Below, one piece after another: positions 1 to 35,376 of a DNA stretch of 35,376 nt. Origin of the DNA: Actinomycetospora sp. (lineage in GTDB: Bacteria > Actinomycetota > Actinomycetes > Mycobacteriales > Pseudonocardiaceae). The notes beneath the pieces are model-generated. The model was not told the origin of the DNA and made no database searches. It was given only the letters and a program-made list of their open reading frames with translations. Each line of letters opens with the position of its first letter. Within the stretch, counting starts at the first letter, position 1. Both the position numbers and the translations under genes were made by a program. Where the stretch lies: the NCBI GenBank assembly GCA_029266415.1, contig JAQSWW010000011.1:1-35376 (forward strand). The letters run 5' to 3'.

Positions 1-67
1 GCGCGTCGTGGCGCTCTACACATCCGTGCTGGATCGATCGTCCCTGCCGGACCCCTGTCCGCCCCAT

Positions 68-73
68 TAGGGT
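68..73 (+). promoter_or_regulatory. -10 hexamer TAGGGT, predicted leaderless start
   Basis: TANNNT hexamer ending 8 bases before the ATG at 82. No ribosome-binding site lies in between, so transcription probably begins at or next to the A of the ATG. Positions 1-67 hold no gene that I can support. Confidence 0.5.
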
Positions 74-81
74 CACGCGCC

Positions 82-657
82 ATGACGAGCGTGCTGGTGA
101 CCGGCGGCGGGGAGCGACTGACGGAGGTGGCCGAGGCCATCCGGGCCACGGGGGCGGAGACCACGGTGGTCGACACGCTCGACCGGCTCGGCGAGGTCGT
201 GAGCGGGACGACGTTCGACGCCTACGTGCAACTGCCGGTGGCGATGACGCCGCGGCACGGGAGCCTGGTCTCGCGTGTCGAGCAGTTCCTCTCCGAGGGC
301 CTGCTCTCGCGCTTCCGGGCCGCCGAGACCGTGCTGCCCTCCCTGGCCGAGTCGGCGACGGTGATGCTCGTCGGCGGCCAGACCAACGTCGACGTGGACG
401 CCCCCGACGACCAGCAGGCCCGCACCGCGCTGATGCGCGTGCTCGCCCACGCCCTGCGTGCTGAGCGGGCGCCCGCCCACCTGCGGGTGCGCACCGCCGG
501 CCCCGACTGGAGCGGGGCGGACATCGCCGCGAAGCTCACCGGCGGGGACGACGAGAGCTCGTCGACCCCGGAGCAGACCGGCAACCGCGAGGCGATCGGC
601 AAGGCCTACGCGGACTGGCGCGCCGAGGTCCTCGGCCTGGTCCGCGCCGAGTTCTAG
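82..657 (+). CDS. Degenerate Rossmann-fold (SDR-like) protein of unknown function
   Basis: A 191-residue protein opening with a beta strand and a glycine-rich turn (VLVTGGGERL, residues 4-13), as in NAD(P)-binding short-chain dehydrogenases. A second Rossmann-like strand, ATVMLVGGQ, lies near residues 93-101. The catalytic Tyr-x3-Lys of active SDRs is not visible at the expected place, and the protein is shorter than the usual 250 residues. I infer a degenerate dehydrogenase or a nucleotide-binding protein without proven activity. The ATG at 82 has no Shine-Dalgarno but follows TAGGGT (68-73) by 8 bases, which points to a leaderless mRNA. It converges on the L,D-transpeptidase gene across a strong hairpin (680-718). 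Coding is well supported; the function is unknown. Confidence 0.75.
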   Translation: MTSVLVTGGGERLTEVAEAIRATGAETTVVDTLDRLGEVVSGTTFDAYVQLPVAMTPRHGSLVSRVEQFLSEGLLSRFRAAETVLPSLAESATVMLVGGQTNVDVDAPDDQQARTALMRVLAHALRAERAPAHLRVRTAGPDWSGADIAAKLTGGDDESSSTPEQTGNREAIGKAYADWRAEVLGLVRAEF

Positions 658-679
658 TCATCGTTCCGGCTCGACGGCG

Positions 680-718
680 GGGTCACCCCGGCTGCGCGAC
701 ACGCAGCCAGGGTGACCC
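680..718. terminator. Bidirectional hairpin terminator
   Basis: GGGTCACCC (680-688) pairs perfectly with GGGTGACCC (710-718), and GGCTGCG (690-696) with CGCAGCC (702-708). There is one C/A mismatch between the two blocks and a 5-base loop. It lies between the convergent ends of the genes at 82-657 and 740-1972. There is no U-tract, as is common in high-GC actinobacteria. Confidence 0.8.
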
Positions 719-739
719 TCGCACCCCGCGGAGCCGACG

Positions 740-1972
740 CTAGGCCGAGGCCAGCGCGGAGCCCTGCCGGTACTCCTCCCACGGGATCGTCCAGTCGGCG
801 ATGTCCCCGTCGCGGGTGGTCAGCGGGCGGCTCGAGCCGACGATCTCCACCGGGTCGCCCATCTGCACCCAGTTGAAGAAGAACTGGCCGTTGGCCGGGG
901 ACAGGTTCACGCAGCCGTGCGAGACGTTGCTGCGGCCCTGCTGGCGCACGGTGTCGGGATTGACGTGCACGAACTCGCCGTTGTTGGAGATGCGGACGGC
1001 CAGCGGCAGGTTCTGGTCGTAGAAGCCCGGTGTGCCTTCGGCCGGCCCGCCCCACGTGTCCGAGCGCATCCGCTTGACCTCGTGCTTCTCGAACGCGACG
1101 TGCACGCCGTACTGGGTCGGGTAGATGTCGCGGCCGTACGAGGCCGGCATGCTGCGCAGCTCCTGCCCGTCCTGGTAGAGCACGAGCGTGTGGGCGTTGA
1201 CGTCGCCGCGGGCGCGCTGGTCGCGGCCGACGGTGAACGAGAACGTCCTGTCCTCGGCGCCGTAGAGGCCCTCGCCGCTGTCGACACCGAAGAGGCGCGC
1301 GTTCACGGTGACCTGCGTGCCGGGGCGCCAGTACTCCTTGGGCCGCCAGTTGAGTTGCTCGTCGGACATCCAGCGGAACGAGCCCTCGGTGGGCACCGAC
1401 GTGGCCACCGACACCCGGCGCTCGACGGCGGCGCGGTCGGTGACCGGCGCGTCGAAGGTGATCGAGATCGGCATCGCCACACCGACGGTCTGGCCGTCGG
1501 TGGGTCGGATGCTCGCGACCTCCAGGGTCTGCTCCGGCGCGACGGTGCTGAAGGTCTGGTCGAGCGGGGCGCCCGGGGCGCCGCGCTCGTCGACGCCGAC
1601 CGCCTGCACGCGGTACTGGGTGCCGAAGGCCAGCGTGGCGCTGGTCCAGCGGGTGCCCGACGGGTCGAGCGTTCCGGCCAGGGCCGTGCCACCCGAGCCG
1701 CCGGCCGGGGTCACGGTGACCGAGCTGAGCCGCCCGCCGGCCGCGGACACCACGAGGGGCTCGGCCGGGGCGACGTCGACCGCGCCCGGCGCCACCGAGG
1801 CCGCGAGCGCGACCGGGGGCACGGGCGGCGGAGCGTCCGCCGAGGAGCCCCCAGGACCGGTACTGCAGCCCGCCACCAGGGCCAGCAGCGCCAGCACCAC
1901 CACGACCGGGGCACTCCACGCCCGATCGAGCCACACACCCGGCCCCGACCGGCCGCGCTGCGTCCTCACCAC
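740..1972 (-). CDS. L,D-transpeptidase lipoprotein (YkuD domain, Ig-like domains)
   Basis: Peptidoglycan 3-3 cross-linking enzyme of the mycobacterial LdtMt2 type, acting at the outer face of the membrane. From the GTG at 1972 it is 410 residues: a short basic N-terminus, a hydrophobic segment ending in the lipobox V-A-G-C (Cys36), a Ser/Pro linker, two Ig-like domains (roughly 50-270), then the catalytic YkuD domain. The signature SHGCVNLS holds catalytic Cys354 and His352. A C-terminal extension follows, as in Ldt proteins. GTG 1972 is preferred because GAGGGGGA lies about 5 bases upstream. An in-frame ATG at 2014 would add 14 residues but has no spaced ribosome-binding site. It is divergent from mprA across about 200 bp, so the two may share stress control; that link is inference. 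Confidence 0.93.
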   Translation of the reverse strand: MVRTQRGRSGPGVWLDRAWSAPVVVVLALLALVAGCSTGPGGSSADAPPPVPPVALAASVAPGAVDVAPAEPLVVSAAGGRLSSVTVTPAGGSGGTALAGTLDPSGTRWTSATLAFGTQYRVQAVGVDERGAPGAPLDQTFSTVAPEQTLEVASIRPTDGQTVGVAMPISITFDAPVTDRAAVERRVSVATSVPTEGSFRWMSDEQLNWRPKEYWRPGTQVTVNARLFGVDSGEGLYGAEDRTFSFTVGRDQRARGDVNAHTLVLYQDGQELRSMPASYGRDIYPTQYGVHVAFEKHEVKRMRSDTWGGPAEGTPGFYDQNLPLAVRISNNGEFVHVNPDTVRQQGRSNVSHGCVNLSPANGQFFFNWVQMGDPVEIVGSSRPLTTRDGDIADWTIPWEEYRQGSALASA

Positions 1973-1984
1973 ACCGTCCCCCTC

Positions 1985-1999
1985 GTCCCGATACGGGAC
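1985..1999. other. Small inverted repeat upstream of the L,D-transpeptidase start
   Basis: GTCCCG-ATA-CGGGAC, a perfect 6+6 dyad with a 3-base centre. If the GTG at 1972 is the true start, the dyad lies in the 5' leader or promoter of the transpeptidase gene and could be an operator. If ATG 2014 is the start, it is coding sequence and may be incidental. Confidence 0.25.
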
Positions 2000-2132
2000 A
2001 TTCTGCCCAACCATCCTCGCCCGACCGAGACGCCCCCGGCGGGTTCCGGTTGCGTGTCGAGTGGTGTCGATCAGGTCTCGATCGACGGTCGAGGCCCTGA
2101 CCTCGGCCTTCGTCCGGAACGGCCTCGGAACT

Positions 2133-2151
2133 GTCTCAGGGAGGTCTCAGG
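2133..2151 (+). promoter_or_regulatory. Tandem GTCTCAGG direct repeats, candidate MprA box
   Basis: Two exact 8-bp copies of GTCTCAGG (2133-2140 and 2144-2151), separated by GAG and so repeating every 11 bp, about one helical turn. MprA of M. tuberculosis is known to bind loosely conserved paired 8-bp direct repeats and to autoregulate. The pair overlaps the place where the -35 of the mprA promoter would fall, as expected for an OmpR-family activator. Assignment to MprA is inference from position and geometry. Confidence 0.65.
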
Positions 2152-2160
2152 CCGCGGCCC

Positions 2161-2166
2161 CACACT
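2161..2166 (+). promoter_or_regulatory. -10-like hexamer CACACT of mprA
   Basis: CACACT (TACACT with one mismatch) ends 6 bases before the ATG of mprA, and no Shine-Dalgarno is present. A leaderless mprA transcript activated from the GTCTCAGG pair just upstream would explain the layout. Confidence 0.4.
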
Positions 2167-2172
2167 GGGCCC

Positions 2173-2865
2173 ATGCGGATCCTCGTCGCGGACGACGACC
2201 GGGCGGTGCGCGACTCGCTGCGCCGCTCGCTCGCGTTCAACGGCTACCAGGTCGAGCTCGCCGCCGACGGACAGCAGGCCCTGGAGGCGATCGAGGGCCA
2301 GCGTCCCGATGCGCTCGTGCTCGACGTGATGATGCCGCGCGTCGACGGGCTCGAGGTGTGCCGGCGCCTGCGCAACGCGGGCGACGACATCCCGGTGCTC
2401 GTGCTCACCGCGCGCGAGGCCGTGTCCGACCGCGTCGCGGGCCTCGACGCCGGCGCCGACGACTACCTCGCCAAGCCCTTCGCCCTCGAGGAGCTCCTGG
2501 CCCGGCTGCGCGCGCTGCTGCGGCGGCGGGCGCCCGACGAGAGCGGCGCCCCCGACCCCGACCCGCTGCGCTTCGCCGACCTGTCGCTGGACCCGGTCAC
2601 GCGCGAGGTGCGCCGGGGCGAGCGCCCGATCAGCCTGACACGCACCGAGTTCTCGTTGCTCGAGCTGTTCATGGCCAACCCGCGCCGCGTGCTCACCCGC
2701 AGCCGCATCCTCGAGGACGTCTGGGGCTACGACTTCCCCACCACCGGCAACGCCCTCGAGGTCTACGTCGGCTACCTGCGCCGCAAGACCGAGGCCGAGG
2801 GCGAGGCGCGGCTCATCCACACCGTGCGCGGCGTCGGGTACGTGCTGCGCGAGACCCCGCCCTGA
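2173..2865 (+). CDS. mprA: Response regulator MprA (OmpR/PhoB family)
   Basis: DNA-binding response regulator of the MprAB envelope-stress system. At 230 residues it matches the M. tuberculosis MprA length, and long stretches recall that protein, such as the opening [20 protein letters not shown]. The receiver domain (1-120) has the acidic pocket DDD (7-9), phospho-acceptor Asp51 in LVLDVMMPR, and Lys in [12 protein letters not shown]. The winged-helix domain (about 130-228) ends in the conserved [12 protein letters not shown]. In mycobacteria MprA controls sigE, pepD and its own operon. Here it stands alone: the next gene is on the opposite strand, and its kinase lies 1.3 kb away and inverted. 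A likely autoregulatory site lies at 2133-2151. The closing hairpin is 2866-2909. Confidence 0.95.
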
Positions 2866-2909
2866 CGTGGGGGCACCCTCCGCCCCGATGAGGGCGGAGA
2901 GTGCCCACG
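2866..2909. terminator. Bidirectional hairpin between mprA and the LLM gene
   Basis: Arm 2866-2885 (CGTGGGGGCACC then CTCCGCCC) pairs with 2892-2909 (GGGCGGAG then AGTGCCCACG) around a 6-base loop. Pairing is near perfect, with two small bulges or mismatches. It begins directly after the mprA stop and ends 3 bases before the stop of the convergent monooxygenase gene. Confidence 0.75.
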
Positions 2910-2912
2910 TGG

Positions 2913-4106
2913 TCAGCGGGAGGTGCTCGCGACCTCGTCGGCGTACTTCTGCGTCATGTGGTCGACGGCCTGGAGCTGGGTGGCCGCGAACTCGTCGCGC
3001 CGCAGCCCCGCGCGCTCCTTGGCGGCCTGGGTCGACTCGGCGTGGGTGCGCCCGCCCCACGTCGCGCCCTGGAAGTGCGGCAGCACGTTCTGGGCGAGCA
3101 GCTCCCACGACCGCTTGGTCGCCTCCGGGTTCGCCCACTCGTGCCCGAGCAGGAGCATGGCGCCGAAGCCGCCGGACTGGTCCGCGAGTCGCTGGACCTG
3201 CGCCTTCGCGTCGTCCGGCGTCCCGATCGCCCCGATGCCGGCCTCGTTGATGAAGTCGATCATCTCTTTGACGTCGCCGCCCTCGACCGCCATCTGCGGG
3301 AACGCGGCGGTCTTCTGGAAATACCGGAACCAGGACTCGATCCCGTACTCGACCTCGCGGTAGGCCTGCTCCTTCGTCTCGGCGATGTGCATCAGCCCGA
3401 CGAGGCGCCACTTGGAGCGGTCCGGCGTCGGCTGCCCGTAGTGCTGGGCGCGTTCCTCGACGACGTTCCAGTGGTGGGCCAGCGCGTCGAACCCGTCCTG
3501 GGTGAGCGTCGCGCCGATCGAGAGCAGACCGACGCCGTGGCGACCCGCCATCCGCGGTCCGGTGGGCGAGGCGACGGCCGCGACGGCGATGTCGAAGCAC
3601 GGCTCGGTGTAGGGCCGCAGCTGCAGCTGCGCCTCGACCAGGTTGTGGGTCCTCGTCTGCTCGGTGACCACCTCGCCGCGCAGCAGCCGCATGATGATGT
3701 CGAGGTTGACGTCGAGGAGCTCGCGGGTGTCGGTGGGGTTCAGCCCGATCATCGACGAGTCGCTGGGCAGGGACCCGGGGCCGACGCCGAGCATGGAGCG
3801 CCCGCGGGTGAGGTGGTCGAGCATCACCATGCGGTCGGCCACCCACAGCGGGTTGTGGTAGCTCGCCGACGTCACGCCGGTGCCGAGCCTGATGCGCTTC
3901 GTCCGCTCGGCGGCGGCGGCGATGAAGATCTCGGGCGAGGCGATGATCTCGCTGCCCGCCGAGTGGTGCTCGCCGATCCACGCCTCGTCGATGCCCAGCC
4001 GGTCGAGGTGCTCCACGAGCTCGAGGTCGCGCTGGAGCGCGAGCGTGGGGTTCTCACCGGCGCGGTGGAACGGGGCCAGGAACGTGCCGAAGCGCAGTCT
4101 GCTCAC
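2913..4106 (-). CDS. Luciferase-like (LLM class) flavin-dependent monooxygenase
   Basis: A 397-residue member of the bacterial luciferase family, soluble (beta/alpha)8-barrel enzymes that use reduced FMN and O2. Visible family features are the N-terminal strand LRFGTFLAPFH, the segment IDEAWIGEHHSAG (about residues 40-52), the RIRLGTGV strand, and VGPGSLPSDSSMIGL. The layout resembles the limonene monooxygenase-like / alkanal monooxygenase-alpha group, but the substrate cannot be read from sequence. The GTG at 4106 is chosen because GGAGG sits 7 bases upstream; an upstream in-frame start at 4166 lacks one. It lies between mprA and mprB, a position that holds no such gene in mycobacteria, and shares mprB's orientation 90 bp downstream of it. 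A possible own promoter lies at 4150-4192. Confidence 0.88.
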   Translation of the reverse strand: MSRLRFGTFLAPFHRAGENPTLALQRDLELVEHLDRLGIDEAWIGEHHSAGSEIIASPEIFIAAAAERTKRIRLGTGVTSASYHNPLWVADRMVMLDHLTRGRSMLGVGPGSLPSDSSMIGLNPTDTRELLDVNLDIIMRLLRGEVVTEQTRTHNLVEAQLQLRPYTEPCFDIAVAAVASPTGPRMAGRHGVGLLSIGATLTQDGFDALAHHWNVVEERAQHYGQPTPDRSKWRLVGLMHIAETKEQAYREVEYGIESWFRYFQKTAAFPQMAVEGGDVKEMIDFINEAGIGAIGTPDDAKAQVQRLADQSGGFGAMLLLGHEWANPEATKRSWELLAQNVLPHFQGATWGGRTHAESTQAAKERAGLRRDEFAATQLQAVDHMTQKYADEVASTSR

Positions 4107-4149
4107 GGAAGGGCCTCCTCGACGTGGTCGTGTGTCCCCCCTCGAGTCG

Positions 4150-4192
4150 ACCGTAAGGCGCGTCACAGCCGCGCGTACAGACCCGGTGACGC
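4150..4192 (-). promoter_or_regulatory. Candidate promoter and operator dyad of the LLM gene
   Basis: On the minus strand a TACGGT -10-like hexamer (4150-4155) sits about 44 bases before the GTG at 4106. Just upstream, GCGTCAC (4160-4166) and GTGACGC (4186-4192) form a perfect 7+7 dyad with a 19-base spacer, covering the expected -35 zone. It could be a repressor site or a weak terminator for mprB. Both readings are inference. Confidence 0.35.
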
Positions 4193-4196
4193 TCCG

Positions 4197-5780
4197 TCAG
4201 GTCCGCGGGATCCAGAAGCGGAGCAGGGCCCCGCCCTCGGGCGCGCGGCCGGCGGAGACGCCGCCGTGGTGGCGCTCGGCGACCTGGGCGACGATCGAGA
4301 GCCCGAGCCCCGAGCCGCTCATCGTCCGCGCGTCCAGCGAGCGGTAGAAGCGCTCGAAGACCAGGTCGAGCTCCTCGTCGGCGATCCCGGGGCCGGCGTC
4401 GGCCACCTCCAGCACCGCGGTGCCCGGCCGCTCGGGCGCGACGCCGGGGCGCAGGGTCACCCGCACGCGCCCGCCCGGCGGGCTCCACTTGGCGGCGTTG
4501 TCGAGCAGGTTGAGCACCGCGCGCTCGAGGGCGTTGGCGTCGCCGGTGACCTCGCAGGAGGCCAGGTCGACGTCGAACACCACGTCGGAGGCGGCCCCGC
4601 GGCGCCGGGCCCGGTCGAGGGCGCGCTCCACGACCTCGGCGAGGTCGAGGGGCTCCGCGGCCACCTCGGGCGGGTCGTCGCGAGCGAGCTCGACGACGTC
4701 GCCGACGAGGGTGGCGAGCTCGTCGACCTGCGCGCGCAGGGCGGCCGGGAGCTCGGCGCGGTCGGTGTCCGACAGGCTCGGGGCGCCCGGCCGCTCGGAG
4801 GCGACGAGCAGCTCGAGGTTGGTGCGCAGCGAGGTCAGCGGCGTGCGCAGCTCGTGCCCCGCGTCCGCGACGAGCCGGCGTTGTCGCTCGATGGACGACG
4901 CGAGCGCGGCGAGCATGGCGTTGAAGCTGCTGGTCAGCCGGGCGATCTCGTCGCCGCCGGTGACGGGGATCGGGCGCAGGTCGCCGGTGCGCGCGACGCG
5001 CTCGGTGGCCGAGATCAGCCGCTCCACCGGACGCAGGCCGGCCCGGGCGATCGCGACGCCGGTCAGCGCCGCGAGCAGCACCCCCGACGCGCCCGTCACC
5101 AGCAGCACCACGGCGAGCTTGGACAGGGTCCGGCGGGTCGGGTCGAGCTCCTGGGCCAGCACGAGCGCGCGGCCCTCGCCGGCGTAGACGGCGACGACGC
5201 GCTGGAGCTCGCCGTCGACCATGCCCGTCCGCACCGACGTCGGCGGATCGCGGCGCGCCGCCGCGATCTCGGGCGCCCCGAGCGGCGGGCTGTTGCCGGC
5301 CAGCGTGACGAACTCGCCGCCCGAGGTCACGATCGCCACCCGCACCTCGCCCGCGGCCAGCGCGTCGGAGGAGACCCGCAGCAGCAGGGCGGGGTCGGCG
5401 AGGTCGCCGGACGCGGCGACGGTGGCGCGCTGCACGAGGCTCTCGTCGAGCTGGTCGTAGAGAGCGCGCTGGGCGGTGAGGTACACCGCGATCGCGATGA
5501 GGGCGACGAGGAGCCCGCCGCCCACCGAGACGAGGATGCCGACGCGGCGGCGCAGCGGGATGCCCTGCAGCACGTGGCGGACCAGGCCCGGCGGGGGTTC
5601 CTCGTCCGCGGGGCCGGGGCCGGGCGCGGGGTCCGGCACGGCGCCCGGCACGGTGCCGGTCGGCGCACCGGGGGCTGCTCCGGTCGACGGGGTGGCCGGG
5701 GGGTCGTCGGACCCCGCGCCGGTCGGCGCCGCCACGGTCGGCGCGCCGGCCGTCGACGGGCCGGGTACGGGGCGCTCCAC
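4197..5780 (-). CDS. mprB: Sensor histidine kinase MprB
   Basis: Membrane sensor kinase and cognate partner of MprA. After a Pro/Ala/Gly-rich N-terminal region come TM1 (VGILVSVGGGLLVALIAIAV), an extracytoplasmic sensor domain of about 130 residues, TM2, HAMP, and the H-box DAGHELRTPLTSLRTN with phospho-acceptor His309. The ATPase motifs follow: N-box NLLDNAAKWSPPGG, G1 DAGPGI and G2 GSGLGLSIV. The RVARTGDLRPIPV and NAAKWSPPGG stretches closely recall mycobacterial MprB. The start is uncertain. GTG 5780 is used because it leaves an 82-bp intergenic region, although its GGAGGG is almost adjacent; ATG 5864 would make mprB and pepD start codons overlap on opposite strands. The gene is opposite to both mprA and pepD, unlike the mycobacterial operon. 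Confidence 0.9.
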   Translation of the reverse strand: MERPVPGPSTAGAPTVAAPTGAGSDDPPATPSTGAAPGAPTGTVPGAVPDPAPGPGPADEEPPPGLVRHVLQGIPLRRRVGILVSVGGGLLVALIAIAVYLTAQRALYDQLDESLVQRATVAASGDLADPALLLRVSSDALAAGEVRVAIVTSGGEFVTLAGNSPPLGAPEIAAARRDPPTSVRTGMVDGELQRVVAVYAGEGRALVLAQELDPTRRTLSKLAVVLLVTGASGVLLAALTGVAIARAGLRPVERLISATERVARTGDLRPIPVTGGDEIARLTSSFNAMLAALASSIERQRRLVADAGHELRTPLTSLRTNLELLVASERPGAPSLSDTDRAELPAALRAQVDELATLVGDVVELARDDPPEVAAEPLDLAEVVERALDRARRRGAASDVVFDVDLASCEVTGDANALERAVLNLLDNAAKWSPPGGRVRVTLRPGVAPERPGTAVLEVADAGPGIADEELDLVFERFYRSLDARTMSGSGLGLSIVAQVAERHHGGVSAGRAPEGGALLRFWIPRT

Positions 5781-5862
5781 CCCTCCAGCTTGCCCCGTCG
5801 GCGCGCCGGCGGCGGGGACGCCTGTCGACACGTGCGCGAGGCGATGGGGGAGGCTGGGGGAC
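5781..5862. promoter_or_regulatory. Divergent mprB-pepD intergenic region
   Basis: 82 bp between the chosen mprB start (5780) and the pepD ATG. It contains the pepD ribosome-binding region GGGGGAGGCTGGGGG. I see no clear TANNNT hexamer and no second copy of the GTCTCAGG repeat that precedes mprA. At 5862-5865 the palindrome CATG gives an ATG on both strands, so a longer mprB beginning there is possible. Confidence 0.4.
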
Positions 5863-7539
5863 ATGAGCGAGAACGACGCCGCCTCCGCCACCCCGGACGG
5901 CTCCGGGACGGGGCCCGTCGCGCCGCCCGGATCGACGTCGGCGCCCGCCCCGGAGCGGGCGGGCGCGTCCTCGCGCGCGGCCACCGACCCGAACGGACCA
6001 GCAGCGCCCGCCGGACCCGGGGGGGTGCGCTGGGCCGAAGGGACCGGTCGCGAGTACGACACGGGCACCACGGGACGGGCGGGCGCGACCGAGGGCGCGA
6101 CCCCGTACAGCGCGCCCACCACGGTCTCGGCGCAGCAGCCGCCGCAACAGTCCGGCGGGCCGCAGGCCCGGCCGACCCAGGCCTTCGGTCTCGGCGGCCA
6201 GCCCGGGCCCGGCGGGACGTCGGCGTTCGGCGCCCCGTCCTACCCCGCGACCCCGCCGCAGGGCGGACCGTCCACGGCCCGCGAGCCCGGCCCGGGCGGG
6301 TACGGGCCCGGCGGGTACGGCGGTCCTCCGCAGGGCGACGGCGGCTACGGCTGGGGCGGCACGGCCGCCGGCCCGTCGACGCCGCCCGGCGGCTACCCCC
6401 GCGACCCCGGCGGCGGCTGGAGCGGCGGCGGCGCCCCCGGCCCGGCGCCCGCGGCGTCGGGCGGCCGGCGCCGCCCCGGCACCCTCGCCCTCGTCGCGCT
6501 CGCGCTGGTCGCGGGCCTGATCGGCGGCGCCCTCGCGGCCGTCGCGATCGGCGGCGTGACCGGGCCGAGCTCCTCGCAGGGCACGGCGCTCGACGAGCCG
6601 GTGCCCGACACCGCGCCGTCGGAGGCGGTCCCGGGGTCGATCGAGCAGGTCGCGGCCGCCGTGCTGCCCAGCGCCGTGCAGATCCGCGGGGCGGCGGGCG
6701 AGGGCTCGGGCATCGTGCTGTCCGCCGACGGCCTGATCATGACCAACAACCACGTGCTGCAGGCCGGGCAGGGCGGCGGCCTCGAGGCCGTGTTCTCCGA
6801 CGGGCGCACCGCGCCGGTCCAGATCGTCGGCACCGCGCCCGCCGCCGACATCGCGGTGGTGCGGGCGAGCGGGGTGACCGACCTGCGGGCCGCGACCCTC
6901 GGCAACTCCGACCAGCTCCGGCAGGGCCAGACCGTGGTCGCCGTCGGGTCGCCGCTCGGCCTGTCGGGCACGGTGACCACCGGCATCGTCAGCGCGCTGC
7001 AGCGCCCCGTGGAGGCCGGCGGCTCGGGCGCCGGCCAGAGCAGCGTCCTCGACGCGATCCAGACCGACGCCGCGATCAACCCCGGCAACTCCGGTGGCCC
7101 GCTCGTCAACGGCCGCGGCGAGGTGATCGGGGTGAACACCGCGATCGCCAGCGTCACCGGCAGCGCGGGGCAGGAGGCCGGCTCGATCGGCCTCGGCTTC
7201 GCGATCCCGATCAACCAGGCGCGGCGGCTCGCGACCGAGCTCGTCGACACCGGGCGGGCCACGCAGGCCGTCATCGGCGTCGGGGTGGCCGACGCGGCCC
7301 CGCGCGGCGCGGCGATGGCCGACGTGCAGCCCGGCTCGCCGGCCCAGGCGGCGGGCATCGTCGCCGGGGACGTCGTGGTGCGGGTGGACGACCGGCCGAT
7401 CGAGGACGCGAACGCGTTCGTCGCGGCCATCCAGTCCCGGGCGCCGGGCCAGACGGCGAACCTCACCGTGGTGTCGCCCGGCGGCGGTCAGCGCCAGGTC
7501 ACGGTCACCCTGGGCAGCCGGGTGATCGGCGGCCGCTGA
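5863..7539 (+). CDS. pepD: HtrA-like serine protease PepD (membrane-anchored, PDZ)
   Basis: Envelope protease/chaperone of the DegP/HtrA family (S1C), part of the MprAB stress response in mycobacteria. The 558-residue protein has a 200-residue Gly/Pro-rich cytoplasmic N-terminus, one transmembrane helix (about 207-232), a trypsin-like domain and a C-terminal PDZ domain (about 470-550). The catalytic triad is visible: His297 in TNNHV, Asp329 in AADIAV, and Ser410 in NPGNSGGPL. The ATG at 5863 has a purine-rich GGGAGGCTGGGGG upstream; the open frame extends back to 5476 but that stretch overlaps mprB. It is divergent from mprB, converges on a methyltransferase gene, and is closed by the hairpin at 7549-7576. 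Confidence 0.95.
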   Translation: MSENDAASATPDGSGTGPVAPPGSTSAPAPERAGASSRAATDPNGPAAPAGPGGVRWAEGTGREYDTGTTGRAGATEGATPYSAPTTVSAQQPPQQSGGPQARPTQAFGLGGQPGPGGTSAFGAPSYPATPPQGGPSTAREPGPGGYGPGGYGGPPQGDGGYGWGGTAAGPSTPPGGYPRDPGGGWSGGGAPGPAPAASGGRRRPGTLALVALALVAGLIGGALAAVAIGGVTGPSSSQGTALDEPVPDTAPSEAVPGSIEQVAAAVLPSAVQIRGAAGEGSGIVLSADGLIMTNNHVLQAGQGGGLEAVFSDGRTAPVQIVGTAPAADIAVVRASGVTDLRAATLGNSDQLRQGQTVVAVGSPLGLSGTVTTGIVSALQRPVEAGGSGAGQSSVLDAIQTDAAINPGNSGGPLVNGRGEVIGVNTAIASVTGSAGQEAGSIGLGFAIPINQARRLATELVDTGRATQAVIGVGVADAAPRGAAMADVQPGSPAQAAGIVAGDVVVRVDDRPIEDANAFVAAIQSRAPGQTANLTVVSPGGGQRQVTVTLGSRVIGGR

Positions 7540-7548
7540 GTCGGGCGG

Positions 7549-7576
7549 GCTCGCGCCGGGTCAGGCCGGCGCGAGC
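7549..7576. terminator. Bidirectional hairpin after pepD
   Basis: GCTCGCGCCGG (7549-7559) and CCGGCGCGAGC (7566-7576) form a perfect 11-bp stem with loop GTCAGG. The stop codon of the convergent methyltransferase gene (7561-7563) lies inside the loop. Confidence 0.75.
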
Positions 7577-8280
7577 TCCACGAAGCAGCGGTCGCCCTCG
7601 GCGCGGGCGCGGATGGCGAGCCCGGCCTCGGCGGCCACCTCGTCGACCGCGTGCGGGCCGAGCACCGCCCAGGGGAACCACGGGCCGGCGTCGAGGGCCT
7701 CGAGCACCGTCAGGCCGTCCGCGGGCTCGTCGGCGTCGGTGTTCTCCAGGTAGGCGGTGCCGCACCACAGGCCGGCGCCGGGCGTGAGCTCGAGCAGGAT
7801 CGTGCCGCCGTCGGCGAGCAGCGCCCGGCAGCGGCGCAGCAGCGACACCGGGTCGCCGCCGATGCCGATGTTGCCGTCGGCCAGCACGACGTGCTGCCAG
7901 CGGCCCTCGCCGGGCAGGCGCTCGAACGCGTCGCGGTGCAGCACCGCGGCGCCGCGCTCCAGGCAGCGCTGGACGGCCTGGATCGACACGTCGACGCCGA
8001 GCGCCGGGACACCGCGGTCGGCCAGCGCGACGACGAGCCGACCCGGCCCGCAGCCCAGGTCCAGCGTCGCGCCGGCGCAGCGGGCGAGCAGCCAGTCGTC
8101 GTCGGCGTCGGCGTCGTCGTGCCAGCGCTGCACGGCCAGGGGCAGCACGACGCCGTCGCCGCGCACCAGCCGCTGGCGTCGTCCCGCCAGGGCCGCGTCG
8201 AACACCGCACCGCTCTCGAGGGGCTCGGTGGTGGTGTGCCGGATCGCGGACGCCAGTGGTGTCGACGTCATGGGGGTCAT
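7561..8280 (-). CDS. Class I SAM-dependent methyltransferase
   Basis: A 239-residue soluble protein with a seven-stranded methyltransferase core. Motif I is TLDLGCGPGRLVVALADRG, with acidic ends of following strands at LGVDVS and VLADGNIGIGGDP. The target is not recognisable. The ATG at 8280 overlaps the stop of the preceding gene as ATGA, showing translational coupling, and GGAGG lies 9 bases upstream. It is the last of three minus-strand genes (GT2, TIGR04282-like, methyltransferase), so it probably modifies a product of those enzymes, for example an O- or N-methyl on a sugar or lipid-linked sugar. That role is inference. Confidence 0.85.
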   Translation of the reverse strand: MTPMTSTPLASAIRHTTTEPLESGAVFDAALAGRRQRLVRGDGVVLPLAVQRWHDDADADDDWLLARCAGATLDLGCGPGRLVVALADRGVPALGVDVSIQAVQRCLERGAAVLHRDAFERLPGEGRWQHVVLADGNIGIGGDPVSLLRRCRALLADGGTILLELTPGAGLWCGTAYLENTDADEPADGLTVLEALDAGPWFPWAVLGPHAVDEVAAEAGLAIRARAEGDRCFVELAPA

Positions 8281-9083
8281 CGTGGGAGGCCTCCGGGAAC
8301 GGGGAGACGGCGCGGAGCCGAGCTCGACCGCGGGGTGAGGAGCTGATCCGCGACGGCGCGGGCGAAGCGACCGCTGGGCACGAGGTCGGCGACCGTGACG
8401 GCGTCGCCGGGGGTGTCCACGTCGGACAGGGTCGGCAGCTCGAGCACGCGCGCCGGGTCGAGCCCGGCGTGGCCCGCCCGCAGGGTCGCGAGCGTGCGCG
8501 GGCCGGTGTCGTCGCGGGAGGTCGGGACGGCGGCGATGACGGCGGCGCGGCGCGGGTCGGCGAGGGCGAGCGCCCACCAGCCGCCGTCGAGGGCGAGGCC
8601 GAGGGCGGCGTCCGCGCCGCCGCCGTCGACGAGGTCGAGCGCGTCGCCCAGGAGGCCGGCGTCGACCTGCGGGGTGTCCATGCCGAGCTGCACGGTCGCG
8701 GCGCCGGGGTACGCGGCGGCGACGTCCTCGTGGGCGGCGGTGATGCGCGCGCCCAGCGTGTGGCCCCGCTGGGGGACGACGACGGTGCCGGCCAGCGCGT
8801 CGACGACCTCGTCGGCCCGCTCGGCGAGGCGCGGGTCGCCCTCGAGAGCGACGACGACGCGGGCGCCGGGCACCGCCGTGGCGGCCTCGAGCGTGTCGAG
8901 CAGGGCCGCGGCCGCGATGCCGGCGGCACCCTCGGGCGTCGCGGCCGGCGTCAGCCGGGTCTTCACACGGCCCGCGACCGGGGCCTTCGCCAGCACGAGG
9001 ACGACCCTCGTCCCGGGACTACTGGTCCGCATGGGAGGCCTGTTCGTGCGGGGCGGACCGATCGGTTCGACCCCGTCGCCCAT
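8277..9083 (-). CDS. TIGR04282/DUF2064 family glycosyltransferase-like protein
   Basis: A 268-residue protein of the DUF2064 family, a GT-A-fold relative of nucleotidyl- and glycosyltransferases, annotated in some bacteria as arsenosugar biosynthesis glycosyltransferase. The N-terminal signature LAKAPVAGRVKTRLTP, the middle VQLGMDTPQVDAGLL and a GGWWALAL strand are typical. The real sugar donor and acceptor are unknown for this family. The start at 9083 overlaps the GT2 stop as TGATG, and the end overlaps the methyltransferase start as ATGA, so three genes are tightly coupled. An internal ATG near 9031 is a possible alternative start without a ribosome-binding site. The 3' end carries a copy of a dispersed repeat (8302-8330). 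Confidence 0.85.
   Translation of the reverse strand: MGDGVEPIGPPRTNRPPMRTSSPGTRVVLVLAKAPVAGRVKTRLTPAATPEGAAGIAAAALLDTLEAATAVPGARVVVALEGDPRLAERADEVVDALAGTVVVPQRGHTLGARITAAHEDVAAAYPGAATVQLGMDTPQVDAGLLGDALDLVDGGGADAALGLALDGGWWALALADPRRAAVIAAVPTSRDDTGPRTLATLRAGHAGLDPARVLELPTLSDVDTPGDAVTVADLVPSGRFARAVADQLLTPRSSSAPRRLPVPGGLPR
8302..8330. repeat. Dispersed GGAGACG...GAGCTCGACC repeat, copy A
   Basis: GGAGACG (8303-8309) and GAGCTCGACC (8320-8329) with a short G/C spacer, at the extreme 3' end of the DUF2064 gene. It shares both ends with copies at 17066-17110 and 32064-32092. The coding strand here reads the opposite orientation to the other two. Confidence 0.4.
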
Positions 9084-9778
9084 CAGCGTGCGTCCCGTCC
9101 GCCGGCGGACGCGGCGGGACGGGTGCGGGCGACGGCGACGGACATGTCGCGCACGGCGCGGACGGTGCCCCGGACCGAGCCCGACACCTTCGAGCGCCCG
9201 CCGGCCCGCGGGCGGTAGGCCACGTCGACCTCCCGGATGCGCCAGCCCGCGGCTCCGGCCCGGATCAGCAGCTCCAGCGGATAGCCGAAGGCGCGGTCGG
9301 TGATCCCGAGATCGAGCAGCGCCTGCCGGCGGGCCACGCGGATCGGGGCGATGTCGCGCACGCCGACCCCGCGGGTGCGCATGAGCCCCGAGAGCACGAG
9401 GTTGCTCACTCGGGCGTGCCACGGCCAGACACCGCGCGCCTGGGGCACCCGGCGGCCGACGACGAGGTCGGCGTCGGTGTCGAGCAGCAGGCGCACCATC
9501 GCCGGCAGCTCGGCGGGGTCGAGCGAGCCGTCGGCGTCGATCACCGCGACGACCTCGGTGCACGTGGCCTCCAGGCCGGTGTGCACCGCGGCGCCGTAGC
9601 CCTTGCGGGTCTCGTGCACCACGAGGGCGCCGAGGCGCTCGGCGAGCTCGGGGGTGCCGTCGGTGGACCCGTTGTCGCAGACGACGGCGTCGAAGCCCTC
9701 GGGCAGGGCGGCCAGGACGCCGGGCAACGCCGCCGCCTCGTCGAGGCACGGGAGCACGACGTCCACACGACCATCCAT
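9083..9778 (-). CDS. Family 2 glycosyltransferase (polyprenyl-phosphate sugar synthase-like)
   Basis: A 231-residue GT-A enzyme resembling the catalytic domain of dolichol-phosphate mannose synthase. Visible motifs are the start VDVVLPCLDEAAAL, CDNGSTDGT (nucleotide binding), the DxD-type VIDADGSLDPAEL, and the C-terminal GRSKVSGS segment with basic residues typical of polyprenyl-phosphate transferases. It has no transmembrane segment. A likely role is transfer of a sugar from an NDP donor to polyprenyl phosphate for the nearby GT-C-like membrane protein (inference). ATG 9778 is chosen over GTG 9787 because TAGCGT lies exactly 7 bases upstream, fitting a leaderless start. First gene of a three-gene coupled operon. 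Confidence 0.88.
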   Translation of the reverse strand: MDGRVDVVLPCLDEAAALPGVLAALPEGFDAVVCDNGSTDGTPELAERLGALVVHETRKGYGAAVHTGLEATCTEVVAVIDADGSLDPAELPAMVRLLLDTDADLVVGRRVPQARGVWPWHARVSNLVLSGLMRTRGVGVRDIAPIRVARRQALLDLGITDRAFGYPLELLIRAGAAGWRIREVDVAYRPRAGGRSKVSGSVRGTVRAVRDMSVAVARTRPAASAGGRDAR

Positions 9779-9785
9779 CGCGGTC

Positions 9786-9791
9786 ACGCTA
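9786..9791 (-). promoter_or_regulatory. -10 hexamer TAGCGT of the GT2 operon
   Basis: On the minus strand TAGCGT is followed by 7 bases and the ATG at 9778. No ribosome-binding site is present. Confidence 0.5.
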
Positions 9792-9867
9792 TGAGGTCGG
9801 GCGTGAACCCGCCGCGTGGGGCCGGTGGCCCACGACCGAAGTCGAATGGCCCTTCCGGCCGCCCGGC

Positions 9868-9880
9868 GGACGGTCCGTCC
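9868..9880. other. 13-bp palindrome in the divergent GT2/membrane-protein region
   Basis: GGACGG-T-CCGTCC is a perfect dyad in the 172-bp region between the divergent GT2 operon and the membrane protein gene. Its position, roughly midway between the two predicted -10 boxes, would suit a shared regulator. There is no other evidence. Confidence 0.3.
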
Positions 9881-9936
9881 GGGGGAGGACCGACCGCCCG
9901 GGCGGCCCTCCTCACGCCGTGGTCACGGCGCGGCCG

Positions 9937-9942
9937 TACCGT
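9937..9942 (+). promoter_or_regulatory. -10 hexamer TACCGT of the membrane glycosyltransferase-like gene
   Basis: TACCGT followed by 8 bases and the ATG at 9951, with no Shine-Dalgarno, predicts a leaderless mRNA. Confidence 0.5.
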
Positions 9943-9950
9943 CCGCGGTG

Positions 9951-11330
9951 ATGACGACCGCGCTGCGGGGACGCCCCGGGTCCGCCGACGAGCCCGCCTC
10001 GCCGGCGCGCCGACCCCTGCGCCTGCGCGGCGACCTGATCGCCGTCGCGGTGGCCGCTCTGCTGGTCACGGCGTCGTCCGTCGTCGGATGGTCGCTGATC
10101 GAGGCCGGCGTGCCGGTGCTCGTGGGGTGGCCGCCGCTGCTGGCGTCGTGGCTCCCGCACGTCGGTCCGGGCACCGTCCCGGCCGTCCTCGTGGCGCTCC
10201 TCGTGGCGCTCGGGGGGCCCGCCGTCGCCCGCCGGCTGCGGTGGGGCCCGCTGCTCGCCGTCGCCTACGCGGCGTCACTGGCGTGGACGTTCGCGCTCGC
10301 GACGATCGACGGGTGGTACGTCGGGGTCGCCGAGCGGCTGGCCACCCCGTCGGAGTACCTGGCCGAGATCCCGCGCACGCCCGACATCGCAGTCTTCCTC
10401 CAGACCTTCGCCGACCGCATCGCCGGCCAGACGTCCGACAGCCTCGTGACGCACTCCGCGGGGCACCCGCCGGCGGCGACGCTGGTGTACGTCCTGCTCG
10501 ACCGTCTCGGCTTCCCCGGCGGCGAGTACGCCGGCGTGCTCACCGCCGCGGTCGGCGCCTCGGCGGTGGTCGCCGTCGGCGTGACCCTCGCCGCCCTGGC
10601 CGACCGCGACCTCGCCCGCTTCTACCTGCCGTTCGGTGTCCTGTTCCCCGGCGCGGTGTGGGTCGGGGTGTCGGCGGACGGGATGTTCGCGGCGGTGCTG
10701 GCCTGGGGCGTCGCGCTGCTCGCGCTGGGGGCGGTGCGCCGCGGGGTGGGCGGCGCCGTGCTGTGCCTGCTCGCCGGCGTCGTGCTCGGCCTGTCGCTGT
10801 TCCTGTCCTACGGCCTGGTGCTGGCGGGCCTCCTGCCGGTCGCGGTGGCGCTCGTGACGCGGCGCGTGGTCCCGCTGCTCGTCGGCGGGGTCGGCGCCGG
10901 GCTGGTGGTCGCGGGCTTCGCCGTCGCGGGGTTCTGGTGGTACGAGGGCTACGAGCAGGTGACGATCCGCTACTACGAGCCCTCCGAGTACGGCCTGCTG
11001 CGGCCCTACGGGTACTGGTGGTGGGCCAACCTCGCGGCCGTCGTCCTCGTGCTCGGGCCGGCCGTGGTCGCGGGGCTGCGCCGGGCCGTGTGGCGCCCGC
11101 GCGCCGTGCCCCTCGCGCTGCTCGCCCTCGCCGCGGCGGGGTGCATCGCGATCCTCGTCGCCGACGTCTCGGGACTGTCGAAGTCCGAGGTCGAGCGCAT
11201 CTGGCTGCCCTTCGCGCTGTGGATCGTGCCCCTGGCCGCGCTCCTGCCCCGCCCCGCGGCGCGCTGGTGGCTGCTCGCCCAGGCCGCCCTCGCCCTCGCC
11301 GTCAACCACCTGCTGCTGACGGTCTGGTAG
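9951..11330 (+). CDS. Polytopic membrane protein, GT-C glycosyltransferase-like
   Basis: A 459-residue integral membrane protein with about eleven hydrophobic helices and a loop after the early helices that contains clustered acidic and aromatic residues (ATIDGWYVG, HSAGHPP). Near the C-terminus is LSKSEVERIWLPFALWIVPL; a motif of this kind recurs in actinobacterial GT-C-like membrane proteins. That is family-level resemblance only; no donor or acceptor is evident. Its neighbour on the opposite strand is a polyprenyl-phosphate sugar synthase-like GT2, which would supply the lipid-linked donor that GT-C enzymes use. ATG 9951 is preferred to upstream in-frame codons because of TACCGT 8 bases before it. 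It converges on the epimerase gene at a strong hairpin. Confidence 0.8.
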   Translation: MTTALRGRPGSADEPASPARRPLRLRGDLIAVAVAALLVTASSVVGWSLIEAGVPVLVGWPPLLASWLPHVGPGTVPAVLVALLVALGGPAVARRLRWGPLLAVAYAASLAWTFALATIDGWYVGVAERLATPSEYLAEIPRTPDIAVFLQTFADRIAGQTSDSLVTHSAGHPPAATLVYVLLDRLGFPGGEYAGVLTAAVGASAVVAVGVTLAALADRDLARFYLPFGVLFPGAVWVGVSADGMFAAVLAWGVALLALGAVRRGVGGAVLCLLAGVVLGLSLFLSYGLVLAGLLPVAVALVTRRVVPLLVGGVGAGLVVAGFAVAGFWWYEGYEQVTIRYYEPSEYGLLRPYGYWWWANLAAVVLVLGPAVVAGLRRAVWRPRAVPLALLALAAAGCIAILVADVSGLSKSEVERIWLPFALWIVPLAALLPRPAARWWLLAQAALALAVNHLLLTVW

Positions 11331-11345
11331 CGCGCTGTCCCTGTT

Positions 11346-11368
11346 GCAGCGAACGTGGCGTTCGCTGC
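11346..11368. terminator. Perfect 10-bp hairpin terminator
   Basis: GCAGCGAACG (11346-11355), loop TGG, CGTTCGCTGC (11359-11368), followed by TTCTA. It lies between convergent stops at 11330 and 11406. A second, weaker GCGAA/TTCGC pairing follows at about 11379-11395, so the 75-bp gap is mostly structured. Confidence 0.8.
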
Positions 11369-11405
11369 TTCTACGCGCGCGAAGTCCGCGTTCGCGACCC
11401 CGGGA

Positions 11406-12464
11406 TCAGCCGACGGCGTCGCGGAGCGGGTCGGTGGCGAAGGCGCCGACGCCGTCGGTGAAGCCGGTGCGGGCGCGGAAGCCGAGGAGCTCTGCGGCGC
11501 GGGCGGGGTCGGCGGTGACGTGGCGGACGTCGCCGGGCCGGGCACCCCCGACGACCTGCGGCGCCGGCCCGCCCATCGTGTCGGCGAGGGTCCTGGCCAG
11601 GTCGCCGATCGTGCGCACCTCGCCCGAGCACACGTTCAGCGGGACGCACCGCCCCTCCGCGGCCGGCGCCTCGAGGGCGGCGACGTTGGCCTCGGCGACG
11701 TCCGTGACGTGCACGAAGTCGCGCCGCTGGCGCCCGTCCTCCATGACGCGCGGGGCCTCGCCGCGCTCCAGCGAGGACCGGAAGATCGACGCGACGCCCG
11801 CGTACGGCGTGTTCTGGGGCATCCGCGGGCCGTAGACGTTGTGGTAGCGCATCGCCCACACCCGCCCGCCGGTCGCGCGCGCCCACGCCACCGCGAGGTG
11901 CTCCTGCGCGAGCTTGGTCGCGGCGTAGGTGCTGCGCGGCTCGAGCGGCGCGTCCTCTCCGATCAGCCCGCCGGCGAGGTCGCGCCCGCAGTGCGGGCAG
12001 GGCAGGTCGTAGCGCCCGGCGTCGACGTCGGCCTGCGTGCGCGCGGGCGCCGGGACGACCCCGTGCTCCGGGCACGCGTAGCGCCCCTCGCCGTAGACCA
12101 CCATCGAGCTCGCCATCACCAGCTCGCGGTGCCCCGAGCGGTACATGGCGGCCAGCAGCACGGCGGTGGCGAGGTCGTTGTTCTCGACGAAGCCCGGCGC
12201 GTCGTCCGGGTCGACGCCGTGGCCGACCATCGCCGCCTGGTGGCACACCGTGTCGACGTGCGGTAGCAGGCGGTCGAGCAGGTCGGCGTCGCGGACGTCG
12301 CCGTGCACGATCTCGTAGCGGTCGAGCCACGGCGGCGCCTTGCCGGCGGCGTGCGCCTGGGGCAGCAGGGCGTCGAGCAGCACGGGCGTGTGGCCCCGCT
12401 CGGCGAGGAGGTCGGCGATGTGCGAGCCGATGAACCCGGCCCCACCCGTGAGGAGTACGCGCAC
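11406..12464 (-). CDS. NAD-dependent epimerase/dehydratase with a predicted zinc knuckle
   Basis: Extended SDR acting on an NDP-sugar, 352 residues. The NAD-binding GGAGFIGSH (7-15), ASSMVVYGEG with the active-site Ser (118-127) and catalytic Tyr180-x3-Lys184 (YAATK) are present. Between Ser and Tyr is an insertion with CPEH (Cys131, His134) and CPHC (Cys156, Cys159), a spacing that suits a four-ligand zinc site. The later RRDFVHVTDVAEAN segment is standard for the family. Substrate unknown; a sugar for the adjacent glycosyltransferases is inferred. The GTG at 12464 lies 7 bases after TAGCGT. Upstream in-frame codons run into moaB's promoter region and the opposite gene and are rejected. Confidence 0.9.
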   Translation of the reverse strand: MRVLLTGGAGFIGSHIADLLAERGHTPVLLDALLPQAHAAGKAPPWLDRYEIVHGDVRDADLLDRLLPHVDTVCHQAAMVGHGVDPDDAPGFVENNDLATAVLLAAMYRSGHRELVMASSMVVYGEGRYACPEHGVVPAPARTQADVDAGRYDLPCPHCGRDLAGGLIGEDAPLEPRSTYAATKLAQEHLAVAWARATGGRVWAMRYHNVYGPRMPQNTPYAGVASIFRSSLERGEAPRVMEDGRQRRDFVHVTDVAEANVAALEAPAAEGRCVPLNVCSGEVRTIGDLARTLADTMGGPAPQVVGGARPGDVRHVTADPARAAELLGFRARTGFTDGVGAFATDPLRDAVG

Positions 12465-12471
12465 GGACCGC

Positions 12472-12477
12472 ACGCTA
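12472..12477 (-). promoter_or_regulatory. -10 hexamer TAGCGT of the epimerase gene
   Basis: Minus-strand TAGCGT, then 7 bases, then the GTG at 12464, with no ribosome-binding site. The same hexamer and spacing occur before the GT2 and SAF genes. Confidence 0.5.
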
Positions 12478-12545
12478 GCCACCGGGGCCCGGTCGGCGCG
12501 GACGGGCAGCTCCGCTCCGCTGCGAGGAGGGCGACCCGTCCCGAC

Positions 12546-12551
12546 TACGTT
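12546..12551 (+). promoter_or_regulatory. -10 hexamer TACGTT of moaB
   Basis: TACGTT, then GGGCGCC, then the ATG at 12559. Leaderless start predicted. The 94-bp divergent region to the epimerase also holds GGACGGG/CCCGTCC arms (about 12495-12541) around a GCAGC...GCTGC core. Confidence 0.5.
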
Positions 12552-12558
12552 GGGCGCC

Positions 12559-13077
12559 ATGGAGAACCGGCCGCTGCACGGCGGCGAGGAGGAGTTGTTG
12601 GGGCGGGCCCTGGTCGTCGTCGTCGACGACCGGGTGAGCCGGGGCGAGTCGTCGGACACGATCGGTCCGCTGGTCACCGAGCTCCTCGGGGAGGCCGGGC
12701 TGGTGGTGGACGGCACGATCGTGGTGCCGGGCGAGGCGGTGGCGATCCGCAACGCCCTCAACACCGCGGTGATCGGCGGTGTGGACCTCGTGGTCACCGT
12801 CGGCGGCACCGGGGTCTCGCCGCGCGCCGTCACCGCCGACGCCACCACGGGCGTCCTCGACCGCCCCATCCCCGGCATCGCGGAAGCCATCCGCGCCTCG
12901 GGCCTGGCCGCGGGTGCGGTCGACGCCGGCCTCTCCCGCGGGCTCGTCGGCGTCTCGGGCAGCACCCTCGTCGTGAACCTCGCGTCCTCCCGCGCCGCGG
13001 TGCGCGACGGGATGGCCACGCTCACCCCGCTGATCTCGCACGTCATCGCCGAGCTCTCCGGGATGGAGGAGTCCTGA
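12559..13077 (+). CDS. moaB: MoaB/Mog-family molybdopterin-binding protein (Rv0984/MoaB2 type)
   Basis: A 172-residue MoaB/MogA-fold protein. The family converts or binds molybdopterin as adenylyl-molybdopterin during molybdenum cofactor synthesis. Visible motifs are the RGESSDTIGPLVTELL helix, LVVTVGGTGVSPRAVT (the GGTG loop that binds molybdopterin) and FPGS-like VSGSTLVVNLASS. The length is close to M. tuberculosis MoaB2, which follows pepD there; here a five-gene glycan island separates them. The ATG is fixed by TACGTT 7 bases before it. The last codon overlaps the possible CTG start of the next small gene (CTGA). Confidence 0.9.
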   Translation: MENRPLHGGEEELLGRALVVVVDDRVSRGESSDTIGPLVTELLGEAGLVVDGTIVVPGEAVAIRNALNTAVIGGVDLVVTVGGTGVSPRAVTADATTGVLDRPIPGIAEAIRASGLAAGAVDAGLSRGLVGVSGSTLVVNLASSRAAVRDGMATLTPLISHVIAELSGMEES

Positions 13078-13271
13078 CCCCCGGCCCGGACGGGCCGGAC
13101 GAGCGGGCCGAGCGGGACGAGGCCCGCCGGCGGGCCGCCCGGCGCGCGGCGATCTTCGGCGACGAGCCGGTGACATCCGCGGACGAGCGCGAGCCCGGCG
13201 AGGACACGGGCGGCGACGACGCCCGCCGCCGGTACGAGGCCGAGCGCCCGCCGCACCACGACCGTCCCTGA
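13074..13271 (+). CDS. Small charged protein of unknown function, apparent CTG start
   Basis: A 65-residue, highly charged frame directly after moaB. It contains RRAAIFGDEP, then acidic residues and the end YEAERPPHHDRP. I recall small actinobacterial proteins with the pattern AIFGD...TSDER...RPPHH, so this looks like a real family rather than noise, but I cannot name it. No ATG, GTG or TTG lies upstream of the conserved part in this frame. The only suitable initiator is CTG at 13074, which overlaps the moaB stop as CTGA, with GGAGGA 3 bases before it. A downstream GTG at about 13170 would lose the AIFGD segment. Translation by coupling to moaB is inferred. Confidence 0.55.
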   Translation: MTPGPDGPDERAERDEARRRAARRAAIFGDEPVTSADEREPGEDTGGDDARRRYEAERPPHHDRP

Positions 13272-13293
13272 CCAGCCCCACTCCGCCCTCGGA

Positions 13294-13983
13294 TCAGCGC
13301 AGCGTCACGGTCACCTCCTCGCGCAGCGAGGCCGTGGCCACCCGCGCGGCGAGGCCCGCGGGCAGGGCGACGACCACGACGGGCGCCGACCCGGCCGTGC
13401 GGTCGGGCGCGGGCAGGACGGCGAGCACCACCGCGCCCGACGCCAGCACCACCGGACCGGGCTCCGCGGCGTCCGGCACGATGACCTCCCCGGAGCCCGT
13501 CCCCCCGGCCCCCACGAGGTCGACGCGCGCGCCGGGGGCGAGCAGGGCGGCGACGCCCGCGTCCGCCAGGCGCACCGGCACCCCGGCCGCGTCCGGCACC
13601 CCGGCGGCAGCGACCGCGGCGGCGGGACCGAGCAGCCGCACGTCGGTGAGCGCCTCCCCGGCCCGCACCCCGCCGACCACCTGGCGCCCGGCGACCCCCG
13701 CCGGGTCGGCGAGAGCCCCGCCCGGCACCGCCTCCGCGGGCAGCATGCGCACGAGCACGTCCGCCGGGGCGAGGGCGACCCCGGGCGCGAGGTCGCGCGC
13801 CGCGACGACCACCGGCGTGCCGGCCGGCGCCACCCCCGGTGCGGCGAGGAGCCCGAGGGCCACGAGCACCAGCAGCCCCGCCGCGGCCCGCCGCAGCGCC
13901 ACCACCCGCCGCCAGCCCGGCGGCGGGAGCCGCCATCGCCGCCGCGCCCGCGTCCCGCGGCCCGGCTCGTCCCGTGCACCCAC
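13294..13983 (-). CDS. SAF-domain protein (CpaB/RcpC-like), single membrane anchor
   Basis: A 229-residue protein with a basic N-terminus, one hydrophobic helix (AAAGLLVLVALGLLAAPGVA) and then a SAF domain (about 55-125: VVVAARDLAPGVALAPADVLV), as in the Flp-pilus protein CpaB and antifreeze-like domains. SAF domains often bind carbohydrate or form outer-face assemblies. No tad/flp pilus genes are nearby, so a pilus role is unproven. The GTG at 13983 follows TAGCGT by 7 bases; an in-frame GTG two codons upstream (13989) is less likely. It is divergent from the DMT transporter gene and convergent with the small gene. Confidence 0.75.
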   Translation of the reverse strand: MGARDEPGRGTRARRRWRLPPPGWRRVVALRRAAAGLLVLVALGLLAAPGVAPAGTPVVVAARDLAPGVALAPADVLVRMLPAEAVPGGALADPAGVAGRQVVGGVRAGEALTDVRLLGPAAAVAAAGVPDAAGVPVRLADAGVAALLAPGARVDLVGAGGTGSGEVIVPDAAEPGPVVLASGAVVLAVLPAPDRTAGSAPVVVVALPAGLAARVATASLREEVTVTLR

Positions 13984-13990
13984 GGCCACG

Positions 13991-13996
13991 ACGCTA
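13991..13996 (-). promoter_or_regulatory. -10 hexamer TAGCGT of the SAF gene
   Basis: Minus-strand TAGCGT followed by 7 bases and the GTG at 13983. No ribosome-binding site, so a leaderless start is predicted. Confidence 0.5.
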
Positions 13997-14145
13997 GGGC
14001 GGCGCGGACCACCCGGTCACGGGTCGGCCCGCGACCCTGTGGACGCATCCGGACGATGGGGACGGCGCAGTAGCAGTAGCCGCCCGGTGTGGACAGCGCC
14101 GATCGCGGGCAACGGACCGCCGGGACGTCGTCCCGTGCTGCCCGG

Positions 14146-14151
14146 TAGTTT
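14146..14151 (+). promoter_or_regulatory. -10-like hexamer TAGTTT of the DMT gene
   Basis: TAGTTT lies 57 bases before the ATG at 14209, in an otherwise G/C-rich stretch. Unlike most neighbours, this mRNA would have a leader of about 50 bases. Confidence 0.35.
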
Positions 14152-14208
14152 GCGGCCGGGGGGTCGGGCGAGGAGTCGGGAGCCGAGAGGTCGGGGGCGG
14201 GCGCAGGC

Positions 14209-15111
14209 ATGGCCGTGGTGCTCGTGCTGCTGGCCACCATCGCCAACGCCACGGCCCTCGTCCTGCAGCGCAAGGCCGCGCAGGACAGCGCCCGGGCCCG
14301 CGGGATCAGCGCCGGCACGTTGCGCGACATGGTCCAGCGTCCGGCGTGGCTCGTCGGCACGTCGATCTTCGCGGTGGCCGTCACCCTGCAGGCGATCGCG
14401 CTGAGCCTCGGGTCGATCGCCCTGGTCCAGCCCGTGCTGGTCATGGAGCTGCCGTTCACGCTGCTGCTGGGCTGGTTCGTGCTCGGCGGGGCCCTGCGGC
14501 GCCGCGAGTGGATCGCCGTCGCGATCATGTCGGTCGGGCTCGTCGTCCTGCTCGTGACCCTGCAGCCCAGCGGCGGCGACGCCCTGGGCGCCGGGTGGCT
14601 GGTCTGGGTCCCGGGCACGATCGTCACCCTCGGCCTGCTCGGGCTGACCAGCTCGATCGCCCAGCGCTCACGGCCCGTGGGCCGCGCGGCGTGGTACGGC
14701 ATCGCCGCCGGCATCGGCTCGGGCTTCGTCGCCGTCATCGTCAAGGCGATGACCGAGGCGCTGGCCGAGGGTGGGGTCGGCACGGTCCTGCTGACCTGGC
14801 AGACCTACCTGCTGATCCCCGTCGCGCCGGCCGCGTTCCTCACGCTGCAGCACGCGCTGCGCGCCGGACGGCTGCTCGCGTCGCAGCCGGGCCTGATCCT
14901 GGGCAACCCGCTGCTGTCGTCGTTCTGGGGTGTCGCCCTGCTCGGCGAGGAGGTGAACGGCGGGTTCGCGCTCGTCGGCGGGTTCCTCGGGGCCGTGCTG
15001 ATGACGGTCGGGGTGTTCCTGCTGTCGCGCTCGCCCCTGCTGGCGGCGCAGGAGGGCGGCCCGCGGGACACCTCGGGGTCCGCCGGCTCCGGGCGGCGCC
15101 GCCCGATCTGA
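14209..15111 (+). CDS. DMT-superfamily transporter (EamA/NIPA-like)
   Basis: A 300-residue polytopic membrane protein with about nine hydrophobic helices in two internally similar halves, starting directly with a helix (MAVVLVLLATIANATALVLQ). The order and the segments LGSIALVQPVLVMELPFTLLLG and LSSFWGVALLGEEVNGG fit actinobacterial drug/metabolite transporters, including those compared with NIPA magnesium transporters. The substrate is unknown. The hydrophilic C-terminal tail (about 25 residues) is Gly/Ser/Arg-rich and probably cytoplasmic. It converges on ruc, and a long hairpin at 15253-15289 separates them. No convincing ribosome-binding site precedes the ATG. Confidence 0.85.
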   Translation: MAVVLVLLATIANATALVLQRKAAQDSARARGISAGTLRDMVQRPAWLVGTSIFAVAVTLQAIALSLGSIALVQPVLVMELPFTLLLGWFVLGGALRRREWIAVAIMSVGLVVLLVTLQPSGGDALGAGWLVWVPGTIVTLGLLGLTSSIAQRSRPVGRAAWYGIAAGIGSGFVAVIVKAMTEALAEGGVGTVLLTWQTYLLIPVAPAAFLTLQHALRAGRLLASQPGLILGNPLLSSFWGVALLGEEVNGGFALVGGFLGAVLMTVGVFLLSRSPLLAAQEGGPRDTSGSAGSGRRRPI

Positions 15112-15252
15112 CCGCCGCCCCGGTATCCGAAACCCGCGGGGCGTCACTCGTCCCGGTGAGGTCGTCGAGAAGCCGCAACCACCCGGCCCCGGGACCGTCA
15201 ATCAGGGTGCGAGGAACGGTGCCGGCCGCTGGGGAGCGGGTGGGCACCGCAC

Positions 15253-15289
15253 GGTCCGGGATGCCGGCTCGGGGTCGGCGTCCCGGACC
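15253..15289. terminator. 14-bp hairpin terminator between DMT and ruc
   Basis: GGTCCGGGATGCCG (15253-15266) pairs with CGGCGTCCCGGACC (15276-15289) with a single G-U wobble and a 9-base loop, followed by TTCCC. The rest of the 215-bp gap (15112-15326) holds no gene I can support. Confidence 0.8.
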
Positions 15290-15326
15290 TTCCCTCGCGC
15301 CTCCCGCCGTCGGACGGGTCAGGCGC

Positions 15327-15725
15327 TCAGGCCGACTTCGCGGACGTGCCGGACGTGCCGGACGTGCCGGAAGAGCCCGAGGACCCGGAGCCCGAGGACG
15401 CCGCCGCGGACTTGGAGTCGCTCTTCGTGCCGGAGTCGCTCTTCGTGCCGGACCCGCTCGTGGCGCCCGACTCGGTCTTCGTCGCCCCGTCCGAGGAGCC
15501 CGTCGACTCGCCCGACGAGCTCGACGCCTCCGCGGACGAGCCGGCGCCGGCGCGGGCGTCGTTGCGGTAGAAGCCGCTGCCCTTGAACACGATCCCCACC
15601 GACGAGAACACCTTGCGCAGCCGGCCGCCGCACACCGGGCACTCGGTCAGCGACGGGTCGGAGAACGCCTGGACCTGCTCGAAGCGGTGGTCGCAGGCGG
15701 TGCAGGCGTAGGGATAGGTCGGCAC
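15327..15725 (-). CDS. ruc: FmdB-family zinc-ribbon protein, Ruc-like redox-regulated chaperone
   Basis: 132 residues: an N-terminal FmdB/CxxC zinc ribbon with Cys8, Cys11, Cys29 and Cys32 (YACTAC and ECPVCG), then FKGSGFYRND, then a Ser/Gly/Thr/Lys tail of about 75 residues with no predicted fold. It matches M. tuberculosis Rv0991c (Ruc), a chaperone activated by oxidation that has an unstructured C-terminus and works with DnaK; that gene also neighbours the cyclo-ligase gene. The GTG at 15725 has AGGAG 5 bases upstream. Its promoter carries a CIRCE-type operator (15787-15811), so heat-shock control by HrcA is expected. The tail is encoded by short in-frame tandem repeats and is likely to vary in length. 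Confidence 0.88.
   Translation of the reverse strand: MPTYPYACTACDHRFEQVQAFSDPSLTECPVCGGRLRKVFSSVGIVFKGSGFYRNDARAGAGSSAEASSSSGESTGSSDGATKTESGATSGSGTKSDSGTKSDSKSAAASSGSGSSGSSGTSGTSGTSAKSA
15341..15370. repeat. 9-bp tandem repeat CGGACGTGC x3 in the ruc tail
   Basis: Three exact copies of CGGACGTGC plus a partial one, encoding the SGT repeats at the disordered C-terminus. In-frame, so copy changes would only alter tail length. Confidence 0.7.
15415..15450. repeat. 18-bp tandem duplication in the ruc tail
   Basis: GAGTCGCTCTTCGTGCCG occurs twice in direct succession (15415-15432 and 15433-15450), encoding a repeated Gly-Thr-Lys-Ser-Asp-Ser unit. Confidence 0.7.
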
Positions 15726-15778
15726 GTGCACTCCTGATCTCGTCCGCCCCCGGCGAGGGGGTGGTGGTGTCCGGGCGC

Positions 15779-15784
15779 AGTGTA
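15779..15784 (-). promoter_or_regulatory. -10 hexamer TACACT of ruc
   Basis: Minus-strand TACACT about 53 bases before the GTG at 15725. The matching -35 position falls inside the CIRCE element at 15787-15811, so a bound repressor would block polymerase. Confidence 0.6.
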
Positions 15785-15786
15785 GA

Positions 15787-15811
15787 TGGCACTCGCGCCA
15801 CCCGAGTGCCA
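15787..15811. promoter_or_regulatory. CIRCE operator (HrcA binding site)
   Basis: TGGCACTC, 9 bases, GAGTGCCA: a perfect 8+8 dyad with exactly the 9-base spacer of the CIRCE consensus (TTAGCACTC-N9-GAGTGCTAA). Aligned over 18 arm positions, 15 match. It overlaps the -35 region of the ruc promoter. HrcA represses chaperonin genes through this element in many bacteria. Confidence 0.85.
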
Positions 15812-15843
15812 ACGCCGGGAGCGTCACGCCTGTTCCGGGGGCG

Positions 15844-16461
15844 TCAACGGAGCCGGGGGAGCGGGGTGAGGCCGGTCGCGGGGCGCCAGACGGCGTGCAC
15901 GGGGACGTCGTGGGGCTCGGCGGGCAGGGGCCCGGGGACGAGCCCCTCGTCGGCCACGAGGGCGACGAGGCGCGTGTGCGGCCCGGCGAGGGGGAGCGTG
16001 CGGTCGTAGTGCCCGCCGCCGCGGCCCAGGCGCACGCCGTCGTGGTCGACCGCGAGCGCCGGGACGACGACCAGCCCGGCGTCGGCCACGGCGTCCGGGC
16101 CCAGGCGCGGGCCCACCGGCTCGAGCAGCCCGTGGGGGCCGGGGCCGAGGGAGTCCCGACCGGTGAAGGCCGCCCAGTCCAGCGGGGCCGCGCCGACCGT
16201 GACCGGGAGGAGCACCCGGCGGCCCAGCGCGCGGGCGGCGTCGAGCACCGGCAGCGCGCCCTCGGGCGTCGCCCCGGGCTCGCCGCCGACGGCGACGAAC
16301 AGGCAGACCGGGTCGGGCACCCCGTCGAGCACCGCCGGCAGGGCCGCCGCCAGCGCCGCCGCGTCGGCCCGGCGCCGCTCGGGGCTCCGTGCCCGCCGCG
16401 CGGCCAGCAGGGACCGCCGCAGCTCGGCCTTGCCCGGGGTCGGGGTCGGCGGGGAGCTCAC
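15844..16461 (-). CDS. 5-formyltetrahydrofolate cyclo-ligase
   Basis: Cytosolic folate enzyme that converts 5-formyl-THF to 5,10-methenyl-THF with ATP. The 205 residues fit the family. The N-terminal KAELRRSLLAARRA, the middle GPHGLLEP, and the C-terminal DHDGVRLGRGGGHYDRTL (ATP/Mg-binding glycine-rich segment) are diagnostic. The GTG at 16461 overlaps the stop of the upstream uridylyltransferase gene as GTGA, so the two are translationally coupled. In M. tuberculosis the orthologue (Rv0992c) is divergent from galU, so the arrangement here differs. ruc lies downstream on the same strand but has its own CIRCE promoter. Confidence 0.92.
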   Translation of the reverse strand: MSSPPTPTPGKAELRRSLLAARRARSPERRRADAAALAAALPAVLDGVPDPVCLFVAVGGEPGATPEGALPVLDAARALGRRVLLPVTVGAAPLDWAAFTGRDSLGPGPHGLLEPVGPRLGPDAVADAGLVVVPALAVDHDGVRLGRGGGHYDRTLPLAGPHTRLVALVADEGLVPGPLPAEPHDVPVHAVWRPATGLTPLPRLR

Positions 16462-17873
16462 CCCTTCAGGACCTCGTCGTCCTCGACGTGCCGCGGCCCG
16501 CTCACCGTGACCTCGCCCTCCACGCTCACGCGCGCGCCGAAGGTCACGTCGCCCTCCACCGTGAGCGCCGACGCCCGCGCCAGCGACGGGGCGCCGCCGG
16601 CGAAGCGCCGCTCGAAGTCGCCGAGCATCTTGAAGCCGTCGTCGAGCTCGACCACCGGCGCGTCCCCGGTCCACGTCGGCACCATGCGGCCGTCGTCGGC
16701 GAGGTCGTAGAGGTCCGAGCGGGCGACGAGCAGGTCGTCGGTGGTCTTCACCGGTGCGAAGCGGTGGCGCGGCACCTCGAGCGCCCGCGCGCCGGTGATC
16801 GACCCGATCGCCGCGCCCATCGCGGTCTCCAGCTGCAGCACCGGCGTCGAGGACTTGTCGGTCGGGTCGACGGTCTTCCGGTTGACGATCAGCGGCAGGT
16901 ACGGCGCGGCCGGGTCGTCGGCCTGCAGCGCCCGCAGGTGCTCGAGGTCGACCCACAGGTTGTTGGTGTTGAACCAGCTGAAGCGCTCGATGTCGGTGAA
17001 CGAGTCGTCGCCCTCGGGCACCTGGGCGGTTTCGCGCAGCACCAGCGCCCCGTCGCCGTCTCCGTGGTCGAGCTCCCCTCTCGGCGTGCTCCCCCCATCG
17101 CTCCGTCTCCGGGCCGCGAGGTGCCCGCCCTTGCGGTCCATCGGCGTCCGGCGCGCCACCTCGAGGGCGAAGGGCACCTCCTGCGCGACGACCCAGGCCG
17201 CCACGCGCACGTCGGGCACCGCGCCGAGGTTGTCGGAGTTCGACACGAACGCCCACCGCACGCCGGCCGCGAGCAGCCGCTCCAGCGCGCCGGACGCGGC
17301 GAGCGCGGTGTAGAGGTCGCCGTGCCCGGGCGGACACCACTCGAGGCGCGGGTCGGCGGGCCACGACACCGGCTCCCACGTGTCGGCGCGCAGCTTGGGC
17401 TCGGAGCCCTGCAGGAAGTCCAGGGGCAGCTCCGGGTCCTCGAGGCCCTCGTGGCGCCGCAGCGCCGCCAGCGACGGCTCGCGGGTGCCCTCGGAGTCCA
17501 TGAGCAGCAGCGGCAGCCGCGCGCCGTGGCGCTCGCGCAGCGCGAGGGTCTGGCGGGCGACGGCGTCGAGGAAGCTCGTGCCCGGCTTGATCTCCAGCAG
17601 CGACTTGGGCCCGTCGAGCCCCATGCTCGTGCCCAGCCCGCCGTTGAGCTTGATCACCGCAAGCCGGTCCAGGGCGTCGCGGGCGGCCTCGTCGGAGGGC
17701 TCGTCGAGGGCGTCCAGACTCGGCAGGTCGGGCACCGGCTCCAGTGCGTCGCCGGGCAGCACGGCGCTGTCCGGCTCGGCGAGCTGCTCGAGGCGCCGGC
17801 GGAACGCCTCCACCTCGGCCGGGTGCGCGTCCCGCTCGGTCAGGGCGGCCAGGGCGGCGTCGACGTAGGACAT
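16458..17873 (-). CDS. UTP-glucose-1-phosphate uridylyltransferase, eukaryote type (UDPGP family)
   Basis: Makes UDP-glucose from UTP and glucose-1-phosphate. The 471-residue length and the motifs VIKLNGGLGTSMGLDGPKS (74-91), FVSNSDNLGA, ETAQVPEGD and FNTNNLWVDL, with a C-terminal beta-helix (about 420-465), belong to the eukaryotic UGP2-like family and not to bacterial GalU of about 300 residues. It occupies the galU position of M. tuberculosis (between the Rv0992c and moeA orthologues) but on the opposite strand. A loop insertion of about 15 residues (near 255-270) uses rare AGA codons and coincides with a dispersed repeat. No clear ribosome-binding site precedes ATG 17873. UDP-glucose would feed cell-wall and glycan synthesis. 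Confidence 0.9.
   Translation of the reverse strand: MSYVDAALAALTERDAHPAEVEAFRRRLEQLAEPDSAVLPGDALEPVPDLPSLDALDEPSDEAARDALDRLAVIKLNGGLGTSMGLDGPKSLLEIKPGTSFLDAVARQTLALRERHGARLPLLLMDSEGTREPSLAALRRHEGLEDPELPLDFLQGSEPKLRADTWEPVSWPADPRLEWCPPGHGDLYTALAASGALERLLAAGVRWAFVSNSDNLGAVPDVRVAAWVVAQEVPFALEVARRTPMDRKGGHLAARRRSDGGSTPRGELDHGDGDGALVLRETAQVPEGDDSFTDIERFSWFNTNNLWVDLEHLRALQADDPAAPYLPLIVNRKTVDPTDKSSTPVLQLETAMGAAIGSITGARALEVPRHRFAPVKTTDDLLVARSDLYDLADDGRMVPTWTGDAPVVELDDGFKMLGDFERRFAGGAPSLARASALTVEGDVTFGARVSVEGEVTVSGPRHVEDDEVLKG
17066..17110. repeat. Dispersed repeat copy B inside the UGPase gene
   Basis: Plus-strand GGTCGAGCTC (17066-17075) and CGTCTCC (17104-17110) share their ends with copies at 8302-8330 and 32064-32092. 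The 8-mer CGTCTCCG occurs at 17057-17064 and again at 17104-17111, like a direct repeat flanking an insertion. It encodes a Gly/Asp-rich loop in place of the short turn seen in the family, with two AGA arginine codons that are otherwise rare here. Confidence 0.45.
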
Positions 17874-17986
17874 ACGGTCATCTTCCCGGTCACCGGCCCC
17901 CGGTCGAACCCACGGTCCCGGGCGCGTCGGTCCCGTCCCCGACGCGCCGGGCGTAGGACGATGGCCGCCATGAGGAGTGGATCGCG

Positions 17987-19240
17987 GTGAGGACGGTCGA
18001 GGCTCAGCTGCGTCGCGTGCTCGACGCCGCGGTCCGTCCGGCGCCCGTGCGGGTGGACATCTCCTCCGCCCAGGGACTGCTGTGCGCCGAGGAGGTCGTG
18101 GCCGACCGCGCCCTGCCCGGCTTCGACCAGGCCGCCGTCGACGGCTTCGCGGTGCGCAGCGTCGACGTCCGCGGCGCCGCCGAGGAGCCCGTCGAGCTGC
18201 CGGTGGTCGGCGAGGTCGCGGTCGGCTCGCGGCAGGCGCACCGGCTGCAGCCCGGCCAGGCGGTCCGGGTGGCCACCGGCGCGCCGCTGCCCACGCTCGC
18301 GGACGCCGTCGCCCCCCACGACCACACCGACGCCGCCGACGACCCGGGCAGCCGGGGCACCGGCCACCGCGCGCGCCTGACCGTCAAGACGCCCGTGCCG
18401 TCCGCGGCGTGGGTGCGCCGCGTCGGCGAGGACGTGGCGCCCGGCGACGTCGCCGTGCGCCGCGGCGCGTCCGTCGGCCCCGCCCAGGTCGGGCTGCTCG
18501 CGGCCGTGGGCCGCACCAAGGTGCTCGTGCACCCCCGTCCCCGGGTCTCGGTGATGGCCGTCGGCGACGAGCTGGTCGACCTGGACCGCACGCCGGGCAC
18601 CGGCCAGGTCACCGACGTCAACTCCTACGCGCTGGCCGCGGCCGCCTCCGACGCCGGCGCCGAGGTCACGCGCCTGCCGATCACGTCCACCGAGCCGGCG
18701 GCCCTGCGCGAGGCGGTCGAGTCGGCGCTCGCCCGCTCGGAGATCGTCGTGCTCGCCGGCGGTGTCGGCGGGCGCCTGGGGGAGGACGTCCAGGACGCGC
18801 TGGTCCAGCTCGGGCCCGTCGACGTCTCGCGCGTGGCCATGCACCCCGGCTCCGTGCAGGGCTTCGGCCGCCTGGGTCGCGAGGAGATCCCGACCTTCCT
18901 GCTGCCGGCCAACCCGGTGTCGGCGCTCGTGGTGTTCGAGGTGCTCGTCCGCCCGCTGATCCGCCTGACGCTCGGCAAGCCGGAGTTGCACCGCCGCGAG
19001 GTCACCGCGTCCCTGCTCTCGCCGGTGAGCTCCCCGGCCGGGCGCCGCAGCTACGTGCGCGGGCGCCTGCTGCGCGACCGGCGCACCGGCGACTACCTGG
19101 CCCAGCCGCTGGGCAACTCGGGCGACCACCTGCTCTCGTCGCTGGCCGAGGCCAACGCGCTGATCGTGCTCGACGAGGACACGACCGAGGCGGGCATGGA
19201 CGCCGCCGTGCGCGTGTCGTTCCTCGCCCCGCGCACCTGA
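17987..19240 (+). CDS. moeA: MoeA/gephyrin-like protein (Glp), cell-division-associated paralogue
   Basis: 417 residues with MoeA architecture: an N-terminal domain with PGFDQAAVDGFAVRS, the MPT-binding domain with VSVMAVGDELVD and TDVNSYAL, and domain IV. Several catalytic motifs of true MoeA have changed: GGVSVG-like is GGVGGRLGED, KPGKP-like is HPGSVQ, and GLPGNPVS is LLPANPVS. It is followed by rimJ and sepX/glpR. In Corynebacterium a gephyrin-like Glp binds FtsZ and the membrane receptor GlpR, so I favour that role over molybdenum insertion, or both. GTG 17987 has AGGAG 9 bases before it; an ATG at 17970 soon meets a stop. The rimJ GTG follows after 5 bases. Confidence 0.9.
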   Translation: MRTVEAQLRRVLDAAVRPAPVRVDISSAQGLLCAEEVVADRALPGFDQAAVDGFAVRSVDVRGAAEEPVELPVVGEVAVGSRQAHRLQPGQAVRVATGAPLPTLADAVAPHDHTDAADDPGSRGTGHRARLTVKTPVPSAAWVRRVGEDVAPGDVAVRRGASVGPAQVGLLAAVGRTKVLVHPRPRVSVMAVGDELVDLDRTPGTGQVTDVNSYALAAAASDAGAEVTRLPITSTEPAALREAVESALARSEIVVLAGGVGGRLGEDVQDALVQLGPVDVSRVAMHPGSVQGFGRLGREEIPTFLLPANPVSALVVFEVLVRPLIRLTLGKPELHRREVTASLLSPVSSPAGRRSYVRGRLLRDRRTGDYLAQPLGNSGDHLLSSLAEANALIVLDEDTTEAGMDAAVRVSFLAPRT

Positions 19241-19245
19241 CCCGC

Positions 19246-19917
19246 GTGTCCGGCTCCCCGTGGGGCGGGGCCCGGCCGACCGGGCGGCACCCGGGCTGGC
19301 CCGCGCGAACCCGCGCCCTGCGGGTGCCCGCCGGCGTCGTGGAGCTGCGCCCGATCCGCCTGCGCGACGGCGGCGCCTGGGCGCGCATCCGCCGCCGTGA
19401 CGAGGAGCACCTCGCGCCGTGGGAGCCGACGCTGCCCGGGCCGTGGGCCGACCGCAACGCGCTGGCCGAGTGGCCGGCGCGGTGGAGCGCGCTGCGCTCG
19501 ATGGGACGCGCCGGCCAGGCGCTGCCCTTCGCCCTGCTCGTCGACGGCGAGTTCGCGGGGCAGGTCGTGATCGGCAACGTCGTGCGCGAGCCGCTGCTGT
19601 CGGCGTACGTCGGCTACTGGGTCGGCGCGCACGTCGCGGGGGGCGGCGCGGCGACCGCCGCCGTCGCCCTGGCCGTCGACCACTGCTTCTCCCGCGTCGG
19701 CCTGCACCGCATCGAGGCGACGGTGCGGCCCGAGAACGTGCGCAGCCTCCGGGTGCTCGCCAAGCTCGGGTTCCGCGAGGAGGGCCTGCTGCGCCGCTAC
19801 CTCGAGGTCGACGGTGACTGGCGCGACCACCTCGTCCTGGCCGTGACCACGGAGGACGTCCTGCCGGACGGTCTGGTCGCGCGGCTGCTGCGAACAGGCG
19901 GGGCCGAGCGCGCATGA
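19246..19917 (+). CDS. rimJ: GNAT N-acetyltransferase RimJ-like
   Basis: 223-residue GCN5-type acetyltransferase of the RimJ/RimL group, which acetylate protein N-termini such as ribosomal protein S5. After a short Pro/Gly/Arg-rich start come VELRPIRLRDGGAWARIRRRDEEHLAPWEP, the acetyl-CoA region YVGYWVGAHVAGGGAAT, LHRIEATVRPENVRSLRVLAKLGF, and EEGLLRRYLEVDGDWRDH, as in M. tuberculosis Rv0995. The GTG at 19246 begins 5 bases after the moeA/glp stop without a separate ribosome-binding site, implying coupled translation. In this conserved operon it sits between glp and glpR, but whether it acts in division is unknown. Confidence 0.92.
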   Translation: MSGSPWGGARPTGRHPGWPARTRALRVPAGVVELRPIRLRDGGAWARIRRRDEEHLAPWEPTLPGPWADRNALAEWPARWSALRSMGRAGQALPFALLVDGEFAGQVVIGNVVREPLLSAYVGYWVGAHVAGGGAATAAVALAVDHCFSRVGLHRIEATVRPENVRSLRVLAKLGFREEGLLRRYLEVDGDWRDHLVLAVTTEDVLPDGLVARLLRTGGAERA

Positions 19918-20141
19918 CTCGTGCACCACATGGCCCAGAGGTTCAGGGTGGCGGGCCATCCGGTCGAGTGCTATAGCCCGTAAACCTGATGGCGCCTGGT
20001 TCCCCTACTGGAGGGATCTCGTCACCGCTCGCACACGACACGCCGTCGCGGCTGCGGGGCGCACGGGACTCGTGTGACTAGCGTGGCTCGTGCGACGGTC
20101 GGATCCGGGCGTCGCGGTCGTCCCGGGGTGGGAGGTGTGCG
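19918..20141 (+). promoter_or_regulatory. rimJ-sepX intergenic region: hairpin and sepX promoter
   Basis: ATGGCCC (19930-19936) and GGGCCAT (19953-19959) form a 7-bp stem with a 16-base loop, a possible weak terminator or attenuator. An A/T-richer patch follows (19968-19990). A TAGCGT -10 box lies at 20079-20084, giving sepX a leader of about 50 bases and the ribosome-binding site GGAGG 6 bases before its GTG. So sepX can be transcribed apart from glp-rimJ. Confidence 0.45.
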
Positions 20142-21314
20142 GTGCCGAGCTCGGTCGTGTTCGCGGCCCTGGTCCTGGCGTGGCTGGTGGTGCTCGTGCC
20201 CGTGGTCGCCCGCCGCCGACAGATGGTCCCGCGCTACGCGGACGCGGACCTGAGCGCGCGTGTGCTGCCGAGGACGGCCGGAGCACCCCTGATCGAGGAG
20301 GCCCCCGTGACCACGAACCAGGCGGACGGACGCACCGGCGGCGAGCGCACGGTGGCGGGAGCCCACCCGGTCGGCGGACCTGCGGAGGCGGCCGGCGGGA
20401 CCCGCACCGCGACGGCCCTGGTCGAGCGGGCCGACGAGACCCCCGCGGCCGTCGACGCCGAGCTCGACCTGGACGCCCACCTCGACGCCGACCTCGACGA
20501 GGCGGAGGACGACGAGTTCGAGGAGCTGGACGAGGTCGTCGCGGTCGGTGATGCCCCGCGCGTCGGGCGCGAGCGGGTGCTGCCGCGCCGCGCGCCCGAG
20601 GCCGAGCGGCTCGACGACCGGTACGCCGACGACGAGTACGACGAGTACGACGAGTACGACGACTACGCGGACGACGAGTACGAGGACGACGACGACCTCC
20701 GTGACGAGGAGCCCGTCGGCCGGGAGCTGCGTCCCTACCGCCCCGGTCGCGGTGGCTTCGACCCGGACGCCGCCGAGGCCGCGGCGCACGCCCGCTACGC
20801 GTTCCGCCAGCGCGTCGCCCTCGGGCTGATCGCGGTCGCGGTGCTCTCGGCGGTGGCCGCGATGGCCGTGTCGAGCGCGATGTGGTGGCTGCACGCGGTC
20901 GCCGACGTGATCCTGATCGGCTACCTCGTCTTCCTCCGTCGCCAGACGCGCATCGAGGAGGAGGTGCGGATCCGGCGGGCCGCGCGTCTGTCCGGGGAGC
21001 GCCGCGCGCTGGAGGCCCGCCGGGCACGCCAGGCCGAGCACGACGCGCGGATGGCGTCGCTGCGCGGCGAGGACTGGATCGACGCGGACGTCGAGGCCGA
21101 CGAGGACCTGGACGACGAGCTGGAGGACGAGCTGGAGGACGACCGGAACGAGGTCGACCCCCGCGACGTGGGCCCGCGCTGGGCCGCCCCGCGGACCCCG
21201 GCGCCGGCGGTGCCCGACGACCTCGAGCTGGTCGACGACACCGACGACGACCCGGCGTTCCACGACCTCGACGGCGAGCGCAGCTACGGCTACCGGCGCG
21301 CGGCGGGCGCCTGA
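20142..21314 (+). CDS. sepX: Septation membrane protein SepX/GlpR (Rv0996 family)
   Basis: A 390-residue actinobacterial membrane protein. One N-terminal helix (SVVFAALVLAWLVVLVPVVA) is followed by RRRQMVPRYADADLSARVL, a long acidic linker (about 90-200) rich in Asp/Glu/Tyr, a helical hairpin of two transmembrane segments (about 225-270: VALGLIAVAVLSAVAAMAVS and the next), LRRQTRIEEEVRIRRAAR, and an acidic C-terminus. The helix arrangement and RRQTRIEE motif match M. tuberculosis Rv0996. Its relatives are SepX of Streptomyces (septum formation) and GlpR of Corynebacterium (receptor for the gephyrin-like Glp). GTG 20142 has GGAGG 6 bases upstream. Its partner candidate is the moeA-like gene two genes earlier. 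Confidence 0.88.
   Translation: MPSSVVFAALVLAWLVVLVPVVARRRQMVPRYADADLSARVLPRTAGAPLIEEAPVTTNQADGRTGGERTVAGAHPVGGPAEAAGGTRTATALVERADETPAAVDAELDLDAHLDADLDEAEDDEFEELDEVVAVGDAPRVGRERVLPRRAPEAERLDDRYADDEYDEYDEYDDYADDEYEDDDDLRDEEPVGRELRPYRPGRGGFDPDAAEAAAHARYAFRQRVALGLIAVAVLSAVAAMAVSSAMWWLHAVADVILIGYLVFLRRQTRIEEEVRIRRAARLSGERRALEARRARQAEHDARMASLRGEDWIDADVEADEDLDDELEDELEDDRNEVDPRDVGPRWAAPRTPAPAVPDDLELVDDTDDDPAFHDLDGERSYGYRRAAGA
20631..20666. repeat. 9-bp tandem repeat GACGAGTAC in sepX
   Basis: Three exact copies of GACGAGTAC and one variant GACGACTAC, encoding Asp-Glu-Tyr units in the acidic linker. In-frame, so linker length could vary. Confidence 0.75.
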
Positions 21315-21345
21315 CCCGCCCTCGGGCGATGGGCGGCGGCGTTGC

Positions 21346-21351
21346 TAGAGT
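21346..21351 (+). promoter_or_regulatory. -10 hexamer TAGAGT of the tRNA gene
   Basis: TAGAGT ends 12 bases before the first G of the tRNA, giving a 5' leader of only a few bases for RNase P removal. Confidence 0.45.
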
Positions 21352-21363
21352 GACGTCGCACCA

Positions 21364-21436
21364 GGGGCTGTGGCGCAGTTGGTAGCGCGACTCGTTCGCA
21401 TCGAGTAGGTCAGGGGTTCGATTCCCCTCAGCTCCA
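21364..21436 (+). tRNA. tRNA-Ala (anticodon CGC)
   Basis: 73 bases folding as a full cloverleaf. The acceptor stem is GGGGCTG/CAGCTCC with the G3-U70 wobble that marks alanine tRNA, and the discriminator base is A. The anticodon stem ACTCG/CGAGT encloses the loop TTCGCAT, giving anticodon CGC for codon GCG. The T arm is AGGGG-TTCGATT-CCCCT. CCA is not encoded. It lies between sepX and a strong terminator. Confidence 0.95.
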
Positions 21437-21451
21437 CCCCACACGCACGTG

Positions 21452-21479
21452 ACGGCCCGGGCGACAGCGCCCGGGCCGT
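21452..21479. terminator. Perfect 12-bp hairpin after tRNA-Ala
   Basis: ACGGCCCGGGCG, loop ACAG, CGCCCGGGCCGT, followed by TCGCGTTT. It ends the tRNA transcript and also faces the 3' end of the dgdA operon (stop at 21487), so it can work in both directions. Confidence 0.88.
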
Positions 21480-21486
21480 TCGCGTT

Positions 21487-22773
<1,287 letters not shown>

Positions 22774-24336
22774 TCAGCGCCAGGACGGCAGCCACAGTTC
22801 CGCGTTCCAGCGGTCCGCGGTGATCCAGGTGCCGACGAGGATCGGCCACAGCCACGCGAAGTTGGCCACCACCAGCCCGGTGTAGACGCCGACCACGAGC
22901 GTGCCGGTGCGCCGACGTTCGAGGCCCTGCTCGCGACGCCCGAGGAACTCCCCGAGCGCCAGCACGATCGCCAGCACGAGGAACGGCGCCACCGGCGTCA
23001 TGTAGAAGAAGTACATCTGCCGGTCGAGGTTGGTGAACCACGGCAGGTAGCCGGCGCCGTAGCCGACGAGCACGGCGGCGTGGCGCCAGTCGAAGGCCGT
23101 GACGACGCGCCACAGCGACCACCCGAGCGCCGGGACCGCGAGCCACCACATCGCCGGCGTCCCGATGAGCATCACCGCCGAGACGCACGACGACGAGCCG
23201 CAGCCGAGCTCGCCGGTGCCCGACTCGTAGGAGTAGAGCATCGGGCGCAGGCCCATCGGCCACGTCCACGGCTTGGACTCCCACGGGTGCGGCGACCCGC
23301 GCGGGGTGTCGAGCGTGGCGTGGAACTCGAGCACCTTGGTGCTGTAGTAGACGAGCCCGCGCAGCCAGTCGGGCAGGACCCCGCCGACGGGCAGCTGCTG
23401 ACCCACGGCGTGGCGGTCGGTGCCGGTCTCGTTGGCGATCCAGGGCAGCCAGCTCGCGACGTAGACCAGCACGGGCACCGCGAGGCACGCCCAGAGCGCC
23501 GGGGCCACGTCGCGCACCAGCGTGCCGACGAACGGGCGCGCCACCCCGGCCGCGCGGCGGGCGGCGGCGTCGAAGCCGACGAGCAGCAGCCCGAAGAACG
23601 CGATGTAGTACAGGCCCGACCACTTCGCGGCCAGCGAGAGCCCGAGGCACGCCCCGGCCGCGAGGCGCCACCAGCGGATGCCCAGCCGCGGGCCCCACAC
23701 GCTGTCGCCGATGCGGCCCTCGGCGACGACCGTCGCCAGCCGCGCGCGGACGTCGTCGCGGTCGACCAGCAGCGCGCCGAAGGCGAGCAGTACGAACACG
23801 GCGGGGAAGACGTCGATCATGCCGACGCGGGCGGACACGTGGCTGACGCCGTCGGCGATCAGCAGCACCCCGGCCAGCCCGCCGAGCAGGGTCGAGCGGG
23901 TCAGGCGCCGCGCGATCCGGACGATCGCGAGGATGCACAGCGTCCCGGCCAGCGCCGACGCGGCGCGCCAGCCCACGGGGTCGTAGCCGAACACCCACTG
24001 CCCGACGGCCATGAGCTGCTTGGACAGCGGCGGGTGGACGACCAGCTCGTAGCCGGGGTTGTCCTCGTACCCACCGTTGCGCAGCACCTGCCAGGCCTGG
24101 GGCACGTAGTGCTTCTCGTCGAAGATCGGCGTGCCCTGGTCGGTGGGCCATCCGAGGTCCCAGAACCGCACGACGCCGCCCACGACCGTGAGCACCAGGG
24201 CGACGACCCAGCCGCGCACCCGGTCGGTGGGCATCGGGCGGCCGAGGAGCTGCGCGATCGCCGGGGCGTCCTGCGGTGCGGGACGCGCGGCGGCCGCCGA
24301 CGGGGCGGGGCGCGCGACGGTGCTGGTGGCCGTCAC
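22774..24336 (-). CDS. pmt: Polyprenyl-phosphate-mannose protein O-mannosyltransferase
   Basis: 520-residue GT39 (PMT family) membrane enzyme that transfers mannose from polyprenyl-phosphate-mannose to Ser/Thr of exported proteins, orthologous to M. tuberculosis Rv1002c. It has about eleven transmembrane helices. The first extracytoplasmic loop carries TPIFDEKHYVPQAWQVL with the family Asp-Glu pair, then PPLSKQLMAVGQW. Later loops contain HPWESKPWTWPMGLRP, and the C-terminal part contains YLPWFTNLDRQMYFFYMTPV. GTG 24336 is preferred because TACGAT ends 8 bases before it. It is divergent from rsmI as in M. tuberculosis, with only 25 bp between the start codons. Confidence 0.95.
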   Translation of the reverse strand: MTATSTVARPAPSAAAARPAPQDAPAIAQLLGRPMPTDRVRGWVVALVLTVVGGVVRFWDLGWPTDQGTPIFDEKHYVPQAWQVLRNGGYEDNPGYELVVHPPLSKQLMAVGQWVFGYDPVGWRAASALAGTLCILAIVRIARRLTRSTLLGGLAGVLLIADGVSHVSARVGMIDVFPAVFVLLAFGALLVDRDDVRARLATVVAEGRIGDSVWGPRLGIRWWRLAAGACLGLSLAAKWSGLYYIAFFGLLLVGFDAAARRAAGVARPFVGTLVRDVAPALWACLAVPVLVYVASWLPWIANETGTDRHAVGQQLPVGGVLPDWLRGLVYYSTKVLEFHATLDTPRGSPHPWESKPWTWPMGLRPMLYSYESGTGELGCGSSSCVSAVMLIGTPAMWWLAVPALGWSLWRVVTAFDWRHAAVLVGYGAGYLPWFTNLDRQMYFFYMTPVAPFLVLAIVLALGEFLGRREQGLERRRTGTLVVGVYTGLVVANFAWLWPILVGTWITADRWNAELWLPSWR

Positions 24337-24344
24337 GACCACCG

Positions 24345-24350
24345 ATCGTA
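24345..24350 (-). promoter_or_regulatory. -10 hexamer TACGAT of pmt
   Basis: Minus-strand TACGAT followed by 8 bases and the GTG at 24336. Its first two bases are the same TA base pairs that open the rsmI -10 box on the other strand. Confidence 0.55.
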
Positions 24351-24354
24351 GGGT
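24349..24354 (+). promoter_or_regulatory. -10 hexamer TAGGGT of rsmI
   Basis: TAGGGT followed by 7 bases and the GTG at 24362. It overlaps the divergent pmt -10 box by 2 bp (24349-24350), so the two promoters cannot be melted by two polymerases at once. Confidence 0.55.
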
Positions 24355-24361
24355 TCCGGGG

Positions 24362-25207
24362 GTGGTGACGGGTTCGGACGGGGTGCTCCTGCTGGGTGGT
24401 GTCCCGCTCGGCAACCCCGCGGACGCCTCCCCACGGGTGCGCGACGCCCTGGCTACGGCGGACGTCGTGGCCACCGAGGACACCCGCCGGCTCCGGCGCC
24501 TGGCGTCCGATCTCGGCGTCGAGGTGGGCGGGCGCGTCGTGGTGTTCCGCGAGGACAACGAGGTGGAGCGCACCCCCGGGCTGGTGGAGGACGTGCGCGG
24601 CGGCGCGACCGTGCTGCTGATGACCGACGGCGGCATGCCGAGCGTGTCCGACCCCGGCTACCGGGCGGTGGTCGGGTGCCTCGCGGCGGGGCTGGCGGTG
24701 CGGTGCCTGCCGGGCCCGTCGGCGGTGCTGACGGCGCTGGCGGTCTCCGGGCTGCCGACCGACCGGTTCTGCTTCGAGGGGTTCGCGCCGCGCAAGGACG
24801 GCGACCGCCGGACGTGGTTCCGCGAGCTCGCTGCCGAGCGTCGCACCGTCGTGTTCTTCGAGTCCCCGCGGCGCCTCCGGTCGCTGCTGGAGGCCGCGGT
24901 GGCGCAGCTGGGGGGCGAGCGTCGCGGCGCGGTCTGCCGCGAGCTGACCAAGACGCACGAGGAGGTCGTGCGCGGATCGCTCGCCGAGCTGTCCGCCTGG
25001 GCCGCGCAGCGCGAGCCCCTCGGCGAGATCACCGTCGTGCTCGCGGGGGCGGTGCCGGCGAGCCCCGAGCCCGAGGACCTCGCGGCGGAGGTCCTCGGGC
25101 TCGTCGCCGACGGCCGGCGCCTCAAGGACGCGGCGCGCGACGTCGCCAGCGCCCACGGCGTCTCGACCAACGCGCTCTATGACGCGGCGCTCCGCGCTCG
25201 TGAGTGA
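24362..25207 (+). CDS. rsmI: 16S rRNA (cytidine1402-2'-O)-methyltransferase RsmI
   Basis: 281-residue SAM-dependent methyltransferase of the tetrapyrrole-methylase fold, which 2'-O-methylates C1402 in the decoding centre of 16S rRNA. Visible: LLLGGVPLGNPADASPRVRDAL (usual family start), ATEDTRRLRRLASDLG, TDGGMPSVSDPGYRAV, PGPSAVLTALAVSGLPTDRFCFEGF and FFESPRRLRSLLEA, all characteristic of RsmI. GTG 24362 is set by TAGGGT 7 bases before it; a second GTG follows directly at 24365. The M. tuberculosis orthologue Rv1003 is also divergent from pmt. Its TGA lies inside the 46-bp palindrome at 25197-25242. Confidence 0.95.
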   Translation: MVTGSDGVLLLGGVPLGNPADASPRVRDALATADVVATEDTRRLRRLASDLGVEVGGRVVVFREDNEVERTPGLVEDVRGGATVLLMTDGGMPSVSDPGYRAVVGCLAAGLAVRCLPGPSAVLTALAVSGLPTDRFCFEGFAPRKDGDRRTWFRELAAERRTVVFFESPRRLRSLLEAAVAQLGGERRGAVCRELTKTHEEVVRGSLAELSAWAAQREPLGEITVVLAGAVPASPEPEDLAAEVLGLVADGRRLKDAARDVASAHGVSTNALYDAALRARE

Positions 25208-25242
25208 TCTTCTCGGTGATGGCCGAGAAGATCACTCACGAG
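25197..25242. terminator. Perfect 20-bp palindromic terminator containing both stop codons
   Basis: Arms 25197-25216 and 25223-25242 are exact reverse complements around the loop TGATGG. The arm begins CTCGTGAGTGATC. rsmI stops at the second TGA of the left arm (25205-25207). The convergent quinone reductase gene stops at the first TGA of the right arm read on the minus strand (25238-25236). Confidence 0.88.
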
Positions 25243-26174
25243 GGGAGGAGGACGAGCTTGCCGGCGACGCGGCGGTACTGGTTGTCGTCCTGCGCCTGCC
25301 CGGCCTGCTCGAGGGGGTAGGTCACGACGGCCGGGGCGCGCAGGCGGCCGTCGGCGACCAGGGCGACGGCCTCGGCGAGCGCCCGGGTCTCGACGTCCGG
25401 GTCGCCGCCGGAGGAGAACGTGACGCCCAGCTCCTGCGCGCCCGCGTAGTCGGCGATCGTGAGGACCTTCTCGGGCGAGCCCGTGAGCTCCACGAGGTCG
25501 CGCAGCGAGCCCTTGCCCGCGGTGTCGACCGCCCGGTCGACGCCCTGCGGGGCCACGGCGCGGACGCGGTCGGCGAGTCCCTCGCCGTACACCACCGGCG
25601 TGGCGCCGAGGGCGCGCACATCGTCCTGGTGGGCCTCGCTCGCCGTGCCGATCACCGTCGCGCCGCGGGCGACGGCGATCTGCACCGTCATCACCCCGAC
25701 GCCGCCGGCGGCCCCGTCGACCAGCAGCGTGGTGCCGGTGTGGTCGCCCTCGTCGAGCCCCAGCAGGGCGAGCACCCGGTAGGCGGTGGTGGCGACGACC
25801 GGCAGCGCCGCGGCCACCTCCCACGACACCCCGGCCGGCTTGCGTGTGAGCCCCCGCACGGAGGCCAGCGCCTTCTCCGCGTAGGCGCCGCCGACGGACT
25901 TGCCCAGCACCTCGTCGCCGACCGCGAGGTCCACGACGCCGTCGCCGACCGCCTCGACCACGCCGGCGACGTCGAAGCCCGGCACCCGCGGTTCGGGAGG
26001 CGCGTCCGCGGCGGCCATGGCGCCGCTGCGCAGCTTCCAGTCCAGCGGGTTCACCGCCGCGGCGCGGACGGCCAGGCGCACCTGGCCCTCGCCCGGCACG
26101 GGGTCCTCCCGCTCGACGATCTCGAGGACCTCGGGCCCGCCGAAGCGGCGGTACTGCACGGCACGTGACGTCAT
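25236..26174 (-). CDS. NADPH:quinone reductase-like, zinc-independent medium-chain dehydrogenase
   Basis: 312-residue MDR-superfamily oxidoreductase of the quinone oxidoreductase group. The start MTSRAVQYRRFGGPEVLEIVE, NPLDWKLRSGAM, the cofactor-binding LLVDGAAGGVGVMTVQIAVARG, and the C-terminal GKLVLLPS are typical. No zinc-binding cysteines are present. It reduces quinones or other alpha,beta-unsaturated carbonyls with NADPH; the natural substrate is unknown. The ATG at 26174 lies 27 bases after the flavin reductase stop and has only a run of G upstream, so it may belong to the PNP-flavin reductase transcript. Confidence 0.88.
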   Translation of the reverse strand: MTSRAVQYRRFGGPEVLEIVEREDPVPGEGQVRLAVRAAAVNPLDWKLRSGAMAAADAPPEPRVPGFDVAGVVEAVGDGVVDLAVGDEVLGKSVGGAYAEKALASVRGLTRKPAGVSWEVAAALPVVATTAYRVLALLGLDEGDHTGTTLLVDGAAGGVGVMTVQIAVARGATVIGTASEAHQDDVRALGATPVVYGEGLADRVRAVAPQGVDRAVDTAGKGSLRDLVELTGSPEKVLTIADYAGAQELGVTFSSGGDPDVETRALAEAVALVADGRLRAPAVVTYPLEQAGQAQDDNQYRRVAGKLVLLPS

Positions 26175-26201
26175 GCCCCCCGCAACGCCGCGGGCACCCC
26201 G

Positions 26202-26669
26202 CTACATCCCCGCGCGCTCGACCGCGGCGAGCGCGACGGTGGCGCCCAGCTCCCACGCCGCCGCGCGCTCGGCGCTCCCGATCTCCCCGGTGGTCGCGCA
26301 GACCTCGGCGGCCTGCTCCCACCCGAGCGCGCCGGTGATCCGCAGGACGTCGCGCACCGCGCCCGCCGTGTCCGACCCGCCGTGCACGTAGAGCCCGAAC
26401 GGGCGCCCGGCCGTCTGGTCGAGGCAGGGGTAGTAGACCTGGTCGAAGAAGTGCTTGAGTGCCCCCGACATCGTGCCGATGTTCGCCGTCGTCCCCAGCA
26501 CCACGCCGTCACAGGCCAGCGCGTCGGCCGCGCCCGCGGTGAGCGCCGGGCGGCTGACGACCTCCACGTCCGCCTCGATCTCGTCGGTGCCCGCGCCCGC
26601 CAGCACGGCGGTGAGCAGCTCGTGCAGCGCGGGCGACGGGGTGTGGTGGACGACGAGCAGGCGCGTCAC
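26202..26669 (-). CDS. Flavodoxin-like NAD(P)H-dependent FMN reductase
   Basis: 155-residue flavodoxin-fold protein. [17 protein letters not shown] is the N-terminal FMN phosphate-binding region. [27 protein letters not shown] is the second flavin loop, typical of WrbA-like and NADPH-dependent FMN reductases, and [11 protein letters not shown] gives the next strand. It probably reduces FMN or acts as a flavodoxin-type reductase; the partner is unknown. GTG 26669 overlaps the PNP stop as GTGA, so translation is coupled to purine nucleoside phosphorylase. Functional reasons for that pairing are not evident. Confidence 0.85.
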
Positions 26670-27490
26670 GCCCGCTCCAGCACCGCGGCGACGAGCCGGT
26701 GCAGCAGCTCGCCGGTGCGCGCCGCGGACGCGTGCACGGCGTCGATGACCGCGAGGTGGTCGACCGGCGCGTCCGTGGTGCCCGCGGCGGGATTGCTGAC
26801 CAGGGCCACCCCGGCGACGCGCGCGCCGGCGGCCCGCACGGCGATGGTCTCGAGCACCGTCGACATGCCCACGAGGTCGGCGCCCATCCCGGCGAGCATG
26901 CGGATCTCGGCGGGCGTCTCGAAGTGCGGGCCGGGCAGCCCCGCGTAGACGCCCTCGACGAGCTCGGGGTCGATCGCGCGGGCCAGCGCGCGCAGCTCCG
27001 GGTCGTAGGCGTCGGTGAGGTCGACGAACGCCGGCCCCACCAGCGGCGAGCGCCCGGTGAGGTTGAGGTGGTCGGCGATGAGCACCGGCTGCCCGACGGC
27101 GTACGACGGGTCGATCCCACCGGCGGCGTTGGTGAGCACGACGGTCGTGGCGCCGGCCGCGCACGCCGTGCGGACCGCGTGCACCACCTGCGCCGGCCCG
27201 TGGCCCTCGTAGAGGTGCGTGCGCCCCAGCAGCACGAGCACGCGCCGGCCCGCGACCTCCACCGAGCGCGCTGTCCCGGCGTGGTCGGGTGCGCCGGGCG
27301 GGGTGAAGCCGGGCAGCTCGGCGACGGGCACCTCGGCCACCGGCGTCCCGAAGGCGTCGGCCGCCGGGCGCCAGCCCGAGCCGAGGACGACGGCGACGTC
27401 GTGGGTGAGGGCGCCGGTGCGCCGGGCGAGCTCGGTCGCCGCGTCCTCGGGGGAGGGCAGCGGCGGCGGCACGACGTCGATCTCGGTCAT
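26666..27490 (-). CDS. punA: Purine nucleoside phosphorylase (trimeric, PNP/MTAP family)
   Basis: Cytosolic purine salvage enzyme that phosphorolyses inosine and guanosine nucleosides. 274 residues, with [17 protein letters not shown] (phosphate loop), [19 protein letters not shown] (catalytic His), [45 protein letters not shown], and SNPAAG with the purine-selecting Asn. It belongs to the same group as M. tuberculosis Rv3307 (deoD/punA). The M20 amidohydrolase 3.2 kb away matches Rv3305c/Rv3306c, so a second mycobacterial neighbourhood is recalled, here interrupted by a kinase gene. ATG 27490 follows TAGGCT by 8 bases. The stop overlaps the next gene as GTGA. Confidence 0.94.
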
Positions 27491-27498
27491 CGGCCGGG

Positions 27499-27504
27499 AG
27501 CCTA
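27499..27504 (-). promoter_or_regulatory. -10 hexamer TAGGCT of punA, containing the kinase stop codon
   Basis: Minus-strand TAGGCT, 8 bases, then ATG 27490. The TAG of the hexamer is the stop codon of the upstream kinase gene (27504-27502). Confidence 0.5.
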
Positions 27505-30393
27505 GGCGGGCGGCGCGGCGAAGCTGTCGGCGACGGCGCGGAACTGCTCGGGCGCCCCGGTGACGTCGCTGCTCACGGCCGTGAGCCGCACGACCCACAG
27601 GTCGGTGCCCGCCGGCACGAGCCGCGTCCACGTGGTGCGGTCGTCGGCCGGGCCCGAGGTGGTGCGGTAGACGGTCTGCTGCGGAGGCTCGGCGCCCGGT
27701 GCTGCCGTGCCGACGGCCTCGACGGGCCCGACCGCGCTGGCGTCGACGCCCAGGCTCGCCGGGCGGGAGAGCAGCGCGACGTAGTCGGCGGTGCGCTGGG
27801 ACGGGAAGAACCCGGTGACCCGGTCGATGCGCAGCTCCCGGTGCGCGTCCGGGGACACGAACCGCACCGCGACGTCGCCGCCGGGCTGCTCGAGGCGGAA
27901 CTGCTGCCAGTCGGCGGGCACCAGGGCGCTGAAGCCGAGCCCGGTGCCGGCGTAGCGCTCGTCGGTGTCGGCGTGCGCGATGAGCACGGTGTCGGCGACC
28001 TCGGGCCCGGCGGGCGCCAGCGACGCCGACGCCACGGGCTGCCCGGCCAGCGCGCGGGTGAGCGCGTAGGCCCCGATCGCCCCGAGCGCCGCGACGAGCA
28101 CCAGCAGCGCGACGACCGCGGCCACCACCCACGGCGAGCGTCGCGGAGGACCGGCCGGCCGGGGCGACGGCGTGAACGGCAGCGGACCGGGGTCGGCGGC
28201 AAGCGGCTGGGCGGTGCCGGTGCCGGTGCCGGTGGTCGTGGGGCGCGGCGGTGCCGCCGGGCGCCAGCCGGGCGCCCCGGGCGACACAGGGGCCGGGGCA
28301 CCGCGCGGCGGGGTCCAGCGGGTGGGCGTCGGCGGGCCGACGGTCCGCGGCGGCGGGGGCGGCGGGCGGCGCACCGCGCGCGTCACCTCCTCCGCCGGCG
28401 GCACCCGCGGGCCGACCATGGTCGTCTCGGCGTCCGTCGGCGCCGGCGCGCGCGTGGCCCGCGCCGCGGCCGGGCGCGGGGAGCCCTCGGCGGCGGGCCG
28501 CTTCGGGGGTGTGGCCTTCGGGGGTGTGGCCTTCGGGGCCGTCGACGGGGTCTTCGTGGCCGGCTTCTCCGGGGTGGTGTCCGGCGTGTCCGATGTGGCG
28601 GGCGTCGGCTCGTCGGAGGGAGTGCCCGACGCCGCGTCCGGGGCGTCCGGCTCGTCGGGCGTCCCGTCGGCGGGGGCCGTGGTCTCGTCCGGGGTCTCGT
28701 CCCCGGACGGAGCCTCGTCCCCGCTCTCGTCCTCGGACGGAGCCGTGGCCGCGCTCTCGTCCGAGCCCTTGTCCGAGCCCTTGTCCGAGCCCTTGTCCGC
28801 GTCCTCGTCCGGTGTCTCGGCGGTCGGCTCGTCCGGTGCCTTCTCGGTGGGCTCGTCCGCCTGGTCCGCCGTCTCGGCCTTCTCCGGAGCGCTCTCGGGG
28901 GCCTTCTCGGCGCTCTTCTCCGGGACCTCCGCGTCGCCCGCCGGGGCCGGCTCGGGCGCCTCGTCCTCGTCCGACGGAGCGGCCGGGGCCGTCGCGTCGG
29001 CGGCGGGCTCGTCCGGGGTCTCCTCGGCGCCCTCCACCGCGGTCGCCGTCTCGCCGGACGCGGCGTCCTCCTCGGACGTCTCCCCACCGGTGGCGGCCGC
29101 GGCCCCCACGGCGACGCCGGCGGCGACCGCGGCACCCGCGGCGGCGGCGCCATCCGCTCCCTCGTGGGGCGCCTCGGCCTCCTCGTCCGCCTCCGACACC
29201 TCGGGCGCGGTCGCGTCGCCCGGGACGTCCTCACCGACCTTCTCGGCGCTCCCCGAGGCCGAAGCCGGAGCCGGAGCCTCGTCCGGCGTCGCCGGCTCCT
29301 CGCCGGGCTCGGCCGGCGTCTCGCCGCTCGGCGCGTCGGTCCCGGCCCGGCGGGTGGGGGACGGCCGGGGACGGGGCGAGGCGGCGGTGGCCGGCGGCTC
29401 CTCGGGGGCGGCGGCCGGCGAGCCGTCCACCAGCGTCCCCGAGGGCCCCCGCGACGACGAGACCGGCAGGAGCCCCGCCTGGTCGGAGGCCTCGCCCGGC
29501 GGGGGGAGGCGGAAGGCCGCGGTGCGCGGACCGGCCGAGACGGCGAGCACCGGCCCCTCGGGGTCGGAGAGCAGCGGGCGCAGCCGCCGGCGCACCGCCT
29601 CGAGCGGCATCCGCAGCGCGGGGTCCTTGACCATGAGGCCCCGGATGACGTCGATCACCGGGCCCCGTCCCGAGGGCACCGGCACCTCGCCGTGCACGAC
29701 CTCGGTGACCGTGCCCACCGGGTCGCCCGCATCGTAGGGCGGGCGCCCCTCGAGGCAGGCGAAGAGCGTCGCGCCGAGCCCCCACAGGTCCGCGGCCGGG
29801 CCCACGGCGCGGCCCATCGCGACCTCGGGCGCGATGTAGGGCGGCGACCCGAGCACGGTGCCGGTCTGGGTCATCGACTGCTCGGCGGCGTTGCGCGCGA
29901 TGCCGAAGTCGGTGAGCTTGATCTGCCCGTTCTCGCCGATGAGGACGTTGCCCGGCTTGACGTCGCGGTGGGTGATGCCGGCCCGGTGCGCGGTGGCCAG
30001 CGCCGACGCCACCGCCGACCCGATCTCCGCGGCCTCGGGCTGGGTGAGCGTGCCCCGGTCGCCGATGTAGCTGGCGAGGCTGCGCGAGGGCAGCAGCTCC
30101 ATGACGACGTAGGGCTCGGAGTTGACCTCGACGACGTCGTAGAGCGTCACGACGTTGGGGTGGCTGAGCATCGCCGTCGACCGGGCCTCGCGCAGCGTGC
30201 GCTCGCGCACGATGCCGCGCTCGTTCACCGGCACCGACGACAGCCGCACCTCCTTGACCGCCACCGAGCGGTGCAGCACCTCGTCGTACGCGGCCCACAC
30301 CGTGCCCATCGCGCCACGACCGAGCTCGTGCTCGAGGCGGTAGCGCCCGACGATCCGGCGCGGGCCGGGGCCGTCGGCGGCTGCGGGGGTCAC
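27502..30393 (-). CDS. Membrane-anchored Ser/Thr protein kinase with long acidic linker
   Basis: 963-residue PknB-type receptor kinase. The kinase domain (about 18-275) is complete: glycine loop GRGAMG (25-30), Lys47 in AVKEV, Glu69, HRDVKPGN (142-149), DFG (162-164) and APE (188-190); an RD kinase. A very long acidic, Pro/Ala/Thr-rich cytoplasmic linker (about 300-745) carries low-complexity repeats and one Ala-rich stretch. One transmembrane helix follows (about 750-775), then an extracellular domain of about 185 residues that resembles no PASTA repeat. The sensed signal is unknown. The GTG at 30393 has no strong ribosome-binding site; CATGAT 6 bases upstream may be a -10 box. It is divergent from the M20 gene and directly upstream of punA. 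Confidence 0.93.
28760..28795. repeat. 12-bp tandem repeat in the kinase linker
   Basis: Three exact copies of TCCGAGCCCTTG on the plus strand, encoding repeated Lys-Gly-Ser-Asp units on the minus strand. Flanking sequence (about 28670-28760) holds more degenerate copies. In-frame, so linker length may vary. Confidence 0.75.
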
Positions 30394-30679
30394 CTGACCA
30401 TCATGGCAACGTCGACCGTTGGGCGGACCGCCCCCGGGGTACCCCGTCCAGAACGCCGTGCGACGGACGGGCGGCGACTGCCGAGTAGCGGCGCGGCACG
30501 CCGGTGACCTGCACCGACCTGCCGTTCGTCGGTCGGGTCATCCGACCGGTGCACCGCACACAGCGCCCTCGCGACCCCTCGGCGCGAGGGGGCCGCGATC
30601 GGCCGCAACCGCCGTCCGGCGCAGGCATGCTGGTCCAACAGTCGGGCTCGGGGCGGGTTCGGCACGGGAGGTGTGTGCG
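30394..30679. promoter_or_regulatory. Divergent kinase/M20 intergenic region with stem-loops
   Basis: 286 bp without a supported gene. It contains a GGTCGG/CCGACC stem (30531-30547) nested between TGCACCG and CGGTGCA arms, and a perfect 8-bp stem CCCTCGCG (30566-30573)/CGCGAGGG (30583-30590). A CATGCT -10-like hexamer lies at about 30627. GGGAGG, 8 bases before ATG 30680, is the M20 ribosome-binding site. Whether the stems regulate is not known. Confidence 0.35.
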
Positions 30680-31900
30680 ATGACTCTGGCGGAGCCTGTG
30701 CCCGCGCCGGCCCCGGTGGCCGACCTCGGGGCGGGCAACGGCCCGGAGTGGATCGACCACTGGCTCGCCGAGCACGCCGGCGACGTGGTCGCCTGGCGTC
30801 GGGCGATCCACGCGCGCCCCGAGCTGGCCCGCCACGAGCACGGGACGACGCGGCTGTGCGCCGAGGTGCTCGCCGCCGCCGGCCTGCGCCCCCGGCTGCT
30901 GCCGGGCACCGGCCTCGTCTGCGACATCGGCCAGGGGCCCCGCACCGTCGCCCTGCGGGCCGACATGGACGCCCTGCCGCTCGCCGAGGCGACGGACGCG
31001 TCGTACAGCTCGCAGGTCCCCGGCGTCGCCCACATGTGCGGTCACGACGCGCACACCGCGATGCTGCTGGGCGCCGGCCTCGCGCTCGCGTCGGCCCCGT
31101 CGCTGCCCGGCCGCGTGCGGCTGGTGTTCCAGCCCGCCGAGGAGGTCCAGCCCGGCGGGGCGCTCGACGTCATCGCCGCCGACGGCCTCGACGGGGTCGA
31201 CCGCATCTTCGCGCTGCACTGCGACCCGCGCCTCGAGGTCGGCCGGGTCGGCACGCGCACCGGGGCCATCACCTCGGCCTGCGACATGCTCGAGCTGCGC
31301 CTGACCTCCCCGGGCGGGCACACCTCGCGCCCCCACCTCACCGCCGACCTGGTGCACGCGCTGGGCACGGTCATCACCGGGCTGCCCGACCTGCTGTCCC
31401 GCCGCGTCGACCCGCGCTCGGGGACGGTGCTGGTGTGGGGCACGGTCCAGGCCGGCCACGCCGCCAACGCGGTGCCCCAGCAGGGCGTCCTCGGCGGCAC
31501 GCTGCGCACCGCCCAGCACGCGACGTGGAACGAGCTCGAGCCGCTGGTGCGCTCGCTCGTCACCGCGCTGCTTGCGCCCACCGGCGTCGGCTACGTGCTC
31601 GAGCACCGCCGCGGCGTCCCGCCGGTGGTCAACGACGCCGTGTCGGCCGACCTGCTGGCGTGCGCCGCCGAGCGGGCGGCGGGGCCCGGCGCGGCCGTCG
31701 GTACCGAGCAGTCCAGCGGCGGCGAGGACTTCGGCTGGTACCTCGAGCACGTGCCCGGCGCCATGGGCCGGCTCGGGGTGTGGTCGGGGGTCGGCGAGAT
31801 GTCCGACATCCACCAGCCCACGTTCGACCTGGACGAGCGGGCACTCCCGGTCGGCGTGCGGACGCTGGTCCACGCGGCCCTGGCGGCGCTGGCGGGCTGA
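30680..31900 (+). CDS. M20D-family amidohydrolase (AmiA/AmiB-like)
   Basis: 406-residue metallo-amidohydrolase of the hippurate hydrolase/indole-acetyl-amino-acid hydrolase group, usually with two metal ions. The metal site is visible: HMCGHDAH with Cys120 and His122, QPAEE (Glu154-Glu155), and the dimerisation-domain segment LTSPGGHTSRPHLTADLVHALG. The C-terminal GTEQSSGGEDFGWYLEHVPGAM is typical. It probably cleaves an N-acyl amino acid or a similar amide; the substrate is unknown. M. tuberculosis AmiA1/AmiB1 are the likely counterparts, next to purine nucleoside phosphorylase. ATG 30680 has GGGAGG 8 bases upstream. Confidence 0.92.
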   Translation: MTLAEPVPAPAPVADLGAGNGPEWIDHWLAEHAGDVVAWRRAIHARPELARHEHGTTRLCAEVLAAAGLRPRLLPGTGLVCDIGQGPRTVALRADMDALPLAEATDASYSSQVPGVAHMCGHDAHTAMLLGAGLALASAPSLPGRVRLVFQPAEEVQPGGALDVIAADGLDGVDRIFALHCDPRLEVGRVGTRTGAITSACDMLELRLTSPGGHTSRPHLTADLVHALGTVITGLPDLLSRRVDPRSGTVLVWGTVQAGHAANAVPQQGVLGGTLRTAQHATWNELEPLVRSLVTALLAPTGVGYVLEHRRGVPPVVNDAVSADLLACAAERAAGPGAAVGTEQSSGGEDFGWYLEHVPGAMGRLGVWSGVGEMSDIHQPTFDLDERALPVGVRTLVHAALAALAG

Positions 31901-31918
31901 GCAGGTCCGCACCGGGGC

Positions 31919-31933
31919 CGGCACGCGGTGCCG
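31919..31933. terminator. Small hairpin after the M20 gene
   Basis: CGGCAC-GCG-GTGCCG, a 6-bp stem 18 bases after the stop. Weak, so some read-through into tex is plausible. Confidence 0.35.
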
Positions 31934-31989
31934 CGGAGCTGCTGCGCCGGGGGCAACCACGTCGCACGCCGTCGGGCCCGTGGGGCACC

Positions 31990-34872
31990 ATGGCGGCCGT
32001 GAGCGATGCGACGGTGACCGCCACTGGTGTGCCCACCCCTGACGCGGGCGTGGGGGAGGGCCCGGGAGACGGAGCGCAGCGGAGCTCGACCCCGAGTGCG
32101 GTGCTCCCGCCGGTCACCCGCCGCATCGCCGACGAGCTCGCGGTCGGCGAGGGCCGGGTGGCCGCGGCGGTGGAGCTGCTCGACGGCGGCGCCACCGTCC
32201 CGTTCGTCGCGCGCTACCGCAAGGAGGCCACGGGCGGGCTCGACGACGCCCAGCTGCGCACGCTCGAGGAGCGCCTGACCTACCTGCGCGAGCTGGAGGA
32301 GCGCCGGGCCGCGGTGCTCGCCTCCGTGCGCGAGCAGGGCAAGCTCGACGGCGAGCTCGCGGCGCGCATCCTCGGCGCCGAGACCAAGAGCCGCCTCGAG
32401 GACGTCTACCTGCCCTTCAAGCCGAAGCGGCGCACCAAGGCGGCCATCGCCCGCGAGGCGGGCCTCGAGCCGCTGGCCGACGCCCTGCTCTCCGACCCCA
32501 CCCACATCCCGCGCACCGCCGCCGGCGCGTACGTCGACCCGGACCACGGCGTGCCCGACCGCGACGCCGCCCTCGAGGGCGCCCGCGCCATCCTCGTGGA
32601 GCGCTGGGCGGAGGACGCCGACCTCGTCGGCGCGCTGCGCGAGCAGATGTGGCGCCGCGGGCGGCTGACGGCCACGTACCGCGAGGGCCGGGGCGGCGAG
32701 GGCGACACCGCCGCCGCCAAGTTCTCCGACTACGGCGCCTTCGACGAGAAGTTCACGCGGCTGCCCTCGCACCGGATCCTCGCCGTCCTGCGCGGGGAGG
32801 CCGAGGAGGTCCTCGCCCTCACGCTCGACCCGCTGGCCGCCGACGACGACGAGTCCGCGGTCGGCGAGGTCTACCTGGCGCGCATCGCCGCCGCCGTGGG
32901 CGTGGCCGACCGCGGGCGTCCCGCCGACCGCTGGCTCGGGGAGGCCGTGCGCTGGGCGTGGCGCACGCGCATCCTGTCGCGCCTGGTCGTCGACCTGCGG
33001 GTACGGCTGCGCGAGGTCGCCGAGGAGGGCGCGGTCCTCGTCTTCGCGGGCAACCTGCGCGACCTCCTGCTCGCCGCGCCGGCCGGCGCCCGCCCCACCA
33101 TGGGCCTCGACCCGGGCCTGCGCACCGGCGTGAAGGTGGCCGTGGTCGACGGCACCGGCAAGGTCGTCGCCACCGACACCGTGCACCCCCACGTGCCCCG
33201 CCGGCAGTGGGAGGCCTCGCGCACCCGCATCGGTGAGCTGGCCCGCGAGCACGGCGTCGAGCTGGTCGCCATCGGCAACGGCACCGCCTCGCGGGAGACC
33301 CACGCCCTGGTCCGCGACCTCATCGCCCGCGAGCCCGAGCTGGGGCTCACCGCGGCGGTCGTGTCCGAGGCGGGCGCGTCGGTCTACTCCGCGTCGGAGC
33401 AGGCGTCCGCCGAGCTGCCCGACCTGGACGTGTCCCTGCGCGGGGCGGTGTCGATCGCGCGGCGGCTGCAGGACCCGCTGGCCGAGCTCGTCAAGATCGA
33501 CCCCAAGTCGATCGGCGTCGGCCAGTACCAGCACGACATCGCCGGCACCGCCCTGTCCCGCTCGCTCGACGCGGTCGTCGAGGACTGCGTGAACGCGGTC
33601 GGCGTCGACGTGAACACCGCGTCGGCGCCGCTGCTGCGCCGGGTCTCGGGCATCAGCGCGGGCCTGGCCACCACGATCGTCGGCTATCGCGACGAGCACG
33701 GCCCGTTCCCGTCGCGCACCGCCCTGCGCGACGTCCCGCGCCTCGGCGCCAAGGCGTTCGAGCAGAGCGCGGGGTTCCTGCGCATCCCCGCCGCGGCCGA
33801 CCCGCTCGACCGCTCGGCGGTGCACCCCGAGTCGTACCCCGTCGTGCACCGGATCGTCGAGGCCACCGGCACCGACGTCGACGGCCTCGTCGGCAACTCG
33901 GAGCTGCTGTCCGGCCTCGACCCCGACGCGTTCACCGACGAGCGGTTCGGCCGCCCCACGGTGCTCGACATCATCCGCGAGCTCGACAAGCCGGGCCGCG
34001 ACCCGCGCCCGGAGTTCACCACCGCCGAGTTCGCCGAGGGCGTCGAGCAGATCACCGACCTGACGCCGGGCATGGTCCTCGAGGGCCAGGTCACCAACGT
34101 CGCCGCCTTCGGCGCGTTCGTCGACGTCGGCGTCCACCAGGACGGGCTGGTGCACATCTCGGCGATGTCCAAGGACTTCGTCTCCGACCCCCGCGCGGTG
34201 GTCGGGCCCGGCGACGTCGTGCGCGTCCGGGTGCTCGACGTGGACGTGGAGCGCAAGCGCATCTCGCTGACGCTGCGCGTGGACGAGGAGGTGTCGGCGG
34301 ACACCGCCGCCACCCCCACGGCACGGCCCGGCGGCGGCCGGGGCGGTCGTGGCCGGGGCGGCCGCGGGCGTCCCGGGGCGGGCACGGCGCCCGCCGGCGC
34401 CGTGCCGGCGACCGAGGGCGCCGCCACCCCGAGCGCCCCCGCCGAGGGCGCCGGCGAGCGCCGCCGGGGACGTGGGGGCCGGGGTGGCCGCGGCGGCGGC
34501 CGGGGTCCCGCGCGTCCCGCGGCCGCGGACGGCCGGGGCACGGCGCCCGCCGCCCCGGCAGCGACGGAGCAGGCGCCGGCCGCGCAGCCTCCGGCCGCGC
34601 AGGCACCCGCCGAGGCGGGCAGCCGTGGGCGCGGTCAGGGACGTCCAGGCGGCCGAGGTCCCGGCGGTCCGGGCGGCCAGGGCCAGCGCGGCCAGGGCCC
34701 GCGGGGTGGCGGCCAGGGTGGCCGTGACCAGCGCGGTGGCGGCCAGGGCGGGCGCGATCAGCGGGGCGGGGCCCCGGGCGGGCGCGACCAGCGTGGCGCG
34801 CGCGACCGTCGTCCCGCACCCACCAACGACGCCATGGCCGACGCCCTGCGCCGCGCGGGCTACGGCGGCTGA
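31990..34872 (+). CDS. tex: Tex-like RNA-binding transcription accessory protein with RGG tail
   Basis: 960 residues. The Tex core (about 35-767) is intact: helical N-terminus (VPFVARYRKEATGGLDD), PFKPKRRTKAAIAREAGLEPLA, a YqgF/RNase H-like domain (GLDPGLRTGVKVAVVD near 371), tandem helix-hairpin-helix segments (about 535-600) and an S1 RNA-binding domain (694-765). Tex binds nucleic acid and affects transcription and RNA turnover. It then carries about 190 extra residues rich in Gly, Arg, Gln and Asp, ending NDAMADALRRAGYGG. The start is ATG 31990 or GTG 31999; the latter follows CACCAT by 7 bases. The N-terminal 35 residues include a dispersed repeat (32064-32092). Confidence 0.93.
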   Translation: MAAVSDATVTATGVPTPDAGVGEGPGDGAQRSSTPSAVLPPVTRRIADELAVGEGRVAAAVELLDGGATVPFVARYRKEATGGLDDAQLRTLEERLTYLRELEERRAAVLASVREQGKLDGELAARILGAETKSRLEDVYLPFKPKRRTKAAIAREAGLEPLADALLSDPTHIPRTAAGAYVDPDHGVPDRDAALEGARAILVERWAEDADLVGALREQMWRRGRLTATYREGRGGEGDTAAAKFSDYGAFDEKFTRLPSHRILAVLRGEAEEVLALTLDPLAADDDESAVGEVYLARIAAAVGVADRGRPADRWLGEAVRWAWRTRILSRLVVDLRVRLREVAEEGAVLVFAGNLRDLLLAAPAGARPTMGLDPGLRTGVKVAVVDGTGKVVATDTVHPHVPRRQWEASRTRIGELAREHGVELVAIGNGTASRETHALVRDLIAREPELGLTAAVVSEAGASVYSASEQASAELPDLDVSLRGAVSIARRLQDPLAELVKIDPKSIGVGQYQHDIAGTALSRSLDAVVEDCVNAVGVDVNTASAPLLRRVSGISAGLATTIVGYRDEHGPFPSRTALRDVPRLGAKAFEQSAGFLRIPAAADPLDRSAVHPESYPVVHRIVEATGTDVDGLVGNSELLSGLDPDAFTDERFGRPTVLDIIRELDKPGRDPRPEFTTAEFAEGVEQITDLTPGMVLEGQVTNVAAFGAFVDVGVHQDGLVHISAMSKDFVSDPRAVVGPGDVVRVRVLDVDVERKRISLTLRVDEEVSADTAATPTARPGGGRGGRGRGGRGRPGAGTAPAGAVPATEGAATPSAPAEGAGERRRGRGGRGGRGGGRGPARPAAADGRGTAPAAPAATEQAPAAQPPAAQAPAEAGSRGRGQGRPGGRGPGGPGGQGQRGQGPRGGGQGGRDQRGGGQGGRDQRGGAPGGRDQRGARDRRPAPTNDAMADALRRAGYGG
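32064..32092. repeat. Dispersed repeat copy C in the tex N-terminus
   Basis: GGAGACG (32065-32071), then GAGCGCAGCG, then GAGCTCGACC (32082-32091). Same ends as copies at 8302-8330 and 17066-17110. It encodes part of the unconserved N-terminal extension of Tex. Confidence 0.4.
34681..34800. repeat. Degenerate tandem repeat encoding GGQGGRDQRG units in tex
   Basis: About four imperfect units of roughly 30 bp, each reading Gly-Gly-x-Gly-Gly-Arg-Asp-Gln-Arg-Gly. They form the core of the RGG-rich tail. Confidence 0.7.
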
Positions 34873-34885
34873 GCAGGGTGGCCGT

Positions 34886-34908
34886 GCTCGGGCCTCAGAG
34901 GTCCGAGC
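34886..34908. terminator. Bidirectional hairpin after tex
   Basis: GCTCGGGCCT, loop CAG, AGGTCCGAGC: a 10-bp stem with one G-U pair. It overlaps the stop of the convergent cyclotransferase-like gene (34895). Confidence 0.7.
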
Positions 34909-35371
34909 TCGGCCCCGGCCCCGGTCCCACGGAGCGGCAGGGGCGCTCGCGCAGCGCGCGGACGTAGTCGTCGGGCGCCCCGGCGGCCTCGGCCGCGTCG
35001 GAGAGCACGCCGATGTAGCGCGCCGACGGCAGGCCGCCCTCGTAGGCGTCGAGCACGTACACCCACGCCAGCTGCGGGCCGTCCATGGTCTGGATGCGCA
35101 GGCGCAGCTTCTTGTGCATGCCGAGCTCGCCGCCCTCCCAGCGGTCGAGCTGGTCGACGTCGAGCGGGCTGACGTCGTAGAGCACGACGAACACGCGGGA
35201 GTCCGGGTCCTCGACGACGGTGGACAGCGCGCCCTCGAGCCCGTAGTCCTCGCCGCCGAAGGTCAGGCGCCACCCCTCGAGCCACCCCGTCCCCGCCATG
35301 GGCGAGTGGGGCGCACGTTGCATCATCTGCTCGGGGTCCATGTTGGATCCGTACGCGGCGTAGAGCGGCAC
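34895..35371 (-). CDS. Gamma-glutamylcyclotransferase-like protein (GGCT/AIG2 fold)
   Basis: 158-residue protein that starts MPLYAAYGSNMDPEQMMQRAP, the Y-G-S-N phosphate-like loop that opens GGCT-fold proteins, followed by WRLTFGGEDYGLEGALSTVV and VSPLDVDQLDRWEGG, where Glu79 is the likely catalytic acid. Family members release 5-oxoproline from gamma-glutamyl amino acids or peptides; the substrate here is not known. The GTG at 35371 is 5 bases from the window edge, so its promoter is outside and a longer N-terminus cannot be excluded, although the family normally begins at this point. Confidence 0.88.
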   Translation of the reverse strand: MPLYAAYGSNMDPEQMMQRAPHSPMAGTGWLEGWRLTFGGEDYGLEGALSTVVEDPDSRVFVVLYDVSPLDVDQLDRWEGGELGMHKKLRLRIQTMDGPQLAWVYVLDAYEGGLPSARYIGVLSDAAEAAGAPDDYVRALRERPCRSVGPGPGPSSDL

Positions 35372-35376
35372 GGCGG

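Follow-up and report, generated by a model that had tools for sequence, protein, structure and literature searches.

Here we identified an exact CIRCE operator, the predicted site of the repressor HrcA, in front of the ruc gene of Actinomycetospora sp., where it begins on the -10 element of a predicted SigH/SigR promoter. The window, the whole stretch of DNA that was analysed, is 35,376 nucleotides long. It is very probable that ruc is the gene of a redox-activated chaperone in the HrcA regulon, together with groES and groEL, and that its SigH/SigR promoter is blocked by HrcA. As long as cells are unstressed, the CIRCE dyad would be occupied by an HrcA dimer that covers the -10 edge and the start-site region and keeps ruc off. 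Heat or misfolding would cause active HrcA to be lost, thiol oxidation would release SigH/SigR from RsrA, and SigH-RNA polymerase would read GGAACA-N17-GTT, whose -10 touches the operator. The sequence elements, their positions and conservation, and the presence of hrcA, sigH/sigR, and rsrA are observations made on the DNA itself. Binding, repression, activation, and chaperone activity would be expected in Actinomycetospora sp. by analogy with M. tuberculosis and from general knowledge of HrcA and RsrA. The features of the locus are:

13294-13989, minus strand: SAF-domain gene, beyond the 14209-15111 frame as seen from ruc
14209-15111, plus strand: 300-aa frame convergent to ruc, between ruc and the SAF-domain gene, no Pfam match
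15327..15725, minus strand: ruc/fmdB, 132-aa zinc-ribbon protein with Cys 8, 11, 29, and 32 and a Ser/Gly-rich tail (profile matches, alignment)
15731..15735, minus strand: ribosome binding site AGGAG, 5 nt upstream of the GTG start
15779..15784, minus strand: TACACT, the -10 of the initial annotation; could at most serve a second promoter and is not common to relatives
15787..15811, no strand assigned: predicted HrcA site, CIRCE operator TGGCACTC-N9-GAGTGCCA, exact match, with the core GCACTC-N9-GAGTGC at 15789-15809
15811..15813, minus strand: predicted SigH/SigR -10 element GTT, its last T being the first base of the 25-bp dyad
15831..15836, minus strand: predicted SigH/SigR -35 element GGAACA, fitting the published consensus GGAAYR-N17-GTT
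15844..16458, minus strand: 5-formyltetrahydrofolate cyclo-ligase, the gene upstream of ruc (PF01812, TIGR02727), with a provisional start
16458..17873, minus strand: galU-type UTP-glucose-1-phosphate uridylyltransferase (PF01704)
17987..19240, plus strand: moeA, divergent neighbour (PF03453, PF00994, PF03454)
19237..19917, plus strand: GNAT acetyltransferase (PF13302), presumably rimJ-like

The protein had been proposed to be a Ruc/FmdB homolog, and this identity holds. It matches TIGR02605, the FmdB zinc-ribbon model, at 73.5 bits and PF09723 (Zn_ribbon_8) at 51.7 bits, and it has the four Ruc cysteines, which make up an N-terminal CxxC..CxxC zinc ribbon and are invariant across 19 aligned sequences. 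The tail is Ser/Gly-rich by composition, as read from the translation, and short repeats at 15405-15460 of the window code part of it as Ser-Gly-Thr-Lys-Ser-Asp units. The start is likely the GTG at 15725. The closest named relatives of the protein are from the Pseudonocardiaceae, the best with 86% identity over 56 residues. The order of the cyclo-ligase, galU, moeA, and acetyltransferase genes is one that we take to be the order around Rv0991c (ruc) in M. tuberculosis. The M. tuberculosis gene heads an operon with rv0990c, according to the available part of PMC8557902. Unlike this operon, the next long frame in the window is the convergent plus-strand one at 14209-15111; judged by its letters, its product has the look of a multi-helix membrane protein.

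Much of this circuit has a precedent. The available sections of Becker et al. 2020 (PMC7448276) describe M. tuberculosis ruc as directly repressed by HrcA along with three Hsp60/Hsp10 genes, as induced by SigH from a site that overlaps the HrcA site, and as the gene of a heat-induced protein with oxidation-dependent chaperone activity. The Ruc mutants there carry the cysteine numbering 8, 11, 29, 32, taken from primer names, and the same HrcA regulon is repeated in the accessible parts of PMC8557902 and PMC8223512. Rv0991c is 40.3-fold SigH-dependent in the portion of PMC4803200 at hand, which also gives the M. tuberculosis SigH consensus GGAAYR-N17-GTT from ChIP-seq and 5'-RACE. The locus in the window resembles Rv0991c in its zinc-ribbon protein with cysteines at these four positions and in an HrcA operator placed at a SigH-type -10. 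For ruc, both repression by HrcA and activation by SigH are already known in one species, M. tuberculosis. Stewart et al. 2002 is reportedly cited for the M. tuberculosis ruc promoter, with an HrcA site overlapping the SigH site. HrcA control of Ruc is not newly suggested by this locus, direct repression being published for M. tuberculosis, and the central claim of the initial annotation is an extension of a known circuit since its mechanism was published for that species. What seems to be new is how widely the circuit occurs, together with the fixed place of the operator at a -10 whose sigma type changes from lineage to lineage.

The literature survey covered a collection of open-access papers. 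Within it, no paper was found that joins FmdB to HrcA (with or without CIRCE), to SigR, or to heat shock in combination with Streptomyces, and the combination of HrcA, zinc ribbon, and actinobacteria gave Becker et al. as its single match. The word "FmdB" is absent from the main texts of PMC3489674 and PMC9205884, as far as these are available.

The CIRCE dyad reported on this gene was confirmed as an exact match, and it is the sole match to TGGCACTC-N9-GAGTGCCA in the 35,376 bases with up to three mismatches tolerated. At the same tolerance, shuffled windows had a mean of 0.14 matches, and 13 of 100 shuffles had any match. We also determined that the exact core is present in four copies in the draft genome (4.73 Mb, 306 contigs, 84.5% complete), with 0 copies of the reversed control. 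Two of these lie in tandem upstream of groEL, one upstream of groES, and one upstream of ruc, so the dyad that was to be sought at groES and groEL is present at both; all share the core dyad and the N9 spacing within the same genome. The tandem groEL dyads are 34 bp apart (L001 1501-1555, G000:C253), and groES has a single dyad. Unlike ruc, the groES promoter reads TTGATG-N18-TAGAGT, with its -10 in the right arm, and is not SigH-type. A single copy of hrcA (PF01628, 187.5 bits) is present in the genome, as the initial annotation presumed. The dyad was also to be sought at hrcA itself: the CIRCE scan of the locus gave only matches with 2-3 mismatches, 6 against a shuffle mean of 3.9, and hrcA is without an operator above chance in this genome.

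An inverted repeat between the cyclo-ligase stop codon and the ruc start could instead form a hairpin that terminates or attenuates transcription of the folate gene upstream. We consider this extremely improbable, as the same arms occur with another N9 loop before groES and groEL, the arms are conserved and the loop is free across genera in the upstream-region comparison, and no terminator-like site was found in the scan, which led us to reject the terminator reading. The 73-nt leader RNA (15804-15732) folds no better than shuffles, with a z of -0.28.

On the minus strand, GGAACA (15836-15831) and GTT (15813-15811) are separated by 17 nt and match the SigH consensus. The predicted -35 lies 7 bp from the cyclo-ligase stop codon. 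GTT ends in the base with which the dyad begins, and transcription would thus start inside the operator. The SigH_actino profile has one match over the cut-off in the genome (341 bits, with 20 weaker matches below it), and an RsrA match of 99.8 bits is located 68 bp downstream on the same strand. Like SigH/SigR-RsrA thiol-stress promoters, the ruc promoter follows GGAAYR-N17-GTT; unlike the others, it is coupled to a heat-shock repressor site, and the strict composite of the two occurs only at ruc, in 20 genomes.

The initial annotation placed the dyad over the -35 region, with TACACT as the -10. This layout is probably wrong, and a SigH/SigR-type promoter appears to fit the sequence better. 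No sigma-70 hexamer pair passes a consensus scan of 15200-15950, and the +34 end position of TACACT, counted from the dyad start, is absent from the offsets at which TANNNT boxes end in at least 4% of the compared regions. We rejected a vegetative promoter with the dyad over its -35, as the scan left it without any passing hexamer pair. It is unlikely, then, that the operator works on a SigA-type promoter of this layout and that GGAACA-N17-GTT is fortuitous, even though TACACT is present at 15779-15784, TACAC(T) is found 3' of the dyad in four Gordonia or Gordonia-like loci, and two start sites are mentioned for M. tuberculosis ruc in the available sections of PMC7448276. Besides the missing hexamer pair and an offset that is not common to relatives, the composite SigH element speaks against such a promoter, since each of the 20 genomes holding this element has it solely upstream of ruc. 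Given the Gordonia loci, a second promoter of that layout may nevertheless be present in the window.

These 20 genomes are among 148 of the window's class, with one copy of the composite pattern each and 0 control matches, and all 20 copies are directly upstream of ruc. They belong to 4 of 71 genera: that of the window and genera that are Mycobacterium-like, Nocardia/Rhodococcus-like, and Streptomyces-like, the latter names being deduced from matching named promoters. As judged from these patterns, double control is specific to ruc and is not general in the class, since the strict composite is missing in 128 of the 148 genomes. A sister genus of the same family (L007) has the operator, and GGAAY-N18-GTT is absent there.

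We next consider the conservation of the operator, which was surveyed in Actinomycetota genomes. A 56-residue ruc query matched 367 of 396 genomes at least once, although weak matches may be other FmdB-type proteins. The ruc loci were taken from the best matches listed, and 400 bp upstream of each was compared (319 bp for one). The 190 loci comprise 110 in a first set (30 best matches and 80 further ones, of which 68 are mainly one per genus and 12 are within-genus repeats) and 80 named loci, which are the 80 best matches and thus lean to close relatives. With 11-12 of 12 core bases matched, 119 of the 190 upstream regions hold the operator (46/110 in the first set and 73/80 in the named set), well beyond mycobacteria, as the proposed alignment of orthologues was meant to reveal. 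The best score per region is bimodal: the 71 regions below 11 consist of 2 at 10 and 69 at 7-9. Scores of at least 11 were reached by 5 of 1900 dinucleotide shuffles and by 5 of 2200 base shuffles of the 110 regions.

The named positives include, as part of the list, Pseudonocardiaceae, Mycobacteriaceae, Nocardiaceae, Gordoniaceae, Streptomycetaceae, and Micromonosporaceae, with Cellulomonadaceae, Nocardioidaceae, Frankiaceae, Jiangellaceae, and Streptosporangiaceae as further families. Within the first set, the operator was scored in 28 of 40 loci from the window's class and in 18 of 70 from other classes, and at least one positive is found in 19/37 families and 31/85 genera. Four families (f9, f11, f17, and f49) have the operator at ruc in 0 of 32 loci (8, 11, 6, and 7, respectively); hrcA is present in 31 of these 32 genomes, the exception being G189. 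Across the phylum sample, hrcA is found in 351/396 genomes and the exact core dyad in 324/396, and the reversed control mostly occurs 0-1 times per genome and up to 4. Two loci on contigs titled Bifidobacterium breve MAG (L171, L182) encode Ruc proteins 68-73% identical to that of the window, possibly from misnamed bins.

Using a midpoint-rooted FastTree RpoB tree of 64 genomes, 27 of them positive, we then asked how the operator is distributed. The tree was drawn from 70 genomes, of which G000 (that of the window), G241, G286, and G092 gave no rpoB and G022 and G037 gave only fragments and were left out; G375 stands for the family of the window. Operator state requires 11 changes on this tree; when the labels were shuffled 500 times, the changes averaged 20.7 and never fell below 14. 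For the ancestor of the window's class, parsimony favours presence with 4 steps versus 6 for absence. The initial claim that Ruc is an ancestral member of the HrcA regulon would therefore stand for the class, where we infer an ancestral operator, and is undecided for the phylum, where the answer from parsimony depends on the cost of a gain. At the midpoint root, equal costs favour absence by 11 versus 13, and a gain at twice the cost of a loss favours presence by 17 versus 18.

HrcA control of ruc may have been gained several times, in the window's class, a second large clade, f18, and f34, rather than being ancestral in the phylum; we hold this to be only slightly less probable than its opposite. 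Several clades between the positive ones are entirely negative, and equal-cost parsimony prefers absence both at the midpoint root and where the second large positive clade begins (4 versus 6). Doubling the gain cost flips both nodes to presence (6 versus 8 for the clade), and the close fit of the trait to the tree, with fewer changes than in any of the shuffles, also speaks against repeated gains. Such gains touch only the word "ancestral" and are compatible with the proposed mechanism.

The SigH-type arrangement at ruc is shared by a part of these relatives. GGAAY-N18-GTT is found at the left edge of the operator in 44 of the 119 positive regions, and the purine of the consensus is present in 42 of these matches. 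GGAAY-to-GTT spacers of 14-22 were counted in the 121 regions with at least 10 core bases: a spacer of 18 accounts for 45 cases, 15 for two, and 19 for one, with a shuffle rate of about 0.07%. Among the 71 regions with fewer than 11 core bases, GGAAYR-N17-GTT occurs in three, in one by a 10-of-12 operator and in another by a broken one. The remaining 75 positives have a TANNNT box ending 1 or 2 nt within the operator in 28 cases, compared with 47 boxes in 6750 cells over every offset; the final T is usually the operator's own, and a fair yardstick is thus the chance frequency of TA five positions upstream of that T, which would be no more than about 1 in 16 in DNA as GC-rich as this. Roughly half of the 75 have no clear -10 of either kind at the operator edge. 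Where they can be recognised by motif, the predicted -10 elements touch the upstream edge of the operator.

The putative sigma type follows lineage, with GTT in Mycobacterium, Nocardia, Rhodococcus, Streptomyces, and some Pseudonocardia, and vegetative-type TANNNT in some others. We tentatively suggest, with belief and doubt nearly balanced and doubt a little ahead, that across Actinomycetota the HrcA operator keeps a fixed place at the downstream edge of the -10 while the sigma factor varies, that Ruc is an old member of the HrcA regulon, and that its oxidative input is a lineage-specific, exchangeable part. Should a single repressor govern groES, groEL, and ruc over a good part of the phylum, Ruc would be a core chaperonin partner to the cell. 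The second, thiol-stress input of the promoter, where present, would fit an oxidation-activated chaperone. The control circuit known from M. tuberculosis would in this way be extended to a good part of the Actinomycetota. In the available sections of PMC7448276, the absence of Ruc from M. tuberculosis causes no strong virulence defect in mice, and oxidative stress is survived under several conditions.

The compared mycobacterial ruc loci, which do not include the M. tuberculosis sequence itself, resemble the window in having GGAAT-N18-GTT followed by the operator. The operator arms are TGGCACTC/GAGTGCCA in the window and TAGCACTT/GAGTGCTA in mycobacteria, and the right arm in the window, unlike the mycobacterial one, is without a TAGAGT box. 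At Mycobacterium-type loci (for example L156, L158, L161), TAGAGT lies within the right arm and resembles a vegetative -10. A TANNNT box is present at offset +22 in 22 of the 44 SigH-type loci. At Mycobacterium-type ruc promoters, a single operator may thus control two start sites.

Other arrangements were also observed. The TACAC(T) of the four Gordonia or Gordonia-like loci (L010, L105, L153, L154) is at approximately +40 and starts about 7-8 nt past a 27-bp extended dyad, in a layout like that of the initial annotation. Micromonosporaceae loci (for example L121, L135, L148) have a conserved block, TGGACGAA ... GATGACGCA, 5' of the operator, which replaces both promoter types. Outside the class, L072 (G250, family f67) has GGAAC-N18-GTT and then an operator whose right arm is seemingly one base short of the consensus; this operator may be decaying while the SigH-type promoter in front of it is retained.
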